Position numbers and translations under genes: made by a program. The notes under the pieces were generated by a model that did no database searches, was not told where the DNA came from, and saw only the letters and a program-made list of their open reading frames with translations. Positions 1 through 64,000 of a stretch of 64,000 nt of DNA are shown here, piece by piece. This DNA is from Arthrobacter sp. zg-Y844 (GTDB lineage Bacteria > Actinomycetota > Actinomycetes > Actinomycetales > Micrococcaceae): assembly GCF_024385465.1 (NCBI RefSeq), contig NZ_JANFLS010000001.1:744001-808000 (forward strand). The letters run 5' to 3'. Within the stretch, counting starts at the first letter, position 1. Each line of letters opens with the position of its first letter.

Positions 1-1
1 T

Positions 2-1123
2 GCCTTCAAAGTGCCGGCCATTTCGTTCCTGGTCGGTTTCGCCATGCTCGCCGCCGGCGTGACCAGTGCGGCCGGACTGGCACTGGCATTCACCGGCGAC
101 TACCTGAGTCCGTTCCTGGACGTCCCGCCTGTCCCCGCCGCCATCGTGTTCCTTTTGCTGGTGGCGCTGCTGAACGCCCGCGGCATTACGGAATCGGTGC
201 GCAGCAACGTGGTCATGACCATTATCGAGCTCTCCGGGCTGGTCCTGGTGATCGTGCTGGTGGGCCTCATGCTGGGTAAGGGCGAAGGCTTCACGGAGCA
301 GATCACCCAGTTCCCGGCAGGCGTGAATCCGGGCACGGCGGTCCTCGCCGCGTCGGTGATTGCCTACTACTCCTTCGTGGGCTTCGAAGTTTCCGCCAAC
401 ATCGCCGAGGAAGTCCGGGATGTCCGCCGGGTGTACCCGAAGGCCATCTTCGCGGCGATGCTCACCGCAGGCTTCGTCTACGTCCTGATCGGACTGGCTG
501 CATCCATTGCCCTGCCCACTGAGGACCTCGCGGGGTCCTCGGGTCCACTGCTCGACGTCGTCAGCGCCACCGGCTTCGGCATTCCGGACTGGCTCTTCAG
601 CTTGGTGGCCCTGGTCGCCGTGGCCAACGGCGCCCTGCTGACCATGATCATGTCCTCGCGGCTGACCTACGGCATGTCGGAACAGGGCCTGCTTCCCGCC
701 GTCTTCGGCCGGGTGCTGCCCAACCGGAAGACCCCGTGGGTGGCCATCATCGCCACCACCGCCGTCGCCATGATCCTGACCATGACCGGCGGACTGGCCT
801 CGCTGGCCGAGACCGTGGTCCTCCTGCTGCTCTTCGTCTTCCTCAGCACCAACGTCGCCGTGATTGTGCTGCGCAAGGACAAGGTGGAGGAGAAGCACTT
901 CCAGGCTCCGATTGTGATGCCGTACCTCGCTATCGCCTCCTGCCTGCTGCTCCTGACCCAGCAGGACGGCACCGTCTGGCTGCGGGCCGGCGCGCTGATG
1001 GCCATCGGGCTGCTGTTGTTCGGAGCCCGGTTCCTGGCCAAGGGCAAGAACCTCGGCGCCAAGGGCCGCCGCGGTGCGGGCAAGTCGAACGAAAGCAGCA
1101 CCGAAACCACGCAGGAGCGGTAG
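2..1123 (+). CDS. APC-family amino acid permease, 3' part
   Basis: This is the C-terminal part of an amino acid/polyamine permease of the APC superfamily, a 12-helix secondary transporter of the cytoplasmic membrane. The frame is open to the left edge, so the true start lies outside the window and the GTG at 11 is not a start. About 370 residues remain, with roughly ten hydrophobic helices and the APC-typical stretch YSFVGFEVSANIAEEVRD, the 'GFE' unwound helix that contacts substrate amino groups. The C-terminus is a short Lys/Arg-rich tail ending in a Ser/Thr-rich segment. The gene converges on the TetR gene and both end at a shared palindromic terminator. Substrate cannot be told from this sequence. 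Confidence 0.9.
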   Translation, partial: AFKVPAISFLVGFAMLAAGVTSAAGLALAFTGDYLSPFLDVPPVPAAIVFLLLVALLNARGITESVRSNVVMTIIELSGLVLVIVLVGLMLGKGEGFTEQITQFPAGVNPGTAVLAASVIAYYSFVGFEVSANIAEEVRDVRRVYPKAIFAAMLTAGFVYVLIGLAASIALPTEDLAGSSGPLLDVVSATGFGIPDWLFSLVALVAVANGALLTMIMSSRLTYGMSEQGLLPAVFGRVLPNRKTPWVAIIATTAVAMILTMTGGLASLAETVVLLLLFVFLSTNVAVIVLRKDKVEEKHFQAPIVMPYLAIASCLLLLTQQDGTVWLRAGALMAIGLLLFGARFLAKGKNLGAKGRRGAGKSNESSTETTQER

Positions 1124-1170
1124 GCGCCAAACTCTCGATCCGGGACGCCCCGGCCGCACCCCGCACGCAA

Positions 1171-1204
1171 AAACCGCCCCGGACCAGCTGGTCCGGGGCG
1201 GTTT
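1171..1204. terminator. Perfect 17-bp palindrome, bidirectional terminator
   Basis: A perfect inverted repeat with no spacer (left arm AAACCGCCCCGGACCAG) lies between the convergent permease and TetR genes. The GC-rich core flanked by AAA and TTT gives a hairpin followed by a short T stretch on both strands, so it can end both transcripts. It shares a 12-bp core with the palindrome at 5924-5957. Confidence 0.8.
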
Positions 1205-1208
1205 CACT

Positions 1209-1904
1209 TCAGGTGACCGGCCGGGCCGTTCCCTCCGGTGCCAGCAGCCACGACACGACCACGTCGCCGAGCATGGACCGGAGATGCCCGCTCAGCGGTG
1301 CGGCGTGCAGGTCCCTGCCGAAGAGATAGCCGAAGGTGTACTGGTTCGCCACCTGGAAAACGCAGTACGCACTAATGAGCAGGTGCACGTCAAAGGCGTC
1401 CACGTCATGGCGGAACACTCCCTCATTTTGCCCTCGGGTGAGGATCTCGTCCAGCATGCCGACGGCCGGCTCCACAATCTCGCGCATTGATTCAATCTGC
1501 CGAATGAAGACGCCCCGGTGGATGTTCTCAATCATGACCAGGCGAATGAAATCGCTGTTGCGGACATGGTGGTCATAGGTCAGTTCGGCGAGTTGGCGGA
1601 TGGCCTCGGTAGGTTCCAGGCTGCAAACCTGGATGGCGCGCTCGGCCTCACGGATACCGCTGTACGCCTTCTTAAGCACCGCGAGGTAGAGCTGTTCCTT
1701 GCTGCCGAAGTAGTAGTAAATCATCCGCTTCGTGGTGCGGGTCCGGTCCGCAATTTCATCCACGCGCGCCCCGGAGTATCCCTGGGCGGCGAAAACCTCG
1801 GTCGATACCGCGAGGATCTCGGCTCGTGTGCGCTCGGGGTCGCGCTTTCGCAGTGTCTCGTGCTGCTGCACGGAATGGCTGGTGATAAGTTCACCGTCTT
1901 TCAT
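1209..1904 (-). CDS. TetR-family transcriptional regulator
   Basis: 231 residues. An N-terminal TetR helix-turn-helix lies at about residues 25-70 (ERTRAEILAVSTEVFAAQGY ... VDEIADRTRTTKRMIYYYFGSKE), followed by an all-helical ligand-binding domain. It is the last gene of a minus-strand run with the TRAP transporter and phosphotriesterase-like genes, starting five bases after the preceding stop, so it is probably co-transcribed and translationally coupled. The likely role is substrate-responsive repression of this operon, with candidate operators in front of dctQ at 5855-5889. That role is inferred from position. The ribosome site is weak, which fits coupling. Confidence 0.88.
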   Translation of the reverse strand: MKDGELITSHSVQQHETLRKRDPERTRAEILAVSTEVFAAQGYSGARVDEIADRTRTTKRMIYYYFGSKEQLYLAVLKKAYSGIREAERAIQVCSLEPTEAIRQLAELTYDHHVRNSDFIRLVMIENIHRGVFIRQIESMREIVEPAVGMLDEILTRGQNEGVFRHDVDAFDVHLLISAYCVFQVANQYTFGYLFGRDLHAAPLSGHLRSMLGDVVVSWLLAPEGTARPVT

Positions 1905-1909
1905 CTCAA

Positions 1910-2899
1910 TTATGGCCCGTGTGCCAATAGGTGGCGTGGATTATCGATCATCATGGTTGCGAGGACCGTTTCATCCAGCCCCAGTTCCCGCAGCCGCGGC
2001 AACACCCGGGTATGCACGTTTTCCATGTGCCAGTTCGGCACGGCGCGCTCGCGCCATGACGGCGGGGTAATCCTGCTGAAGAAAGCCGCGTCATGCGAGA
2101 GCACAATCTGATCAGCGTACCCGCGGCTAAGGAGCGCCCAGAGCACCCGGAACCGTTGCGCGTCGGAGACCACGTGATCCATCCCGAACCGGTCGAATCC
2201 CAGGAAGGATCCGGAATCGGCAAGGGCCATCAGATAGTCCAGGTCCCCGGAATCCCCTGCGTGGCCAATCACCACGCGGTCCAGCGGCACTCCCAGCCGG
2301 GCCAGCACCCTCTGCTGGTCCAGGCCGCCGCGGGATGGTGCATGTGAGTGCGTGGTCACCGGCACCCCGGTCTCGAGATGTGCCTGAGCAGCCGCCGCGA
2401 ACACACGTTCCACGTCGGGGGTGATCCCCTCTGCGTCGGAGAAGACTTTCAGCATGCCCGCCCGAATGTCCGTGCCGGCTATTCCCTCCCGGATATCCCG
2501 AAGGAAGAGCTCAACAAGCGGATCTGCCGAGTCCACCAGCCCGCCGGGACCATGGGTCCGGAAGAACTGCGGCAACCCGTCGGCGGTGTAGTAACCCGTG
2601 GCTGCCACCAGCCGCACCGGGCTGCGCCGAGCCACACGCAGCACGCGTGCAACGTCGCGGCCCAGCCCGGGCACTGTGAGGTCGACGACGGTGCGCACCC
2701 CGAGCGCGTAAAGCCGCTCGAAACCCGCTACGGCCTTCTCAACCGCCTGCTCCTCATCCCATTCGGGATGGGGCAGGTTGAGGTCGAGTTCGGGATGCCC
2801 TACAAAAACGTGCTCGTGGATGAGGGTTGTCCCGAGCTCATCCGCTGGGATGTCCCCGGTGAAGGTTGGCACGGTGCGCGCCGCCGTCGTCGACCCCAC
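1910..2899 (-). CDS. Phosphotriesterase-family metal-dependent hydrolase
   Basis: 329 residues in the amidohydrolase superfamily, PTE/PTER branch. The first metal site is visible as HEH at residues 28-30 after strand one. Later motifs are ATGYYT, VTTHSH, VIGHAGDSGD and the C-terminal LSHDAAF with the catalytic Asp. Many family members are lactonases rather than true phosphotriesterases. The start is GTG, four to five bases after the dctP stop. Lying between a TRAP binding protein and a TetR regulator, it probably hydrolyses the compound the transporter imports, perhaps a lactone or ester of an organic acid. The substrate is inference. Confidence 0.85.
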   Translation of the reverse strand: MGSTTAARTVPTFTGDIPADELGTTLIHEHVFVGHPELDLNLPHPEWDEEQAVEKAVAGFERLYALGVRTVVDLTVPGLGRDVARVLRVARRSPVRLVAATGYYTADGLPQFFRTHGPGGLVDSADPLVELFLRDIREGIAGTDIRAGMLKVFSDAEGITPDVERVFAAAAQAHLETGVPVTTHSHAPSRGGLDQQRVLARLGVPLDRVVIGHAGDSGDLDYLMALADSGSFLGFDRFGMDHVVSDAQRFRVLWALLSRGYADQIVLSHDAAFFSRITPPSWRERAVPNWHMENVHTRVLPRLRELGLDETVLATMMIDNPRHLLAHGP

Positions 2900-2904
2900 G
2901 CCGG

Positions 2905-3933
2905 TTAGTCAGCCGTAGCGCGGATTGCCTCGAACACTGCCAGGGAGTCTCCGCTGTACTCCCCTTCCAGGTACTCAAGGGCTTCACTGCGGAAGGAGTC
3001 CACGTCAACGTCCTCGACGATTTCCCAGGCGCCGTCGGCCTTCCACTGGGCCAGTGTTTCGGCTTCGTCCTCCTCAACGCAGGCCGTAACCTCCGTGACG
3101 GCCTTCTCCACGGCGGCGTTCACTGCCTCCTGCTGTTCTTCCGAGAGCTCGTTCCAGACCGGCCCCGCAATAATGAGGTTCGTGTTGAGCTGGTGGTTGG
3201 TCATGCTCAAGTAATCCTGCACCTCGGCAAGGTTCTGCGCCTTGATGTTGGTGATCGGGTTTTCCTGACCGTCCACGGTGCCCTGCTGGAGCGCGAGGTA
3301 CAGCTCTTCATAGGCCACCTCGGTGGCGGATGCACCCAGGGCTTCTGCGTTCATCAGGAACTGGGGTGAACCGGGGAAACGGATCCGCAGTCCCTCAAGG
3401 TCGGCAGGTTCGGTGACGGGCTTGTTGGCAGTGAACTGCCGGGCCCCGGCGGACCACGCGCCCAGGGTCTGGACCCCTGCGGCATCCGCGAAACCGTCAA
3501 TCACGGTCTGCGATTCGTCGCTGGCCATAAAGGCGGCAAGGTGGTCCGCGTCCTCGAAGACGTAGGCGGCGTCAAGGACACTGATGGGCTCGTAGACCGA
3601 TCCCAGGGCGGAAGCCCCCTGGATATCGATGTCGACGTCCCCGGAGGCGACTGAGGAGATACGGTCCGCGTCGCCGCCAAGCTGGCTGGACGGGAAGATT
3701 TCCACCGACACCCCGACGTCTGCCGCCGCTACCTCGTCAGCGATGACCTGGGCTCCGCAGCGGTGCTGCGGCTGGTCCTCGTTATAGCTGTGGGCAAGGG
3801 TGAGCTCGATTTCCTCTCCGCCCCCGCCTCCCCCGTCGGATTCCGTATTGCCGCCCGAGCAGCCCACCAGCATCATTGCCGGCAACACAGCCAGGGCGGC
3901 CAGGGCCAGGTGCTTGCTTCGTTGTACTTTCAT
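2905..3933 (-). CDS. dctP: TRAP transporter substrate-binding lipoprotein DctP
   Basis: 342 residues. A signal peptide ends in the lipobox LVGC, so the mature protein is a membrane-anchored extracytoplasmic receptor. The DctP fold is recognisable from LTLAHSYNEDQP near the N-terminus, the conserved Arg region LRIRFPGSPQF that binds the substrate carboxylate, and NMK/NIKAQNLAEVQDYLSMTNH near the hinge. The start at MKVQRS is preferred over the ATG fifteen bases upstream because that upstream stretch contains the ribosome site GAGAGGA. It works with DctQ and DctM encoded just upstream on the same strand. The conserved Arg suggests an organic acid ligand. Confidence 0.92.
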   Translation of the reverse strand: MKVQRSKHLALAALAVLPAMMLVGCSGGNTESDGGGGGGEEIELTLAHSYNEDQPQHRCGAQVIADEVAAADVGVSVEIFPSSQLGGDADRISSVASGDVDIDIQGASALGSVYEPISVLDAAYVFEDADHLAAFMASDESQTVIDGFADAAGVQTLGAWSAGARQFTANKPVTEPADLEGLRIRFPGSPQFLMNAEALGASATEVAYEELYLALQQGTVDGQENPITNIKAQNLAEVQDYLSMTNHQLNTNLIIAGPVWNELSEEQQEAVNAAVEKAVTEVTACVEEDEAETLAQWKADGAWEIVEDVDVDSFRSEALEYLEGEYSGDSLAVFEAIRATAD

Positions 3934-3984
3934 GGTTGTTCCTCTCATCGGTTGTGCGTGACTGTTGCTTTGGGGTTCATCGGT

Positions 3985-5256
3985 TTAGAGACCCAACAAG
4001 CCTGGAAGTACCTGCAGTGCCTGCGGGAACGCGATAATCAGCGCCAGGATCACCAGGAACGGGATGGTGAACGGCAGGGATCCGCGGAAGACTTCGCCGA
4101 TCCGGGTCCTGGACACCGCCGAGACCACGAAAAGTACCGTTCCCACCGGCGGTGTCAGCAGGCCGATCATGAGGGCGATGATGAGCAGCACACCGAAGGA
4201 AATCGGGTCCACCCCGTACTGCACCGCAATCGGCATCAGGATGGGGACCACGAGTACCAGGATTGCGGTGGCGTCAATGACGGTGCCGAGCACCAGTGCC
4301 AGCAGGACCACCAGGATCAGGAAGACCGTAGGGTTGTCGGTGAAGCCGAACATCGCCTCCGTCAGCATCTGCGGCAGCCGCTCCCGCGCAAGGATGTAGC
4401 CCAGGAGGGACGCGCTGGCGACAATCAGCATGATGCCCGAGGTGGTGAGGACGGTTTCCCGGATGGCGGCCAGCAGTCCCGCCAGCGAAAGGCTGCGCTG
4501 AACGATTCCCAGCAGGAGCATGTACATCACGCCCACGGCGGCGGCTTCGGTGGGGGTGAAGACGCCGCCGAGGATGCCGCCGAGGATGATGATCGGCGCC
4601 AGCAGGGGCAGCGCCACGCCTTTGAGCGAGGCGGTGAACTCGGCCTTGTCGAAGGTACCCCGGACGATGTTGGGCTGCCGCCGCACCAGGACAAAGACAA
4701 CGACGCAGAGCCCGAGGGTCATGGCCAATGCCGGCAGCACGGAGGCTGCGAACAGCGCACCGGTGGAAACGGCAGCCAGCCCCGAGAAGATGACCGCCGG
4801 AATGCTCGGCGGCATAACCGGCGCGATGAGCGACGACGACGCCACGACACCGGTAGCGAAGCGGCGGCTGTACCCGTTGCGGAGCATGGCCGGGATTTCC
4901 ACCTTGCCCAGCGCTGCGGCGTCTGCGACGGCTGATCCGCTCATCCAGGAGAAGCCGAGGCTGACGCCCACACTCACGTAGCCGAGGTTGCCGCGCACGG
5001 AGGCAAAAGCGGCCATCGCGAAGCGGAACAGGCGGTCGGCTATTCCGGCGTGGTTGGCAAGGGCTCCGAGCAGGATAAAGAGGGGCACGGCCAGCAGCGG
5101 GAAGCTGTCGGCAGCGTTGGCTACCTCGCGCAGCGCACTCCCCGGAGAGCGGCCGTTCATCATCATGTACACCAGTGAGGGGCCGAGGAACGCGATTGCC
5201 ACGGGGACACGGATGATGAGGAGTACGGCAATGGCGAGACCGAGGAAGGCGAGCAT
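3985..5256 (-). CDS. dctM: TRAP transporter large permease DctM
   Basis: 423 residues with about 12 hydrophobic helices typical of the ion-transporter-superfamily DctM subunit, which moves organic acids with sodium. Recognisable segments are SGSAVADAAALGKVEIPAM and APVMPPSIPAVIFSGLA. A longer open frame exists upstream, but its extra 45 residues are Arg-rich, are not DctM-like, and overlap dctQ in another frame. The ATG at 5256 overlaps the dctQ stop as TGATG, so translation is probably coupled. Confidence 0.93.
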   Translation of the reverse strand: MLAFLGLAIAVLLIIRVPVAIAFLGPSLVYMMMNGRSPGSALREVANAADSFPLLAVPLFILLGALANHAGIADRLFRFAMAAFASVRGNLGYVSVGVSLGFSWMSGSAVADAAALGKVEIPAMLRNGYSRRFATGVVASSSLIAPVMPPSIPAVIFSGLAAVSTGALFAASVLPALAMTLGLCVVVFVLVRRQPNIVRGTFDKAEFTASLKGVALPLLAPIIILGGILGGVFTPTEAAAVGVMYMLLLGIVQRSLSLAGLLAAIRETVLTTSGIMLIVASASLLGYILARERLPQMLTEAMFGFTDNPTVFLILVVLLALVLGTVIDATAILVLVVPILMPIAVQYGVDPISFGVLLIIALMIGLLTPPVGTVLFVVSAVSRTRIGEVFRGSLPFTIPFLVILALIIAFPQALQVLPGLLGL

Positions 5257-5810
5257 CACAGGACTGCCTCCGTACCCTCGTCGGTGTCGTATTCCGTGAG
5301 CATCGGCCCGTTCCTGGCGACGAGTACGGCGGCAATCAATGCCCTGATCGCGAGGCTTATGACTCCGATAAGCACCGGGATGTAGACCCATGACATGGGA
5401 ACACCCAGCACAGGAGATTTGATGATCTGCTGCGAGTCAATGAGTGCGAATGCCTCGATGGTCAGTCCGATTCCGGTAGCTGCAACTACCAGCAGCGCAA
5501 CGACCTGGGCCCAGCGCACCACCATCTGGTTGGGGATGGCGTCCACGATTTCCAGTGCGATATGCCCGTTGGTGCTGACCAGAACGCCCGCTGCCGCGAA
5601 GGTCAGCCAGATGAGCGCAAAGCGGGCCAGTTCGCCGGTCCAGGCGAAACCCCCTCCGGGCAGGTAGCGCTGCAGCGCCTGCAGGAACACCATGGCCAGG
5701 ATGGTGATGAGCGAGACTGCTCCGATAACTACTTCAATGCGGGTGATGACCGCCGCGATTCTTCCCCACCGCCCCTGTTCTCCGGGTGGTGGCTTCTGCT
5801 TGTCCGGCAC
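5256..5810 (-). CDS. dctQ: TRAP transporter small permease DctQ
   Basis: 184 residues with four predicted membrane helices (about residues 20-45, 60-80, 95-120, 140-165), the size and topology of the DctQ subunit that binds DctM in the membrane. The motif GELARFALIWLTFAAAG is typical of the family. It is the first gene of the minus-strand operon dctQ-dctM-dctP-hydrolase-tetR. The region upstream to 5924 holds the operon promoter and two short inverted repeats. Confidence 0.9.
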   Translation of the reverse strand: MPDKQKPPPGEQGRWGRIAAVITRIEVVIGAVSLITILAMVFLQALQRYLPGGGFAWTGELARFALIWLTFAAAGVLVSTNGHIALEIVDAIPNQMVVRWAQVVALLVVAATGIGLTIEAFALIDSQQIIKSPVLGVPMSWVYIPVLIGVISLAIRALIAAVLVARNGPMLTEYDTDEGTEAVL

Positions 5811-5854
5811 TTGACTCCTTCGTCAACAACGTCGGCAGCCCTGCCGATCGTTTG

Positions 5855-5889
5855 TAACTTACTAGTTAATACATTGTGAGACAACTCAC
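5855..5889 (-). promoter_or_regulatory. Candidate operators in the TRAP operon promoter
   Basis: Two short inverted repeats lie within 80 bases of the dctQ start: TAACT-N4-AGTTA at 5855-5868 and GTGAG-N4-CTCAC at 5876-5889. The local sequence is AT-rich compared with the surroundings, as expected of a promoter. Either could be the site of the TetR regulator encoded at the end of this operon. This is pattern-based only. Confidence 0.4.
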
Positions 5890-5923
5890 GTTTTGGTAAC
5901 CACCGGCACCACCCCGGCACGCA

Positions 5924-5957
5924 GAAGCGCCCCGGACCAATTGGTCCGGGGCGCTTC
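5924..5957. terminator. Perfect 17-bp palindrome terminator
   Basis: A spacerless perfect inverted repeat (left arm GAAGCGCCCCGGACCAA) lies downstream of the yihY-like gene on the minus strand and upstream of the TRAP operon promoter. It shares the core CGCCCCGGACCA with the palindrome at 1171-1204, and probably ends the yihY transcript. Confidence 0.7.
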
Positions 5958-5988
5958 CGGTGTGCGTGGCTCTACAGAGCGCTAACGG

Positions 5989-7098
5989 TTACTCGTGCAG
6001 GTCGTCGTCGTAGTCCTTGCCGGCGTGCTGCTGGCGCAGCTTCCGGCCCTCCGCAATGTCCTTCTCTTCCTGCTCCTGGCGCTTCTCCGTCTGGCGGGTG
6101 TCACGCGGCGGAAGCTGCACGGATTCCTCGGCCTGGATGCCGGCCTGCAGCTCACGGCCGCGCTCCACCTCGGCGTCGAACTCCGCACCGAAGAGCAGGG
6201 ACAGGTTGGCCAGCCAGATCCACAGCAGCAGCACGATCACGCCGCCGATGGCACCGTAGGTCGCGTTGTAGTTGCCGAAGTTTGCAACGTAGAAGCTGAA
6301 GCCAAGGGTCACGATCGCCAGGATCACGAGGGCAATCAGCGAGCCCATGCTCATCCAGCGGAACTTGGGCTGCTTGACGTTCGGGGTGGCGTAGTAGAGG
6401 ACTGCGATGATCAGCACGGCGAAGATCACCATGACCGGCCACTTGGCGATGTTCCAGATGGTTACCGCTTCACTGCCCAGGCCGATGACATTGCCGATGG
6501 CTTCGGCGATCGGGCCGGAAATCACCAGCATCAGCAGCAGCGCGGCCGCCATCAGGACCAGGACCAGGGTCACGAGCAGCTGCGTGGGAAGCAGCTTCCA
6601 GGCGGGCCGGCCTTCCTCGACTTCGTAAATCCGGTTCAGGGAACGGCCAAACGCCTTCACGAAGCCGGAGGCGGACCAGAGGGCGCCCAAAATACCGATA
6701 ATCAGCGTGAGGCCGGCAGCGCTGGAGGAGGTCAGCTGCTCAATGGGTCCTTCGATGACCTTGGCGGCGTCTTCGGGCGCAAACTGCTTAACGAAGTCCA
6801 GCAGGGCATTGGTGGTGCTTTCGCCCTGTCCCACGATCCCCAGGATGGAGACCATGGCCAGCAGCGCCGGGAAGATCGCCAGGACGGTGTAATAGGTCAG
6901 GGCCGCGGCAAGGTCGGTGCACTGGTCCTTGGAGAATTCACGGAGCGTCTTCTTGAGGATGTATTTCCAACTGGGCTTGGATACCTCGGTGGGTTTATCG
7001 GGCTTACTGGCATCGTCCGGACTGGGTGCGGTCTCGGCTTTGCTGTTGGTGTCCTGTGCCACTGCGGCCTCCTGCTGGGATGGATGTTCAGCCCCCAT
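5989..7098 (-). CDS. YihY/BrkB family membrane protein
   Basis: About 369 residues. After a Pro/Lys-rich N-terminal tail come six membrane helices of the YihY/virulence-factor-BrkB family, with the family signature AAALTYYTVLAIFPALLAM near the first helix and GAIGGVIVLLLWIWLANLSLLFGAEFDAE near the last. The C-terminal 60 residues are charged and cytoplasmic. Molecular function in the family is unsettled; older names such as RNase BN are wrong. The start is uncertain: ATG at 7098, or TTG at 7125, with an inverted repeat GTAAG-N4-CTTAC (7106-7119) lying between them. I chose the ATG because the repeat then falls in the promoter or leader. Confidence 0.88.
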   Translation of the reverse strand: MGAEHPSQQEAAVAQDTNSKAETAPSPDDASKPDKPTEVSKPSWKYILKKTLREFSKDQCTDLAAALTYYTVLAIFPALLAMVSILGIVGQGESTTNALLDFVKQFAPEDAAKVIEGPIEQLTSSSAAGLTLIIGILGALWSASGFVKAFGRSLNRIYEVEEGRPAWKLLPTQLLVTLVLVLMAAALLLMLVISGPIAEAIGNVIGLGSEAVTIWNIAKWPVMVIFAVLIIAVLYYATPNVKQPKFRWMSMGSLIALVILAIVTLGFSFYVANFGNYNATYGAIGGVIVLLLWIWLANLSLLFGAEFDAEVERGRELQAGIQAEESVQLPPRDTRQTEKRQEQEEKDIAEGRKLRQQHAGKDYDDDLHE

Positions 7099-7158
7099 CG
7101 TATTAGTAAGCGTTCTTACCAACAAAGGGATCCCGCTCCGCCCCCGGATCCGCGGAAC

Positions 7159-7470
7159 TCAGCGGATCCGGTAATAGTCCATCAGGACGGCCTCTTCGCC
7201 GGGGCTGAGCGGGTTCTCCGGATTGGCACCGGGCGAGTGCGCCACCTGGTCCCTGGAGTAGTTCACGAAGATGTCCTGGCCGTCGCGGCGGGCACCGGCC
7301 AGCGGAACATAGTGTTCCTGGGGTTCGAACAGGCCCAGGTCAACCGAGATCCAGACCGGCTCTGCGGTGGCGCGGTCCAGGTGCACTTCACCCACCAGCC
7401 CCAGCCGCTCGCCGTCTTTCGCCCAAACGCTGGAGCCCTGGATTTCGTGGAGCGTGAATGCATCCGCCAT
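7159..7470 (-). CDS. Small PRC-barrel domain protein
   Basis: 103 residues that are almost entirely a PRC-barrel: a beta-rich fold with ...IQGSSVWAKDGERLGLVGEVHLDRATAEPVW, then VPLAGARRDGQDIFVNYS. The C-terminus LSPGEEAVLMDYYRIR matches the end of the PRC domain in the larger protein encoded at 57095-58045 (ISPEEEVTLYRYYGF). The start at MADAF is set by the ribosome site GGGACGAG; the longer frame upstream is Arg-rich and unlikely. PRC-barrels are found in photosynthetic and stress proteins and act in protein or RNA contact. Specific role unknown. Confidence 0.82.
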   Translation of the reverse strand: MADAFTLHEIQGSSVWAKDGERLGLVGEVHLDRATAEPVWISVDLGLFEPQEHYVPLAGARRDGQDIFVNYSRDQVAHSPGANPENPLSPGEEAVLMDYYRIR

Positions 7471-7580
7471 CTTCTCGTCCCTTCGCCGGCCCGGCCGAAC
7501 TGCCGGGGTTCTTATTGCCGCCCGGGGCAAGCCCTGCTGTCAACACCTGCGGGCGGACCGTCCGGCGGGGAACGGGGAAG

Positions 7581-8816
7581 TCAGCGCGGCTCGCCGTCGA
7601 CGGCGTTTTCCTCCCGTTCGGCGAAGACCTCTTCACCGGGGCCGGAGAAGTTCACCCGGCGCTCCACGGCATCGATGCTTCCGGTGAAGAACTGCGAGTC
7701 GCTGGTGTCCTCGTTGCGGGGAACCGACGCGGCACGCGGGCCGCTGTGCACCGCGCTGCCGGCGGGACGGACTTCTTCCCAGCGCTGGCGCGGCAGGGCA
7801 TCCGGATGCCATTCCTGGAGATAGGCGACCATGCTTTCGCGGATGAGGCAACGCAGGTCGAACAGGGTGCCGCTGTCCACGGCGCTGACGAGGATGCGGA
7901 TCCGCACCAGGCCCTTCACGGCGTCCGTCACCTGCAGCACGCTGGTGCGCTGGTCCCACAGATCGGTGTCCGCGAGGATTTCCTTCAGCAGGGTGCGCAG
8001 GTCCCCCACCGGCACACGCCAGTCCAGGTCCAGTTCCACCGTGCCCAGGATGTCCGACTGGCGGCGGGTCCAGTTCTGGAACGGCGTGGTGGTGAAGTAG
8101 GTGGAGGGCAGGATCAGGCGTCGGTCGTCCCAGATGTGGAGCACCACGTACGTCATGGTGATTTCCTCGATGGTGCCCCACTCGCCTTCCACCACGACGA
8201 CGTCGTCCACCCGGATCGCGTCGGTGAAGGCCAGCTGCATGCCGGCAAAGACATTGGTCAACGTCCCCTGCACGGCGAGGCCGGCCACAATGGACAGCAC
8301 GCCGGCGGAGGCGAGGATGCCGGCACCGAGTGCGCGGACCTCGGGGATAGTCAGCAGCACACAGGCAACGCCAATGGTGATCAGCACGGCTATGCCCACC
8401 CGCCGGCCCAGGATCACCTGGGTCTTCAAGCGCCGCAGCCGGCGGTTGTCCCGGGTGTCCGTGCTGTACTTCGTGAGGATCATGGCCTCGATCACCAGCA
8501 GCAGGACCACACCCAGCCACGCCACGGCGCCGATCAGTCCCAGCACCAGCACGTAATCCACAGCCGGCAGCCACGAGGCACCGGCAGCGGTCGCTCCGAG
8601 GGCAATCCGCGCGCCGATCAGCGAGAGCCCCAGCCGCAGCGGGTTCCGGGCGTTGACGGAGATCTCCCGGATACCCGGCGTCTTGCGGAAGGCCCGGTGG
8701 ACCACTTCCCGCAGGATCCGGGCCACGATCAGGGCCACACCCACTGCCACCAGCACGGCAAAGAGCGGTTTAAAGCTGACAGCAAGCGAGAGCAGGTCTT
8801 CCATACCTTCGATCAT
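7581..8816 (-). CDS. MscS-family mechanosensitive ion channel
   Basis: About 411 residues. Several N-terminal helices precede the conserved pore region and MscS beta domain: GILASAGVLSIVAGLAVQGTLTNVFAGMQLAFTDAIRVDDVVVVEGEWGTIEEITMTYVVL. The Gly/Ala-spaced pore helix and the 'GxxxxxxxG' beta-domain entry are typical. The cytoplasmic C-terminus is longer than in minimal MscS and acidic. It probably acts as an osmotic emergency valve or slow-gating channel. Start uncertain: ATG at 8816 is used, a TTG at 8843 is also possible. Confidence 0.88.
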   Translation of the reverse strand: MIEGMEDLLSLAVSFKPLFAVLVAVGVALIVARILREVVHRAFRKTPGIREISVNARNPLRLGLSLIGARIALGATAAGASWLPAVDYVLVLGLIGAVAWLGVVLLLVIEAMILTKYSTDTRDNRRLRRLKTQVILGRRVGIAVLITIGVACVLLTIPEVRALGAGILASAGVLSIVAGLAVQGTLTNVFAGMQLAFTDAIRVDDVVVVEGEWGTIEEITMTYVVLHIWDDRRLILPSTYFTTTPFQNWTRRQSDILGTVELDLDWRVPVGDLRTLLKEILADTDLWDQRTSVLQVTDAVKGLVRIRILVSAVDSGTLFDLRCLIRESMVAYLQEWHPDALPRQRWEEVRPAGSAVHSGPRAASVPRNEDTSDSQFFTGSIDAVERRVNFSGPGEEVFAEREENAVDGEPR

Positions 8817-8893
8817 TGCAAACAGCCGTGGGTCGCTGTCCAATCAGGCCCCGCGGCGGGATCGGGCGGAGCCTGCCCGCCGGGCGGTTAAAC

Positions 8894-8927
8894 AGCGGAC
8901 ACCCCGGAGGATTCCGGGGTGTCCGCT
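8894..8927 (-). terminator. Rho-independent terminator of the iron-binding protein gene
   Basis: A perfect 15-bp stem (AGCGGACACCCCGGA) with a 4-nt loop sits about 30 bases after the stop of the siderophore-binding protein gene on the minus strand. There is no clear T run, so strength is uncertain. Confidence 0.65.
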
Positions 8928-8959
8928 GCGCCTTCCGGGGAAGGCGGAGGTAACGGGTC

Positions 8960-10009
8960 CTACTTTGCCTCGTCGGCCGCCGTTGCGGCGTCGGCGATCA
9001 TCGGCACCACGTTGTCCAGGGCGTAGGGGATGCTGAGCACGTTGATGGCCGAGGTGGAGAAGACGCGCGTCGGGTCGGCGTCGGCCACGAGGCCGCCGTT
9101 CTTCACAGCGGGGATCTGCCCTAGCAGCGGGTCGGAGGCAATGCTGTCGGCTACCTCTTCGCTGGCCACCCAGCTGACAAAGATGTCGGAATCCAGCTGG
9201 TTGAGGTTTTCATCCGACCAGGGGATGTAGAACTCGTCGCCCTTGGTGTTCTCCGCTACCACCGGTGCCATGGTGAGGCCCAGGGATTCCATGAACTTGG
9301 GGCGGTTGTCCAGCGCGGTGTAGACGGAGTTCTCCGCACCCGGGGCGAGGTTGCCGTAGATGAAGGACTTGCCCTCGAGCTGCGGGTATTCGGCCGCCTT
9401 GTCGGTGATGGCCTGCTCGGTGTCTGCCACCAGCTGCTCGGCTTCGTCGCTCTTGCCGAGCGCTTCGCCGATCATGGTGGCGGTGTCCTGCCACGAGGTG
9501 CCCCAGGCGGTTTCGGGGTAGGCCACCACGGGAGCGATCTTGCTCAGCTTGTCGTAGTCCTCCTGGGACAAGCCGGAGTACGCGGCGAGGATGACGTCGG
9601 GGTCGGTGGCGGCGACGTCGTCGAAGGCAATGCCGTCAGCCTCGGAGTACTGCACCGGAGCGTTTTCCGATCCGATGGATGCATCCAGGTCTTCGAGTGC
9701 CTCGTCAATCCAAGGAGTGGTGCCCTGGTCATTGCCGCCGAATTCGATCAGCGGCATCCCCACGGGAACCACGTCCAGTGCCAGCGCGGTTTCGGCGTTG
9801 GCCCAGGCCACGGCGGCTACCCGCTCGGGAACCCCTTCAATGGTGGTCTCGCCGAAGGCATGCTTGATGGTCACGGGAAACTGGTCTTCCGCAGCTGCAG
9901 CACTGCCGGAGGATTCGTTTTCCCCCGCGGCACCGGTGGAGCAGGCGGAAAGGGACAGAACGGCGACGGCGGCCGCAGCGGCAACGCGGCGCATCCGGGA
10001 CAGGGCCAT
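8960..10009 (-). CDS. Iron-siderophore ABC transporter substrate-binding lipoprotein
   Basis: 349 residues. A signal peptide ends in the lipobox LSAC, followed by a low-complexity Ala/Ser/Glu linker and a FepB/FecB-type (helical-backbone) periplasmic-binding fold: VAAVAWANAETALALDVVPVGMP, then DPDVILAAYSGLSQEDYDKLSKIAPVVAYP. It would capture a ferric siderophore at the cell surface and hand it to a membrane permease. The start is fixed by AAGGAG six bases before the ATG. A DtxR/IdeR-like box lies at 10069-10087. No permease or ATPase gene is adjacent, so it must use a transporter encoded elsewhere. Confidence 0.92.
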   Translation of the reverse strand: MALSRMRRVAAAAAVAVLSLSACSTGAAGENESSGSAAAAEDQFPVTIKHAFGETTIEGVPERVAAVAWANAETALALDVVPVGMPLIEFGGNDQGTTPWIDEALEDLDASIGSENAPVQYSEADGIAFDDVAATDPDVILAAYSGLSQEDYDKLSKIAPVVAYPETAWGTSWQDTATMIGEALGKSDEAEQLVADTEQAITDKAAEYPQLEGKSFIYGNLAPGAENSVYTALDNRPKFMESLGLTMAPVVAENTKGDEFYIPWSDENLNQLDSDIFVSWVASEEVADSIASDPLLGQIPAVKNGGLVADADPTRVFSTSAINVLSIPYALDNVVPMIADAATAADEAK

Positions 10010-10068
10010 GTGGGGCTCCTTGGATCACTAAACGAACGGAACGGACCCAGCGGTCGCGGATCCAAAAG

Positions 10069-10087
10069 TAAGGTTAGCCTAGGTTTT
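10069..10087 (-). promoter_or_regulatory. DtxR/IdeR-like iron box
   Basis: The 19-bp stretch around TAAGGTTAGCCTAGG matches the actinobacterial DtxR/IdeR consensus (TWAGGTTAGSCTAACCTWA) at about 13 of 19 positions, with an intact left half. It lies 60-80 bases before the siderophore-binding protein start, where a bound iron repressor would block transcription. A further half-like site (GCTAACCTTT) lies about 15 bases beyond it. Confidence 0.65.
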
Positions 10088-10167
10088 CCCTAATTACGCA
10101 ACGCTAACCTTTCGTAATCCATCCGGGGGTCTGGAAATGCCTCCGGGCCCGGTGTCCGCCGCCTGTG

Positions 10168-11445
10168 TCAGGGCTTCGCGCGGGCCAGCCGGCGCAGGTC
10201 GACGGCCGGGTTCTGCAGCTGCGCCGGGTCGAGGATCCGGCCGGATTCAATGAGCTTCCGGGCCGCCCGGACAGCGGTTCCACCGTCAACGGCGGCCGCT
10301 CCCGCCAGCGCTCCGTCCAGGCCCAGCCGGAACACCATAAATCCGGAGCCGGGCTCGCCGCGGAGCACGGTCCGCCCCGGGACGGCCATGCTGCCGGCCA
10401 CTTCCAGGTGCACGCCGTAGCGGTCGGACCAGAACCAGTCCGCGGCGCCGGCCGGAGGTTCGGCGCCGAGCATTCCGGCAGCGGCCGCTTCGCCGGTGCG
10501 GCGGGCGGCATCCCAGTGTTCATAGCGGCGGCCGGGCACGCCGTCGGGGCCGAGGCGGCGGGAGGAATCACCGGCGGCGAAAATACGCGGATGGGAGGTG
10601 CGGCCGGATGCATCCACCAGCAGGCCGCCGTCCACGGCGAGTCCTGCGGCTTCGGCGAGCGCCGTTTCGGGCTCGCTGCCCGCGGCGACCAGGACGGCGG
10701 TGCCGGCCCGGCTGCCTCCGTCCGCCAGTTCCACCCGCAGGGAGTTTCCGTCCGGGAAGATCGCTGCCGCCGCACCCCGCACATGCCCTGTCCCGTGCAC
10801 AGCGTGGAGGTGGTGCAGGTAACCGGCCATGGCGGGGCCCACGGCCTGTGCGAACGGGAGTTCGGCGGGATCCACCAACGTGACGCCGGCTCCCAGCGCG
10901 CGGGCCGTTCCCGCCACCTCGGCGCCGACCAGTCCCGCGCCGAGGATCACCAGGTGGGCGCCGGCCGCCAGGTGCCCCTGCAGGGCCCGGGCATCGTCGG
11001 CACTGCGCAGGGTGAAGACGCCGGGCAGGTCCATGCCGGGCAGCGGCAGCCGGCGGGCCCGGGCGCCGGTGGCGAGCAGGACGACGTCGGCGGCGAGGTC
11101 CCTGCCCGAGGCCAGCGCGAGGACGGGCGCCTCGGTGCCGTTCCCGGCGTCGAGCTTGTCCACGGTGTCGGCGAGCACCGTAATGCCGTTGTCTTCGTAC
11201 CACTGTTCCGGGGCAAGCTGCAGGCGGAGCCGGTCCAGGGTTCCGGCGAGGAAGGCCTTGCTCAGCGGCGGCCGGTCATAGGGCAGCCCGGCGGGGTCCA
11301 CCAGGAAGAGGGCGCCGGCGTAGCCGCGCCGCCGGAGTTCACGGACGGCGCTGAAGCCGGCGATTCCGCCGCCCACTACGGCAATGGACGCGGGGGCTGC
11401 AGGGGCCGTCAAACGTTGAGGGGGCTCTCGTTCGGGTAGAGCCAC
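10168..11445 (-). CDS. FAD-dependent ferredoxin reductase
   Basis: Up to 425 residues of the pyridine-nucleotide-disulfide oxidoreductase family, ferredoxin-reductase type. It has an N-terminal FAD Rossmann motif VVGGGIAGFSAVRELRRRG, YDRPPLSK, the ATG motif LLATGARARRLPLPG, a second NAD Rossmann motif VILGAGLVGAEVAGTARALG, and FAAGD near the second FAD contact. It lacks redox-active CxxxxC cysteines, as expected for ferredoxin reductases. It overlaps the upstream Rieske gene by 37 bases if the start is 11445; a TTG at 11412 overlapping the Rieske stop is an alternative. It would pass electrons from NAD(P)H to the Rieske ferredoxin. Confidence 0.88.
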   Translation of the reverse strand: MALPEREPPQRLTAPAAPASIAVVGGGIAGFSAVRELRRRGYAGALFLVDPAGLPYDRPPLSKAFLAGTLDRLRLQLAPEQWYEDNGITVLADTVDKLDAGNGTEAPVLALASGRDLAADVVLLATGARARRLPLPGMDLPGVFTLRSADDARALQGHLAAGAHLVILGAGLVGAEVAGTARALGAGVTLVDPAELPFAQAVGPAMAGYLHHLHAVHGTGHVRGAAAAIFPDGNSLRVELADGGSRAGTAVLVAAGSEPETALAEAAGLAVDGGLLVDASGRTSHPRIFAAGDSSRRLGPDGVPGRRYEHWDAARRTGEAAAAGMLGAEPPAGAADWFWSDRYGVHLEVAGSMAVPGRTVLRGEPGSGFMVFRLGLDGALAGAAAVDGGTAVRAARKLIESGRILDPAQLQNPAVDLRRLARAKP

Positions 11446-11753
11446 ACGGCTCCGTCGCGCACGTCAACGCGGTGCGCCTTGGTGTTGATGAGGGCCGGCA
11501 GGCACAGGGCTTCACCGGTGCGGAGGCAGAACCGCGCGGAGTGGACGGGGCATTCCACCTCGTCCCCTTCGATCCATCCGTCGGCAAGGGAGGCATCCTC
11601 ATGCGTGCAGGTGTCGTTGAGCGCATAAAAGCGTCCGTTGTCGCTGTGGAACACGGCGATATCGTCCGAGGTGCCCGCCGTTTCGGCGTCCACGGTCAGG
11701 GCTTCGCCCTCGTCTATCTCGTCAACATCGGCAACGCGGATACCCTCGCTCAT
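11409..11753 (-). CDS. Rieske [2Fe-2S] ferredoxin
   Basis: 114 residues with the Rieske cluster motif C-T-H at CTHEDASLADG and C-P-V-H at ECPVHSARFCLRTG, 16-17 residues apart. It is small and soluble with no signal peptide, like the ferredoxin of ring-hydroxylating dioxygenases. The start at MSEGIRV is preferred because GGAAGG lies upstream. It is the first gene of a two-gene electron-transfer operon with the overlapping reductase. No terminal oxygenase gene lies within this window. Confidence 0.9.
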   Translation of the reverse strand: MSEGIRVADVDEIDEGEALTVDAETAGTSDDIAVFHSDNGRFYALNDTCTHEDASLADGWIEGDEVECPVHSARFCLRTGEALCLPALINTKAHRVDVRDGAVWLYPNESPLNV

Positions 11754-11806
11754 GCCCTTCCTTCCCCGGCACCAGGCCAATAACGTGCTGCTCTTAGGTC
11801 AACACG

Positions 11807-12337
11807 TTACCCCGGCAGCGGAGGCTCGGAGGCCGCCGCCAGTGGGGAGCCGTTCTGCTGCACCCCGGCCAGGGGCGGCGTGCCGGAAGGCCGCTGCTGC
11901 TTGCCATGCTCCAGGCCGCGGATGAGCGCAATCAGCTCCGATCGCAGCTCCGGACCGATTCCGGCCGTGGAATCGTCCTGCTCCAGGTTTTCGGCGTCGG
12001 CCAGCAGTTTCTGTCCGCGCTCGGAGATGGCCATCCATCGTCCGGAGCGGCCGACGGTCTCCGCCGACACCTCTTCCACGAGACCTTGCGCGGCCATGCT
12101 CACCAGCGCCGTGCCCAGGGTCTGCGCGGTGACGCGCAGGCGTCTGGCCAGCTCCGCGCGCCGCATGGGCCCCTCTGCCAGGAGCACGCGCAGCACCGTC
12201 ACGCGCTCCTGGGTCAGCCCCACGGCGCGGAGCTTGTTATCTACTTCTCGTCTTACCAGTCTTGCAGCCGTTGAGAGCAGCCGCACGGGTTCCCAGTCCC
12301 CCTCGTTCTGCATCTTCCTGCTTCCCTGATACGTCAT
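11807..12337 (-). CDS. MarR-family transcriptional regulator
   Basis: About 176 residues. The winged helix is clear: VLRVLLAEGPMRRAELARRLRVTAQTLGTALVSMAAQGLVEEVSAETVGRSGRWMAISERGQKLL, with the wing between the two final strands. The C-terminus is a Gln/Pro-rich tail. Two starts are plausible, ATG at 12337 or ATG at 12313, the latter right after GGAAGCAGGAAG. It lies upstream of the Rieske/reductase pair on the same strand and might control it. Confidence 0.85.
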   Translation of the reverse strand: MTYQGSRKMQNEGDWEPVRLLSTAARLVRREVDNKLRAVGLTQERVTVLRVLLAEGPMRRAELARRLRVTAQTLGTALVSMAAQGLVEEVSAETVGRSGRWMAISERGQKLLADAENLEQDDSTAGIGPELRSELIALIRGLEHGKQQRPSGTPPLAGVQQNGSPLAAASEPPLPG

Positions 12338-12422
12338 TGGTAGGCGGTCCTGCTCCGCTGAAACAATCAGTGTGCTTACTATTTCAACGGCAAAGAGGGG
12401 GTGCTTGTCAAGCCGGGCGAAG

Positions 12423-13052
12423 TTAGCGGGCGGCCCACTGGCGGAACGCCCGGACCGTGTCACCCCCGCCTTCGATGCTCACATTGGCCGCCGCGCGCCT
12501 TCCCATGGCATGCAGGGCGAGATCCACCACGTCTCCGGAAATAAGCACCGACGGGGTGCCGCCCTTGACCCGGCGCCGGCCGGAACCGGGCGCTGCCAGC
12601 TCCACGCCCACCGGGCTGCCGCGATAGCCCATCCGGGCCATGAGGCCCAGCTGCTTCCACAGGGCCTGCTGCTCCCCTGCGGGAAGTTCCCGCGGCGCTG
12701 CCGCTGCTCCCCCGCGGCGGATGTCCTCGTGGTGGATGACGTATTCCACCAGGTTCGCCGCATCCAGCCGGAAGGGTGAAAAACGGGCCGGACCGGCGGC
12801 GAACCGGTCCACCAATGCGGCATAGCCTTCGGGGGTGCCTGCGGCGGCGGCCTCGATCCCCAGCTGCTTTTCCTGCCCCGGCTTGGACCGTTGCACCGCA
12901 TCGGCGGCAATCTTCCAGGGCGCGTGCTCACGAAGCACCAGATGGGCCAGCAGCCGGCGCACATCCCATCCCTCACACAGCGTCGGCGCCAGCGGATCCG
13001 CCTCCCGCAGCGTCCGGACCAATTCCGCGCGTTCCGTCTCCACCCATGCCAT
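12423..13052 (-). CDS. TIGR03085-like / maleylpyruvate isomerase-fold protein
   Basis: 209 residues of the DinB/maleylpyruvate-isomerase N-terminal fold common in mycothiol-producing actinobacteria. The N-terminal helix and metal-binding region read PTLCEGWDVRRLLAHLVLREHAPW (first His), and a second metal motif is EYVIHHEDIRRG. The family uses a three-histidine metal site and may use mycothiol. The start at MAWVETER follows GAAGGAG. A longer frame reaches 13148 but has no ribosome site. Exact reaction unknown. Confidence 0.8.
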   Translation of the reverse strand: MAWVETERAELVRTLREADPLAPTLCEGWDVRRLLAHLVLREHAPWKIAADAVQRSKPGQEKQLGIEAAAAGTPEGYAALVDRFAAGPARFSPFRLDAANLVEYVIHHEDIRRGGAAAAPRELPAGEQQALWKQLGLMARMGYRGSPVGVELAAPGSGRRRVKGGTPSVLISGDVVDLALHAMGRRAAANVSIEGGGDTVRAFRQWAAR

Positions 13053-13253
13053 GTCGATCTCCTTCACGTTGAACCCCTGCCGGTTTTCTCCCTTTTCCGG
13101 GAGCTTCCCTCCGGCTTTACGGCCTGCGGCCAACATTAGCCACCGCACCCCCTTTACCCCTACCTACTGACGCGTAGCATGGTCCCCACAGTGGGCTGCG
13201 AGGCCGGACACGGTGCCGGATCCACGGTGCAGCCATGACGGAGGAGAAATCCC

Positions 13254-15227
13254 ATGAGCACCACTGATCTTTCCCAAGACGCTGGCCGCAACCGAAGTGC
13301 CAGCAGAATCAAAGAGCGCGTGGTCACCGAACAGGACGCCCGCAACGCAACTGAAGCAGCACGCGATACCGGGGAATCCCGCCCGAGTTTCGCCAAGGGG
13401 ATCTACCTCGGCAATTACAACCTGGACCTGGTCGGCTCCCTGCCGCCGGCGGACCTCGACGAGGAGGCCCGCGCCCAGCTGTTCCTGGAAGCCTTGACCG
13501 AGTACTGCCGGACCATGGACGGACTGGCCATTGAACGCACCGGGGTGATTCCGGACGAGAACCTGCGCGGACTCGCGGATCTGGGGGTGTTCGGCATCAA
13601 GATCCCCCAGCACTACGGCGGGCTCGGACTGTCCCTGCTGAACTACGGACGCGCCCTGATGCTCCTGGGCAGCGTGCACCCCAGCCTGGGGGCACTGGTC
13701 TCGGCCCACCAGTCCATCGGCGTGCCGGAGCCGGTGAAGGTCTTCGGCACCGAGGAGCAGAAGGAAGAGTACCTGCCGCGCTGCGCCGCCGGGGCGGTGA
13801 CCGCGTTCCTGCTCACCGAGCCCGACGTCGGATCGGACCCGGCGCGGCTGCGCACCACGGCCATCCCCTCCGAAGACGGCAGCGAATACGTGATTGACGG
13901 CGTCAAGCTGTGGACCACCAACGGCGTGATTGCCGAACTGGTGGTGGTGATGGCCGCCGTTCCGCCGCACGGCGGTTCCAAGGGCGGCATCAGCGCGTTC
14001 GTGGTGGAAATGTCCTCCCCCGGCATCACGGTGGAGAACCGCAACAACTTCATGGGCCTGCGCGGCATCGAGAACGGGGTCACCCGCTTCACCAATGTCC
14101 GCGTTCCGGCGGCCAACCGGCTGGGCCGCGAAGGCCAGGGCCTGAAGATTGCCCTGACCACGCTGAACACCGGCCGCCTCTCCATCCCGGCCATGTGCGC
14201 GGCCTCCGGGAAGTGGTCGCTGAAGATTGCCCGCGGCTGGTCCGGTGCCAGGGAACAGTGGGGCCGGCCCATCGGCCGGCACGAGGCTGTGGCCAAGAAA
14301 CTCGCCTACATTGCGGCTACCAGCTTCGCGCTGGAGGCGGTCTTCGAACTCTCCGCCCAGCTCGCCGACGCCGGCACCAAGGACATCCGCATCGAGGCGG
14401 CACTGGCGAAGCTCTGGGCCAGTGAAATGGCCTACAACGTTGCCGACGAGCTGGTGCAGGTGCGCGGCGGACGCGGTTTCGAGACCGCAGATTCCCTCGC
14501 CGCCCGCGGCGAGCGCGCGGTCCCGGCCGAACAGCAGCTGCGGGACCTCCGCATCAACCGGGTATTCGAGGGCTCCACCGAGATCATGCACCTGTTCATT
14601 GCGCGGGAAGCCGTGGACGCGCATCTGTCCGCGGCAGGGGACCTGGCGGTGGCGGACGCCCCGGTGGGAGCCAAGGCGCGGGCTGCATTGAAGGCCAGCG
14701 GCTTTTACGGCAAGTGGCTGCCGACGCTCGCCGCGGGCAAGGGCAACGTCCCCACGTCCTACGCCGAGTTCGGCCTGTTGGCCCGGCACCTGCGCTACGC
14801 CGAGCGGGCCTCCCGCCGGCTGGCCCGTTCCACGTTCCTCGGCATGGCCCGCTGGCAGGCGGGACTGGAACACCACCAGGTCTTCCTGGGCCGGATTGTG
14901 GACATCGGCGCGGAAATCTTTGCGATCTCGGCCTCGTGCGTCCGCGCGCTGAACATCCGGCGCGAGGATCCGGCGGAGGGTGAAAGCGCGTTCGAGCTTG
15001 CGGACGCCTTCAGCCGGCAGTCCCGGGTGCGGATCGAGTCCCTGTTCGACGGGCTGTGGCACAACTCCGACGAGTCCGACCGGCGGCTGTCCAAGGGAGT
15101 CCTGGACGGTCGCTTCACCTGGCAGGAAAACGGTGTGCTGGATGCCTCCGAGGGGACGGGTCCGTGGATTTCGGAGACGGCCCTCGGCGACGAACCGAAG
15201 GAGAACCTGCACCGCCGGTACCGGTGA
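13254..15227 (+). CDS. Acyl-CoA dehydrogenase, long (VLCAD/ACAD9-like)
   Basis: 657 residues, longer than ordinary acyl-CoA dehydrogenases (about 380-400), with an extra helical C-terminal domain as in VLCAD/ACAD9. The central motifs are LTEPDVGSDPARLRTTA (FAD/substrate), KLWTTNGVIAELVVVMA, and IARGWSGAREQWGRPIGRHEAVAKKLAYIAA. The catalytic Glu is in RVFEGSTEIMHLF at about residue 440. It would oxidise fatty acyl-CoA to trans-2-enoyl-CoA in beta-oxidation. The start follows GGAGGAG. It converges with the TetR gene at 15231, their ends three bases apart. Confidence 0.9.
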   Translation: MSTTDLSQDAGRNRSASRIKERVVTEQDARNATEAARDTGESRPSFAKGIYLGNYNLDLVGSLPPADLDEEARAQLFLEALTEYCRTMDGLAIERTGVIPDENLRGLADLGVFGIKIPQHYGGLGLSLLNYGRALMLLGSVHPSLGALVSAHQSIGVPEPVKVFGTEEQKEEYLPRCAAGAVTAFLLTEPDVGSDPARLRTTAIPSEDGSEYVIDGVKLWTTNGVIAELVVVMAAVPPHGGSKGGISAFVVEMSSPGITVENRNNFMGLRGIENGVTRFTNVRVPAANRLGREGQGLKIALTTLNTGRLSIPAMCAASGKWSLKIARGWSGAREQWGRPIGRHEAVAKKLAYIAATSFALEAVFELSAQLADAGTKDIRIEAALAKLWASEMAYNVADELVQVRGGRGFETADSLAARGERAVPAEQQLRDLRINRVFEGSTEIMHLFIAREAVDAHLSAAGDLAVADAPVGAKARAALKASGFYGKWLPTLAAGKGNVPTSYAEFGLLARHLRYAERASRRLARSTFLGMARWQAGLEHHQVFLGRIVDIGAEIFAISASCVRALNIRREDPAEGESAFELADAFSRQSRVRIESLFDGLWHNSDESDRRLSKGVLDGRFTWQENGVLDASEGTGPWISETALGDEPKENLHRRYR

Positions 15228-15230
15228 GCC

Positions 15231-15842
15231 TTACGTTGCTCCCACCGCACCGCGGCAGATCTGCACATAGCGCACCGCCAGTTCCTCCGGGCTGAGCGGA
15301 CCTCCGGCGCGGTACCACTGGGACACTCCGGTGCACATGGTGGTGACCGCCCGGCTGGCGTCCTTGGGATGTCCGGTGGCGAAGCGGCCGCTGCGGACGC
15401 CTGCTGTCACCACGTCGTCGAGGAGTTTCTGCTGCCGGTCCCGGGCCGCGATGTGCGCGGCCCGGGCCGTGCCCTCCAGGCTGCGGATCTCGCTGGCCGC
15501 GATGAACGCGTGTTCCCAGCGGTAGGCATGGACCAGGACAAGGCATTCGATCAGCAGGGCAAAGCGGTCCTCAACGTCCTCGCCCGCCTCGGCGAGGGCG
15601 GCGGTGCTCCGGGCGTAGAGATCCGCCATCGCGGATTCGGCTATCCCCACCAGCAGCGCCTGCTTGGACGGATAGTGGTGGTAGAGCCCGGGCACCGACA
15701 AGCCGGCCCGGGTGGCCACGGTGCGGATGCTGGTCCCGTGGTAGCCGTGCTCCACAAAGCAGTCCAGCGCGTTGCGCAGCAGCGGCGGCAGGGCGGGCAC
15801 GGAAAAGTCGCGCCAGTCGGGCTGCGTACGGACTGCGGTCAT
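15231..15842 (-). CDS. TetR-family regulator of the SDR/ACAD/kinase operon
   Basis: 203 residues. The TetR helix-turn-helix lies at about residues 20-65 (LLRNALDCFVEHGYHGTSIRTVATRAGLSVPGLYHHYPSKQALL), followed by a C-terminal ligand domain of the type that often senses acyl-CoAs. It is transcribed divergently from the SDR, acyl-CoA dehydrogenase and kinase operon, with a perfect 20-bp operator-like palindrome between them. Repression of that operon and of itself is the natural inference. Confidence 0.9.
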   Translation of the reverse strand: MTAVRTQPDWRDFSVPALPPLLRNALDCFVEHGYHGTSIRTVATRAGLSVPGLYHHYPSKQALLVGIAESAMADLYARSTAALAEAGEDVEDRFALLIECLVLVHAYRWEHAFIAASEIRSLEGTARAAHIAARDRQQKLLDDVVTAGVRSGRFATGHPKDASRAVTTMCTGVSQWYRAGGPLSPEELAVRYVQICRGAVGAT

Positions 15843-15912
15843 GGCGTCCCCTCGATGGTCGAATACCCGGTGTGATCCTTGACACTTTACGGGGCCTGCA
15901 CCAGACTAACCG

Positions 15913-15932
15913 TACCGAGCGGTCGCTCGGTA
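15913..15932. promoter_or_regulatory. TetR-type operator (perfect 9+2+9 inverted repeat)
   Basis: TACCGAGCG-GT-CGCTCGGTA is a perfect inverted repeat between the divergent TetR and SDR genes, 29 bases before the SDR start. The repeated ACCGAGCG/CGCTCGGT pattern resembles operators of TetR regulators of fatty acid genes in actinobacteria. It lies where it could cover the promoters in both directions. Confidence 0.78.
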
Positions 15933-15961
15933 GTGGTTGGAGACGGAAGTTGGCGGAGCAC

Positions 15962-16750
15962 ATGACCGAACCGGAGCAGTCTGCAGGCGGGCGGCGCCTC
16001 GAGGGCAAAACAGCCGTTGTCACCGGGGCCAGCCGCGGTATCGGGCTGGCGATCGCACACCGCCTGGCGGCCGAAGGGGCGAAGGTCTGCATCACTGCCC
16101 GCAACATCGGACCGCTGAAGGAAGCCGCCGCAGAGTTCCCCGAAGGCAGCGTCCTGGCGATAGCCGGCAAGTCCGATGATCCGGACCACCGCGCCGAGGT
16201 GCTGGACACCGTGGCCGAGACCTGGGGCCGGCTGGACATTCTCGTCAACAACGCCGGCGTGAACCCCGTGTACGGCCCCCTGAGCAAGCTGGACCCGGAG
16301 GCCGCCCGCCGGATCCTGGACGTCAACGTGCTGGGCACCCTCGCCTGGGTTTCCGCCGTCTGCGCGCACGAGGCACTGGATTTCCTCGGCCGCGGCGGAT
16401 CGGTGCTGAACCTTTCCTCGGTCTCGGCGCAGACCCCGGCCGCCGGCATCGGCTTCTACGGCATCAGCAAGGCCGCCGTGGAACAGCTCACCCGCACCCT
16501 CGCCGTCGAGCTGGCCCCCACGGTGCGCGTGAACGCGCTGGCGCCCGCCGTCGTCAAGACCCAGTTTGCGCGCGCCCTGTATGAGGGCCGCGAAGAGAAA
16601 GTCAGCTCCACCTACCCGCTGAAGCGGCTCGGCACCCCGGAGGACGTCGCCGGCGCGGCCGCCTTCCTGGCTTCCGACGACGCCGCCTGGATCACCGGGC
16701 AGATCATCAACCTCGACGGCGGCCTGCTCGTGGCCGGCGGCTCGGCCTGA
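15962..16750 (+). CDS. SDR-family oxidoreductase (LvaD-like candidate)
   Basis: 262 residues of a classical short-chain dehydrogenase: TGASRGIG cofactor motif, NNAGVNP, a catalytic Ser in LNLSSVS, and YGISK with the catalytic Tyr and Lys. It ends with the typical ITGQIINLDGGL. The start at MTEPEQS follows GGCGGAG; the longer frame would run through the operator. It is the first gene of an operon with an acyl-CoA dehydrogenase and an APH-like kinase. By analogy with levulinate catabolism it could interconvert keto- and hydroxyacyl groups. Substrate unproven. Confidence 0.88.
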   Translation: MTEPEQSAGGRRLEGKTAVVTGASRGIGLAIAHRLAAEGAKVCITARNIGPLKEAAAEFPEGSVLAIAGKSDDPDHRAEVLDTVAETWGRLDILVNNAGVNPVYGPLSKLDPEAARRILDVNVLGTLAWVSAVCAHEALDFLGRGGSVLNLSSVSAQTPAAGIGFYGISKAAVEQLTRTLAVELAPTVRVNALAPAVVKTQFARALYEGREEKVSSTYPLKRLGTPEDVAGAAAFLASDDAAWITGQIINLDGGLLVAGGSA

Positions 16751-16781
16751 CCGCTCCCACCGCATCCCCTAAGGACCACTC

Positions 16782-18047
16782 ATGAGCACTGTTTCCCTGC
16801 CTCCGGAAATCGAAGACCTCCGCCTGCGCACCCGCGAGTTCATCCGCGGCACGGTAATGCCCGCAGAACCGCGGCCGGGCGCCGTCGTTCCGGAGGCGCT
16901 GCTGGAGGAACTGCGTGCCGCCGCGAAGGCCGCCGGGGTCTTCGCCCCGCACGCACCGCGCGAGTACGGCGGGCAGGGGGTGCCGCTGGCGTACTGGTCC
17001 CCCGTCTTCCAGGAGGCCGGCTATTCGCTGATCGGCCCCTCGGTACTGAACTGCATGGCCCCGGATGAGGGGAATATGCACATGCTGCACCTGATCGGCA
17101 GCGAGGAGCAGAAGCGCCGCTACCTCGCCCCGCTGGTCTCCGGCGAGGCCCGCTCCTGCTTCGGCATGACCGAGCCGCACCCGGGCGCCGGATCGGACCC
17201 CGCCGCCCTGCGCAGCAGCGCCGCGAAGGTGGACGGCGGTTGGCTGATCAACGGGCACAAGCGCTTCACCAGCGGCGCCAACAACGCCACGTTCTGCATT
17301 GCCATGGTGCGCACCGACGCGGTGGACGGTGCGCCCGCCGGTGCCACCATGCTCCTGGTGGACATGGACGCCCCCGGAGTGCGGATCGGCGAGCAGCTGC
17401 ACACCATGGACCGGGCGATCGGCGGCGGGCATCCGCACGTGCACTTCGAGGACGTGTTTGTTCCGGACGCCGCCGTGCTTGGCGCACCCGGGGAAGGCTT
17501 CCGGTACGCCCAGGTCCGGCTCGGTCCGGCCCGGCTGACCCACTGCATGCGCTGGCTCGGCCTGGCCCGGCGGTCCCTGGACATCGCGTTGGACCGCACC
17601 AACCGGCGGGAGATCTTCGGCTCGGTGATGAACGAACTCGGCCTGGCCCAGGAAATGATCGCGCAGTCCGTCATCGATATTGAGACTTCCGACGCCATCA
17701 TCACCAAGACCGCCGCCCTGCTGGAAACCGATGCCAAGGCGGGTTCGGCGCTGTCCTCGGTGGCCAAGGCCCATACCTCGGAGGCGGTGTACCGGGTGAT
17801 CGACCGGAGCCTGCAGCTGTGCGGGGGCGACGGCGTCACCGACCGGCTGCCGCTGGCCTCCTACCTCAACGAGGTCCGCGCCTTCCGCATCTATGACGGC
17901 TCCAACGAGACGCACAAGTGGGCCATTGCCCGCCGCGCTTCCGCCGGCCGCCGCCGGGAAACGGAGCGCGGCGCTCAGGATCTTGCCGATGTGTCCCGCC
18001 CGGCGTCCGCGGACGACGCCGGATTCCCCGCCGAAGCGAAAGCCTGA
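16782..18047 (+). CDS. Acyl-CoA dehydrogenase of the ACAD10/11 (LvaC-like) type
   Basis: 421 residues with the acyl-CoA dehydrogenase fold: FGMTEPHPGAGSDPAALRS, GHKRFTSGANNATFCIAMVRTD, LQLCGGDGVTDRLPLASYLNEVRAF. At the catalytic-base position near residue 370 the sequence reads RIYDGSNETHK, an Asp where ordinary enzymes have Glu. ACAD10/11 and LvaC also use Asp, in line with removing a 4-phosphate from phospho-hydroxyacyl-CoA rather than simple dehydrogenation. The C-terminus has a low-complexity tail of about 35 residues. The kinase gene begins five bases after its stop. Confidence 0.88.
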   Translation: MSTVSLPPEIEDLRLRTREFIRGTVMPAEPRPGAVVPEALLEELRAAAKAAGVFAPHAPREYGGQGVPLAYWSPVFQEAGYSLIGPSVLNCMAPDEGNMHMLHLIGSEEQKRRYLAPLVSGEARSCFGMTEPHPGAGSDPAALRSSAAKVDGGWLINGHKRFTSGANNATFCIAMVRTDAVDGAPAGATMLLVDMDAPGVRIGEQLHTMDRAIGGGHPHVHFEDVFVPDAAVLGAPGEGFRYAQVRLGPARLTHCMRWLGLARRSLDIALDRTNRREIFGSVMNELGLAQEMIAQSVIDIETSDAIITKTAALLETDAKAGSALSSVAKAHTSEAVYRVIDRSLQLCGGDGVTDRLPLASYLNEVRAFRIYDGSNETHKWAIARRASAGRRRETERGAQDLADVSRPASADDAGFPAEAKA

Positions 18048-18052
18048 ACCCC

Positions 18053-19150
18053 ATGCACACCATTGCCGACGGCACCGAAGTTGTAGCCACCCGTTCCCAG
18101 GCCGAGGCCTTGGCCTCCCCTCCGCTGCTGATCCTGGATGAAGTGACGGCGTTCTTCGACGCACACGGACTGGGTTCGGGGCCGCTGTCCTGGGCGCAGA
18201 TCGGGGACGGGCAGTCCAACATCACCTACCGGATCCGGCGCGGGAATGATGACTTTGTGCTGCGGCGCGGCCCCCGCCCGCCGCTGCCCCGCTCCACGCA
18301 TGACATGGTCCGCGAAGCCCGGATCCAGCAGCTGCTGCGCGTGCAGGGTGTGCCGGTGCCGGAAATCCTGGCCCTCTGCGAAGACGAGTCGGTGCTCGGG
18401 GTGCCGTTCTACGTGATGGGCTTCCTCGACGGACTGGTCATCACCAACACCATCCCGACCGCGCTGTCCGCCATGGAGGACCGCCGGGCCACCAGCGCCG
18501 CCGTCGTCGACGCCCTGGTCCGCATCCATTCCGTGGATGTCAGCAGCGGGGACCTGGCCTCCTTCGGCAAGCCGGAGGGGTACCTGCAGCGGCAGGTGGC
18601 GCGGTTCTCCGGGCTGTGGGAGGTCAACACCATGCGCAACCTTCCCGAGGTGGCCCGGATCGGCAGCTGGCTGGCGGACAACGTGCCGGACAGCCAGGCC
18701 GCCTCGGTGCTGCACGGAGATTACCGGCCCGGGAACCTGATGTTCGCCCCGCAGTCCCCCGCCCGGGTGATTGCCGTCCTGGACTGGGAAATGTCCGCCA
18801 TCGGCGATCCGCTGGCCGATCTGGGCTACCTCACCGCCACCTACTCCGAGCCGGGCAGCGTCGCTACGCCGCTGGAGCTCACCGGAGTGACCCGCAACCC
18901 GGGCTATTACACCCGGGAGGACGTCATTGAGGCGTACCGGCAGCGGATGGACCTGGATCTGGCCGCGCTGCCCTGGTACCAGGCCCTGGCCCTGTGGAAG
19001 GCATCGATCTTCTGCGAGGCCATTTATACCCGCTGGCTCAAGGGCGAGCGCCCCAATGACCGGATATTCGCCCCGTCACTGGAGGCCGGCGTGCCGCAGC
19101 TGCTGCGGTCCGCCGCCGGGTTCGCCGGGCTGGCACCGGCGCCGCTGTAA
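18053..19150 (+). CDS. APH-type phosphotransferase (ACAD11 kinase-domain/LvaA-like)
   Basis: 365 residues of the aminoglycoside-phosphotransferase/choline-kinase fold. The nucleotide loop starts at IGDGQSNITYRI, the lysine is in FVLRRGP, the Brenner catalytic loop is VLHGDYRPGNLMF (about residue 220), and the metal-binding VLDWEMSAIGDPLADLGYL is at about 243. In human ACAD10/11 this domain is fused to an acyl-CoA dehydrogenase and phosphorylates 4-hydroxyacyl-CoA; in Pseudomonas LvaA does so for levulinate. Here it is a separate protein next to its dehydrogenase partner. The longer open frame upstream overlaps the dehydrogenase gene and is not used. Confidence 0.9.
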   Translation: MHTIADGTEVVATRSQAEALASPPLLILDEVTAFFDAHGLGSGPLSWAQIGDGQSNITYRIRRGNDDFVLRRGPRPPLPRSTHDMVREARIQQLLRVQGVPVPEILALCEDESVLGVPFYVMGFLDGLVITNTIPTALSAMEDRRATSAAVVDALVRIHSVDVSSGDLASFGKPEGYLQRQVARFSGLWEVNTMRNLPEVARIGSWLADNVPDSQAASVLHGDYRPGNLMFAPQSPARVIAVLDWEMSAIGDPLADLGYLTATYSEPGSVATPLELTGVTRNPGYYTREDVIEAYRQRMDLDLAALPWYQALALWKASIFCEAIYTRWLKGERPNDRIFAPSLEAGVPQLLRSAAGFAGLAPAPL

Positions 19151-19199
19151 CTCCCGGCGGCGCTGTAGCTTCCGCGCCGCTGTAGCTTCCGCGCCGGAG

Positions 19200-20237
19200 T
19201 TACGGCACGACGACGGCGCGGCCGATCAGCTGGTTGTTCTTCAGCTTCTCGTAGGCCGCCGGGGCCTCGTCCAGGCTGAAGACCTCGGTATGCACGTTGA
19301 TGCCTTCGCCCCGGGCCAGGTCCAGCACCTCGAACAGCTCCGACCGCGAACCCCAGTACGGGGCACGGATGGAGGTTTCCCAGGCGGCTGTGGCAGCCAG
19401 GCCCACCGACACGGTGCCCGAGCCGACCCCCACCAGCACCTGGTCGCCCTGCGATCCCACCATCGCCTGGCCCAGGTCCAGGGTGGCCTGGTTGGTCACG
19501 AAGTCAAAGACGGCGTCCACTCCCCTGCCGCCGGTCAGGTCCCGGACCAGGTCCGCTGCGCCCGGCTCGGACGGGAAGGTGTAGTGCGCGCCAACGTCGG
19601 TGGCGAGGTTCAGTTTCGCCTCGTCGATGTCCAGCGCCACCACGGTGGCTGCGGTCATGGCGCGCAGGATCTGTACGGCCACGTGCCCCAGCCCGCCCAC
19701 TCCGATGACGACGGCGGTGGCACCGGAGGGCAGCTTCTCCAGGGAGCCTTTGATCGCGTGGTACGGGGTGAGCCCGGCGTCGGTCAGGGACACATTCTGC
19801 ACCGGATCCAGGTCCCCGAGGGGAAGCAGATGGCGTGGGCTGTCCACAATCAGGTATTCGGCCATGGCCCCGGGTGCGCCGAGCCCGGGCGGGACAATGC
19901 CGAACTTCGCGGCGTTGCGGCAGTAGTTCTCCCGGCCGCTGGAGCACTCGTAGCAAATCCCGCAGCCCCACGGCCCGTAGACGGCCATGGACGTGCCCTC
20001 CTCGATGTACTGCACGCCGTCGCCCACCCGGTCCACCACGCCGGCACCCTCGTGCCCCAGCGTCAGGGGCAGACCGTAGATGTACTCCTCCTCCGGGAGG
20101 CTCATGATGAATTCGTCCGAGTGGCAGACCCCGGCGGCGGTGACCTTCAGGCGGACCTGCCCGGGGCCGGGTTCGGGGGTATCAATCTCCACCACTTCGG
20201 GCGGCTGGCCGATGGCGCGGTATTGAAGGGCCTTCAT
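19200..20237 (-). CDS. Zinc-dependent alcohol dehydrogenase
   Basis: 345 residues of the medium-chain dehydrogenase family. Catalytic zinc ligands: Cys in AAGVCHSDEF, and His-Glu in LGHEGAG. Structural zinc cysteines: CGICYECSSGRENYC. The NAD site is VIGVGGLGHVAVQILRA. The likely reaction is NAD-dependent oxidation of a primary or secondary alcohol. The start at MKALQYR follows AGGAG. It is transcribed toward the kinase gene. It may belong functionally to alcohol or hydroxyacid oxidation, but position alone does not prove it. Confidence 0.9.
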   Translation of the reverse strand: MKALQYRAIGQPPEVVEIDTPEPGPGQVRLKVTAAGVCHSDEFIMSLPEEEYIYGLPLTLGHEGAGVVDRVGDGVQYIEEGTSMAVYGPWGCGICYECSSGRENYCRNAAKFGIVPPGLGAPGAMAEYLIVDSPRHLLPLGDLDPVQNVSLTDAGLTPYHAIKGSLEKLPSGATAVVIGVGGLGHVAVQILRAMTAATVVALDIDEAKLNLATDVGAHYTFPSEPGAADLVRDLTGGRGVDAVFDFVTNQATLDLGQAMVGSQGDQVLVGVGSGTVSVGLAATAAWETSIRAPYWGSRSELFEVLDLARGEGINVHTEVFSLDEAPAAYEKLKNNQLIGRAVVVP

Positions 20238-20351
20238 GGCATACTCCTGCTCTCCGCACCGGCAGCGGCGCGATGGATGGATTTTGCACTTCAATCGTTG
20301 CACCGCGTTCCCGGTTCCACAGCCCCTCCGGCGGCAGGTACCGTGTGGGCC

Positions 20352-20858
20352 ATGAAGAATCTTCCGCTGTCACTCACGATTGCCGCTGCCGTCGGCGGTT
20401 TTACCCTGTCACGGCCGGCCGACTGGTCCCCGGGACTGCGCCGCGCCTATGTTCTTGTACCGGGCGCAGCCGTGGGCGCCATCGGCGTCGTGGCCCTCAG
20501 CAGGGGCATGCGAAAAGGGACGGAGCTGGCCGCCGCCGGAACGGTTGACCTCGTCACCCCGTTCACGGTCGGGGCCGGGGGTGATTCCGCAACCACCCCT
20601 TCCTACGTGCGTGCAGCCGGGCCCCAGACGCGGATGCCGGGAATTGCGCTGACGGGTCTGGCTGTGCTGATGGGCGCAGCCGTCAGCGGAATCACGGCAC
20701 TGAGCCTCGTACTGGATGAGGCTGTCGAAGCGTGGCTGGTCCGACGCCGAGTGGCCCGGCCCCGTCCCGTCATGGCAATGGCAGCGGTGCTCTATTCCCT
20801 GGTCATGGACCAGGTGATGGACTCGAAGGACGCCAAGGTTTCGAAGCCCCGTCAGTAG
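20352..20858 (+). CDS. Small integral membrane protein, unknown
   Basis: 168 residues that I do not recognise. There are helices at about residues 5-20, 30-50 and 98-120, with polar linkers (SRGMRKGTELAAAGTVDL) between. A segment near the end, LVLDEAVEAWLVRRRVARPR, looks amphipathic. Its 3' end overlaps the convergent gene by seven bases. The ribosome site is weak. Confidence 0.6.
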   Translation: MKNLPLSLTIAAAVGGFTLSRPADWSPGLRRAYVLVPGAAVGAIGVVALSRGMRKGTELAAAGTVDLVTPFTVGAGGDSATTPSYVRAAGPQTRMPGIALTGLAVLMGAAVSGITALSLVLDEAVEAWLVRRRVARPRPVMAMAAVLYSLVMDQVMDSKDAKVSKPRQ

Positions 20859-21274
20859 AGCCGCCGCACCGCCTCCGCGATGACCGGATAGGCCCCCGTG
20901 ACGTAGGCGGGGCCGTCGAAGTGGGGTATACCTCCCACCTCATCGATCTTTTCGTTCAGCCGCCGCCACAGGGCTTCATCCGAGGTGATCCCTGCAGGCC
21001 GGGCCAGGAACCAGACGTATCCGCGCGGGACAGGCGGAACGCCGACCAGCGCCAGATAGTCATTGGTCATTTGGTAGACCCATTCCTCGTCCTCGGGGGC
21101 AAACAGCTCCTGGGTGGGCAGGGTTTCATAGAGTGTGCCGGGATGGCGGTAGGTGTGCTGCGCCCTCGCCGCCCATCCCATCATGAGGAACCAGCCCGTG
21201 AACGGCAGCTGGGTATGGGCGTCCGGCCGCGCTTCCGGCGGCAGGATCCGAACCTCATTCCAACTGCCGGCCAT
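20852..21274 (-). CDS. Conserved-looking hypothetical protein downstream of MFS carrier
   Basis: About 140 residues, soluble, with no signal peptide. Recognisable features are WNEVRILPPEARPDAH and aromatic-rich stretches GWFLMMGWAARAQHTY and EEWVYQMTNDYLALVG. It ends in an Arg-rich AEAVRRLY. It follows the MFS carrier and its small subunit on the same strand, 35 bases after the small subunit stop, so it is probably co-transcribed. The start is uncertain between 21274 and 21286. Function unknown. Confidence 0.6.
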   Translation of the reverse strand: MAGSWNEVRILPPEARPDAHTQLPFTGWFLMMGWAARAQHTYRHPGTLYETLPTQELFAPEDEEWVYQMTNDYLALVGVPPVPRGYVWFLARPAGITSDEALWRRLNEKIDEVGGIPHFDGPAYVTGAYPVIAEAVRRLY

Positions 21275-21309
21275 GTCCTGCCCCATACCCGTGATCCGCG
21301 GTACCTCGG

Positions 21310-21411
21310 TCAGCCGAAGAGCGCCGCGGCCCGGGTCAGGGTCTGGAACACCCCGTAGGCCAGGGGGACCCCCACCAGCAGCCAGCTCACCGTCAACTTT
21401 GCCTTGGTCAT
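21310..21411 (-). CDS. MFS transporter small subunit (33 aa)
   Basis: A 33-codon gene starting inside the stop of the carrier gene (TGATG). Its product runs MTKAKLTVSWLLVGVPLAYG and ends FQTLTRAAALFG: one membrane helix, with the W-L-x-V-G-x-P-x-x-x-G pattern and the LxxAAALF end that I associate with the small companion peptides of oxalate/formate-type MFS carriers. The overlap, strand and composition support a real gene. The peptide probably packs against the carrier in the membrane. Confidence 0.75.
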   Translation of the reverse strand: MTKAKLTVSWLLVGVPLAYGVFQTLTRAAALFG

Positions 21412-22817
21412 CAGCGTTCTCCGTCCTGGGTGGCGGTCTGGGCCGGGGCCGCCGGCTCGGATTTCGCGGGTTCATGGTAGCGGGACGCAACCGGCGTCAC
21501 CAGCAGGTTGGCGATGAAGCCAACCACCAGCAGTCCCACCATGGTCAGCAGCGCCGGATAGTACGCCGCCGCGGTCAGCTCCCCCGGGGTGCCCTGGGCA
21601 TCCAGGAAGGAGTTGACGATCAGCGGACCGGCAATGCCGGCAGCGGACCAGGCCGTGAGGAGCCGGCCATGGATGGCACCGACCTGGAACGTGCCGAAGA
21701 GGTCCCGCAGGTAGGCGGGAACCGTGGCAAACCCGCCGCCGTAGAAGGACAGGATCACGAACGCCAGGGCCACGTAGAGGATGGTGGACGTGTCTCCGAA
21801 GAAGGACAGCAGGGCGTACAGGACAGCTCCGGCACCGAGGTAGATCATGTAGATGCGCTTGCGGCCGATCAGGTCGGAGGTGGCGGACCAGACAAAGCGC
21901 CCGCCCATGTTGCCGATCGAGAGCAGGCCGACAAAACCGCCGGCGACGGCGGCCGTCACCAGCGAGGCGCCGTCGGGCTGGCGGAAGAAGTCCTGGATCA
22001 TGGGCGCTGCCTGTTCCAGGATGCCGATGCCTGCGGTGACGTTGCAGAAGAGCACAATCCAGACCAGCCAGAACTGTCGGGTCTTGATGGCGTTGGCGGC
22101 CGAGACGTGGTTGGTGGTGACCAGGGACTTGGAGGCGACGGTGGAGGGGTCAAAGCCCTCGGGCTTCCAGTCCGCTGCCGGCACCCGGATGCTCCAGGCG
22201 CCGTAGAGCATGTACACCAGGTAGAGGGCGCCCAGGGTGAGGAACAGCTTGCCCACGGCGTCGCCGCTGGCCACCCATCCGGGGGTGCCGGATTCAGGGT
22301 CAAAGAAGGTGAGCAGTGCCGAGGAGAGCGGGCTGGCGATCAGCGCACCGCCGCCGAAGCCCATGATGGCCATGCCCGTGGCGAGGCCGGGCCGGTCGGG
22401 GAACCATTTGATCAGGGTGGAGACCGGGGAAATGTAGCCAATGCCCAGGCCGATGCCGCCGATGAAGCCGTAGCCGAGGTACAGCAGCCAGAGCTGCCCG
22501 GTGAAGATGCCCAAGGCACCAATGAGGAAGCCGCTTACCCAGAACATGGCCGAAACGAACATGGCCTTGCGGGGTCCGTTGGCATCCACCCAAGTGCCCA
22601 TCACGGCGGCGGAGAGCCCGAGCATCACGATGGCGATGGAGAAGATGATGCCGATCTGGGTGAGGCTGGCGCCGAAGTATTCCACGAGCGCCGTCTTGTA
22701 GACGCTGGTGGCGTAGACCTGTCCGATGCACAGGTGTACGGCCAGCGCAGCCGGCGGAATCAGCCATCGATTGAACCCGGGCGGGGCGATTGTGCGGTCG
22801 CGGTCCAGCCAGCTCAT
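21411..22817 (-). CDS. OFA-family MFS transporter
   Basis: 468 residues with 12 hydrophobic helices. The oxalate:formate-antiporter (OFA) subfamily is suggested by the N-terminus RWLIPPAALAVHLCIGQVYATSVY, by GLGIGYISPVSTLIKWFPDRPGLATGMAIMGFGGGALI, and by GGRFVWSATSDLIGRKRIY. It would exchange small carboxylates across the cytoplasmic membrane; the substrate is not shown. The start at MSWLDRD follows AAGGGAG. The stop overlaps the small-subunit start. Confidence 0.9.
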   Translation of the reverse strand: MSWLDRDRTIAPPGFNRWLIPPAALAVHLCIGQVYATSVYKTALVEYFGASLTQIGIIFSIAIVMLGLSAAVMGTWVDANGPRKAMFVSAMFWVSGFLIGALGIFTGQLWLLYLGYGFIGGIGLGIGYISPVSTLIKWFPDRPGLATGMAIMGFGGGALIASPLSSALLTFFDPESGTPGWVASGDAVGKLFLTLGALYLVYMLYGAWSIRVPAADWKPEGFDPSTVASKSLVTTNHVSAANAIKTRQFWLVWIVLFCNVTAGIGILEQAAPMIQDFFRQPDGASLVTAAVAGGFVGLLSIGNMGGRFVWSATSDLIGRKRIYMIYLGAGAVLYALLSFFGDTSTILYVALAFVILSFYGGGFATVPAYLRDLFGTFQVGAIHGRLLTAWSAAGIAGPLIVNSFLDAQGTPGELTAAAYYPALLTMVGLLVVGFIANLLVTPVASRYHEPAKSEPAAPAQTATQDGER

Positions 22818-22973
22818 ACAGACTCCCTTATCTCGCGCCGATCCTGTCTGCACTCAACGATGCCCGGTGTGAGCTGGGTTACATGGATTCGACACGCTGA
22901 GTACCACTAGCGCAGCAAAACATACCGCGCAACCTACTCATCGGTAACTAATTTCGAAAAAGCCTTGCTTTGT

Positions 22974-22985
22974 TACCCGCGGGTA
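22974..22985. promoter_or_regulatory. Perfect 12-bp palindrome in divergent promoter region
   Basis: TACCCGCGGGTA sits in the 317-base gap between the MFS operon and the divergent Gly-Ala-repeat gene, in a stretch more AT-rich than its surroundings. It could be an operator for either direction. The rest of the gap (22818-23134) holds no gene that I can see. Confidence 0.4.
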
Positions 22986-23134
22986 GCTTAGATGTAACAG
23001 ACATCACACTGGTCTTGGCTGATTACGTCTCAACGTAGCGACGGGCCCGGTCACCTTGCATCCGCGGAGGCTGCGTCCTTGCCGCTCGCCGCTTAGTCAG
23101 TCTCGAATCGTAAGAAGCAGAAGAAGGATATTCA

Positions 23135-24772
23135 ATGACGAGTTCCACGTCCGGGCGCGCCTCCAGCCGCCCACACACACTTTTAACCGTACTTTTGGCG
23201 TTGTTCCTGGTCCTCCTCCTCGCCTTCTTCGTGCTCTTTACGGGCAAGGTTGCCAGCGGCGCAACGGAGCTGAGCGACGGCGCCGAGCGCGCCTCCACCG
23301 GCGCAGGAGACCTGAAGGCCGGCGCCGAGAAGGCGCAGACCGGCGCCAAGGACCTCTCGGAAGGTACCGAAAAGGTTGACGCGGGCGCCAACACCCTGGC
23401 CAAGGGCATCGGCTCCGCCAAGGCCGGCGTGACCACCCTCAAGGAAGGCGCCACCACGCTGGATGAAGGAGCCGTCAAGCTCCTCACCGGCGCCGAGGCC
23501 GCCAACGAAGGTGCCAACAAGCTTGCTGCCGGTGCCACCAACGCCCGTACGGGTGCGGGCACGCTGACCGCCGGCGCCTACAGCGCTGCCGACGGCGCCA
23601 ACACGCTGGCTGCCGGTGCGACGACGGCGCGTGAGGGCTCCGACAGGCTGGCCACCGGTGCGAACGATCTGCACACGGGGATGGAGCCGCTGGTGAGCGG
23701 GTCTCAGCTCCTCGCTGACAAGTCCAAAGAGGCCGTAGCCGGCATCGGACAGCTCGCTCCCGGTGCGGAGAGTGTCAACGGCGGAGCTCTCAAGATGTGG
23801 AACGCTATCCACGCGACTCCGGGCAAGGACGGGAATACCGCGTACACGAACATTCGTAATGACCTGGTTTCCTACCAGCCCGGTGCAACGTCCAAGGGTG
23901 TCGAACAGCTCCGCGGGCTCGCCAAGCTGTACGCTCTTGACCCAATTGCAAGCGGAGCCTTTACTCAGGCAGCTGACAAACTCGAAGGACTCGAATGGCT
24001 GGTAGCGGGTCTCGATAACGGAATCACGGGCTATGACCCCGCCGTCGACGGCCCTACACCGTACCACCTGACCGCTAACGGAACCCCCCAGGTCGATGCG
24101 CAAGGCCTGTTGTACGGCACCGGAGCCGTCTCCGCCGGGCTGACGGAACTCAACACCAAGGCTCCCGCACTCTCTGAAGGCGCTCAGACCGCAGCTAATG
24201 GGGTCAAGACGGCCTATGACGGTGCCGGAACGCTTTCCGGAGGTGCCGCCGAGCTGAACACCGGCCTGAAGACCCTCGAGACCGGCGCGTACACGCTGGC
24301 CGAAGGCAACGGCAAGCTCGCCACCGGCGCAGGAACCCTCGCCACCGGCCTGGACACCCTGGAAACCGGCGCTTACACGCTGGCCGACGGCAACTACAAG
24401 ATCTACGACGGCACCATCAGCCTCTCCGACGGCACCAGCCGCCTGGTCACCGGCACCGAGTCCCTGGACGAGGGTGTTGTGAAGCTCGACGACGGCGGCA
24501 AGACGCTGACCGCTGGCACGAGCGACCTGAAGGATGGCGCGAAGAAGCTGGCCGACGGCAACACCGAACTGGCCGAAGGCAGCAAGACCCTGGCAGACGG
24601 CAACGGCAAGATCTCCGAAGGTGCAGACACCATGCGGGCCAGCACCACGGCGCTGACCCCGGGCGAAATCTTCACCTCCCCGAAGATCCTGGCCGTACTC
24701 ATCCCGCTGCTCCTGCTGCTGGTTCCGATCGGCATGCTGATCGCCGGCACCCGCCGCGGCAACCAGCACTAA
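23135..24772 (+). CDS. YhgE/Pip-like Gly-Ala heptad repeat membrane protein
   Basis: 545 residues. An N-terminal helix (about 16-37) and a C-terminal helix (about 515-537) enclose a large extracytoplasmic region. Residues 45-205 and 340-510 are heptads of the form x-x-G-A-x-x-L (for example KLAAGATNARTGAGTLTAGA), the pattern of the linker of YhgE/phage-infection-protein and some RND-type exporters. A non-repetitive insert of about 130 residues (WNAIHATPGKDGNTAYTNIR onward) splits the two arrays. It lacks the multi-helix ABC-2-like domain of YhgE, so it looks like a stalk anchored at both ends. The upstream 317-base gap carries its promoter. Confidence 0.85.
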   Translation: MTSSTSGRASSRPHTLLTVLLALFLVLLLAFFVLFTGKVASGATELSDGAERASTGAGDLKAGAEKAQTGAKDLSEGTEKVDAGANTLAKGIGSAKAGVTTLKEGATTLDEGAVKLLTGAEAANEGANKLAAGATNARTGAGTLTAGAYSAADGANTLAAGATTAREGSDRLATGANDLHTGMEPLVSGSQLLADKSKEAVAGIGQLAPGAESVNGGALKMWNAIHATPGKDGNTAYTNIRNDLVSYQPGATSKGVEQLRGLAKLYALDPIASGAFTQAADKLEGLEWLVAGLDNGITGYDPAVDGPTPYHLTANGTPQVDAQGLLYGTGAVSAGLTELNTKAPALSEGAQTAANGVKTAYDGAGTLSGGAAELNTGLKTLETGAYTLAEGNGKLATGAGTLATGLDTLETGAYTLADGNYKIYDGTISLSDGTSRLVTGTESLDEGVVKLDDGGKTLTAGTSDLKDGAKKLADGNTELAEGSKTLADGNGKISEGADTMRASTTALTPGEIFTSPKILAVLIPLLLLLVPIGMLIAGTRRGNQH

Positions 24773-24822
24773 GGTCCGGGCAGCACACAGTTAGGCAGCA
24801 CCGCATCACCTCGCATCACTGA

Positions 24823-24862
24823 GAAAAGGGCAGGTACCGCAGCCGCGGCACCTGCCCTTTTC
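24823..24862. terminator. Bidirectional rho-independent terminator
   Basis: A perfect 13-bp stem (GAAAAGGGCAGGT / ACCTGCCCTTTTC) with an inner partly paired GC segment lies between the repeat-protein gene and the convergent IclR gene. T runs follow the stem in both directions. Confidence 0.85.
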
Positions 24863-24904
24863 CATGCCCGGGAAGGCTGCCCGAAAAGGCTCCCGGGAAA
24901 TGTC

Positions 24905-25660
24905 CTAGCGGTTCAGCTCGGCGGAGATCCGCTCCACGGCTGCGCGCAGCAGCGGCACCGCACGGTCCGCGAAGGCTTCATCCACCCGCGAGACCGGCCC
25001 CGAGACGGAAACCGCCGACGGCGTGGGCGCGTTGGGGACAGCCATGGCGAAGCAGCGCACCCCGAGTTCCTGTTCCTGCTCGTCCACGGAGTACCCGCGC
25101 TCCCGGATGCCTGCCAGATCTGCCAGCAGCGCATCGACGCTGCCCAGGCTGTGACCGGTGGGGGTGGGCATGCCCGCCCTGCCCACGATGCTGCGGACCT
25201 GTTCATCCGGCAGCTGCGCCAGGATCGCCTTGCCGACGCCGGTGTCATGGGTATGCACCCGGCGGCCGACTTCCGTGAACATCCGCATGGAATGCCGCGA
25301 GGGAACCTGGGCCACATAAACCACCATGTCGGCGTCGAGCACTGCCATGTTTGAGGTCTCGCCCAGATCGTCCGCGAGGCCCTTGAGCTGCGGCATCGCC
25401 AGCGCACCGAGCTGCAGGTTGGCGCCTTCCCCGAGCCGGATCAGCTTCGGCCCGAGGGCGTAACGCCGGTTGGGCAGCTGCCGGGCATACCCCCGGCCCA
25501 CAAGGGTGCGCAGCAGCCGGTGGATGGTGGGCAGGGGCAGGGAGGTGGAGGCGGCAAGTTCGCTCAGCGTCACTGCCCCGCCGGCGTCGGCAATCAGCTC
25601 CAGCAGTTCAAAGACCCGTTCCACTGACTGCACGCCGGATCCGGCGGCCCGTTCAGCCAT
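24905..25660 (-). CDS. IclR-family transcriptional regulator
   Basis: 251 residues. The N-terminal winged helix (SVERVFELLELIADAGGAVTLSELAASTSLPLPTIHRLLRTLVGRGYARQ) is followed by the IclR effector domain with METSNMAVLDAD-like LGETSNMAVLDADMVVYVAQV and the C-terminal GVRCFAMAVPNAPTPSAVSVSGP. Many regulators of this type control aromatic, glyoxylate or sugar-acid catabolism. It lies 80 bases after the dihydrofolate-reductase-fold gene on the same strand. Target unknown. Confidence 0.92.
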   Translation of the reverse strand: MAERAAGSGVQSVERVFELLELIADAGGAVTLSELAASTSLPLPTIHRLLRTLVGRGYARQLPNRRYALGPKLIRLGEGANLQLGALAMPQLKGLADDLGETSNMAVLDADMVVYVAQVPSRHSMRMFTEVGRRVHTHDTGVGKAILAQLPDEQVRSIVGRAGMPTPTGHSLGSVDALLADLAGIRERGYSVDEQEQELGVRCFAMAVPNAPTPSAVSVSGPVSRVDEAFADRAVPLLRAAVERISAELNR

Positions 25661-25740
25661 GATTGCCCCTCCCCACGAATTGCCCCCACTTTATCGCAGA
25701 GCGGAAAACTTCTTCCTTATTTGGGCCTGACTGAACGGCG

Positions 25741-26370
25741 TCAGGCGGACATTCCGGATCCGGCGTCGGACCCCGTTTCAGCCGGCAGCGCGGCGGGGTG
25801 CAGCGTGACGCAGATGGCTCCGGAGCGGGTGGTCTGCGGCCGGGAGACGCTGTAGGAGGCGGCCTCGCGGATGTCTTCGAAGAGCCGCTTGCCCTGGCCC
25901 ACCACCACCGGGAAAATCAGCAGCCGGTACGCGTCCACCAGCCCGGCCGCCGCCAGCGCCTGCACCAGCTGATAGCTGCCATGGACCTGGAGTTCGCCGC
26001 TGCGCCGGGACTTCAGCCGTTCCACGCTCGAGACCAGCTCCCCTTCGAGCAGATGGGTGTTGTGCCAGGGCGCCGACGGCATTGCGGTGGAGACCAGATA
26101 CTTCGGCAGTCGGTTCAGTGCTGTGGCAATGAAGTCCCCGGGTTGGTTCGCGGCCTCCCAGTAGGGCTGCATCATGTCGTACGTGTTGCGCCCGAGCAGC
26201 AGTGCATCGGCCATGGCGTACCACTCGGAGACAATCTGCTCCAGGTCGGGATCAGCAAGCGGAGTCAGCCACCCGCCGCCGGTGAAACCGCCGGACGGGT
26301 CTTCCTCCACGCTGCCCGGAGCCTGCATCACGCCGTTCAACGTCAGAAAAGTGTTGACCGTCAGCTTCAC
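25741..26370 (-). CDS. Dihydrofolate reductase / RibD C-terminal family protein
   Basis: 209 residues of the RibD_C/DHFR-like fold: LTVNTFLTLNGVMQAPG at the N-terminus, ADALLLGRNTYDMMQPYW, a nucleotide site around LQVHGSYQLVQALAAAGLVDAYRLLIFPVVVGQGKRLFE. Such proteins are NADPH-dependent reductases of unknown substrate, widely present in actinobacteria. The start is GTG preceded by AGGAACGGGG; the longer upstream frame is not protein-like. Confidence 0.85.
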   Translation of the reverse strand: MKLTVNTFLTLNGVMQAPGSVEEDPSGGFTGGGWLTPLADPDLEQIVSEWYAMADALLLGRNTYDMMQPYWEAANQPGDFIATALNRLPKYLVSTAMPSAPWHNTHLLEGELVSSVERLKSRRSGELQVHGSYQLVQALAAAGLVDAYRLLIFPVVVGQGKRLFEDIREAASYSVSRPQTTRSGAICVTLHPAALPAETGSDAGSGMSA

Positions 26371-26432
26371 CGAGCACCCCGTTCCTAGGTCCCCCCTGCT
26401 TCTAGGTTCGGCCCGGCATCCGGGGGTGTCAA

Positions 26433-26457
26433 CGGTCCCGGGCAACGCCCGGGACCG
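26433..26457 (-). terminator. Hairpin terminator after the thioesterase gene
   Basis: A perfect 11-bp stem (CGGTCCCGGGC) with a 3-nt loop, ten bases after the thioesterase stop on the minus strand. No strong T run follows it. Confidence 0.6.
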
Positions 26458-26466
26458 GAGCACCGC

Positions 26467-27015
26467 TTAGGCCCAGGTGTGCGGAGCGGGGCGGCGGGTG
26501 CTCGGCAGCGCGACGGCGGCACGCCAGTCGTTGATCCACTCCGGCAGTTCCAGGTCCGACGGCGGGACGGCACCCACGGCCTCGAAGATCTCCTCGTTGC
26601 TCACCGGGCCGCTCTTGGATACCAGACGGGTGCAGATGACCGCGCTGGCATAGATCTCGCCGTCCGCGACCATGCGCTGCTCAATGTAGATGGCCCGTTC
26701 ATCAAACCCGATGACCCGGGTTTCAATGCTGTACTGCTGGTGCAGCTGCAGGGATTTTCGGAAGCTGATGGTTTCGTTGTTCGCCACCGGGTTCCAGCCG
26801 CGCTTTTTCATGATGTCCCAGACGCCGCTGCGGACCAGCAGGTCGAAGCGGCCCAGGTCCATCATCGAGAAGTACATGCCGTTGTTCAGGTGCATCGCAA
26901 AGTCGATGTCGGTGACCAGGACCTTCGCGGGCACTGAGGAGGTCTCGAAGAAGCCCAGCTTGGGCCGGCGTCGGGCGCGGAACAGGGTCAGGATGGTGCG
27001 CAGAATGAGGTGCAT
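26467..27015 (-). CDS. Acyl-CoA thioesterase-like hot-dog protein
   Basis: 182 residues with a thioesterase hot-dog fold similar to THEM6/4-hydroxybenzoyl-CoA thioesterases: VLVTDIDFAMHLNNGMYFSMMDLGRFDLL, where the Asp-x-x-x-H-x-N-N region is the active-site helix entry, followed by RKSLQLHQQYSIETRVIGFDERAIYIEQRM. It begins with a hydrophobic/basic segment MHLILRTILTLFRARRR. The ATG has no ribosome site, and a promoter ends seven bases before it, so the mRNA is probably leaderless. The upstream frame to 27210 is not used. Confidence 0.82.
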   Translation of the reverse strand: MHLILRTILTLFRARRRPKLGFFETSSVPAKVLVTDIDFAMHLNNGMYFSMMDLGRFDLLVRSGVWDIMKKRGWNPVANNETISFRKSLQLHQQYSIETRVIGFDERAIYIEQRMVADGEIYASAVICTRLVSKSGPVSNEEIFEAVGAVPPSDLELPEWINDWRAAVALPSTRRPAPHTWA

Positions 27016-27022
27016 GCCCGCT

Positions 27023-27050
27023 ATATTACCGCTCAGTAACTTAGTGTCGA
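27023..27050 (-). promoter_or_regulatory. Sigma70-type promoter giving a leaderless mRNA
   Basis: On the minus strand, TCGACA (27045-27050) is a near-consensus -35, and after a 16-base spacer TAATAT (27023-27028) is the -10. The -10 ends seven bases before the ATG at 27015, so transcription should begin at or next to the A of the start codon. The absence of a ribosome site fits. Confidence 0.65.
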
Positions 27051-27074
27051 GGTGCGCCGCGGAGTTTTCTTTTC

Positions 27075-27116
27075 CCGGTCCGCGCCGCGCGGACCGGTGC
27101 CGGACTCCGCGGCACC
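27075..27116 (-). terminator. Two adjoining hairpins after the alcohol dehydrogenase gene
   Basis: Immediately downstream of the dehydrogenase stop on the minus strand are GGTGCCG/CGGCACC (27096-27116) and a perfect 10-bp stem CCGGTCCGCG/CGCGGACCGG (27075-27097). They share two bases, so only one can fully form. The bases following on the minus strand are A-rich rather than T-rich, so this is not a classic terminator. Confidence 0.45.
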
Positions 27117-27121
27117 GTCCG

Positions 27122-28213
27122 TCAGCGCCAGGGCTGGACCATGGCCTTGAGTGCGCCCGATTCCTGCCCGGCGTCGAGCGCCTCCCGCACCTGGTCGAGC
27201 CCGAACTCATGGGTGACCAGCACGTCCAGGTCCACCTTGCCCTCTGCCACCAGCGAGATCGCCGTCGGCCAGGTGTTGGCGTAGCGGAAGACGCCGGTGA
27301 GCCAGATTTCGCGGTTCTGGATGACGCCGACCGGCAGTTCGACGTCCTCGGCGCCCATGCCTACCAACACGGCCCGGCCGCCCGGAGCCACCGCCCGGAT
27401 GCCTGCGCGGACCGCGCTGGGAGCTCCGGACGCGTCAATGAACGCATCCACGCCCAGCCCGTCCACCTGCTGGGAGGCATGCACGGTGTGCGTGGCTCCG
27501 TGCCGGGCGGCGAAGTCCAGCCGTTCCTGCGCGATGTCGCTGATGTACACGGCGCTGGCACCGAAAGCGCGCGCCACCTGGGCAATGATCACGCCGATCG
27601 GCCCGGCCCCGGCTATCAGGACCCGCTGTCCGGGCCCGACGCCGGCCTTTTGGCAGGCCCAGATCCCCACCGACAGCGGCTCCATCAGGGCCGCGGCTTC
27701 GTCCGAGACGGTGTCCGGAACGGCGTGGGCGAAATCGGACTCGATCGCCACGTATTCGGCAAAGGCACCGTCGACCGGCGGGGTGGCATAGAAGGCCATG
27801 TCCGGGCACAGGTTGTAGCGGCCCTGCTTGCACTGCCCGCAGCGGCGGCAGGGTTTCTGCGGCTCGATGGACACGCGCTGGCCGATCCGGACCGGATCCA
27901 CGGCGGTGCCGACGGCGGCAATGGTCCCGGACGCTTCGTGCCCGAGCACCAGCGGCTCCTCCACGACAAACTGCCCGATCCGCCCGTGCCGGAAGTAGTG
28001 CACGTCGCTGCCGCAGACACCGACGGCGGCCACCCGGACCAGCACCTCGTTCGGCGCCAACTGCGGAAGCGGGCGGTCATCGACGGAGAGCTGGTTGGAG
28101 GCGTGGCCGTCGGCACCTTCACCCCCCGCGGCCGGGACGCGCAGGACCGAGACGCGCATGCTGTCCGGAAGCTCCGGCGTCGGCGTCGCGGCTGGGCTGG
28201 TGGAAAGTGACAT
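27122..28213 (-). CDS. Zinc-dependent polyol/alcohol dehydrogenase
   Basis: 363 residues of the sorbitol/xylitol dehydrogenase branch of medium-chain dehydrogenases. Catalytic zinc: CGSDVHYF, LGHEASG. Structural cysteines: CRRCGQCKQGRYNLC. The NAD site is AGAGPIGVIIAQVARAFGA, followed by an Asp (YISDI) that favours NAD over NADP. The likely reaction is oxidation of a polyol to a ketose. The start at MSLSTS follows AGAGGAA. It is a single gene; the next gene on the same strand upstream is more than 460 bases away. Confidence 0.88.
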   Translation of the reverse strand: MSLSTSPAATPTPELPDSMRVSVLRVPAAGGEGADGHASNQLSVDDRPLPQLAPNEVLVRVAAVGVCGSDVHYFRHGRIGQFVVEEPLVLGHEASGTIAAVGTAVDPVRIGQRVSIEPQKPCRRCGQCKQGRYNLCPDMAFYATPPVDGAFAEYVAIESDFAHAVPDTVSDEAAALMEPLSVGIWACQKAGVGPGQRVLIAGAGPIGVIIAQVARAFGASAVYISDIAQERLDFAARHGATHTVHASQQVDGLGVDAFIDASGAPSAVRAGIRAVAPGGRAVLVGMGAEDVELPVGVIQNREIWLTGVFRYANTWPTAISLVAEGKVDLDVLVTHEFGLDQVREALDAGQESGALKAMVQPWR

Positions 28214-28353
28214 AAGGGTTCCTCTTCGTTGCGGGTCCGCGGGCATGGCGTCCCGGCGTACTGAGGACTCTAGTCCGGCGCGGCACTACCTGTCCTTAAC
28301 GGCGCCGGACCAACCCCCTGTCCCGTTGCCGCCGGCCGCGTTACCTTTTCTGC

Positions 28354-28650
28354 ATGCACACCCTCGTTGTTTTGTTCCGGCAGCCGCGGGACCCGGCTGC
28401 CTTCCGCCGGCACTACCGCAACGTACACCTGCCGCTGGTGCGCAACATTCCCGGCCTCCGCGAGCTGCGGGCTTCCGAGGAGCTGAGGTCGGCGGAGGAG
28501 CAGCCGCCGTATTTTGCACTGTTTGAAGCCGATTTCGACGACGAATCGGCCATGCAGGAGTCCCTGACCACCGCCGAGGGGCAGGCCGCCAACGCCGACA
28601 TCCCCCGTTTCGCGACCGGCGGGCTGACCGTGTTCACCTACCGGAACTAG
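28354..28650 (+). CDS. EthD-domain protein
   Basis: 98 residues of the EthD family (dimeric ferredoxin-like alpha/beta barrel): LVVLFRQPRDPAAFRRHYRN, HLPLVRNIPGLRELRASE, and a long helix with ESAMQESLTTAEGQAANADIPRFA. Members occur near cytochrome P450, ether or quinone degradation genes; none is adjacent here. The gene stands alone between two minus-strand genes. Confidence 0.85.
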   Translation: MHTLVVLFRQPRDPAAFRRHYRNVHLPLVRNIPGLRELRASEELRSAEEQPPYFALFEADFDDESAMQESLTTAEGQAANADIPRFATGGLTVFTYRN

Positions 28651-28679
28651 CCGGCGGTGTCTTCCACCGGCCCGGCAAT

Positions 28680-29375
28680 TCAGTCGTCGTCGCCCGGCGC
28701 CGCCCGGAAACCGCGCTGCTTGGCGTCCATCCACAGCACCACGTCCATGGCCCGCAGCCGGGAAACCCGGACCGGCAGGGCCGCCCGGTCCTGGACAGCG
28801 TCGAGTCGCCGGGCCAGTTCCCGGTCATTGTCGGTGAGCAGCGCATGCCACTCCTCCCACTGCGTGAGGGAAGTACCCGCTCCGATGCTGCGGGCGACCA
28901 TCGAATCCCAGATCGGGATCAGTTTCGGCCGCTTGCGGGCCAGCAGCTTGCTGGTTTTCATGGGGCCCATCTTCCATTGCCCGCCCCGGTAGCCCCGGAA
29001 CACTTCCCAGAGCAGCCATGCCGGGCTGTCCTTGCCGAGGACGTGGACGTATTCGACGCCGGTAACGTCCGCCAGCTCCAGGTTCACCGGAATTAGTTCC
29101 AACAGCTCGCCGATCTCCGGGGCCTTGGTCTCGAGCAGCCCCACCACCGCCGGCCCCTTGATTTCCTCGCCGAGCAGGGCCAGGGCAACCAGGTCATCGG
29201 CGGTGATCCGGTTGGCGGACCCCGGGGAGTCTCCCCCGCCGGCCCACGTGTCGAACCTTGCCCCGGTCCGCACATGCCCGGAGGTCAGTTTCTGCGTGTA
29301 GTAGCGGTGCAGCAGGCCGGCGGCGTCGTCGACGTGGCCGGCGTCGAGGATGGCTGGAAGGTCCACGGGGTCCAC
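28680..29375 (-). CDS. DUF6308-like protein
   Basis: 231 residues, soluble, acidic. The stretch NRITADDLVALALLGEEIKG and then SPAWLLWEVFRGYRG...MGPMKTSKLLARKRPKLIPIWDSMVARSIG looks like the DUF6308 family of actinobacteria, in which the conserved 'KLLARKRPxLIPIxDS' helix is diagnostic. Function is not known. Its start lies one base after the stop of the ABC binding protein gene, so it may be the last gene of the osmolyte transporter operon. Confidence 0.65.
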   Translation of the reverse strand: MDPVDLPAILDAGHVDDAAGLLHRYYTQKLTSGHVRTGARFDTWAGGGDSPGSANRITADDLVALALLGEEIKGPAVVGLLETKAPEIGELLELIPVNLELADVTGVEYVHVLGKDSPAWLLWEVFRGYRGGQWKMGPMKTSKLLARKRPKLIPIWDSMVARSIGAGTSLTQWEEWHALLTDNDRELARRLDAVQDRAALPVRVSRLRAMDVVLWMDAKQRGFRAAPGDDD

Positions 29376-29376
29376 C

Positions 29377-30378
29377 TCACTCGGGAGCGGTAATCAGGCC
29401 CTTCTCGACCATCCAGTCGAAGGCGACGTCGGCGGGCTCCTGGCCGTAGACGTCTACGGCAAGGTTCATCTTGCGCAGTTCCTCGTCCGTAAGCAAAGGG
29501 GACACCTGCGCGAAGATGTCTACCAGCTCCGGATATTCCTCCAGCGCCTCGGTATTGAAGACCGGCGCCGCGTTGTAGGCGGGGAAGTAGGCCAGATCAT
29601 CCTCGAGCACGGTCAGTCCCAGCGAATCGATCCGTCCGTCCGTGGCAAAGACCTCGCCGAAGTTGCACTCCCCGGCGTCGGTGGCCGAATACACGGCACC
29701 GGTGTCATAGATGCCGATATTGGCGTCCGGCACGCCGTTGGGCGCCCCGCGGGGTATGCCGTACTTTTCCAGCAGCGGGTTCATGCCGTCCGGACGCGAG
29801 TTGAACTCGGCCTCGAGGCAGAACGTGCGCTCCTCCACCGGCAGGTTGGCGATATCGGAGATGCTGTCCACGCCCAGTTCCTCGGCCGCTTCGCTGCGGA
29901 TGGCCATGGCGTAGGTGTTGTTCAGCGGCGCCGGATCGCCCCAGGTGACGCCGTTGGCAAGGTCCGCGTCATGCACGGCCTGCCATTGTTCCTGCTTGTC
30001 CGGGATGCCTTCGCTCTGGCCGAGGTAGGCGATCCATCCGGTGCCGGTGTATTCCCACGTCATGCCGGCCTGCCCGGACAGGAGCAGCTCCCGGGCCGGC
30101 TGGCTGCCGGGCACGTTGGTCAGGTCGGTGACGTCGAAGCCGGCTACCTTGGTGGCCAGCACCGCGATCTTGCCCAGGATGAGCTGTTCGGTGAAGTTCT
30201 TGCTGGTAACGGTGAGTTTCGCGTCGTCGGGCAGGCCCTCGACGGGCTGGATCAGCCCGGGGTCCGCCTCCGGCACATAGGAGGCTGCAGGCTGCAGTCC
30301 GCAGCCTGCAAGCAACAGGCCGACGGCGGCGGCTCCTGCAGCAGCGAGGCGGACGCGTGCGTTTGGCTGCTTTTTCAT
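29377..30378 (-). CDS. Glycine betaine/choline-type ABC substrate-binding lipoprotein
   Basis: 333 residues. A signal peptide ends in the lipobox LLAGC. The mature protein shows the OpuAC/OsmX fold: KLTVTSKNFTEQLILGKI near the start, TWEYTGTGWIAYLG (typical of the betaine/choline-binding OpuC and OsmF group) and NAAPVFNTEALEEYPELVDIFAQVSPLLTDEELRKMNLAVDV at the C-terminus. The ATG overlaps the stop of the permease gene as TAATG and follows AAGGGAC. It delivers quaternary amines to the two permeases and ATPase encoded upstream. Confidence 0.92.
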   Translation of the reverse strand: MKKQPNARVRLAAAGAAAVGLLLAGCGLQPAASYVPEADPGLIQPVEGLPDDAKLTVTSKNFTEQLILGKIAVLATKVAGFDVTDLTNVPGSQPARELLLSGQAGMTWEYTGTGWIAYLGQSEGIPDKQEQWQAVHDADLANGVTWGDPAPLNNTYAMAIRSEAAEELGVDSISDIANLPVEERTFCLEAEFNSRPDGMNPLLEKYGIPRGAPNGVPDANIGIYDTGAVYSATDAGECNFGEVFATDGRIDSLGLTVLEDDLAYFPAYNAAPVFNTEALEEYPELVDIFAQVSPLLTDEELRKMNLAVDVYGQEPADVAFDWMVEKGLITAPE

Positions 30379-31157
30379 TAGAGTCCCTTCGGCCGGGCGA
30401 CGTGCTCGACCAGGCGCCCGATCCAGTCGACCACCAGGGCCAGCAGCGCCACCAGCAGGGCACCGGCCACCAGCACCGTGGTCAGGTTCAGGTTCACGCC
30501 GGTGGTGATGAGGATCCCCAGCCCGCCGCCGTTGACGAACGTGGCCAGGGTGGCGGTGCCCACCAGGAGCACCAGGGCGGTCCGGACGCCGGAGAGCATC
30601 ACGGGCACCGCGAGCGGCAGTTCCACCCGGAACAGCACCTGGGCGTTGCTCATGCCGACGCCGCGGCCGGCCTCCACGATGCGCGGGTCCACCTGCTGCA
30701 GGCCCACCATCGTGTTCCGCATGACCGGCAGCAGGGCGTAGACCACCAGCGCACCGATGGCAGCCCGGAAGCCGAACCCGACCCAGAAGGCCAGCAGCAC
30801 CAGCAGCCCGATGGCCGGCGCCGCCTGGCCGATGTTGGCCAGCGCCATGATCGGTCCGGTGACCCGGCGCATCCGTCCGCGGGTGAGCAGCACGCCCAGC
30901 GGGATGGCGATCACCAGCACGATCACCGCGGACACCCCGGTGAGCAGGAGGTGCTGGACGGTGTAGTCCCACAGTGCTGCAGGGGCCAGGGTGGTGCGCT
31001 CGGTGACGCTGAGCTCGGCGGTGGTCAGCCAGAGCATCAGGAGCCCGAAGGCCACCGCGATGCCGGCCAGCTGCAGCAGCAGCGGCCGCCAGGATGTCGG
31101 GCCGGCACCGCTTTCGGCTTCGGTCCGGGCCTGCGCGGCCGTCGAAACGGCGGTCAT
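30378..31157 (-). CDS. ABC permease (OpuCD/ProW-like)
   Basis: 259 residues, six helices, with the binding-protein-dependent transport motif near ALVVYALLPVMRNTMVGLQQVDPRIVEAGRGVGMSNAQVLFRVELPLAVPVMLSGVRTALVLLVGTATLATFVNGGGLG. The EAGRGVGMS segment is the coupling helix that touches the ATPase. It overlaps the ATPase stop (ATGA) and the binding-protein start (TAATG). The second permease for the same transporter is at 32430. Confidence 0.92.
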   Translation of the reverse strand: MTAVSTAAQARTEAESGAGPTSWRPLLLQLAGIAVAFGLLMLWLTTAELSVTERTTLAPAALWDYTVQHLLLTGVSAVIVLVIAIPLGVLLTRGRMRRVTGPIMALANIGQAAPAIGLLVLLAFWVGFGFRAAIGALVVYALLPVMRNTMVGLQQVDPRIVEAGRGVGMSNAQVLFRVELPLAVPVMLSGVRTALVLLVGTATLATFVNGGGLGILITTGVNLNLTTVLVAGALLVALLALVVDWIGRLVEHVARPKGL

Positions 31158-32437
31158 CGGGTGCCCTGGCCGGCGGCAGCACCGGCGTCGTCCTGCACCG
31201 CCGCCTGCGCGTCTGTCTCTGTGCCGCGTCGGATGCCGCCGCTGTTGAGGCCCACCGGTGCGCCGGAGGAGCCCTGCTGCGCGGCGTCGTTCGCTGCCGT
31301 GATCGCTTCCATCACGGTCTGGACGGTGACCAGGCCGAGGAACCGGTCCCGCGGACCCGTCACCAGAGCGGCGCCCGTGCTGGAGACCAGCATGGTGTCC
31401 AGCGCGTCATTGAGCGTGGAATGCTCGCTGATCACCGGAAGCTTGGCATCAACGGCGTCCGTGTGCCGGTCCAGGCGGCTGAGCTGGCGACGGGAGAGCC
31501 ACTGGATGGGCCGCTCCCGTTCGTCCAGCAACACGGCGTTCTGCTCGCCGGCGCCCTGCAGGCGGGAGAGCGTGTCACTGGCAAGGTCACCGACGACGGC
31601 CGTAATCGGGGACGCCAGCTCCACCTCGTTCACGCGGGTCAGGGTGAGCTGCTTCAGGCCCGCGCCGGAGCCGATGAAGTTCTCCACGAACTCGTTGGCC
31701 GGGTTGGCCAGGATCCGTTCCGGGGAGTCGTACTGGACCAGCTGGGCGCCCTCGTCGAAGATGGCGATCCAGTCCCCCAGCTTCACCGCTTCGTCGAAGT
31801 CATGGGTGACGCAGACGATGGTCTTGTGCAGCTCGGACTGGATGTGAAGCAGTTCGTCCTGCAGCCGCTGGCGGGTGATCGGGTCCACGGCACCGAACGG
31901 TTCATCCATCAGCAGCACGGGCGGATCGGCGGCCAGCGCGCGGGCCACCCCCACGCGCTGCTGCTGCCCGCCGGACAGCTCCTTCGGGTACCGGTTCCGG
32001 TACAGGGCCGGATCCAGGGAGACCAGTTCGAGCAGTTCGTCCACCCGGGCCTGGATGCGGTCCTTTTCCCAGTTGAGCATCTTGGGGACGACGGCGATGT
32101 TCGCCGCCACGGTCATGTGCGGAAAGAGCCCGCCGGCCTGGATGACGTAGCCGATCCCGCGGCGCAGCTGGTCGCCGTCGATCCCGGTGACGTCTTCGCC
32201 GTCGAGGATAATCCGTCCGCTGGTGGGCTCGATGAGCCGGTTGATCATCTTCAGCGTGGTGGTCTTGCCGCAGCCCGACGGGCCAACCAGCATCACGATG
32301 CTGCCCCGCGGAATCTCCATGGTCAGGCCGCCGACCGCCGGCTTGTCCTGCCCGGGGAAGCGCTTGGTGACGTCTTCCAGCAGGATGCCGGTGGCGGTGG
32401 CTTTGGCGCCGGTGGTTGGGGAAAGAGTCTCAGACAC
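31154..32437 (-). CDS. ABC ATP-binding protein with CBS domains (OpuCA/ProV-like)
   Basis: 427 residues. The nucleotide-binding domain has Walker A GPSGCGKTT, signature LSGGQQQR, Walker B LLMDEPFGAVDP, and H-loop VCVTHDFDEA. The C-terminal region (about 290-410) contains the paired CBS domains that gate osmoprotectant transporters by ionic strength. The start is GTG in GTGTCTGA overlapping the permease stop, after GAGGTATCC; the longer frame runs into the permease gene. The last 40 residues are Ala/Gly-rich. Confidence 0.93.
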   Translation of the reverse strand: MSETLSPTTGAKATATGILLEDVTKRFPGQDKPAVGGLTMEIPRGSIVMLVGPSGCGKTTTLKMINRLIEPTSGRIILDGEDVTGIDGDQLRRGIGYVIQAGGLFPHMTVAANIAVVPKMLNWEKDRIQARVDELLELVSLDPALYRNRYPKELSGGQQQRVGVARALAADPPVLLMDEPFGAVDPITRQRLQDELLHIQSELHKTIVCVTHDFDEAVKLGDWIAIFDEGAQLVQYDSPERILANPANEFVENFIGSGAGLKQLTLTRVNEVELASPITAVVGDLASDTLSRLQGAGEQNAVLLDERERPIQWLSRRQLSRLDRHTDAVDAKLPVISEHSTLNDALDTMLVSSTGAALVTGPRDRFLGLVTVQTVMEAITAANDAAQQGSSGAPVGLNSGGIRRGTETDAQAAVQDDAGAAAGQGTR

Positions 32438-33071
32438 GGATACCTCGCGGGGTTGTGAGCCGGCCGAGGCCGACCAGGAGAAGGTCAAGGATCAGGGCCA
32501 GCAGGATGACGCCGACGACGCCGACCACCACGGACTCGAGGGAGTTGGCCCCGCCCAGGCGGGACAGGCCGGTGAAGATGAAGCCGCCCAGTCCCGGGCC
32601 GAGGGCGTAAGCCGCGATGGCGGCAATACCCATCACCATCTGGGCGGACACCCGCACGCCGGCAAGGATGACCGGCCAGGCCAGCGGCAGTTCGATGCGC
32701 AGCAGCGTGCGCATCCGGCTCATGCCGACACCGCGGGCGGATTCCACGACGGTCGGGGAAATCCCGGCCAGGCCCACCACCGCGTTGCGCAGGATGGGCA
32801 GGGTGGCATAGAACGCCACCACGATCACGGCCGGCACGGCACCGAACCCGAAGGGTGCGATCAGCAGGCCGATCAGGGCGAAGGACGGCAACGTCAGGCC
32901 CACCGCGGAGACGCCGTTGGCCACTCCGCTGAGGGTCTTATTGCGGTAAACCAGGGCCGCAACAACCACGGCAATGACCGTGGCCAGGATCAGGCACTGG
33001 ACAACTAGGCTGAAGTGCTGCCATCCGGCGAACAGGATCTGCTGATACCGGTCCGCCACGAATTCCCACAC
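32430..33071 (-). CDS. ABC permease (OpuCB/ProW-like), first gene of operon
   Basis: 213 residues, six helices, sequence close in pattern to the permease at 30378: YATLPILRNAVVGLAGISPTVVESARGVGMSRMRTLLRIELPLAWPVILAGVRVSAQMVMGIAAIAAYALGPGLGGFIFTGL. It opens the four-gene operon permease-ATPase-permease-binding protein. Upstream are four 13-bp tandem repeats at 33122-33173, then a G-rich repeat block. Confidence 0.92.
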   Translation of the reverse strand: MWEFVADRYQQILFAGWQHFSLVVQCLILATVIAVVVAALVYRNKTLSGVANGVSAVGLTLPSFALIGLLIAPFGFGAVPAVIVVAFYATLPILRNAVVGLAGISPTVVESARGVGMSRMRTLLRIELPLAWPVILAGVRVSAQMVMGIAAIAAYALGPGLGGFIFTGLSRLGGANSLESVVVGVVGVILLALILDLLLVGLGRLTTPRGIRV

Positions 33072-33121
33072 ATCAAGACCTCTTCACTTTGGTTACGTAT
33101 GTTTCTTGTCGCCGCCCGGCA

Positions 33122-33173
33122 TTTGGTGTCCGTGTTTGGTGTCGGAGTTTGGTGTCCGAGTTTGGTGTCCGAG
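33122..33173 (-). repeat. Four 13-bp tandem repeats upstream of the osmolyte transporter operon
   Basis: Units of TTTGGTGTCCGAG: two exact copies at 33148-33173, one with a single change at 33135 and one with a single change at 33122. They lie 51-102 bases before the operon start, in the promoter zone. A regularly repeated 13-base unit suggests cooperative binding of a regulator or slippage-prone spacing, rather than coding. Confidence 0.85.
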
Positions 33174-33278
33174 CGAAAACTACCCAGCAACCTTACCGTT
33201 ACCTGCTTCACAAAGCGCTCCGAGAAGCTCCAAACCCGTACAACGTGATGTTTTTGCAACGGGCGGGCGGGGGGCTGA

Positions 33279-33386
33279 CCGGGGTGGGGGCCTTCGAGTG
33301 GGCCGGGGTGGGGGCCTTCGGGTGGGAGTGGTGGACCGGGGTGGGGGCCTTCGAGTGGGCCGGGTGGGCCGGGGTGGGGGCCTTCG
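33279..33386. repeat. G-rich repeat, four copies of an 18-bp core
   Basis: The core CCGGGGTGGGGGCCTTCG occurs four times (33279, 33303, 33336, 33369), separated by GAGTGGG- and GGTGGG-type linkers. Each copy carries GGGG and GGGGG runs on the plus strand, so intermolecular or intramolecular G-quadruplexes are possible. In translation it gives only repetitive Pro/Gly/His- or Val/Gly-rich peptides, so it is not treated as a gene. Confidence 0.8.
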
Positions 33387-33412
33387 GAGTGCCGGCTTCC
33401 CAATAGGCCTCA

Positions 33413-33471
33413 CCTTCTGTACAGCTGATGCTGTCCGCCGAGGCCCCAGGCCGCATCAGCTGTACAGAAGG
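33413..33471. repeat. 59-bp hairpin element (type B, copy 1)
   Basis: Perfect 19-bp inverted arms (left arm CCTTCTGTACAGCTGATGC) separated by 21 bases. A second copy of the same total length and layout lies at 35962-36020. The ends contain TGTACAG. No gene can be read through it. Confidence 0.92.
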
Positions 33472-33598
33472 CAGCACCGATGGGCCAGCCCAACTGGATT
33501 CCCACACTCTCTGGGACCCTTGTGGCTGCGGTTGTCGTTCCAGGAACACCAGCCCCGCTGGATGGGATCTTCTCTGTGGCGGTTCAGCGGTTGGACCG
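33472..33598. other. Repeat-derived intergenic stretch without a gene
   Basis: Contains an imperfect large stem, with ATTCCCACA near 33498 facing GGATGGGAT near 33560 and GTTGTCGTTCC facing GGAACACCAGCC. The segment GCCCCGCTGGATGGGAT resembles, in reverse complement, ATCCCATCCGGTGGTGC at 56526. It therefore looks like a diverged copy of the hairpin found in the 56.5 kb duplication. Similarity is partial. Confidence 0.5.
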
Positions 33599-33659
33599 GT
33601 TCATAGTGCAGTTGGCGTCCTCTGGCCGGTCCAGAGGCAGCATCTACTGCACTATGAAC
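33599..33659. repeat. 61-bp hairpin element (type C)
   Basis: Perfect 14-bp outer arms (GTTCATAGTGCAGT / ACTGCACTATGAAC) with an inner perfect stem CCTCTGG/CCAGAGG. The left end keeps GTGCAGTTGGCG, roughly parallel to TGTACAGNTGATG of type B, although its outer sequence differs. Confidence 0.88.
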
Positions 33660-33675
33660 GTGCGGGCGGCGTCGG

Positions 33676-33760
33676 TTGTACAGATAACGGGGCTAAGCCT
33701 CGTCCGGTGTACAGATAACGGGGTTATTCGGCCGGCATAAGCCCGTTATCTGTACACCGG
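33676..33760. repeat. 57-bp hairpin (type A) plus a half-copy
   Basis: The complete hairpin at 33704-33760 has 24-bp arms with one mismatch (GGTGTACAGATAACGGGG within the left arm) and a 9-base loop rich in GGCCG. A left half-copy TTGTACAGATAACGGGGCTAA sits at 33676-33696 in direct orientation. The core ATAACGGGGTTAT recurs in the hairpins at 56639 and 56876 with a different outer stem. The hairpin could also end the transcript of the minus-strand gene at 33826. Confidence 0.9.
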
Positions 33761-33825
33761 ATTTACGGCAACCGATTCTTCGCGCCCCCGGCGACGAGGA
33801 TCCCTGCGCAGCGGGCGACGTCCGG

Positions 33826-34278
33826 TCAGTGCCGGAAACCGAAACGCCCATCGACAACGTCCGGCAGGGCAACCACACCCTGGCGGCCGGGCCTCGGAAG
33901 CCCGCGCTGCTTCCGCACTTTCGCGGCCCGGAATTCCTTTCGCGTCGCCGCGGCGAGCCGGAAAGAACAACCGAGCATCACCGCCACGAGAATCGCCGCG
34001 AGGACTCTCAAGATCCAGTCGTCTGACGGGAAAAGGCCAACACCGGCGAAAAAGAGAATGAATACGGCATACATGATGAGGAGGATCACCCCCCGCACCC
34101 AGGAAGTGGGGTGATCCGACGGCGGAGCACCGTCGGGTCGGAACCCGAGTTCATCCGAGGCGTAACTCTGCAGATTGCCAAACTCCGTCCGATGAAGGAA
34201 TCGCTTCTCCCCCCGGGCCAGGAGCCGCCGGTGCTCTGCGAAGACTTCCTCGTCGGTGAGCAGCCTGTTCATTGTCAT
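33826..34278 (-). CDS. Small two-helix membrane protein, unknown
   Basis: 150 residues. A soluble N-terminal part with LLTDEEVFAEHRRLLARGEKRFLHRTEFGNLQSY is followed by two helices at about residues 63-82 and 87-105 and a basic C-terminal tail KEFRAAKVRKQRGLPRPGRQG. I do not recognise a family. Start may be either of two Mets (MTMNRL). It lies beside the hairpin array. Confidence 0.65.
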   Translation of the reverse strand: MTMNRLLTDEEVFAEHRRLLARGEKRFLHRTEFGNLQSYASDELGFRPDGAPPSDHPTSWVRGVILLIMYAVFILFFAGVGLFPSDDWILRVLAAILVAVMLGCSFRLAAATRKEFRAAKVRKQRGLPRPGRQGVVALPDVVDGRFGFRH

Positions 34279-34372
34279 TCGTCCCCCATCGTTGTCTGCG
34301 TGAAGTTATTCGATCCGGATTTCCGCCGGCAAAGGAAAGCATCTTGAGGACGTTGATAAGGGCACGTCCAGA

Positions 34373-35815
34373 TCAGCCCTGCCGCACGCGGGACCGAAGC
34401 CGGGCAAGGACGTGCTCCTCGGCGTCGGGCCCTGCCTTGATGCCCGCCGGCACCCGGAAGAAGAAGACCAGGCCGACCACCCACCACGCAGCGAACAGCG
34501 CCCAAGGCTCAAGCCCCAACGCCGCCGGCATGCCGGGCATGTAGAGGCTGAACAGGGCCAGGCCGAAGACGGCGGCGGCAATACCGATGATGATGCCGCC
34601 GTTGCCGCGTCCGCCGATCCGCAGCGGACGGTCCATGGCCGGTTCGCGGCGGCGCAGGATGAGGAATGAAATCGCCACCAGGGTGTAGGCCAGCACGATG
34701 CTGGGCGCCCCGGAGTCCACCAGCCAGCCGAGCATCTCCGCGCCGCCGAACGGCGCGAGGAAACTCAGAGCCCCGATGAACAGCAGAGCGTTGTGCGGGG
34801 TGTGATACTTCGGATGCAGCCGGCCGAACCAGGCGGGGAGCATGCCTGAACGGGCGAGCGAATACATCAGCCGGGACGCACCCATCAGCAGCGAGTTCCA
34901 CGAGGTGAGGATGCCTGCGATGCCGCCGGCAATCAGGATCTTGGCCATGATGTCCGATCCGAACATGGCTCCGACGGCGTCCGCCGTCGCAATGTCCGTC
35001 TGCGCCAAGTCGCCGGCGGACATTGCCGACGAGGTGGTCAGCACCACCATGAGGTACCAGATGGTGGCGAGCACCACGGAGACCACCACGAGCTTGCCGA
35101 TCTGCTTGGCGGGGATGTTCACTTCCTCGGCGGACTGCGGAATAACGTCGAAGCCGATGAACAGGAAGGGCACCACCACCAGGACCGCGAAGAACCCGGT
35201 CATGCCGTTGTTGATCCACGGCTCCATGTTGGCCACGGACCCTCCGGTGAAGGACCCGGCAATCATCACCAGCCCGATGGCCAGCAGGAACAGCACCACG
35301 AAGGTCTGCACCACGCCCGCTTCCTTCACGCCGCGGATGTTGATCCAGGTGATGACGACGGCGGCAACCGCCCCTACCAGCGCCCAAGTCAGGTGCACAT
35401 CGAAGCCCGCCACGGTCCACAGGTGAATCTGGCTCAGGTCCGGGAAGATGTACTGCACCGTGCGGGGCAGGGCAACGGCTTCGAAGGCCACGATGGTCAC
35501 ATAGCCGCCGATGATGGCCCAGGATCCGATGAAGGACGTCCGCGGGCCCATGGCGCGCATGATGTAGTTGTGCTCGCCGCCGGCCTTGGGCATCGCCGCG
35601 CACAGCTCGGCGTAGGTCAGTCCGACCACCGCCATAATGACGCCGCCGGTCAGCATGGCCAGCACCGAGCCGAGCGTGCCGGCATTGATCAGCCAGTCGC
35701 CGGTGAGCACCACCCAGCCGAAACCGATCATTGCGCCGAACCCTAGGGCCAGGACGTCGATCCGGCCGAGGACTTTCTTGAGCGAGGGCTCGGTTTCGTG
35801 GAGCGAGGTTCCCAC
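34373..35815 (-). CDS. APC-family amino acid permease
   Basis: 480 residues, about 12 helices. Typical APC stretches are IDVLALGFGAMIGFGWVVLTGDWL at the unwound first helix, YAELCAAMPKAGGEHNYIMRAMGPRTSFIGSW and FLFIGFDVIPQSAEEVNIPAKQIGKL (the GFD/GFE position). The sequence is nearer the APA/ethanolamine-type carriers than the LAT branch, but substrate cannot be called. The start is GTG after GGAAAGGGG; the longer upstream frame is Arg/His-rich and lies in the promoter. Confidence 0.9.
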   Translation of the reverse strand: MGTSLHETEPSLKKVLGRIDVLALGFGAMIGFGWVVLTGDWLINAGTLGSVLAMLTGGVIMAVVGLTYAELCAAMPKAGGEHNYIMRAMGPRTSFIGSWAIIGGYVTIVAFEAVALPRTVQYIFPDLSQIHLWTVAGFDVHLTWALVGAVAAVVITWINIRGVKEAGVVQTFVVLFLLAIGLVMIAGSFTGGSVANMEPWINNGMTGFFAVLVVVPFLFIGFDVIPQSAEEVNIPAKQIGKLVVVSVVLATIWYLMVVLTTSSAMSAGDLAQTDIATADAVGAMFGSDIMAKILIAGGIAGILTSWNSLLMGASRLMYSLARSGMLPAWFGRLHPKYHTPHNALLFIGALSFLAPFGGAEMLGWLVDSGAPSIVLAYTLVAISFLILRRREPAMDRPLRIGGRGNGGIIIGIAAAVFGLALFSLYMPGMPAALGLEPWALFAAWWVVGLVFFFRVPAGIKAGPDAEEHVLARLRSRVRQG

Positions 35816-35961
35816 CCGGCACCCCTTTCCATGTCGTGCCGCCCTAAAGGGGCAAGTGATGACGCAGTGTGGACACGGAGAGTGGCTCCGGCTGCGTTGA
35901 CGGAAGAACAACGCTAATGCACTTTGTGTTCGCGGTCACATCTATACGTCACGGGGGCTCA

Positions 35962-36020
35962 CCTTGTGTACAGGTGATGCTGCTTGACCTGGTTCCAGGC
36001 GGCGTCACCTGTACAGAAGG
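35962..36020. repeat. 59-bp hairpin element (type B, copy 2)
   Basis: Same length (19+21+19) and layout as the copy at 33413. Left arm CCTTGTGTACAGGTGATGC pairs with the right arm with two mismatches. Where copy 1 has CAGCTGATGC/GCATCAGCTG, this copy has CAGGTGATGC/GCGTCACCTG, so the stem base changed on both sides together, which indicates conservation of pairing. It lies 147 bases upstream of the APC permease start, between that gene and doxX. Confidence 0.9.
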
Positions 36021-36064
36021 CGGCGCCCTGCGGGGTGTTCCTGCAGGATTTCCCGCTCACTGTG

Positions 36065-36190
36065 ATGGAGGTTGTGCGGGGACGACGCCGGGCACGGCGG
36101 CGGGAGAAGGAGAAGGCCCGGCTGCTGCAGGCGAAGGCGGCGGCTCGGGAAGAGAAACGCCGCGCCAGGATGCAACAGGCCGCGCCCTGA
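36065..36190 (+). CDS. Possible small basic peptide, 41 aa
   Basis: An ATG-started frame of 41 codons following hairpin B2: a strongly basic alpha-helical peptide (MEVVRGRRRARRREKEKARL, then repeated AREEKRRAR). About 40% of residues are Arg or Lys. No ribosome site is visible, and it converges on doxX with a 9-base gap. High-GC DNA readily gives Arg-rich false frames, so this is weak. Confidence 0.25.
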   Translation: MEVVRGRRRARRREKEKARLLQAKAAAREEKRRARMQQAAP

Positions 36191-36199
36191 CCCGCCGGG

Positions 36200-36658
36200 T
36201 TAGCCCTTCAGCGCCGCCCGCAGTTCCTTCCACGCCCCGGTGGACCACAGCGCCCACAGCACCAGCGGCGGCTGGAAGAACAGCCGCACCAGCCGGGCGC
36301 GGTCCGAATCCAGGCCGAACGCGTCCGTGTGGGTGACGTACTGGGAAATGTTGCCCGGGAAGATCCCGATAAAGAACGCCGCCGCGGCAAGCCCAACCGG
36401 CACCCGGCGTTTCCGCAGCAGGATCAGCGCCGCACCCAGGCTGATTTCGGCCACGCCGGAGAGCAGCACCACGGCATCCTCGTTCAGCGGAACCCAGTCC
36501 GGCACCTGCGCCTGGAACTCCTGCCGGGCGAAGGTCAGGTGCGAGGTCCCGGCGAAGGCCAGGAACGAACCGAGGGCAACGGCGCCGATGCGGCGGGGTT
36601 TCGACGTCGGCGGCGCGGGGCGGGAAGCAAGGGCAAGGACCTTCGAGATGGCAGACAT
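36200..36658 (-). CDS. DoxX-family membrane protein
   Basis: 152 residues with four helices of the DoxX/DoxD-like family: GAVALGSFLAFAGTSHLTFARQEFQAQVPDWVP, LLSGVAEISLGAALILL, VGLAAAAFFIGIFPGNISQYVTHTDAF. The GVAEISLGA helix is characteristic. Role in the family ranges from redox partner to unknown; nothing in the neighbourhood narrows it. Confidence 0.85.
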   Translation of the reverse strand: MSAISKVLALASRPAPPTSKPRRIGAVALGSFLAFAGTSHLTFARQEFQAQVPDWVPLNEDAVVLLSGVAEISLGAALILLRKRRVPVGLAAAAFFIGIFPGNISQYVTHTDAFGLDSDRARLVRLFFQPPLVLWALWSTGAWKELRAALKG

Positions 36659-36672
36659 GGTCCCGACGCTAA

Positions 36673-36700
36673 CACCCCTGCCCGGGCCGGGGCAGGGGTG
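36673..36700 (-). terminator. Terminator after the M20 amidohydrolase gene
   Basis: Perfect 11-bp stem (CACCCCTGCCC / GGGCAGGGGTG) with a 6-base GC loop, about 25 bases beyond the amidohydrolase stop on the minus strand and just upstream of doxX. Confidence 0.65.
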
Positions 36701-36724
36701 CAGTCAACGGCAGCTCAGCCCAGC

Positions 36725-37900
36725 TCAAGTCAGCCGGTTGTATGCCAGCTGCGCCAGAGCGGCGGCCTGGTCCCCCAGCACCGAGTCGTCAAAGACCACG
36801 CGCGGTGAATGGTTCCAGGCAGCGGTGACCGGATTGACCGCCGGCGGCGTCGCACCGAGGAAGATGAAGGTCCCGGGGACCTCGTTGAGCACCAGGGAGA
36901 AGTCCTCCGATCCCATCAGCGGGTCACGGGATTCCAGCACCCGGTCCTCGCCGAAGATCTCCCGCAGGCCGGTGACGGCTTCCCGCGTCCGGTCCGGATC
37001 GTTGCAGGTAACGGGGTAGCGGATGGTGAAGTCCACCTCCGCGCTGCAGCCGTGCGCGGCGGCAATGCCCTCGGCGAGCGCCTTGGACTCCACGATCACC
37101 CGGTCCAGGGATTCCTCCGAGAGGGTGCGGACCGAGGCGCCGAGGCTGGCGGTATCGGGAATGACGTTGATTGCCTCGCCGGCGGAAAGCTGGGTCACGG
37201 TGAGCACGATCGGGTCGAAGGCGGAAAACCGGCGCGTGGCCATGGTCTGCAGCGCCGTGGCGATTTCGGTCAGCGCGGGCACCGGATCAATGGCTGTCTG
37301 CGGCTGGGAGCTGTGCCCGCCGGAGCCCTTCACGGTGATTCTCAGTTCATTCGCGCCGGCCATCAGCGTGCCGGGCTTGGTGCGGAAGACTCCCAGCGGT
37401 CCGGGCCGGACGTGGATGCCGTAGGCGGCTACGGGACGATCCCCGGCGGCGTCGAGCACCCCCTCGTCGAGCATCAGACTTGCACCGTCGTGGCCCTCCT
37501 CCCCCGGCTGGAACATAAAGATCACGTTGCCGGAGAGGTCCTGCTGCTGGGCGCAGAGCAGCCGGGCGGCCCCCACCAGGCCCGCGACGTGCAGGTCATG
37601 CCCGCAGGCATGCATGGATCCGTTGGTGGAGGCATAGTCCAGATCGGTCAGTTCGCTCACCGGCAGCGCGTCCATGTCCCCGCGCAGCAGGACGGTCGGA
37701 CCGGGCTCGGCGCCGCGCAGCACGGCGACCACGGAGGTGGTCTTCACTCCCAGGGTGATTTCCAGGTCCAGCCCTTCGAGGGCGGCGAGGACCTTTTCCT
37801 GCGTCCGGGGCAGGTTGATCCCGGTCTCCGGATCCAGGTGCAGCTCCCGCCGCAGGGCCACCAGATCAGGCAGGATCGCCTGTGCTTCCTGTACAAACAT
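36725..37900 (-). CDS. M20-family amidohydrolase
   Basis: 391 residues of the M20D hippurate/IAA-amino-acid hydrolase type. Metal motifs visible: HACGHDLH (residues near 100), GEEGHDGA with the catalytic Glu, and MGSEDFS near the C-terminus. The dimerisation lid starts around ITVKGSGGHSSQPQ. It hydrolyses the amide bond of an N-acyl amino acid. Single gene ending in a terminator. Confidence 0.9.
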   Translation of the reverse strand: MFVQEAQAILPDLVALRRELHLDPETGINLPRTQEKVLAALEGLDLEITLGVKTTSVVAVLRGAEPGPTVLLRGDMDALPVSELTDLDYASTNGSMHACGHDLHVAGLVGAARLLCAQQQDLSGNVIFMFQPGEEGHDGASLMLDEGVLDAAGDRPVAAYGIHVRPGPLGVFRTKPGTLMAGANELRITVKGSGGHSSQPQTAIDPVPALTEIATALQTMATRRFSAFDPIVLTVTQLSAGEAINVIPDTASLGASVRTLSEESLDRVIVESKALAEGIAAAHGCSAEVDFTIRYPVTCNDPDRTREAVTGLREIFGEDRVLESRDPLMGSEDFSLVLNEVPGTFIFLGATPPAVNPVTAAWNHSPRVVFDDSVLGDQAAALAQLAYNRLT

Positions 37901-38066
37901 GCTTGAAGTCCTGTCATCTACGCTGATGGCCGGCTGCCGTTCGGACTGCCGCTACCTACGCAGTAAATCACTCCTTTCGCTCCAGCACAGGGGGGACGGC
38001 CCCAACCGCACCGGTTCCGGCCCGACGACGGCGGTGAACGGGGCTCCTGGCAAGGAGTGCGCTTCA

Positions 38067-38126
38067 TCCGCCGCAGGTCGTTCATCCCTGCGGCGGACCC
38101 CCTGCCCGCGGTGCAGCTCCTAGACT
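38067..38126 (+). promoter_or_regulatory. Inverted repeat and leaderless promoter of the sensor-exporter operon
   Basis: A perfect 11-bp inverted repeat TCCGCCGCAGG-N9-CCTGCGGCGGA occupies 38067-38097. A -10-like TAGACT lies at 38121-38126, seven bases before the kinase ATG, which has no clear ribosome site, so the mRNA is probably leaderless. There is no -35 hexamer, and the repeat abuts that position, as expected for a site of an activator such as the response regulator of the same operon. Confidence 0.6.
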
Positions 38127-38133
38127 GGGCACC

Positions 38134-39537
38134 ATGATCGAGACCATGGCCTTCGACACGGCCGCCGCCGGCCCGGCACGGAACGCACGGACCCGGCCCG
38201 GCTGGCTCGCCCGGCTCCCCTGGCGCACCGGGGAGGACTGGGAACGCCCGGGACCCACCCGCACGCAGCAGCGCCACGACGTCATCGGAACGATCATCCT
38301 GCTGCTGGTCTCCGCGCTCGTTATGGAGGTGAGCCGCGGCATCGGTGCCCTGGCCGGGGAAACCGGGCCCATCTGGTTCCAGCATCTGGCGCTGGCCCTG
38401 ATCATCCTGCCCCTGGTGGTGCGCCGACGATACCCGGTGGCCGTCATGCTGATCTGCAGCGCCGTGTTCCTGGGCCTGGGGCTGCTGGTGCCCATGGTCG
38501 CCACACAGACGAGCTTCCAGGCGGCCTATTTCGCCTCGCTCTACACCGCTGTGGCCTGGGCGAAGGACCGCCGGATACTCTGGCTCGGCACCACCGTGGT
38601 TATTGCCGTGATGGCACTGTGGGTGATCCTTTCCTTCACCGTCTCCTCCGCCTATGACGGCATGCTGGAACGGATCATGGAGGGCGATGACTCCTACCGC
38701 GGTTTCCTGCCGCCGCTGGCGTCCCTGGCCCTCTACAACCTGGCAATCAACGCCGCCTTCTTCGGCGGGGCCATCATGTTCGGCATGAGTGCCTGGCGCA
38801 GTGCGCACCAGCGCGAACTGCTGGTCAAACAGTCCGCCCAGCTGGAACTCCAGGCGACGGAACTGGCCCGGCAGGCGGTGCTGGATGAACGGCTGCGCAT
38901 CGCCCGGGAGCTGCACGACGTCGTCGCGCACCACATCGCGGTGATCGGCGTCCAGGCCGGCGCGGCCCGGCGGGTGCTGGAGAAGAAACCCGAGGCCACC
39001 GCGGGCGCCCTGCAGACCATTGAAGCCTCCTCCCGCGAAGCAGTGGAACAGATGCGGTCCCTGCTGGGCGTACTCCGCGCCGGTGAGGAACCGGGGTCGG
39101 AGTCCGACGGCGGCGCGCGGCGCACCCCGGAGCCCGGTCTGGCGGACCTCCCGGCCCTGGTGGCGGAGCACGAGCAGTTGGGCCTGTCCGTGTCGTATCA
39201 CCGGTCCGAAGATGTACCCGGCTCGCTGGACCGGGTCCCCGCACCGCTGGGCCTCTCGATTTACCGCACCGTCCAGGAGTCCCTCGCCAACGTCCGCCGG
39301 CACTCCACCGCAGGCTCCGCCGTCGTCGCCCTCCGCACGGGAACCACGGGGACCGGCAAGAGCTGGGTGGAGGTGGAGACCGTGGACAACGGCAGGCCGC
39401 GCACCGGCAGCACCGCCGGCTCCGGGTTCGGCATCCGGGGCATCCGGGAACGGGCAGACCTGCACGGCGGCACCACCGAAATCGGACCGCGGTCCGGCGG
39501 CGGCTGGCGCGTCCGGGTCCGGTTTCCGCTCCATTGA
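38134..39537 (+). CDS. Histidine kinase (HisKA_3 type)
   Basis: 467 residues: about five membrane helices in the first 230 residues, a coiled-coil linker (ELLVKQSAQLELQATELARQ), then the HisKA_3 dimerisation domain with the phospho-acceptor His in RIARELHDVVAHH near residue 260, and an HATPase domain ending SGFGIRGIRERADLHGG. This is the NarL-type/DesK-like kinase architecture. It pairs with the response regulator 70 bases downstream and, as in NatKR-type systems, with an ABC exporter, so it likely senses envelope stress or the exported compound. Confidence 0.93.
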   Translation: MIETMAFDTAAAGPARNARTRPGWLARLPWRTGEDWERPGPTRTQQRHDVIGTIILLLVSALVMEVSRGIGALAGETGPIWFQHLALALIILPLVVRRRYPVAVMLICSAVFLGLGLLVPMVATQTSFQAAYFASLYTAVAWAKDRRILWLGTTVVIAVMALWVILSFTVSSAYDGMLERIMEGDDSYRGFLPPLASLALYNLAINAAFFGGAIMFGMSAWRSAHQRELLVKQSAQLELQATELARQAVLDERLRIARELHDVVAHHIAVIGVQAGAARRVLEKKPEATAGALQTIEASSREAVEQMRSLLGVLRAGEEPGSESDGGARRTPEPGLADLPALVAEHEQLGLSVSYHRSEDVPGSLDRVPAPLGLSIYRTVQESLANVRRHSTAGSAVVALRTGTTGTGKSWVEVETVDNGRPRTGSTAGSGFGIRGIRERADLHGGTTEIGPRSGGGWRVRVRFPLH

Positions 39538-39607
39538 CCGTTACCGTGGTTGCCGAAGGCCGCATGCTGCGACCGGCAGAACTCCTTCGAAAGGGAAAAC
39601 GTAAGCA

Positions 39608-40366
39608 ATGGAACCGATCCGGGTCCTGCTGGCTGATGACCAGGCCCTGCTGCGGGCAGGCTTTGCCATGATGCTCTCCGTGGAGGACGAAATCGAGGTG
39701 GTGGGCCAGGCCGCCAACGGCGCCGAAGCGGTGGCATTTGCTGCGGCACACCCCGTGGACATCATCCTCATGGACGTGCAGATGCCGGTCCTGGACGGGA
39801 TCCGGGCCACCGAGCAGGTAGTGCAGGCCGGCACCGCGAAGGTCATCATCCTCACCACCTTTGAACGCGACGACTACCTTTTTGATGCCATCAGCGCCGG
39901 CGCCAGCGGCTTCCTGCTGAAGAACTCCGATCCGGATGACCTGGTGGCGGCGGTGCATGCCGTCGCCGGCGGACACGCGCTGCTGGCACCGGAAATGACG
40001 GTGCGGGTCATCGAACGCTTCGCCCGGCAGCTGCATGCCGAGGCCGCCGGTGCCGCTGCCCTGCCAACCGGCCACCCAACCGCTGCCCCGGCCACCGCCG
40101 TCGGAACCCGCCCGCCCTCGGGGTCCGCCCAGCAGCAGAAACTGCTGGACTCGCTGACCTCCCGCGAGCGCGAAGTGCTCGTGAATGTTGCCGCGGGCCG
40201 GAGCAATGCCGAGATCGCCGCGGGGATGTTCGTGGCCGAGGCGACCGTCAAGACCCATGTCTCCAACCTGCTGGGCAAGATCCAGGTCCGGGACCGGGTG
40301 CAGGCAGTGGTGTTCGCCTACGAGTCCGGCCTCATCCTCCCGGGGGACAAACCTGCCGCCGGCTGA
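39608..40366 (+). CDS. LuxR/NarL-family response regulator
   Basis: 252 residues. Receiver: acidic pair D10-D11 (LLADDQ), phospho-acceptor D56 (IILMDVQMP), conserved Thr in IILTTF. After a Pro/Ala-rich linker comes the LuxR helix-turn-helix: [43 protein letters not shown]. It is the partner of the upstream kinase and probably binds the inverted repeat at 38067. Confidence 0.94.
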
Positions 40367-40473
40367 CCCGGGAAGGTTCCATCCCGCGGCCGATCCGCCG
40401 TGCTGCTCTTTTGCCTAAGCTCGAAGCAGAAGTTCATCACTAGGCCCGGCCTCTTCCGGGGAAGGAGCAGCAC

Positions 40474-41355
40474 ATGCTGCAGGTCCGCAATCTCACCCGA
40501 CGCTTCGGGGACAAAACCGCCGTCGACGACGTCACGTTCGACATTCCGTCCGGCCGTATGACCGGCTTCGTGGGTGCAAACGGCGCCGGCAAGACCACCA
40601 CCATGCGCATGGTCATGGGAGTCCTGACCGCCACGTCCGGCGAAGTGCTGCTGGACGGGTCCCCCGTGACCGCCGCCCAGCGCGCCCAGTTCGGGTACAT
40701 GCCCGAAGAACGCGGCCTCTACCCCAAGCAGCCAATCATCGACCAGCTGGTCTACCTCGGCCAGCTGCACCGGATGAGCCAGTCCTCTGCCCGCCGCGAG
40801 GCAATGGAACTGCTGGACCGGTTTAACCTGGCCGACAGGAGCAAGGACAAGCTCGAATCGCTCTCCCTGGGCAACCAGCAGCGCGTGCAGATCGCCGCCT
40901 CGCTGCTGCACCGGCCCACCGCCCTGATCCTGGACGAGCCGTTCTCCGGGCTGGACCCCGTCGCCGTCGACTCCATGGTGGAGCTGCTGCGCGAACGCAC
41001 CGCCGCCGGTGTGCCGGTCCTGTTCTCCAGCCACCAGCTGGACCTGGTGGACCGGCTCTGCGACAACCTGGTGGTCCTGCAGGGCGGCCGCCTCATGGCC
41101 GCCGGCACCGGCGACGAGCTGCGCGCCACGGCACCCCGCCGGCACCGCATCACTGTCTCCCCCGACGCCGGCTGGCTGCGCGAGGAAACCGGGCTCACCG
41201 TCATCGACGTCGCCGGCCCCTCCGCACTCGTGGAGTTCGACGACGACGCCCATGCCCAGCGCACCCTGGCCGCCGCCCTCTCCCGCGGCACGGTACAGGA
41301 ATTTGCCCCCATCCGTCCGTCCCTGAGCGACATCTACCGTGAGGTGACAGCATGA
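40474..41355 (+). CDS. ABC exporter ATP-binding protein (NatA-like)
   Basis: 293 residues. Walker A GANGAGKTT, Q-loop QFGYMPEERGLYPKQ, signature LSLGNQQR, Walker B LILDEP, and H-loop SSHQLDLVDRL. The C-terminal 70 residues are the NatA-type extension. It shares ATGA with the permease start. It follows AAGGAG. It energises NatB-like export of sodium, an antibiotic or a peptide. Confidence 0.92.
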   Translation: MLQVRNLTRRFGDKTAVDDVTFDIPSGRMTGFVGANGAGKTTTMRMVMGVLTATSGEVLLDGSPVTAAQRAQFGYMPEERGLYPKQPIIDQLVYLGQLHRMSQSSARREAMELLDRFNLADRSKDKLESLSLGNQQRVQIAASLLHRPTALILDEPFSGLDPVAVDSMVELLRERTAAGVPVLFSSHQLDLVDRLCDNLVVLQGGRLMAAGTGDELRATAPRRHRITVSPDAGWLREETGLTVIDVAGPSALVEFDDDAHAQRTLAAALSRGTVQEFAPIRPSLSDIYREVTA

Positions 41356-42581
41356 GCACCGCAACCCGAACCCCCGTGGCCAAGCCCGGGCAAGCTCCGG
41401 AAACCCCTGACAACACGCCCGCCTGGGCCATCGTGACCCTGCGCGAAGTCATGGTCAAGATGCGCGACCGCACCTACCTGCTCTCCACGCTGGTGACCCT
41501 GCTGCTGATCGTGGGCGGCGTCCTCTTCAACGCCTACATGTCCTCGCGCGGTTCGGACCATACGGTGGCCGTGGCAGATTCCGCCGCCGCCGAAATCGTC
41601 TCCGCTGCGGATGCCGCCGGACAGGAAGGCGACGGGAACACCTCCTTCGAAGCCGTAACGGCAGACTCCCCCGAGGCTGCCCTGCAGCTGGTCCGCGATG
41701 AGGAGGCCGATGCCGCACTGATCCAAGCGGAGAACGGCAGCTGGACCCTGACCGGAAAGGACGAGATCGGTTCCGGGATCCGCGGGCCGGTCTCCGAGGC
41801 CCTGACAAGCTATGTCCTCAGTGCCAACGCCGCAGCGGCCGGCACGACGGCGGCGGAACTGACCGCCGGCAGCGAGCTGGAAGAAGCGCTGCTGGAAGGC
41901 AACGCCGAGCAGGCCGGAATCGCCGCCGTCGTCGGCTTCGCGTTCAGCTTCCTCTTCTATATGGCCACCATCATTTTCGGCATGGCGATTGCCACCTCCG
42001 TGCTGGAGGAGAAGCAGAACCGGGTGGTGGAAATCCTGGCTACCGCCATTCCCATCCGCCAGCTCCTTTACGGCAAGGTGATCGGCAACACCGTCCTGGC
42101 CGTGGTGCAGCTGGCACTGTACGGCGGGGCAGCCCTGCTGGCGCTGAACCTGACCGGAACGGCGGACATGGTGGGCTCCATCATTCCGGTGTCCGGCTGG
42201 TTCCTGGTCTTCTTCCTCGTCGGGTTCCTGATCCTGGCCGCCGGCTGGGCAATGCTCGGGGCCATGGCCAGCCGGTCCGAGGACCTGAACAGCAGTTCCA
42301 CCCCGGTCATGGCAATCATCTTCGCCGCCCTGTTTGCCGGGATGTTTGCCAAGGGCCAGCTGCTGGTCATCGCCTCATTCGTGCCGGTGATTTCCTCCGT
42401 GGCGATGCCCGTCCGGATGCTCAGCTCGGAGGTGCCGCTGTGGCAGACCTTCGCCTCGCTGGCCATTGCGCTGGCCGCGGCCTACGCGCTGCTGGGCTTT
42501 GGCGCCAAGATCTACCGGCGGGCCGTTCTGCAGAGCGGCGGCTCGCTGACGCTGCGCAAGGCCATGAAGCTGGAGCAGTAG
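41352..42581 (+). CDS. ABC-2 exporter permease (NatB-like)
   Basis: 409 residues. The first helix is near residue 40, then an extracytoplasmic domain (about 60-185), then six helices with the ABC-2 signature: VLEEKQNRVVEILATAIPIRQLLYGKVIGNT. Membrane partner of the ATPase encoded just upstream, and last gene of the kinase-regulator-exporter operon, followed by a terminator. Confidence 0.92.
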   Translation: MSTATRTPVAKPGQAPETPDNTPAWAIVTLREVMVKMRDRTYLLSTLVTLLLIVGGVLFNAYMSSRGSDHTVAVADSAAAEIVSAADAAGQEGDGNTSFEAVTADSPEAALQLVRDEEADAALIQAENGSWTLTGKDEIGSGIRGPVSEALTSYVLSANAAAAGTTAAELTAGSELEEALLEGNAEQAGIAAVVGFAFSFLFYMATIIFGMAIATSVLEEKQNRVVEILATAIPIRQLLYGKVIGNTVLAVVQLALYGGAALLALNLTGTADMVGSIIPVSGWFLVFFLVGFLILAAGWAMLGAMASRSEDLNSSSTPVMAIIFAALFAGMFAKGQLLVIASFVPVISSVAMPVRMLSSEVPLWQTFASLAIALAAAYALLGFGAKIYRRAVLQSGGSLTLRKAMKLEQ

Positions 42582-42605
42582 CCCCGGCGGGGAGCATCAC
42601 AGCGG

Positions 42606-42633
42606 CAGGCGGGGAGCATCGGCTCCCCGCCTG
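42606..42633 (+). terminator. Rho-independent terminator of the exporter operon
   Basis: A perfect 12-bp stem (CAGGCGGGGAGC / GCTCCCCGCCTG) with a 4-nt loop, 25 bases after the permease stop and followed by T-rich sequence. Confidence 0.85.
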
Positions 42634-42662
42634 TTTCATTTGTGCTTTCATTTGTGCGGCAG

Positions 42663-44222
42663 TCAGTCCGGATATTGCCGGCGCAGTTCGGCTTTGCGGA
42701 TCTTTCCGCTCGCCGTCCGGGGAAAGTCCTCGACCATCGTCACCGTGCGCGGCACTTTGTACCGGGCCAGGCGTCCGAAGAGGTGTTCCTGCACTTCCTC
42801 GGCCGTCAGCGCGTATCCCTCCCGCAGGCTGATGACCGCGCGGGGGACTTCGCCCCATCTGCTGTCCGGCACCCCGATCACGGCAACGGCAGCCACGGCC
42901 TCCAGCTCCGCAATAACCTGCTCGACCTCGGCCGGATAAATGTTCTCCCCGCCGGAAATGATCATGTCCTTCAGCCGGTCGGAAATGAACAGGTACCCGT
43001 CGTCGTCGAAATAGCCCATGTCCCCTGACCGGAACCATGCGTCGTCGGCATAGGCTTCCGCGGTGGCGTCGGGCCGGTTCCAATAGGAGCGGATGACGTT
43101 GGGTCCGGAAATCTGGATCTCCCCCACCTCTCCCGCCGGGAGCACCCCGCCGTCCGGACCCGTGATCCGAACGTCGGTGAAGAAGTGCGGCAATCCGGCG
43201 GAACCGGCCTTTTCCCTCGACCGGGCGGCCGGAAGCGCCGTGGCGCCCGGGGCCGTTTCAGTCATTCCGTAACCGTTGGAGAAGGACAGGCCGCGGGCTT
43301 CATAGGCCTCCAGCACCCGGAGCGGCACTGCGGATCCGCCGCAGGTGATGGTGGTCAGCGAGCTGATGTCCCGCTTGTCCCAGTCCGGATGTTCGCACAG
43401 CATCTGGTAGGTGGTGGGCACGCCGCTGATGTAGGTAGCTGCATACTGTTCAATCGCGGCAAGTGTGCGGCCCGGTTCGAACCGGGTTTCCAGCACCACG
43501 GTGCCGCCCTTGAGGAGCACCGGCAGCACGCCCATGTCCAGGGATGCGACGTGGAACATCGGGGAGATCATCAGTGCGACCTCCGTCCCGGACACGTCGT
43601 AGTCGACCAGCACGTTGTAGCAGTTCCAGGCCAGGTTCGCGTGGGACAGCAGGGCGCCTTTGGGCCGGCCGGTGGTGCCGGAGGTGTAGAGGATCATCGC
43701 CCCGTCGTCTCCCGCGACCGGCAGGTCCAGCCGGTCCGGCGACGCCGCGGCGATCACGGCGTCGAAATCGGACACACTTTCTCCGCCCGCCTCGTCCGCT
43801 GCCGGACCGTGGGCCGGGGCGGCGCCGTCGGCCACTTCCAGCCGCACGGCCACCGCGGTGCCGGCCGACCCCAGCTGCGCCAGCCGGGCGAGCGCACCGG
43901 TGTACACCAGTACCGAGCTGCCCGAATCCTGCAGCGCAAACTGGATTTCGGGCGGCGCCAGCCGGGTGTTCAACGGAACGAAGACAGCACCCAGCGTTCC
44001 GGCCGCAAAAAACGTCTCCAGGAATGCGGGATGGTTATCCCCGAGGAAAGCCACCCGGGAGCCGTGGTCCACGCCGGAGGCACGCAGTGCCTGTGCCAGC
44101 CGGTTGATCCGCTCGTCCAGCTCCGTGTAGCTGATGTTCCGGCCCTGGAAGACCAGTGCCGTCCGGCCGGCGGACTTCAGGCGCCGGCGGTGTATCCATG
44201 ATCCCAGCCCCTGATTCTCCAT
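42663..44222 (-). CDS. AMP-forming acyl-CoA ligase
   Basis: 519 residues of the ANL superfamily. The P-loop is ILYTSGTTGRPKGALLSHANL, the A5-type motif NGYGMTETAPGATAL, the hinge region RSGDMGYFDDDGYLFISDRLKDMIISGGENIYPAEVE and the catalytic Lys near the end in PRTASGKIRKAELR. It activates a carboxylate as the acyl-AMP and then CoA ester. Its start lies four bases after the stop of the NMT1-type binding protein, so the two are coupled, suggesting that the imported compound is a carboxylic acid that this enzyme activates. Confidence 0.9.
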   Translation of the reverse strand: MENQGLGSWIHRRRLKSAGRTALVFQGRNISYTELDERINRLAQALRASGVDHGSRVAFLGDNHPAFLETFFAAGTLGAVFVPLNTRLAPPEIQFALQDSGSSVLVYTGALARLAQLGSAGTAVAVRLEVADGAAPAHGPAADEAGGESVSDFDAVIAAASPDRLDLPVAGDDGAMILYTSGTTGRPKGALLSHANLAWNCYNVLVDYDVSGTEVALMISPMFHVASLDMGVLPVLLKGGTVVLETRFEPGRTLAAIEQYAATYISGVPTTYQMLCEHPDWDKRDISSLTTITCGGSAVPLRVLEAYEARGLSFSNGYGMTETAPGATALPAARSREKAGSAGLPHFFTDVRITGPDGGVLPAGEVGEIQISGPNVIRSYWNRPDATAEAYADDAWFRSGDMGYFDDDGYLFISDRLKDMIISGGENIYPAEVEQVIAELEAVAAVAVIGVPDSRWGEVPRAVISLREGYALTAEEVQEHLFGRLARYKVPRTVTMVEDFPRTASGKIRKAELRRQYPD

Positions 44223-44226
44223 GGTG

Positions 44227-45237
44227 CTACTGCACCGTCATGGCATCGACGTCCGGTTCCTTTGCCACAAACTCGTACTTCAGCATGAGTGCGCCCAGGT
44301 CATCCAGCTCGTCGCTTCGGAGTTCGCCGTCGAACTCCTCCATCTTCAGGTTCTCGGCGACTGCCGCGTCCATCCCCATGAACGTCGGAAGGGTGGCGCG
44401 GACGTCGTCGACGTTGGCCTGCGCAGAGGTGAGCGTTTCGGTGACGGCATCCTTGAAGGCCGTGACGGTTTCCGCATTTTCGTCCGCATACCGGCCGGAG
44501 GTAAACGTGACCATCGTAGGCATCCCGGCGACCGCTTCCTGGTTCGGATAGCCAACCAGGACGTAGTCGGGATTGGCCAGGGCGCGGCTCAGGAAAGGCT
44601 CGGGCAGCCAGACCGCGTCCGTATTGCCTCGCTCGAGCGCGGCTTCCATATCCTGGAAGGGCAGCTCGTTGAAGTTGAGCTGCTCCGGATCGGCGCCGGC
44701 CAGGGCCGCGCTTTCCATGATGGTCAGATCGCCCTGGGTATTGACCGCGTTGACGGTGGTGGTTTTGCCTTCCAGGTCGGCGAAGGACGTGATCCCGGAG
44801 TCCGCGCGGGCCACCACACCGTTGATGTCATCGCCTTCGGCGAGGGAATTGGAGTACCCGGACACGATCTTCATATCCAGGCCCTTGTCCTTGGCCACCA
44901 TGACCGACAGCGGGTTACCCACGGCAAAATGGATGTCGCCGGTGGAGACCGCCGGCAGCATGGCTGCCCCGCCGGTGCCGCGCTGGAGCTCGATCTCCAG
45001 CCCGTGCTTCTCGAAAATGCCTTCATCGATGCCGTACTGCATGGCCGAGGACGGCGCGATGGACAACACCCCCACCACTACCTGCTGAAGTTCACCGCTG
45101 CCGGAACTTTCGCTGCCCGACGGCGACGACTCGGCGTCGGATCCGGCGGTCGAACCGGAGCAGCCGGTCAGTGCCAGTGCCAGCAGAACTCCGCCTGCCG
45201 CAGCAGTGGACAGTTTCCTGGTGATCGTGTTCCTCAT
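44227..45237 (-). CDS. NMT1/SsuA-type substrate-binding lipoprotein
   Basis: 336 residues. A signal peptide with lipobox LTGC, a Ser-rich linker, then the NitT/TauT-type binding fold: VVGVLSIAPSSAMQYGIDEGIFEKHGLEIELQRGTGGAAMLPAVSTGDIHFAVGNPLS, and NTQGDLTIMESAALAGADPEQLNFNELPFQDMEAALERGNTDAVWLPEPF. Family members bind aromatic or sulfonate anions, nitrate or thiamine precursors. No permease or ATPase gene is nearby, so it is an orphan; it is coupled to the acyl-CoA ligase gene instead. Confidence 0.88.
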   Translation of the reverse strand: MRNTITRKLSTAAAGGVLLALALTGCSGSTAGSDAESSPSGSESSGSGELQQVVVGVLSIAPSSAMQYGIDEGIFEKHGLEIELQRGTGGAAMLPAVSTGDIHFAVGNPLSVMVAKDKGLDMKIVSGYSNSLAEGDDINGVVARADSGITSFADLEGKTTTVNAVNTQGDLTIMESAALAGADPEQLNFNELPFQDMEAALERGNTDAVWLPEPFLSRALANPDYVLVGYPNQEAVAGMPTMVTFTSGRYADENAETVTAFKDAVTETLTSAQANVDDVRATLPTFMGMDAAVAENLKMEEFDGELRSDELDDLGALMLKYEFVAKEPDVDAMTVQ

Positions 45238-45402
45238 GACCTACCTCTTCATTGTGGTGGTAAGAGTGGTGCCCTGGCCGTTACCCGGGCCGGGTTCCCT
45301 GAACCCGTGCCGGTGGCTGGCTCCATGTCACCCCGGATCGTTGAGAATGTCAACAGTATTTGGTCCCGCATACCGGCAGCGGCCCAGGGAGCGCACAAAA
45401 AA

Positions 45403-45439
45403 CCGGTGCGGTGGCCCGCAAAGCAGACCACCGCACCGG
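45403..45439 (-). terminator. Rho-independent terminator of malQ
   Basis: A perfect 12-bp stem (CCGGTGCGGTGG / CCACCGCACCGG) with a 13-base loop. On the minus strand it is followed by six Ts. It lies 81 bases after malQ in the 282-base gap before the binding-protein gene. I see no gene in this gap. Confidence 0.9.
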
Positions 45440-45519
45440 CGCTTGACCGTGGCCACCGCAACGCCCGCCGCAACGCCCGCCGGCGAGGCGGAGGAAAGGG
45501 GCGGGGGCGGGGTGTAAGC

Positions 45520-47706
45520 CTAGATCCCCTTTTGCATCAGGGCCGCCAGGGAGCGGAACCTTTCGTTCTGTTCCAGGTCGTCCAGCAGCACCGCCTCGCC
45601 GTCGGGACCGCAGAGGGGAATCCGCCAGTTCGGATACTCGTCGGCGGTCCCCGGCTGGTTCTGGGTCTTTTTCTCTCCCACCAGGTCGGCCAGGGCCACG
45701 CCGAGAAGCACCGACGGCGTCTGCAGGATAAATTCGTGCAGCGCCTCCACCGTCTGCTGCACTTCCTCGCCGTGCATCTGGCCGGCCACCTGGTCGGAGG
45801 CGGATTCGGGCAGCAGCCCGCGCTGGCGGAGCGCATTCAGGACAGCTTCCTGCCCCTCGCTGTCTGCCTTCCGCTCTTCCTCCACCGGACGGTTGAGCAG
45901 GCCGAGGGATTCGCGCAGGTTCACGTGTTCACCGGCCAGGTAGCCGGCGGTCGGCGGGAGGTCATGGGTGTTCACGCTGGTCAGGGCGCCCACCCGGTAT
46001 TCCTCCGGATCGCGCGGACCGTCCTCGGTCTGCTCGAACCACAGGATGGAGGTGCCCAGCACCCCGCGCTCCCCGAGGTACTCCTGGACCCACGGCTCAA
46101 AGACGCCCAGGTCCTCACCGATAACGACGGCGCCGGCCCGCTGCGCTTCCAGCGCGAGGATGCCGATCATCGCCTCATGGTCGTAGTAGACATACGCGCC
46201 CTCGCCCGGGGATCCGGCACCCTGCGGGATCCACCAGAGCCGGAACAGGCCCAGGATGTGGTCAACCCGGATGCCGCCGGCGTGCCGGAGGATGGTCCGG
46301 ATCATGTCCCGGTAGGCGGCATAGCCGGAGTCGGCCAGCCGTCCGGGGTGCCACGGCGGCTGGCTCCAGTCCTGGCCGCGCTGGTTGAACATGTCCGGCG
46401 GCGCGCCGACGGAGATGCCGGAGGTCAGCACGTCGCGGAGCATCCACGCATCGGCGCCGCTGGGGTGCACGCCCACGGCAAGGTCGTGGATCACGCCGAT
46501 CCCCATGCCTGCCTTCTTCGCTGCCAGCTGCACGCCCTCCAGCTGTTCGTCGCAGATCCACTGCAGCCACTTGAAGAAGTCGATGCGTTCCTGCAGCCGG
46601 GGCAGCCGGCGGATCACGTAGTCGCTGTCCGGGCCCGTGGCCTCGGCCCATTCCGGTGCGCCGGGGGCCAGTTCCTCGGCCAGGGCACACCAGCGGGCGA
46701 AGTTCTCCAGGCCCTGCCCGGCGTCGTCCTTGAAGGCGTCGAACTGTTTCTGCCGGCTCGGGCTGCGTTCCACCTGGTACACGTCCTGCAGCACGCGCAG
46801 CTTGGCCGCGTAGCTGGCGTCGCGGTCCAGTTCCGCTGCGGAGGTATTGGCCGGGTACAGGGATCGGGCCGCCTCTTCAGCGGCCTGCCGCTGGCCGTCG
46901 GTCAGGTACGCGTATTCCGGCACGGCTTCCACCCGGATGTACAGCGGGTTGAAGAACCGCCGGGTGGTGGGCAGGTACGGGGACGGCTCAATCGGCGGGA
47001 CGGGTTCCGCGGCGTGCAGCGGGTTGATCAGGACAAACCCGGCGTCGTAATCCGTGCCGGCGACGGCGGCGAGATCCGCCAGGTCGGTGAGGTCCCCGAT
47101 CCCCCAGGACCGGGAGGAGCGGACCGAGTAAAGCTGGGCCTGCACACCCCAGGCGCGCTCGGTTTCCAGCTTGTCCGCGGTGTCGAGCCGGTCAGGGGTG
47201 ACCACCAGAACGGCAGTGGCGGAGATGTCGCCGCTTGCCGCTTCGAGCGTGTGCCAGCCCAGCTCCAGCCCCTCGGGCAGGGGAACCACGGTGCGCGCCA
47301 CGGCCGAGCCGTCGATGTCCCGTTCCTCCTCGGGCTGCTCCGGCCAGGCGAGTTCCTGCTCTGAACCGTCTTCCAGCCGCAGGGTCAGTTTCGCGGTGCT
47401 GCCCGGCGGCAGGTGGACGGGCACGCTGCCGGGCTTGCCCTGGCGCACGACGGCGGTCGGCGGCAGCGGGCGCTTCCAGGCGGCTGCCTTTGACTCTGCG
47501 AGGGACCGTTCCAGGTCCTGTTCCGATTCGACAGCCAGGCCCAGTGCGGCGAGGACGCTGCGCAGCGTGGAGTCGGATACCTGCTGCTCGGAACCGTCCC
47601 AGCCGGTGAAGGTGGTGGCTACCTTGTGAAAGTCGGCAAGCTGGCGGAGGAGGCCGGCGGCGTCCGGATCAGGGCGGGCGGACGGGGCTTTTGGCTTTTC
47701 ACTCAT
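45520..47706 (-). CDS. malQ: 4-alpha-glucanotransferase
   Basis: 728 residues, the long actinobacterial form of GH77 with an N-terminal extension of about 200 residues. Catalytic centre: nucleophile Asp in IRVDHILGLFRLWWIPQG (about 478), acid/base Glu in VVIGEDLGVFEPWV (about 526), transition-state Asp in SVNTHDLPPTAGYL. It transfers maltooligosaccharide units during glycogen or maltose use. It is a single gene with a strong terminator. Confidence 0.94.
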   Translation of the reverse strand: MSEKPKAPSARPDPDAAGLLRQLADFHKVATTFTGWDGSEQQVSDSTLRSVLAALGLAVESEQDLERSLAESKAAAWKRPLPPTAVVRQGKPGSVPVHLPPGSTAKLTLRLEDGSEQELAWPEQPEEERDIDGSAVARTVVPLPEGLELGWHTLEAASGDISATAVLVVTPDRLDTADKLETERAWGVQAQLYSVRSSRSWGIGDLTDLADLAAVAGTDYDAGFVLINPLHAAEPVPPIEPSPYLPTTRRFFNPLYIRVEAVPEYAYLTDGQRQAAEEAARSLYPANTSAAELDRDASYAAKLRVLQDVYQVERSPSRQKQFDAFKDDAGQGLENFARWCALAEELAPGAPEWAEATGPDSDYVIRRLPRLQERIDFFKWLQWICDEQLEGVQLAAKKAGMGIGVIHDLAVGVHPSGADAWMLRDVLTSGISVGAPPDMFNQRGQDWSQPPWHPGRLADSGYAAYRDMIRTILRHAGGIRVDHILGLFRLWWIPQGAGSPGEGAYVYYDHEAMIGILALEAQRAGAVVIGEDLGVFEPWVQEYLGERGVLGTSILWFEQTEDGPRDPEEYRVGALTSVNTHDLPPTAGYLAGEHVNLRESLGLLNRPVEEERKADSEGQEAVLNALRQRGLLPESASDQVAGQMHGEEVQQTVEALHEFILQTPSVLLGVALADLVGEKKTQNQPGTADEYPNWRIPLCGPDGEAVLLDDLEQNERFRSLAALMQKGI

Positions 47707-47771
47707 GGAACCAATCTATGGCCCGCAGGACAACGCCGCACGTTCTTCCATCGCTGGCAGCGAACGTACCG

Positions 47772-48098
47772 CTAAGGGCGTTCCTGCGTCAGGCGCCAGT
47801 TGTCCTGGAACTCCGGATGGTCCTCGTGCACGGCGGCGAGGGCGGACAGCGCCAACCTGGTCCACTCCAGCTCCTCACGGAACTGGGGATCGTCGTCGGG
47901 GTCCACGACCATGCGTGAAAGTGCATGGCGGCGGGCACCTCCGATGATCTCGATGAGCATGAGCTTGGTTTCGCATTCCTTCAGCAGCCGCTCCTCATAC
48001 CAGCGGTCCGAGAGCGAAACGTCGGAAGATGCCAGTAGTTTGCGGGCCTCGGAGATGTCTTCTTGGAAGCGGATGACCAGGAAATCCACGATATCCAT
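47772..48098 (-). CDS. DUF6221-like small protein
   Basis: 108 residues, acidic, helical: VDFLVIRFQEDISEARKLLASSDVSLSDRWYEERLLKECETKLMLIEII and the C-terminus LSALAAVHEDHPEFQDNWRL. The ending 'LA.VHxDHPxxxxxW' and the early FxxxRxxED pattern fit DUF6221, an actinobacterial family of unknown function often found in phage-like or accessory contexts. Nothing else of that kind is adjacent. Confidence 0.75.
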   Translation of the reverse strand: MDIVDFLVIRFQEDISEARKLLASSDVSLSDRWYEERLLKECETKLMLIEIIGGARRHALSRMVVDPDDDPQFREELEWTRLALSALAAVHEDHPEFQDNWRLTQERP

Positions 48099-48211
48099 GG
48101 CCGAATCCTACCCGGCGGACCGCCCGCCGGTCAGTGGTCCATGCGCGAACGGGAATATTTAACGGCCAAGCGCTCGTTAGTGTAAGTATCAACTAATTGA
48201 GGAGATGCCTT

Positions 48212-48445
48212 TTGCCGGTAGCCGATACCCACTCCCCCAAAAAGACAGCACGTGCCAGGCGTGTGCGCAGCATCCGTTCCCTCCGCCGCGGAGACATCGT
48301 TGAAGCACGCAGCGGCGGCACCACCTATTTCCACGGCGAGGTCCAGGACACGGCCCCGGGCCTGTCCACCGTCTGGATCCGCGATGAGTCCACCGGTCAA
48401 CGGACTGCGGCCAGCATGGACGATTTCAGCCTCTGGAAGCTGTAG
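48212..48445 (+). CDS. Small basic hypothetical protein, TTG start
   Basis: 77 residues. After a Lys/Arg-rich N-terminus (KKTARARRVRSIRSLRR) comes a short beta-rich module: RGDIVEARSGGTTYFHGEVQDTAPGLSTVWIRDESTGQR, resembling an SH3-like barrel. The start is a TTG placed by GAGGAGA five to eight bases upstream; no ATG is available in frame. Function unknown. Confidence 0.65.
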   Translation: MPVADTHSPKKTARARRVRSIRSLRRGDIVEARSGGTTYFHGEVQDTAPGLSTVWIRDESTGQRTAASMDDFSLWKL

Positions 48446-48463
48446 CCGCACCCCCTGCTGCGG

Positions 48464-49228
48464 TCACCGGTCGATCAGGGCGCCGGCGCTGATATTCAGC
48501 GTTGCGGCGGTCATGCTGGCGGCCCGGTCCGAAGCAGCGAAGGCCGCTGCGTAGCCCACATCCTCCAGCGTGGCAGCGCGGCCCAGCATGGTGGAGCGAA
48601 TCATGGCGTCGGCAATCTTGCCGGCGCCTTCCATGTTTTCCGGCAGGGTTTCCGGAACGCCGCCGCTGCGCAGGGTCACCACCCGGATCCCGTAGGCCCC
48701 CAGTTCGCTGGAAAGCTGGCGGCGCATGGACTCCATCGCCTCAAAGGCGGTCTGCAGTCCGCCCAGGCACAGGCCTGGCACCGGGTCGCCCGAGCCGCCG
48801 AACACCAGGATCACCCCGGAGCGCTGGCGCATCATGTGCCTCGCGGCCGCCTGCGAGGTCAGGAAAAAGGTCTGGACGGCGGTGGCGACCGGCCGCAGAT
48901 AGTCGGCGACGGACATTTCGGCCATGGGCGTTCCCTGCACGTCCCCGTGCTGGAGCACGTTCATGGAGATATCGAGGCTGCCGGCCGCGGCCGCGACGTC
49001 GTCCGCATGTTCGCGAACCGCCCGCTCATTAGTGGCATCCAGCAGTGCCGTGTCCACCGTTCCCCCGGCATGCCGGATCCTATCCGCCACGGCCTCGAGC
49101 GGCTCCGGCGTCCGCCCTGCGAGGAAGACCCGCGCCCCTTCCCGGGCGAAGGCCTGCGCCGCGGCGCCGCCGATGCCTCCCCCGCCGCCGTAGATCACCG
49201 CGTTCTTCCCGATGAGCAGCTGCTCCAT
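48464..49228 (-). CDS. SDR-fold protein lacking the Tyr/Lys catalytic pair
   Basis: 254 residues with a Rossmann fold (GKNAVIYGGGGGIGGAAAQAFAREGARVFLAGRT). The usual NNAG is replaced by NVLQHGD, and the region where YxxxK should lie reads GLCLGGLQTAFEAMESMRRQ, so Tyr and Lys are absent. The downstream helices and GIRVVTLRSGG are normal. It may bind a dinucleotide without classical catalysis or use another mechanism. The start is at MEQLLIGK after GGAAGGCGG. It is divergent from the acyl-CoA ligase. Confidence 0.82.
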   Translation of the reverse strand: MEQLLIGKNAVIYGGGGGIGGAAAQAFAREGARVFLAGRTPEPLEAVADRIRHAGGTVDTALLDATNERAVREHADDVAAAAGSLDISMNVLQHGDVQGTPMAEMSVADYLRPVATAVQTFFLTSQAAARHMMRQRSGVILVFGGSGDPVPGLCLGGLQTAFEAMESMRRQLSSELGAYGIRVVTLRSGGVPETLPENMEGAGKIADAMIRSTMLGRAATLEDVGYAAAFAASDRAASMTAATLNISAGALIDR

Positions 49229-49404
49229 GGTTCCGCCTTCCGGTTGTCCTGCCGGTCCCCGCCGGCCCCATGGCGTTCGATCCCCATCATGGGCCGCTGC
49301 CCGGTGAGGACACAATGTCTCCGGCGAAGCCGGCGTCGGCCTAGCATGGAGATTACGGCCGGGGAGTGATCCACGGCACATTTGATGGAACGGAGCCGCA
49401 TAAG

Positions 49405-51075
49405 ATGTTCAACCCCCTCACTGTCCAGGAACCGGTGGCGCCCGCCGCACTGCTGTGCGACCGGCATCGCGCTGACTCTGTTGCCTTCACCGTCATTGAG
49501 CAGGACCTTTCCGCCACCGACCTCACCTACGGAGAACTCCAGGCGGGCTCCGAGCGGGCCGCTGCAGCCTTCGCCCGGCTGGGGGTACGCCGCGGGGACC
49601 GGGTGGCAACCCTGATGGGCAAGAGCGGTGACCTGGTGACGGTGCTGCTGGGTCTGTGGCGCCTGGGCGCCGTCCATGTGCCGCTGTTCACGGCATTTGC
49701 CACGCCGGCCATTTCCGTACGCCTGGCCGCCAGCGGTGCCCGGCTGGTGGTGGCCGACGAAAACCAGCTGGCCAAGGTGGCACCCCTGGTGCCGGAACTG
49801 GGCCTTACGGTCCTGGCGGCCGGTACTGGCGCCGGCGCGGACGTCGGCGGATTGGACACCGGCACAGGCGCGGGCGGATTGGACACCGCGGGCGCCGCGG
49901 ATGCCCTGGACTGGACACAGCTGCTCTCCGCCGAACAGCCGGGAATGCCGGCGGCAGTCCTGGACCCGCAGGAGGTGCTCGTGGAAATCTTCACGTCGGG
50001 CACCACCGGCGCACCGAAGGGCGTGACGGTGCCGGTTTCGGCGCTCGAAGCGTTCTCCGCCTACTTCCACTACGGACTGGACGTGCAGGAAGGGGACGTG
50101 TTCTGGAACGCCGCCGATCCGGGCTGGGCCTACGGCCTGTATTACGGGATCCTCGCTCCGCTGGCGGCGGGCCGCCGGAACCTGCTGCTGCGCGGAAGCT
50201 TCAGCGCGAAGCTGTGCTGGGAGGTGCTGGACCGGTTCCGCGTCACGAACTTCGCCGCGGCGCCCACCATTTTCCGCTCGCTCCGGGCCGAGGCGCCCGA
50301 CGGCGTCGGCCCCCTGGCGCTGCAGCGCGCCTCCAGTGCGGGCGAGCCCCTGGACGCGGAAACCATCAGCTGGGCCACGCGCTGCCTGGGTACCGCCGTG
50401 CGGGACCACTACGGGCAGACGGAAATGGGGATGTGCATTGTGAACGGCTGGGAGGACTCGGTGTCCCGCGAGATCCGGCCCGGCTCGATGGGCCACGCCC
50501 TGCCCGGCTACCGCACCGAAGTGCTGTCGCTGGAAGAAGACTCCCCGGCCGCGTCCGGCGAGAAGGGGCGGGTGGCCATCGACGTTCCGGCCAGCCCGCT
50601 GATGTGGTTCAGCGGGTACACGGACAACCCGGAGAAAACCGCCGAACGCTACAGCAGCGACGGCCGCTGGTATTACACCGGAGACACCGGTTCACGCGAT
50701 GCCGACGGGTACACCTACTTCTCCGCCCGGGATGACGATGTGATCATCATGGCCGGCTACCGGATCGGCCCGTTCGAGGTCGAATCCGTGCTGGCCACGC
50801 ATCCGGAGGTAGCGGAGAGCGCCGTCATCGGGGTTCCGGACGAGCTGCGCGGAGAAAGGCTCGAAGCCTACGTGGTGCTCCGCTCCGGCTCCGGCTCCCC
50901 CGAGCTGGCGGCGGAACTGCAGCAGCTGGTCAAGACGCAGTATGCCGCCCATGCGTATCCGCGGGCGGTGCACTTCGTGGAGGAGCTGCCAAAAACGCCG
51001 AGCGGGAAGCTGCAACGTTTCCTGCTGCGTGCTTCCCGCTCGGCGTCGGATTCCGAACCTCCGGTGAACGCCTAG
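49405..51075 (+). CDS. AMP-forming acyl-CoA synthetase (acetyl-CoA synthetase-like)
   Basis: 556 residues. P-loop VEIFTSGTTGAPKGVTVPVSALEAF, A5 motif RDHYGQTEMGMCIVNGWEDS, then RWYYTGDTGSRDADGYTYFSARDDDVIIMAGYRIGPFEVES and the catalytic Lys in PKTPSGKLQRF. The WNAADPGWAYGLYYGILAPL motif is typical of medium-chain/acetyl-CoA synthetase-like enzymes. A Gly/Asp/Thr repeat of about 20 residues (near 150) looks inserted. Its stop shares CTAG with the stop of the convergent putA. Confidence 0.9.
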   Translation: MFNPLTVQEPVAPAALLCDRHRADSVAFTVIEQDLSATDLTYGELQAGSERAAAAFARLGVRRGDRVATLMGKSGDLVTVLLGLWRLGAVHVPLFTAFATPAISVRLAASGARLVVADENQLAKVAPLVPELGLTVLAAGTGAGADVGGLDTGTGAGGLDTAGAADALDWTQLLSAEQPGMPAAVLDPQEVLVEIFTSGTTGAPKGVTVPVSALEAFSAYFHYGLDVQEGDVFWNAADPGWAYGLYYGILAPLAAGRRNLLLRGSFSAKLCWEVLDRFRVTNFAAAPTIFRSLRAEAPDGVGPLALQRASSAGEPLDAETISWATRCLGTAVRDHYGQTEMGMCIVNGWEDSVSREIRPGSMGHALPGYRTEVLSLEEDSPAASGEKGRVAIDVPASPLMWFSGYTDNPEKTAERYSSDGRWYYTGDTGSRDADGYTYFSARDDDVIIMAGYRIGPFEVESVLATHPEVAESAVIGVPDELRGERLEAYVVLRSGSGSPELAAELQQLVKTQYAAHAYPRAVHFVEELPKTPSGKLQRFLLRASRSASDSEPPVNA

Positions 51076-54000
51076 ATCAGGGCGTCCGAGAGGAAGTTCG
51101 GCGTTCCGAAGCGGTGCGCGGTGATGCTGACGGCCTGCTCATGCAGGAAGGGCAGCAGCTCCAGGCGGCCGGACTCGGTGACGGGCTGGGCATAGACGGC
51201 AATGTCCGGGGTTCCGCCGGTGGCTTCGGCCAGCGCCTGCACGGAGCCGCCGATCAGCCGGATCCGCCCGGACGTCAGCGAAGCAGCGGAAGCCAGCCAC
51301 GCGGCGTCGTCCTGAACCCGGAACTGCAGTCCGAGTTCGGTCAGGACGGCCCGCAGGCCGGCCGGGAGGTCGACGGCGGTGGACACGGTGACTGCCGATC
51401 CGGCGGTCAGCGCTGCGGCCAGGACCCGGACCAGCATGGCCGCCGGCTGGCCTTCGGCGAGGCGGACAGTCACCGGAACGGGTACGTAGCGGAAGACATT
51501 CCGCTCCGCGGACAGGGCGGACACGTCCTTGGCGGTGCCGAACTCGCCGTTCCAGGCGCGGGCGTCGCTGTTCGCGGCGCGACGGAGGAACGCGGCGTCG
51601 TCGGCGGTGAACGCCGAGCCTGCGGATTCGGCGGCAGCGACAAGGCGTGCTGCCGGCGCGGCGGCGGGCAGCTCGGCGGCTGCCTCGTCGGAGGTGCCGT
51701 TGACGGCTTCCCAGTTGCCCAGGCCGATCAGGTAGTTCGGGCCGCCGGCCTTGGTGCCCGCGCCCACGGCGGACTTCTTCCAGCCGCCGAACGGCTGGCG
51801 CCGGACGATGGCGCCGGTGATGCCGCGGTTCACGTACAGGTTGCCCGCCTGGATGCGGTTCAGCCAGACGTCCATTTCCGCCGGCTCGAGGGAATGCAGC
51901 CCGGCGGTGAGGCCGTAGTCGATGTCATTGGCCATGTCGATGGCCTCTTCGAGGGTGGCTGCGGTCATAACGCCCAGGATCGGGCCGAAGTACTCGGTGC
52001 GGTGGTACTCGGAGCCGCGGCGGACACCGGTGCGGATGCCCGGGCTCCACAGCCGGCCGCTCTCATCGAGCTGTTCCGGCTTCAGCAGCCAGGTTTCGCC
52101 TTCGCCCAGCTCGGTGAGGCCCTTGAGGAGCTTGCCGGCGGCGGGCTCGATCACCGGGCCCATCTGCGTGGTGGGATCTTCGGGGTAGCCGACCTTCAGT
52201 GACTGGACGGCGTCCACGAGCTGGTTCCGGAAGCGCGGTGACTTGGCCACGGAACCGACCAGGATCACCAGCGAAGCGGCGGAGCACTTCTGCCCGGCGT
52301 GCCCGAAGGCGGACGCGGCGACGTCGCGGGCGGCGAGGTCGAAGTCCGCGCTCGGGGTGACGATCACGGTGTTCTTGCCCGAGGTTTCGGCCAGCAGCGG
52401 CAGGTCGGGGCGGAAGGAGCGGAACAGTTCGGCGGTCTCGTAGCCGCCGGTCAGGATCACACGGTCCACGGCCGGGTTGGAGATCAGCTGGCGGCCGAGT
52501 TCGTTTTCACCCAGCTGGACGAGCTGCAGGACGTCGCGCGGAACGCCGGCTTCCCAGAGCGCTTCCACCATGACGGCACCGCTTCGCGCGGACTGGCGGG
52601 CGGGCTTAATGACGACGGCTGACCCGGCGGCCAGGGCGGCGAGGGTTGAACCGGCCGGGATGGCTACCGGGAAGTTCCACGGCGGGGTGACCACGGTCAG
52701 GCGGGCCGGTACGAAGCGGGCGCCCTCCACGTTGTCGAGTTCGCGGGCGAGCTCGGCGTAGTAATGCGCGAAGTCGATGGCTTCGGAAACCTCGGGGTCC
52801 GACTGGTCCAGGGTCTTGCCGGTTTCGGCGGCCATGACCTCCATCAGATCGGCACGGCGTGCCTCGAGGACTTCGCCGGCGCGGTGCAGGACCTCGGCGC
52901 GTTCGGCACCGCTGAGTGCACCCCATGCCTTGCCCTTGGCGACGGCGGTGTTGATGACGGCGTCGAGCTCCGCCTCGGTGCCGACGGCGGCAGCGGCCAC
53001 GGCGGCCTTGCCCAGTTCGGAACCGGGGACGCGGGCGAGGATGCCCCGGCCCCAGGCCTGGTTGGCGGGCAGCGACGGGTCGCTGTCCGGGGTGTTGTCG
53101 AAGCTGTCCGTAGCAGCAGCCACGGCGGGAAGGTTGCGGTCCTGCACGCGGTGCGGAGCGGGAACGGCGGTGTCCAGGTTCTCCAGCGAGGCCAGGAAGC
53201 GCAGCTTCTCGCGTTCGAACAACGCCTCGTTGTCGGCCAGTTCGAACACGGCGGACATGAAGTTCTCCGAGCTGGCGCCTTCCTCCAGCCGGCGGATCAG
53301 GTAGGCGATGGCGACGTCGAATTCCGCGGGGTGCACTACCGGGGTGTAGAGCAGCAGGCTGCCGACGTCGCGGCGCACCACCTCGGCCTGGCCGGCGGCC
53401 ATGCCGAGCAGCATTTCGAATTCGATGCCGTCCCGCACGCCGCGTTCCCCGGCCAGCAGCCAGGCGAACGCGACGTCGAACAGGTTGTGTCCGGCGACGC
53501 CGATCCGCACGTTCTTGATGCGGTCCGGGTGCAGGGCGTAGTTGATGACGCGCTTGTAGTTGGTGTCGCTGTCCGCCTTGGTGTGCCAGGTGGCCAGCGG
53601 CCAGCCGTGCAGGGAGGCTTCCACCTGTTCCATGGGCAGGTTGGCGCCCTTGACCACGCGGACCTTGATGGCGGCACCGCCGTCGGCGCGGCGGGCGGCA
53701 GCGAATTCCTGCAGGCGCATCATGGCCGAGAGGGCGTCCGGGAGGTAGGCCTGGAGCACGATGCCGGCTTCCAGGTCCTTGAACTCGGGCTGCGAGAGGA
53801 TTCCGGTGAAGACCGCCATGGTCATCTCCAGGTCCTTGTACTCCTCCATGTCCAGGTTGATGAACTTCTTCACCGGGGACTGCGCGGCCCGGCGGAAGAG
53901 CGGGGTCAGGGATTCGATGACGTGCTGCACGGCCTCGTTGAACGCCCACGGGGAGTGCGGGGCCACGGTGGAGGAAACCTTGATGGAGACGTAGTCGACG

Positions 54001-54539
54001 TCGTCGCGGGCCAGGAGGGCATGGGTGCCTTCGAGCCGGCGGGCTGCTTCGTGCTGGCCGAGGACGGCCTCGCCGAGGAGGTTCATGTTCAACCGGGTGT
54101 TGTCCTTGCGGATGCCGGCGATGGCCTTGCCCAGCTTCGCGTCCGTGGCATCCACGATCAGGTGCCCGACCATTTCGCGCAGCACCTTGCGGGCGGCGGG
54201 AATGACAATCTGCGGCACCACCGGGCCGAGGATGCCGCCGGCACGCACGGCCGCGCGCATGTACCAGGGCAGGAAGCCGGGGACGCGGGGGGCCAGGGCG
54301 GCGAGGTTGCGGGCTGCGACGCGGATGTCTTCGGGGCGCACGACGCCGTCGACGAAGCCCACGGTGAAGCCCAGGCCGTCCGGGTCCTTCAGCACGCCGG
54401 CCAGCTGCGCGGCGGAGGCGTCCACGGGGACGGCCGAGGCCTCGGTCAGCCAGCGGCGGACGAGGGCTACGGACTGCTCTGCCAGCCCGGCGCTGGGGGC
54501 GGCGTCGGCGCTGGCGCGGTCCTCAAAGGTATCGGTCAT
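51072..54539 (-). CDS. putA: Bifunctional proline dehydrogenase / P5C dehydrogenase
   Basis: 1155 residues. The N-terminal proline dehydrogenase half has the alpha/beta-barrel motifs DYVSIKVSS, KVRVVKGANLPMEQ and YLIRRLEEGASSENFM, with FAD contacts. The aldehyde dehydrogenase half has TPPWNFPVAIPAG, the Glu region LLAETSGKN, and the catalytic Cys in GHAGQKCSAAS near residue 750. There is no ribbon-helix-helix domain at the N-terminus, so unlike the E. coli protein it is not a self-repressor; the divergent LysR gene likely regulates it. It oxidises proline to glutamate in two steps. Confidence 0.96.
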   Translation of the reverse strand: MTDTFEDRASADAAPSAGLAEQSVALVRRWLTEASAVPVDASAAQLAGVLKDPDGLGFTVGFVDGVVRPEDIRVAARNLAALAPRVPGFLPWYMRAAVRAGGILGPVVPQIVIPAARKVLREMVGHLIVDATDAKLGKAIAGIRKDNTRLNMNLLGEAVLGQHEAARRLEGTHALLARDDVDYVSIKVSSTVAPHSPWAFNEAVQHVIESLTPLFRRAAQSPVKKFINLDMEEYKDLEMTMAVFTGILSQPEFKDLEAGIVLQAYLPDALSAMMRLQEFAAARRADGGAAIKVRVVKGANLPMEQVEASLHGWPLATWHTKADSDTNYKRVINYALHPDRIKNVRIGVAGHNLFDVAFAWLLAGERGVRDGIEFEMLLGMAAGQAEVVRRDVGSLLLYTPVVHPAEFDVAIAYLIRRLEEGASSENFMSAVFELADNEALFEREKLRFLASLENLDTAVPAPHRVQDRNLPAVAAATDSFDNTPDSDPSLPANQAWGRGILARVPGSELGKAAVAAAAVGTEAELDAVINTAVAKGKAWGALSGAERAEVLHRAGEVLEARRADLMEVMAAETGKTLDQSDPEVSEAIDFAHYYAELARELDNVEGARFVPARLTVVTPPWNFPVAIPAGSTLAALAAGSAVVIKPARQSARSGAVMVEALWEAGVPRDVLQLVQLGENELGRQLISNPAVDRVILTGGYETAELFRSFRPDLPLLAETSGKNTVIVTPSADFDLAARDVAASAFGHAGQKCSAASLVILVGSVAKSPRFRNQLVDAVQSLKVGYPEDPTTQMGPVIEPAAGKLLKGLTELGEGETWLLKPEQLDESGRLWSPGIRTGVRRGSEYHRTEYFGPILGVMTAATLEEAIDMANDIDYGLTAGLHSLEPAEMDVWLNRIQAGNLYVNRGITGAIVRRQPFGGWKKSAVGAGTKAGGPNYLIGLGNWEAVNGTSDEAAAELPAAAPAARLVAAAESAGSAFTADDAAFLRRAANSDARAWNGEFGTAKDVSALSAERNVFRYVPVPVTVRLAEGQPAAMLVRVLAAALTAGSAVTVSTAVDLPAGLRAVLTELGLQFRVQDDAAWLASAASLTSGRIRLIGGSVQALAEATGGTPDIAVYAQPVTESGRLELLPFLHEQAVSITAHRFGTPNFLSDALI

Positions 54540-54559
54540 TAGTCGGTGCTCTTTTCATC

Positions 54560-54572
54560 TAACAGGTAGTTA
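54560..54572. promoter_or_regulatory. Candidate LysR box between putA and the LysR gene
   Basis: TAACAGGTAGTTA is a T-N11-A inverted repeat (TAAC-N5-GTTA), the classical LysR recognition form, 21 bases before putA and in the shared intergenic region. A proximal position suggests control of putA at initiation. Confidence 0.45.
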
Positions 54573-54679
54573 TCCCCCCGAAGGTACTGACCAAGTATCC
54601 GCCCGTTGTTCAATTAGATAAAGCGATCTTTTCCGACCGATACACTTTGGCTCTGCTTACTAATCAGAAAGGTGCCCGC

Positions 54680-55576
54680 GTGCTCGATATCCGCCGGCTG
54701 CGGCTGCTGCGCGAACTCAAGGTCCGGGGCACGCTGGCCTCTGTTGCCGCGGCCCTGAACTTCAGTCCCTCCTCGGTGTCGCAGCAGTTGGCCCTGCTGG
54801 AGAGCGAGGTAGGGGTGCCCCTGCTGCGGAAGACCGGACGCCGGGTCACCCTCACTCCGCAGGCCGAGATCCTGGTGGACCACGCCGCCGGGATCCTGGA
54901 CGCCATGGAGCGGGCGGAAGCGGATCTGGCCGAGTCCCTGACCACCGTGGCGGGAACGGTCCGGGTGGCCGTCTTCCAGTCGGCGGCACTGGCCCTGATG
55001 CCGGACGCCCTCACCATCCTGGGGCGGGACTATCCCGAGGTGCGGATCGAAATGACCCAGCGCGAACCCGAAACCGCCCTGTATGAAACCTGGGCCCGGG
55101 ATTTCGACCTGGTGATCGCCGAACAGTACCCCGGGCATGCCGCACCCCGGCATCCCGGCCTTGACCGCGTGCAGCTCACCACGGACGCCATCCAGCTGGC
55201 AGTGCCCGATTCCCCGGACGGCGGGGACATCCGCTCCATCGCGGACACCGCTTCCCGGGCCTGGGTCATGGAACCGCGCGGCGCCGCCTCCCGGCACTGG
55301 GCGGAGCAGGCGTGCCGGCAGGCCGGGTTCGAGCCGGACGTCCGGTATGAAACGGCTGACCTGCAGGCGCAGATCCGGCTGATCGAGTCCGGCAACGCCG
55401 TCGGCCTCATGCCGGAGCTTGTGTGGACCGGCCGCACCCCGACGGTCCGACTGCTGGATCTGCCGGGCCGGCCGCGGCGGACCATCTTCACATCCGTCCG
55501 GGAGGCGGGGAGCCGGCGTCCGGCCATTCTCGCGTGCCGTGAGGTTCTGGAGCGGACGGCCCGGCTGGTGTCCTAG
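54680..55576 (+). CDS. LysR-family regulator, probable putA activator
   Basis: 298 residues. The N-terminal winged helix is RRLRLLRELKVRGTLASVAAALNFSPSSVSQQLALLESEVGVPLLRKTGRRVTLT, then an effector-binding domain (LMPDALTILGRDYPEVRIEMTQREPETALYE). The start is GTG after AGAAAGG. It is divergent from putA with a short shared promoter region, so proline-responsive control of putA is the natural inference; the effector is unproven. Confidence 0.9.
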   Translation: MLDIRRLRLLRELKVRGTLASVAAALNFSPSSVSQQLALLESEVGVPLLRKTGRRVTLTPQAEILVDHAAGILDAMERAEADLAESLTTVAGTVRVAVFQSAALALMPDALTILGRDYPEVRIEMTQREPETALYETWARDFDLVIAEQYPGHAAPRHPGLDRVQLTTDAIQLAVPDSPDGGDIRSIADTASRAWVMEPRGAASRHWAEQACRQAGFEPDVRYETADLQAQIRLIESGNAVGLMPELVWTGRTPTVRLLDLPGRPRRTIFTSVREAGSRRPAILACREVLERTARLVS

Positions 55577-55613
55577 GTGCGCGGTCCCTGCCGGGCGGGT
55601 TCTCCTGCCCGCC

Positions 55614-56417
55614 CTACTGCGGTTCCTCAGGGCCGGGGTTCACTCCGGACCAGCTGGCGGCGCCGCCTGAGTTGGGAAAGACGGTTGCCTTCATGGCCCG
55701 GTCCCCGGCCACGCCGCCCGGAACGTAGTAGGACGACAGGTCAGGAACGTTGGGGTCGAACGCCGCATACAGCCCCGGCGCCAGCGCAACCACCAGCCCG
55801 TCGACGAGCTTGCTGTCGAACCAGGCGGCCACCCGGTAATCCACGGAGGCGGCGTTCACGATCAGTGGGTAGCCCGGGAACGCCGCGCTGGCCTCGCCCG
55901 CTTTGGACGGAGCTGACACATCGGGTGCTGCCCCGGCGTCGCCGGCCGCGGCCTCATAGGGCGCGCACTGGACCAGGATCTCCGAAACAGCGTTTCTCCA
56001 GGCATAGATATCGAAGTGCAGGGCTGAACCGGAGTCCCCGGCCACCGGCATGGCGCTTGTAATCGGAGCTGACAACTCCTTCAAAAGGGCATCCATACCC
56101 TCCGGGGCGCTGTCGGCAATACTGCGGACTTCCGTGTTGAGCGCGCTTGCACCCGCACCGTCGGAGCCCTCGAAGCCGAACGTTGAACCGTTGTCTTTCA
56201 CGAAGTAGATCGCCCGGTAGAGGGAGCCGTTACCGTCGGTCCCGAGGAGCTTGCGGCACGTTTCCTCTGCTGAGTCCAGAGCCACCGTTTCGGCTGTTGA
56301 CCCGGCAGCCGGCGCGGCGGCGGCAGGGGCGGAGGAGGCTTCGGGCTCCGTTGCTTCCGCGCTGCAGCCGGTGACGAACAGCAGGGCCAGGACCGGAATG
56401 GCTGCGGTTTTTCTCAT
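55614..56417 (-). CDS. Hypothetical secreted lipoprotein
   Basis: 267 residues. A signal peptide with lipobox VTGC (MRKTAAIPVLALLFVTGC), then an Ala/Pro-rich linker and a soluble domain with two Cys (ETCRKLLG, VQCAPYE) that could pair. I do not recognise the fold. The start follows GGGGGAA. The frame continues upstream into the duplicated repeats, but that part is not a gene. Confidence 0.7.
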   Translation of the reverse strand: MRKTAAIPVLALLFVTGCSAEATEPEASSAPAAAAPAAGSTAETVALDSAEETCRKLLGTDGNGSLYRAIYFVKDNGSTFGFEGSDGAGASALNTEVRSIADSAPEGMDALLKELSAPITSAMPVAGDSGSALHFDIYAWRNAVSEILVQCAPYEAAAGDAGAAPDVSAPSKAGEASAAFPGYPLIVNAASVDYRVAAWFDSKLVDGLVVALAPGLYAAFDPNVPDLSSYYVPGGVAGDRAMKATVFPNSGGAASWSGVNPGPEEPQ

Positions 56418-56511
56418 GGTTCCCCCGGGACTTCGTAGACAGTTGCCCCAACCTAGCACCTGCACCGGGCCGCCAGGGCTTTTGGTGCCGCTCCGGAGCC
56501 GGGCTCGGGCC

Positions 56512-56695
56512 GGGGCCGGACAGGACATCCCATCCGGTGGTGCCGTTGTGGCGGATGATTTCCCACAAGCAACAGCAGCACCACCCTGTGGGACGCTGTG
56601 CTGGCGCTGCGGATGCTCCAGCCTGCACAACTCATCGACTGAGCAGTTAATGGGGTTATGGCCGCCCGATAACCCCGTTATCTGCTCAGTAGATC
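56512..56695. repeat. Duplicated intergenic unit, copy 1, with hairpins
   Basis: First of two direct repeats of about 185 bases. From 56570 on, about 117 bases match copy 2 with only two or three changes. Inside are an imperfect large stem (ATCCCATCCGGTGGTGC near 56526 facing GCACCACCCTGTGGGA) and the hairpin at 56639-56689: CTGAGCAG stem, TAACGGGG-type inner stem and a 9-base loop. The last is type A with a different outer stem. A right half-copy (CCCGTTATCTGCTCAG) lies at 56715-56730. Confidence 0.9.
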
Positions 56696-56747
56696 CGGGA
56701 CCCCTGCCCACAAGCCCGTTATCTGCTCAGCAGATCCGCCCGGAATC

Positions 56748-56932
56748 GGGGCCGGACAGAGGATCCCACCAGGTTGTGCTGTTGTGGCAAATGGGGTGCC
56801 CCAAGGCAACAGCAGCACCACCCTGTGGGACGCCGTGCTGGCACTGCGGATGCTCCAGCCTGCACAACTCATCGACTGAGCAGTTAATGGGGTTATGGCC
56901 GCCCGATAACCCCGTTATCTGCTCACTAGATG
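56748..56932. repeat. Duplicated intergenic unit, copy 2, with hairpins
   Basis: Second direct repeat, starting 236 bases after copy 1. The large stem here is TCCCACCAGGTTGTGCTGTTG facing its near-complement around 56807-56829. The type A hairpin lies at 56876-56926, with the last base of the stem changed. A degenerate half-site CTGCTCAGTAG lies at 56968. The two copies explain short identical reading frames seen here, which are not genes. Confidence 0.9.
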
Positions 56933-57022
56933 CAGGTGCCCCCGGGCCGCCCGCGCAAAACCTTCGTCTGCTCAGTAGCCCCGTCCCAGCGGGCAACACA
57001 ACAGTCGACCCCAAACAGCAAA

Positions 57023-57054
57023 ACGGCGGACCCCGGAAACCCGGGACCCGCCGT
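57023..57054 (-). terminator. Terminator after the PRC/DUF2382 gene
   Basis: A 14-bp stem with two mispairs (ACGGCGGACCCCGG / CCGGGACCCGCCGT) and an AAAC loop, 40 bases after the stop on the minus strand. The stem is followed on that strand by TTTTGCTGTTTGG. Confidence 0.8.
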
Positions 57055-57094
57055 CGTGCTGATGAAGCGTCGTGCGTGTTAGGAGAGCCAGGAC

Positions 57095-58045
57095 CTAGCG
57101 GCTGCCGCCGGACCCGGACCCGGAGGAACCCGAACCGGACCCCGACCCCGACCCGCCGGACTTTTTCCCGTGGGAGGAGGAATCATTGACATCCGTGTCG
57201 ATCTGCTCCTTGCGGATCTCTTCGGAGACGCTCTCCGTGCCGGTCACCGTCTCGGTGTCCAGGCGGACGCGTTCTACCGGCTCGGTGTGCTTGGAAACCA
57301 CAGCCTCCTCGGCATGGAGCGTCACCTCGTGCTCGTCTTCCGTGAGTTCGGCACCTGACAGGGCATCCCCCGCATTGGCATCCGTAATGGGCTCACGCTC
57401 GATCCGCACTTCCTCGTGGCTGACCGGCACCTGCTTGGTGACGGTCTCCGTCACGATGTACTTGCGCAGCCGGGCCTTGCCCACCGCCCGGTTCTCGGTG
57501 CCGACGTTGAGGCGCTCCTCCGAACGGGTCATGGAGTCGTCCCCGCTGGATCCCGAACTGGAGGAACTGGAGGAAAGGTCGGACGTCCCGCTGCTGCTGG
57601 ACGTCCCGGACCTCTGGCTCTCCGACACCGTGGAGGTACCGCTGCTCATGTCGCTGCCCCGCATGCCGCTGTCCCGCGTCTCGGTAATCGTGTCGGTTTC
57701 AGAGACGGATTCCGAAGAACCGTCGTCGTAGCTGAAGCCGTAGTACCGGTAGAGCGTGACTTCCTCCTCGGGGCTGATCGAACCGTCGCTTTCGATGTGC
57801 GGCGCGTTCTTGACCTCTTCCTTGGAGTAGGGCACCAGGACGTCGACACCTTCGACGGTTGCCTCACTGAGGGGGATAAACGTTTCCGACGTGCCGAAGA
57901 GGCCGGTGTTCACGGTGACCCATGCCGGTTCGTCGGTCTGGTCATCCAGGTAGAAGGTACCAACGGAACCGATACGGTCACCGTTCGAGCCAACTACGTT
58001 GCCCGAACCGCTCATGAGTCCTTCGACCTGCTGATTCGTGATCAT
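57095..58045 (-). CDS. PRC-barrel and DUF2382 stress protein (YsnF/AvaK type)
   Basis: 316 residues. An N-terminal PRC-barrel (SGNVVGSNGDRIGSVGTFYLDDQTDEPAWVTV to YYGFSY) is followed by a Ser/Gly/Thr-rich linker of about 70 residues and the DUF2382 domain (EERLNVGTENRAVGKARLRKYIVTETVTKQVPVSHEEVRIEREPI), which has its HEE core. The C-terminal 35 residues are Ser/Gly low complexity. This domain pair is typical of general-stress proteins in actinobacteria and of the tail protein YsnF in Bacillus. It ends at a terminator, so it is a single gene. Confidence 0.88.
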   Translation of the reverse strand: MITNQQVEGLMSGSGNVVGSNGDRIGSVGTFYLDDQTDEPAWVTVNTGLFGTSETFIPLSEATVEGVDVLVPYSKEEVKNAPHIESDGSISPEEEVTLYRYYGFSYDDGSSESVSETDTITETRDSGMRGSDMSSGTSTVSESQRSGTSSSSGTSDLSSSSSSSGSSGDDSMTRSEERLNVGTENRAVGKARLRKYIVTETVTKQVPVSHEEVRIEREPITDANAGDALSGAELTEDEHEVTLHAEEAVVSKHTEPVERVRLDTETVTGTESVSEEIRKEQIDTDVNDSSSHGKKSGGSGSGSGSGSSGSGSGGSR

Positions 58046-58262
58046 CTTGTTCTCCTCGCGACAGCGAATCCGCCGAATCGGTTGACCGGCGGCAATTCAC
58101 CACTGGCCTGATCGGAGACAGAGGACACGGCGGTCGGTATCCGCCTGCGGCTCCGGGCCGGCTGGTTGACTGGTGAGGAACCTGGCATACATACCAAGCC
58201 CACTTACAATTCCAGCCCCCCGCCTCCGGACCCGTCAATAGGTACTTGCTGCGAGGAGGGGA

Positions 58263-59951
58263 CTACGCGTCCTGCAGCAGGGAGTCCCGCACCTGGCGGC
58301 GCAGCACCTTGCCCAACATGGACTTGGGCAGGTCCTCGATAACCACGATCTTCCGCGGCACCTTGTAGGGGGTCAGCCGCTCGCGGCAGTAGGCGCGCAG
58401 GGCGGCTTCATCAAGCTCGGCGCCCTCCTGCAGGACGACGGCGGCCACCACCTGCTCGCCGCCGTCGGCCCGGGGCAGGCCCACCACGGCGGCGTCGAGG
58501 ATGTACTGGTGGGTGCGCAGCACGTCCTCGACCTCCGACGGCGAGACGTTGAAGCCGCCGGTGATGATGAGTTCCTTGCGGCGGTCCACCACCTTCACGA
58601 AGCCGTCTTCGTCCACGGTGACAATGTCGCCGGTGCGCAGCCAGCCGCCGTCGAGCAGCACCTCGGCGGTGTCCTCGGGGTTGTTCCAGTAGCCGGCGAA
58701 GACCTGCGGCCCGCGAACCAGGAGCTCACCGGCGGCACCGGGTTCGACGTCGTTCACGGGGTTCTCCGGGTCCACCACGCGCATCTCGGTGCTGGGGAAG
58801 GGAACACCGATGGTGCCGTTGCGGCGCGACTCGGCAAACGGGTTGCCCAGGGCCACGGGAGAGGATTCGGTGAGGCCGTAGCCCTCCACCAGCAGGCCGC
58901 CGGAGACCTCTTCCCAGAGCTTCACCGTGGCTGCCGGCAGGGTCATGGCCCCGGAAATGGCGTAGCGGATGGTGGACAGGTCCACGCCGCGCTTCTTGGA
59001 CTCGTGCGCGGTCTTTTCGTAGATCGGCGGGACGGCGCAGAAGACGGTGGGCTTGGATTTCTTCGCGGCGGTCAGGACCAGGTCCACATCGAACTTGGGG
59101 AACAATACGAGCCGCGACCCGGTGAGGACGGAGAAGGTCAGGTACAGGGTGAGGCCGAAGGCGTGGAACATGGGCAGCACGCCGTAAATGACTTCCTTGC
59201 CCTCCTGCGCACCGTGCATCCAGGCTTTGCCCTGCAGGGCGTTGGACCGCAGGTTGTAATGCGTGAGCATGACGCCCTTGGGGATGCCGGTGGTGCCCGA
59301 GGTGTACTGCAGGGCCGCCAGGTCGGAAACAACCGGGCGGGGGTGGTCCGCGGACAGCGGAGCGTTGTCGAGCAGTTCCTCCCAGGACATGGTGCGCTCG
59401 GTCTTGGCGGTCAGGCCCGCACGGGTGCGCCGCAGGGAGGGGACCGGAAGAGCCAGGGCCATCCGCTTGATCCGGGGCATCGCCTTGGTGATGTTCACGG
59501 CCACGATGGTTTCCACGGCTACGTCACCGGGGAATTCCTGTACCTTCTCCACTGCCTTGTCCCAGACGATGGCCACCTTGGCGCCGTGGTTCTCGAACTG
59601 GTGGCGCAGCTCGCGCTCGGTGTAGAGCGGGTTATGGCCCACGACGACGGCGCCGAGCCGGAGCACGGCGTAGAAAGCGATGAGGTACTGCGGGCAGTTG
59701 GGCAGGATGATTGCCACCCGGTGGCCCTTCCGCACCCCCAGCTTGCGCAGGCCCTCGGCGGCCCGGTTGATCCGGTCCCCCAGGTCCCGATACGTGGTTT
59801 CGGCGCCGAAGAATTCCAGGGCCACCTTGCTGCCGAACCGCTCCACGGCGTCTTCCATCATGGCGGTAAGGGATTCGGTGGGCAGCTCAATCTGCGCGGG
59901 AACGCCGGGCTGGTAGTTCTTGACCCAATGCGGTTCCAGGGCAGCGGACAT
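58263..59951 (-). CDS. Long-chain fatty-acid-CoA ligase (FadD-like)
   Basis: 562 residues. P-loop ALQYTSGTTGIPKGVMLTHYNL, A5 motif VEGYGLTESSPVALGNP, FACS-type GWLRTGDIVTVDEDGFVKVVDRRKELIITGGFNVSPSEVE and C-terminal Lys in LPKSMLGKVLRRQ. Length and motifs fit long-chain acyl-CoA ligases that activate fatty acids for beta-oxidation. The start at MSAALEPHW follows GAAGGAG. No operon partner. Confidence 0.92.
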   Translation of the reverse strand: MSAALEPHWVKNYQPGVPAQIELPTESLTAMMEDAVERFGSKVALEFFGAETTYRDLGDRINRAAEGLRKLGVRKGHRVAIILPNCPQYLIAFYAVLRLGAVVVGHNPLYTERELRHQFENHGAKVAIVWDKAVEKVQEFPGDVAVETIVAVNITKAMPRIKRMALALPVPSLRRTRAGLTAKTERTMSWEELLDNAPLSADHPRPVVSDLAALQYTSGTTGIPKGVMLTHYNLRSNALQGKAWMHGAQEGKEVIYGVLPMFHAFGLTLYLTFSVLTGSRLVLFPKFDVDLVLTAAKKSKPTVFCAVPPIYEKTAHESKKRGVDLSTIRYAISGAMTLPAATVKLWEEVSGGLLVEGYGLTESSPVALGNPFAESRRNGTIGVPFPSTEMRVVDPENPVNDVEPGAAGELLVRGPQVFAGYWNNPEDTAEVLLDGGWLRTGDIVTVDEDGFVKVVDRRKELIITGGFNVSPSEVEDVLRTHQYILDAAVVGLPRADGGEQVVAAVVLQEGAELDEAALRAYCRERLTPYKVPRKIVVIEDLPKSMLGKVLRRQVRDSLLQDA

Positions 59952-60032
59952 GGAGGTCTCCTTCAGGTTGGGCGATACCACGACTATATCGAGGCCGCAG
60001 CCCTGTGGATAAAAAACTTGAGCCGCACCACG

Positions 60033-60998
60033 CTATTCCGCGGCCGGCGCCAGGGACGCCAGGTACCGGGCCAGGGCCCGGGGTGCGGACCGCGGCGCCA
60101 CGGCTTCGACGGCGGCGTTGTAGTTGGTGTTCGTGTTTACGTCATAGGTCAGCAGGCGGCCGTCGGCGGCCTCGATGAACTCTATGCCGCAGACCTCCAG
60201 CCGGTTCCGGCGGGCGAACTCGAGGTACTTGCCGATCACCGGATGGTCGAAATCTTCGCGCAGGCTGAACAGCTGGGTGTCCGCATCCGGTGCAATGGTG
60301 GCGCCGGGAGGCATGATCGGCTTGCCGGTGGACGGGTCGATGGCGCAGGCATCCGCCGGGCAGAGCTGGAACCCGCCGCGGGCCGTGTCCGCCTTGATGG
60401 CGTAGACGAATTCCCCGCCCACAATCTCCGCCCGGGTGATGAAGGGCTCGGCCGCGACAATGTATTCCTGGATCAGGGTGATGCCGTCCGCAGGCTCCTC
60501 GAAGTCCGCCGACGCCACGTAGTCCGCCAGTTCCCCGTGGGATTCGAACTTCCGCACCCCGAGCCCCTTGCCGCCCTGGTTGTGCTTGGTGATGAACGGT
60601 GCGGGGAATTCCTTGGCCGCGGTCAGGATCCGGTGGCGTCCGACGGCGGCCACGGTACGCGGGGTGTCGATGCCCGCGGCGCGCAGAGCGGTCAGCTGGT
60701 CCACCTTGCTCATTTCCAGTTCCAGCACCCGGCGGCCGTTGACCGTGCGCCGTCCGTGGGCTTCCAGCCAGGACAGCACCGCCCGGGCGTAGTCCTTGGA
60801 CAGGCCGTGGTCCCTGGTGTGCGAGGAGGCGCTGATCCGGGACCAGAAAATCCCCTCCGGCGGGACCGAGTCCAGGTCCAGGACGCCGTCCGTCAGCAGC
60901 CATTCCTCCACGTGCACGCCTTCGGCCTCGAAGGCGCGGGCAAAGGGAGGGAACCATTCGGGATTCTCATGCAGGGCATAGACCGTGGGGGTGCTCAT
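60033..60998 (-). CDS. RimK-like ATP-grasp ligase
   Basis: 321 residues. The ATP-grasp domain runs from about residue 100: FITKHNQGGKGLGVRKF (phosphate loop), IQEYIVAAEPFITRAEIVGGEFVYAIK (adenine/ribose side) and CGIEFIEAADGRLLTYDVNTNTNYN with the Glu/Asn metal ligands. The family joins an amino acid or amine to a carboxylate via an acyl phosphate. The N-terminal preATP-grasp part (ALHENPEWFPPFARAFEAEG) suggests a D-ala-like or peptide carboxylate acceptor. The substrate is unknown and there is no biosynthetic cluster beside it. Confidence 0.85.
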   Translation of the reverse strand: MSTPTVYALHENPEWFPPFARAFEAEGVHVEEWLLTDGVLDLDSVPPEGIFWSRISASSHTRDHGLSKDYARAVLSWLEAHGRRTVNGRRVLELEMSKVDQLTALRAAGIDTPRTVAAVGRHRILTAAKEFPAPFITKHNQGGKGLGVRKFESHGELADYVASADFEEPADGITLIQEYIVAAEPFITRAEIVGGEFVYAIKADTARGGFQLCPADACAIDPSTGKPIMPPGATIAPDADTQLFSLREDFDHPVIGKYLEFARRNRLEVCGIEFIEAADGRLLTYDVNTNTNYNAAVEAVAPRSAPRALARYLASLAPAAE

Positions 60999-61115
60999 GG
61001 AACTCGCTTTCACCGGTTTCGTCGTCGGCCCCGGGCAGGGCAAGGGGTGCAGGGCAACCCTAGGCCCGCTGCCACGGCTCCGCCAGCTTCCGTGACGCCC
61101 GACGTCGGCGGCCCC

Positions 61116-61868
61116 CTACCGCCCCCGGCCCGCCAGCCGGGCCACCAGCGCCTGCGGTGCCCGGCTGCCCACCGTGGCCAGCACCCGGTACCGCTTGGAC
61201 GGAATGGAAATGCCCTTGCCCGCAAAGGCGTCGGCCAGGGCTTCACGCACCACGCGGTCCGCACTGAGCCACATCCACTTGGGGTAAACGCTCTTGTCCA
61301 TTTCCATGCGCGCATGGAAATCCGTGTGCACAAACCCCGGGCATACGGCGGTCACGGTGATGCCGCGGCCCCGGTAGTAGAGGTTGGCCCAGCGGCTGAA
61401 GTTGATCACCCATGCCTTGGCGGCACTGTAGGTTCCCCGCGGGATGAAGCCGGCTACGGAGGCCACGTTGATGATCCGGCCGCCGCCGTTGGACTGCATC
61501 GCGTTCAGTGCGGCGTGGCTCAGCTGCAGCGGCGCACCCACCAGCACATTCAGGTGGTCGATCTCGGCCTGCAGTTCGTTCCGGGCAAAGTCGTTTTTCA
61601 GACCGTATCCGGCGTTATTGACCAGCAGTCCGACGTCGGGCTTCTGCACACGGTCGGCGACGGCGTCCACTCCCTCGGAGGTGGCGAGGTCGGCCGCGAT
61701 CCACTCGGTCTTCACAGAGTAGTCCCGGGCGAGTTCCGCCGCGGTGGATTCCAGCCGCTCGGTGTTCCGGCCGGTGAGCACCAGGTCATAGCCTCGCTGC
61801 GCCAGCTGGCGGGCGAACTCCGCGCCGATTCCGGAAGTGGCTCCTGTAACAACTGCTGTCTGCGTCAT
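61116..61868 (-). CDS. SDR-family oxidoreductase
   Basis: 250 residues: TGATSGIGAEFARQLAQRG, NNAGYGLK, a Ser in INVASVAG, and catalytic YSAAK. Closest in style to the DltE/YqjQ-like or SDR39U group rather than FabG. NADP(H) preference is suggested by the Arg following the second strand (LTGRNTERL). Minus strand, with no close partner. An Arg-rich tail of about 15 residues is unusual. Confidence 0.88.
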   Translation of the reverse strand: MTQTAVVTGATSGIGAEFARQLAQRGYDLVLTGRNTERLESTAAELARDYSVKTEWIAADLATSEGVDAVADRVQKPDVGLLVNNAGYGLKNDFARNELQAEIDHLNVLVGAPLQLSHAALNAMQSNGGGRIINVASVAGFIPRGTYSAAKAWVINFSRWANLYYRGRGITVTAVCPGFVHTDFHARMEMDKSVYPKWMWLSADRVVREALADAFAGKGISIPSKRYRVLATVGSRAPQALVARLAGRGR

Positions 61869-62004
61869 AAGGACACCTTTCTATGCCGGCCCCGGTTTGG
61901 CAACGCAGCGGGTTGGGTGGACCCCTTGCCGGTGCCTGCGGCGGTCCCTAGCTTGGGAGGAGCACCCGAACCCGATTTTCCGTCCCACCGGATCCGCCCA
62001 TCCC

Positions 62005-62682
62005 ATGTTTTTCTCGAACTCCGCCCCCTCCCCGCGCTGGCAGGACCGCGCCGACGCCGGCCGCGCGCTCGCCGTCGGGCTGTTCCCCTACGCGGGTGCA
62101 CCGGACCTGCTGGTCCTGGGCCTCCCCCGCGGCGGGGTTCCCGTGGCAGCCGAGGTGGCCCGCACGCTGTCCGCCCCGCTGGATGTGGTGGTGGTGCGGA
62201 AGATCGGCTATCCGGAACAGCCCGAACTGGCGGCCGGCGCAGTCGCCGGCATCGCTGGAACGGTCTGCATTGTCCGCAACGAGGACGTGCTCCGGTATTG
62301 GCGCAGCCGCACGCAGGACGCGGAGGCCCTGTTCGCGGCCGCCGTCGAACAGCAGCTCGGCGAGGTCCGGAGCCGGGAGGAGCTGTTCCGCCAAGGATCG
62401 CCGGAACGGCGCATTGCCGGCTGCACCGTCATTGCGGTGGATGACGGGTTGGCCACCGGAGCGACCATGCGTGCGGCCCTTGGCGCGGTCCGGCAGCTGG
62501 ACCCGGCCCGCCTGGTCGCCGCTGCGCCGGTGGCGTGCGGCAGTGCGGCGGAGCTGCTCAGCCCGTCGGCCGACGACGTCGTGGTGCCCTGGCCGCGCAG
62601 CGGATTGGACGCCGTGGGACTGGCGTACCGCCGGTTCGGCCAGACCACCGACGCCGAGGTCCGGGACCTGCTGGGCGCCTGA
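62005..62682 (+). CDS. Phosphoribosyltransferase-family protein
   Basis: 225 residues with the type I PRTase fold: LVLGLPRGGVPVAAEVARTLSAPLDVVVVRKIG and the PRPP loop VIAVDDGLATGATM (acidic pair D-D, then G-x-A-T). The size and the 'GxPRGGVPVA' start match the stand-alone, often stress-regulated PRTases of actinobacteria that carry a dienelactone-hydrolase-like partner in some strains. Substrate unknown. Confidence 0.88.
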   Translation: MFFSNSAPSPRWQDRADAGRALAVGLFPYAGAPDLLVLGLPRGGVPVAAEVARTLSAPLDVVVVRKIGYPEQPELAAGAVAGIAGTVCIVRNEDVLRYWRSRTQDAEALFAAAVEQQLGEVRSREELFRQGSPERRIAGCTVIAVDDGLATGATMRAALGAVRQLDPARLVAAAPVACGSAAELLSPSADDVVVPWPRSGLDAVGLAYRRFGQTTDAEVRDLLGA

Positions 62683-62842
62683 CGGGCGCACCCACCCCTC
62701 CGGCACAGGCCGGCCGCAGCGACGATCCGGGTCCAAACGGCTGGTTCCGCGGCTGTTCCCTAGAGAAGCCGGGCGTTGGCACCGGATACTGGGGAGACAG
62801 GCCAGCCGGGCCGATGGGGGAATATCTTTGGAGGTCTTGAGG

Positions 62843-63439
62843 ATGTCCGCATCAGGCAGCGAGTTCCAGCAAGAGGGCGGGTTTGCGTTGGACGCCATGA
62901 ACCTGGCCAAATCCGTCGTCCGCGGTATCCGCCTCGGACTGTGCATCACCGGGGTGGTTTCCGTGGTCCTTGGGCTGCTGATCCTCTTCTGGCCCGGAGC
63001 GACGCTTGAGGTGCTGGCGGCCCTCTTCGGCCTGTATTTCGTCATTGCCGGTGCCGTCCGCATCCTGCTGGGCATCTTCACCGGGCTGGGTGCGGGATTG
63101 AAAATCCTCAATATCCTGGTGGGCCTGGCGCTCCTGGTGGTGGGCGTCATTGCCATGCGGAACCCCGCCGAAACCCTGACGGCGCTGGGGCTGATCATCG
63201 GGATTGCGTGGATCGTGGAGGGCGTGATGGCCCTGGCCGAATCGGACCGCGGCGGGTCCCGCTGGTTCGCCATTGTGTTGGGGATCCTGAGCATCCTCGC
63301 CGGGATAGTGGTGCTCTTCCTCCCCCTGGAAAGCCTCGCGGTCCTGGTGATTTACGGCGGGATCTTCCTTGTGGTCCTGGGTGTGCTCCAGATTGTCCGT
63401 GCCTTCGCCTTCGGCCGCGGCATGCCCCGCACCGCGTAG
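62843..63439 (+). CDS. HdeD/DUF308 membrane protein
   Basis: 198 residues with six helices arranged as repeated pairs, the HdeD/DUF308 pattern: SVVLGLLILFWPGATLEVLAALFGLYFVIAGAVRI, LIIGIAWIVEGVMAL, GILSILAGIVVLFLPLESLAVLVIYGGIFLVVLGVLQI. HdeD is an acid-resistance membrane protein in enterobacteria; in actinobacteria the role is not established. The start follows GGAGG. A much longer open frame runs from 62096 but overlaps the phosphoribosyltransferase gene. Confidence 0.85.
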   Translation: MSASGSEFQQEGGFALDAMNLAKSVVRGIRLGLCITGVVSVVLGLLILFWPGATLEVLAALFGLYFVIAGAVRILLGIFTGLGAGLKILNILVGLALLVVGVIAMRNPAETLTALGLIIGIAWIVEGVMALAESDRGGSRWFAIVLGILSILAGIVVLFLPLESLAVLVIYGGIFLVVLGVLQIVRAFAFGRGMPRTA

Positions 63440-63504
63440 TCCGCCAGCCGCGCCCGCAACCCGCCGTGCACGTCCAGAAACCTCCCAGCAGACATCCAGA
63501 CCGC

Positions 63505-63521
63505 GTTAACGCAGCGCTAAC
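63505..63521. promoter_or_regulatory. Near-palindromic site before amt
   Basis: GTTAACGCAGCGCTAAC is a 17-base near palindrome (one mismatched pair and a central base) 162 bases before the amt start. A GlnR- or AmtR-type nitrogen regulator could bind there. It does not clearly fit either consensus. Confidence 0.35.
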
Positions 63522-63682
63522 CTGGAGGCGCTCCCGGCCGTAACATACCGGCCCCATGCTTAAACCAGCGCCGCCGGTACCGGGGTGCCGGCCAGCCGCG
63601 GGGGGCTGGCCCGTCCATATTCTCCGCCCGGCTGCATCGGCAGAGGCAGGAACGGGCGCACAACCCGAACGGGAGTACCTCC

Positions 63683-64000
63683 ATGGACTCTGGAAACACG
63701 GCCTGGCTGCTGGCCAGTTCCGCATTGGTCTGCCTGATGATCCCCGGGATCGCCTTCTTCTACGGCGGCATGGTGGGCTCACGGCGGATCCTGAACATGA
63801 TGATGATGTGCTTTGGCGGGGCCAGCCTCGTGGCCGTCCTTTGGGTGCTTTACGGCTACTCCGCAGCGTTCGGCGACTCGCTGGGCGGCATGGGCCTGCT
63901 GGGCGACCCGCTGGAATACCTCGGCCTCTCCGCACTCCTTACTGAAGATCCGGCCGCGGCCATCCCGGTGGCCCTGTTCGCTGCCTTCCAGTTGATGTTC
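63683..64000 (+). CDS. amt: Ammonium transporter Amt, 5' part
   Basis: The first 106 residues of an Amt/MEP/Rh channel, cut by the right edge: WLLASSALVCLMIPGIAFFYGGMVGSRRILNMMMMCFGGASLVAVLWVLYGYSAAFG. The AFFYGGMVG and the WVLYGYSxAFG stretches are the first and second pore helices. It carries ammonium into the cell. The start follows GGGAG. glnK and glnD, usually next in actinobacteria, would lie beyond the edge. Confidence 0.94.
   Translation, partial: MDSGNTAWLLASSALVCLMIPGIAFFYGGMVGSRRILNMMMMCFGGASLVAVLWVLYGYSAAFGDSLGGMGLLGDPLEYLGLSALLTEDPAAAIPVALFAAFQLMF

Follow-up and report, generated by a model that had tools for sequence, protein, structure and literature searches.

Hairpins dispersed over a 64,000-nucleotide stretch of DNA from Arthrobacter sp. 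zg-Y844 (here called the window) raise the question of what kind of repeat they represent and which enzyme, if any, accompanies them. An earlier note on this DNA regarded them as a dispersed, intergenic family in which the fold is kept, resembling REP/REPIN or MITE-like elements or structured RNAs, and suggested looking for a Y1/REP-type transposase or another mover. The description of the family was borne out, and more copies are found in the own genome and in related genomes. A search for such a transposase gave no Y1_Tnp domain (PF01797) in the own genome; the hairpins are accompanied instead by a gene for an AbiEi-like/Vsr-like protein.

Hairpins of the window and their half-sites

All six hairpins are present, and only the arms of hairpins E and F start a few bases earlier than had been noted (Table 1). 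Each hairpin was compared with 200 shuffled sequences, of which none or one folded equally well (z -5.1 to -10.0), confirming that the claimed fold is real. The hairpins fall between likely genes, as had been claimed. Third-position GC is 0.67-0.75 in the mechanically called ORFs running over hairpins A, B, C, E, and F, as against about 0.85-0.95 in most likely genes, which indicates a weak coding character; across hairpin D, a frame of 68 codons reaches 0.81. Hairpin F lies within a direct duplication of about 237 bp shared with hairpin E, and this E/F region showed 98% similarity to its counterpart in the same-species genome G020, which was used for an empty-site comparison. Hairpin D was not found at its place in G020, and hairpin B is better preserved in relatives (ATAGTGCAGTAGATGC in G020; loci L321 and L324).

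Table 1. Positions of hairpins and additional half-sites in the window
Feature	Position	Strand	Half-sites and remarks	Shuffle z
Hairpin A	33413..33471	.	half-sites TGTACAGCTGATGC, offset 33	-8.3
Hairpin B	33599..33659	.	degraded copy; type reads, for example, ATAGTGCAGTAGATGC in relatives	-5.1
Lone extra half-site	33677..33692	+	TGTACAGATAACGGGG; 31 bp ahead of the left half-site of hairpin C	
Hairpin C	33704..33760	.	half-sites TGTACAGATAACGGG	-10.0
Hairpin D	35962..36020	.	A-like, TGTACAGGTGATGC	-5.2
Hairpin E	56635..56693	.	TGAGCAG variant of the C type	-6.2
Extra half-site	56714..56729	-	41 bp past the right half-site of hairpin E; layout + 33 - 41 -	
Hairpin F	56872..56930	.	near-duplicate of hairpin E	-5.1

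The building block of the family is a half-site of about 16 bp, TGNNCAGNTRAYGNNG, which occurs 14 times in the window when at most one mismatch is allowed, as compared with 3.8 expected matches, and none of 100 shuffles reached 14. The exact pattern has 19 matches in the own genome versus one for the reversed control; a few of the 19 are located inside genes and look like chance matches. A hairpin is formed by two half-sites that face one another with an offset constant within each hairpin type, and additional half-sites stand in tandem at distances of 31 or 41 bp. The earlier note had overlooked the two solitary half-sites of Table 1 and this fixed geometry. The repeating unit is not the hairpin alone but the half-site, whose copies are helically spaced. 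The distances between half-sites keep to helical turns (R 0.87 at 10.4 bp), and duplication of 31- and 41-bp units can account for part of this regularity. Tandem arrays with a 31-bp period are also found in G009/G010, at the place orthologous to that of the lone half-site ahead of hairpin C.

Covariation of the stems was analyzed with 82 hairpins from loci of relatives that were less than 85% identical and had the core within one mismatch. In stem columns free of the search pattern, 78% of the positions were paired, compared with 34-48% when one arm was slid by 1-3 bases, and up to six pair types occurred at one stem position. Thus, the stem changes are compensated, as had been suggested from the window, and neither a lack of further copies nor uncompensated stems, which would have spoken against the family, was observed.

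A predicted nuclease gene flanked by hairpins

The gene accompanying the hairpins encodes a protein of about 315 amino acids, which has an AbiEi-like region at about residues 60-150 and ends in a nuclease domain of the Vsr/EDxHD type. PADLOC models for AbiEi match all of 23 proteins at residues ~61-148 (best E 2.8e-12), and Pfam AbiEi_1 matches one of them. For the C-terminal part, Pfam DUF559 and REase_MTES_1575 give weak matches in 10 and 14 of the 23 proteins, respectively, with Pfam scores under the curated cut-offs in all four proteins for which cut-offs were shown. NCBIfam gave no match for the first three proteins and one weak DUF559 match among the 23. A sequence search of the PDB returned 3hrl at E 0.005 and two further entries near 0.7. 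The nearest useful PDB fold for the predicted model (pLDDT 95) is the catalytic domain of I-Bth0305I, an EDxHD homing endonuclease (3r3p; Foldseek), with a probability of 0.99 and a TM score of 0.74 on the target, yet an E-value of 0.089; Foldseek yielded no match at E<=0.001, and mitoribosomal proteins outrank I-Bth0305I by E-value. The candidate active-site residues E207, D241, and H258 are present in 88 of 88 proteins and D267 in 87, their catalytic roles being assigned by reading rather than by superposition. Purifying selection on the protein is evident from dN/dS values of 0.11-0.23 in 14 of 15 pairs (several with saturated dS), one pair being not computable. The few annotated records inspected label the gene as hypothetical or DUF559. 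Eighteen loci had been scored as broken or partial; the apparent splitting of the gene near residue 87-90 at 15 named loci proved to be an artefact of domain splitting around about 16 extra residues, and at the six of these loci that were inspected the reading frame is open across this stretch.

The gene sits at conserved places, namely an accC-maf-like locus within the genus and a single locus across four sister species, and is therefore largely inherited vertically. With one member as tblastn query, 6 of 72,556 plasmid records and 1 of 50,697 phage records matched. The own genome has one match to the nuclease gene, located outside the window at contig C4:289092-290039, and behind it lie six half-sites (<=2 mismatches) spaced 33, 40, 38, 33, and 41. 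The half-site of hairpin C is that of this array, which the layout of the E region also resembles, and half-sites of the A kind flank the nuclease gene in the relatives G016 (L117) and G018 (L119/L435).

The pairing of gene and repeat is well supported. In three genera, three hairpin pairs with a spacing of 1.06-1.08 kb each enclose an ORF, and these ORFs are homologous, with 37-49% identity; at loci L095-L097 the nuclease gene is the sole ORF between the paired hairpins. In a survey of 138 non-redundant gene copies, mostly from Arthrobacter relatives, hairpins of at least 40 nt within 350 nt were present at 101 loci and on both sides at 58, as compared with 2 and 0 of 137 in a control at 950-1300 nt; 37 loci had no detectable hairpin. 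Outside the host's family Micrococcaceae, in other families of the class, 19 of 26 loci had a large hairpin. Hairpins were found in 110 of 185 intergenic regions beside the gene versus 12 of 95 elsewhere in the same loci (p = 1e-14). Their median length is 59, and their median distance is 67 nt before the start and 5 nt after the stop, some being located at or past the stop codon. A repeat common to both flanks of the gene, upstream and downstream, was detected (score >=40) at 56 of 90 loci versus 1.8% of mismatched pairs (far controls 1/90; 0 of 10000 permutations as good). A named set that partly overlaps these 90 loci gave 52 of 78 versus 2.5% (far control 3/77; 0 of 10000), and loci outside Micrococcaceae gave 20 of 26 versus 4.2% (far control 0/26). 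Left and right hairpins are thus mostly alike within a locus and unlike between loci; in G074, by exception, the half-sites of the two sides differ (CCGTGGTTG versus CCGTAAGTG). Protein and hairpin divergence are correlated with a rho of 0.26, above all 500 permutations and with no domain standing out; this weak correlation could reflect shared descent.

The hairpin types flanking the gene recur dispersed in the same genome for the two types tested. Dispersal was counted in a panel of 26 genomes as half-site matches, including those adjacent to the gene. Type T3 had 22, 14, 12, and 7 matches in the four genomes known to carry T3 flanks, of which 19, 10, 8, and 5 were away from the gene, as compared with a total of 3 across the remaining 22 genomes and a total of 1 for the reversed control. 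Type T4 had 58, 15, 3, and 3 matches in its four carriers, the last two having one each away from the gene; the other genomes had 0-3, and the reversed control likewise gave 0-3 per genome. All 25 genomes with at least two hairpins of the CAGNTRAYG type have the gene, compared with 150 of 197 overall (p = 0.0008), as do 34 of the 37 genomes with at least one (p = 0.011); the three genomes without the gene have one hairpin each. G173 contains 32 dispersed hairpins, and of its four nuclease loci two were examined, neither with matching flanks. Since the own genome has A-, B-, and C-type hairpins but one gene match, two types are left without a known present partner.

The match between the dispersed hairpins and those flanking the likely nuclease gene suggests a partnership of repeat and enzyme. 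Accordingly, our main reading, to which we assign a probability of roughly 0.6, is that the hairpins are recognition sites and non-autonomous copies of a selfish element, in a REP/RAYT-like partnership based on a different enzyme.

Alternative explanations

The AbiEi-like protein might instead be mainly a regulator, with the hairpins as operators of its own gene, the dispersed arrays as operators of a regulon or nucleoid-organising sites, and the nuclease domain serving host defence or repair. We consider this unlikely, although the AbiEi matches in all 23 proteins, the helical half-site spacing, and the low copy number of the gene with its rare occurrence on plasmid and phage records are in agreement with it, and AbiEi binds promoter palindromes and further sites according to the accessible part of PMC11062541. 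Operators of this kind do not readily account for hairpins on both sides of the gene, including positions at or after the stop codon. In addition, lone dispersed hairpins, the wholesale change of type between loci, and swings in copy number point to a population of repeats, and the inner and outer stem bases are not conserved yet are still complementary.

It is very unlikely that the nuclease gene is hitch-hiking cargo at hairpin-rich, recombination-prone intergenic sites without any functional tie. The region at 33.4-36.1 kb of the window is a variable-island site, several relatives have hairpins at the island borders, and certain gene loci carry unlike hairpins on their two sides (e.g. L118, L120, L124, and L180). 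However, cargo would not be expected to show a left/right match per locus far above that of mismatched pairs, nor such tight distances to start and stop. Moreover, both hairpins share one species-specific change in G097 and in G116/G047 at one orthologous locus. The possibility that flank homology restarts at the hairpin centre in G116/G047, which might have indicated a cut site, was rejected, as diverged but complete hairpins are present on both sides.

The strong conserved stems with compensated changes would also suit transcription terminators, mRNA-stabilising hairpins, or a structured RNA family, but a function at the RNA level is highly improbable. Five terminator-like matches in 33000-36300 all sit elsewhere than hairpins A-D, half-sites alone or in direct tandem form no RNA hairpin, the sequence is fixed at CAG.TRAYG, and Rfam gave no match at gathering score in the 64 kb. 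Mobilisation of REP/REPIN elements by a Y1 (RAYT) transposase can practically be dismissed, since the REP-like arrangement as singlets, inverted doublets, and tandem clusters (described in the accessible part of PMC3116915) is opposed by the failure to find Y1_Tnp in 12 of 13 genomes, among them the own genome (G137 is the exception among the 12 relatives), with detection in 5 of 14 control genomes, by the lack of GTAG at the 5' foot on either strand of all six hairpins, and by the different gene that the hairpins flank.

A proposed nuclease-hairpin element and its relation to known systems

In the selfish-element reading, the autonomous form would be one nuclease gene between two hairpins, a chromosomal element that is perhaps partly tamed. 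Two protomers may bind the two inverted half-sites, about 59 bp in all, and the nuclease would cut at or near the hairpin site. Repair of the break could then copy hairpins to new places, while tandem arrays could grow or shrink. In the window, hairpins C, E, and F would belong to the own nuclease type, and hairpins A and D to a sister type that related species carry at the same place on the chromosome. A comparison of a few loci yielded neither a clean empty site nor an insertion polymorphism. The best abutting repeats at the six hairpins are 4, 3, 0, 3, 3, and 0 nt long, and repeats of at least 4 nt occur at 24% of random places.

Like REP/REPIN-RAYT systems, the family comprises half-units that occur singly, in inverted hairpin doublets, and in tandem clusters; they are dispersed and intergenic, and are located both beside and at a distance from a gene that is low in copy number, mostly passed on vertically, and flanked by the same repeat. 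In contrast to these systems, the enzyme is an AbiEi-like/Vsr-type protein instead of a Y1 HUH transposase, there is no GTAG foot, and the hairpin of ~59 nt has a half-site offset fixed per type. I-Bth0305I, which forms a dimer on a target of almost 60 bp according to the accessible part of PMC3943268, is similar in its predicted catalytic fold, in conserved candidate acidic and histidine residues that stand in a plausible order, and in a long two-part site of ~60 bp, which is putative here and deduced from the hairpin sequence. It differs in that the present gene is not in an intron, that the putative target flanks the gene rather than being interrupted by it, and that the AbiEi-like region replaces the phage DNA-binding modules. 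With AbiEi antitoxins of type IV toxin-antitoxin systems, the protein shares the PADLOC-matched region and possibly palindrome binding, but this region is fused to a nuclease domain and the gene stands alone between the hairpins at L095-L097. The Vsr-like DUF559 and REase_MTES_1575 families are related by weak scores only, and the portions of the sources at hand mention no repeat association for them. MITEs and CGTC-tagged REPs are likewise small palindromic dispersed repeats, the latter being said to be without a dedicated transposase in the accessible part of PMC3733652. Unlike MITEs, none of the six hairpins has a visible target duplication, as judged by repeats abutting the hairpins, whose ends may not be those of the element.

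It appears evenly balanced whether these elements form a separate mobile or selfish class, widespread in actinobacteria, in which a homing-type EDxHD/Vsr nuclease with an AbiEi-like DNA-binding region is bracketed by its own recognition hairpins and spreads them through the genome by break and repair, with new specificities arising as protein and hairpins change together; such a class would be a non-transposase counterpart of REPIN-RAYT. To our knowledge, some dispersed bacterial palindromes have no known enzyme; here, well over a hundred loci link palindromes to a single gene family. No description of the hairpin-nuclease pairing was found in the openly licensed PMC literature, among the matches listed. 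Should the nuclease indeed act on the hairpins, the system would represent an unrelated second route to the REPIN-RAYT lifestyle, providing natural pairs of nuclease and target with many specificities that could be read from the DNA flanking each gene. The pairing makes the spread of small palindromes directly testable.

Pairing of the hairpins with a nuclease-like gene

In three genomes from three genera, two hairpins of the CAGNTRAYG type (core hairpins) lie 1.06-1.08 kb apart and enclose homologous ORFs of 316-323 amino acids, which are 37-49% identical. This partner gene, encoding a protein of about 315 residues with an AbiEi-like region and a C-terminal Vsr/EDxHD-type nuclease domain, is paired with a repeat in its flanks. 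Two partly overlapping sets of loci were compared. The first comprises 90 loci from genomes without a name and includes one gene under both L123 and L145; the second comprises 80 named loci. In the first set, the 350-nt upstream and downstream flanks have a repeat in common at 56 loci, compared with 1.8% of mismatched pairs and 1/90 in the far control. The respective values for the named set, from which two loci with too short flanks were left out, are 52/78, 2.5%, and 3/77. The 170 loci yielded 166 open proteins, 140 after removal of those at least 95% alike, and 138 with sufficient flank. A hairpin of at least 40 nt is present within 350 nt of the gene at 101 of these 138 loci and on both sides at 58 (far control: 2 and 0 of 137). 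At the same loci, hairpins were found in 110/185 intergenic regions beside the gene versus 12/95 other intergenic regions.

The pairing extends beyond the bacterial family. After one of 27 such loci had been dropped as short, a hairpin was detected at 19/26 with a slightly laxer cut-off (both sides 13, far control 1), and a flank repeat common to both sides at 20/26. TTGATCATGG or GATCATGG occurs within gene-flanking hairpins of several genomes there (L378, L379, L381, L385, L387, L390, L392). The typical flanking hairpin has 59 nt; by the medians, 67 nt separate the upstream hairpin from the start codon, and 5 nt separate the stop codon from the downstream one. At some loci the hairpins on the two sides are unlike (L118, L120, L124, L180). 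Among the literature matches listed, all from openly licensed PMC papers, no description of this pairing was found.

The gene family was matched in 150/197 genomes of the bacterial family, with at least 1-11 matches each (up to 11 candidates scored per genome), and in 184/296 genomes sampled across the class. A search with a single member showed few matches on plasmids (6/72,556 records) and phages (1/50,697 records). Arthrobacter-like nuclease genes also appear in loci labelled Sporosarcina and Acidobacteria (L264, L266, L276), whose assemblies are possibly contaminated.

Hairpins in the window, the genome and related genomes

The six hairpins described in the earlier note are present and fold with z-scores of -5 to -10 against shuffles. 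The half-site TGNNCAGNTRAYGNNG, a building block of about 16 bp, occurs 14 times in the window with up to one mismatch (3.8 expected), and its exact pattern 19 times in the 3.37-Mb genome versus once for the reversed control. Stretches resembling TCCCAC...GTGGGA also lie close to other hairpins of this genome.

Coordinates of hairpins, repeats and associated features
Feature	Position	Remark
Hairpin A	window 33413-33471	
Hairpin B	window 33599-33659	
Hairpin C	window 33704-33760	
Hairpin D	window 35962-36020	
Hairpin E	window 56635-56693	
Hairpin F	window 56872-56930	
Lone extra half-site	window 33677	beyond the six hairpins
Lone extra half-site	window 56714	beyond the six hairpins
Second palindromic repeat, TCCCAC...GTGGGA-like	window 56528-56593 and ~56760-56830	ahead of E and F
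G-rich short repeat, GGCCGGGGTGGGGGCCTTCG-like	window ~33250-33390	immediately ahead of A
Variable-island site	window 33071-36200	
Partner gene, own genome	contig C4:289092-290039	outside the window
Hairpin cluster B-C, locus L324	2522-2676	left of insert
Hairpin cluster A-B-C, locus L324	15117-15455	right of insert
Y1 transposase	G137:C33:153990-154352	

The single gene match in this genome has an accC-like and a maf-like neighbour, one on each side (names read from sequence), and its closest named relative, from Arthrobacter sp. zg-Y238, is 88% identical. Behind the gene lie six C-type half-sites (up to two mismatches) with the spacing + 33 - 40 - 38 + 33 - 41 -; copy E of the window, taken together with its additional half-site, is arranged as + 33 - 41 -. 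In two near named relatives (L205, L206), the gene is likewise followed by GTACAGATAACGGGG hairpins, and G016 and G018 have A-type half-sites at this locus.

The permease gene of the island site occurs in 5/12 genus genomes tested, this one included, and was not found in the same-species genome G020. Relatives carry other inserts there, up to about 25 kb by coordinates (G018), with borders often bearing hairpins. In L324 (genome G028), hairpin clusters bound a 12.5-kb insert including a large gene, type I restriction-like by eye, and the window's A-B-C triple reappears as a composite of about 350 bp.

The dispersed family claimed in the earlier note extends to related genomes: the 41-nt core CAGNTRAYG-N23-CRTYANCTG is found in 37/197 genomes and 13/32 genera of the family, and the reversed control gave no match in any of the 197 genomes. 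Copy number is patchy, with 12 in this genome, 32 in G173, and zero in 8/11 congeners of that sample. All 25 genomes with at least two core hairpins have the gene (p 0.0008); in this test G135 and G145, absent from the 150 genomes with a match, were scored as gene-less. Two observations speak against the association: core hairpins without the gene occur in 3/37 genomes, a single hairpin each, and in G173 neither of the two gene loci examined, out of four, has a matching flank; G089 does have one (L192). The dispersed copies read in G173 (L099, L103, L105) are mostly of the AGTTTTTGTACAGCTAATGCCC kind.

REPIN-RAYT (PMC3116915, PMC3733652) is the nearest analogue, but its Y1 transposase was found in only one of 13 genomes tested, G137, and was not found in this genome, and the GTAG foot is absent from all six window hairpins. 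In the excerpt of the RepRanger paper (PMC12306157), an Arthrobacter genome appears once, in a table.

Type specificity and geometry of the half-sites

Two further kinds of gene-flanking hairpin, T3 and T4, have half-sites of their own. Four genomes of the panel, those known to have T3 flanks, contain 22, 14, 12, and 7 copies of the T3 half-site (19, 10, 8, and 5 away from the gene). The remaining 22 contain three in total, and G037, which has a related yet different variant (L197), contains none. The T4 half-site occurs 58, 15, 3, and 3 times in carriers, the two weak carriers having only one match each away from the gene, and 0-3 times elsewhere (reversed control 0-3 per genome). Four sister species carry the gene at one locus with flanking genes 85-90% alike; the gene of G116/G047 is merely about 65% alike within alignable parts. 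The two hairpins share one species-specific half-site in G116/G047 (CCATAGGATG) and another in G097 (CCGTAGGTG), but those of G074 are unlike on the two sides (CCGTGGTTG versus CCGTAAGTG).

Tandem half-site arrays in relatives have steps of 31 bp (G009/G010, at a place orthologous to hairpin C) or 41 bp and end with one opposite copy at offset 33. Pairs were counted over all fetched loci with one mismatch allowed and identical contexts taken once, related arrays thus being non-independent. The 101 direct pairs within 100 bp are spaced by 31-32, 41-43, 51-52, 62, 71-74, 82-84, and 92-97 bp, apart from a single pair at 45 bp. These distances are close to helical-turn multiples (R 0.87 at 10.4 bp), for which duplication of 31- and 41-bp units accounts in part. 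Facing pairs number 106: 66 have an offset of 32-33 bp, another 39 of about 33 bp plus one direct-pair step, and one of 21 bp; 22 pairs diverge. With such spacing, the half-site appears to be recognised in double-stranded DNA. The paired stem changes claimed earlier were borne out in 82 hairpins, whose non-conserved stem parts are 78% paired versus 34-48% when slid. This retained complementarity points to a role for the hairpin, or for its symmetry, as well.

The encoded protein and a proposed mechanism

Among 23 proteins, Pfam gave weak matches to MTES_1575 (14) and DUF559 (10) and one to AbiEi_1, with scores below the cut-offs in the four proteins with cut-offs shown; PADLOC AbiEi models match all 23. 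According to PMC3710099, MTES_1575 is a nuclease domain of the Vsr family. The AlphaFold2 model of the zg-Y238 protein (62 sequences) has a pLDDT of 95.2 and a pTM of 0.91. Foldseek returned no match to it at E<=0.001; useful matches are I-Bth0305I (probability 0.99), Vsr (0.92), and 3hrl (0.91), and the top ranks include several mitoribosomal proteins with poor TM-scores. Residues present in 88/88 proteins include D203, S204, E207, R211, D241, G255, H258, and W279. The dN/dS ratio is 0.11-0.23 in 14/15 pairs, with one not computable and dS saturated in several.

AbiEi is reported to bind palindromes at promoters and elsewhere (PMC11062541), and I-Bth0305I to dimerise on a target that is almost 60 bp long (PMC3943268). 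On top of the demonstrated pairing of gene and repeat, we infer binding, cutting, and copying; a role of the protein as a regulator or in a host function is a less probable alternative. In the simplest reading, a pair of protomers would occupy the two half-sites, with the nuclease acting between or beside them. Break repair would then copy the hairpins, and may also grow or shrink the arrays and homogenise the hairpin pair at the gene.
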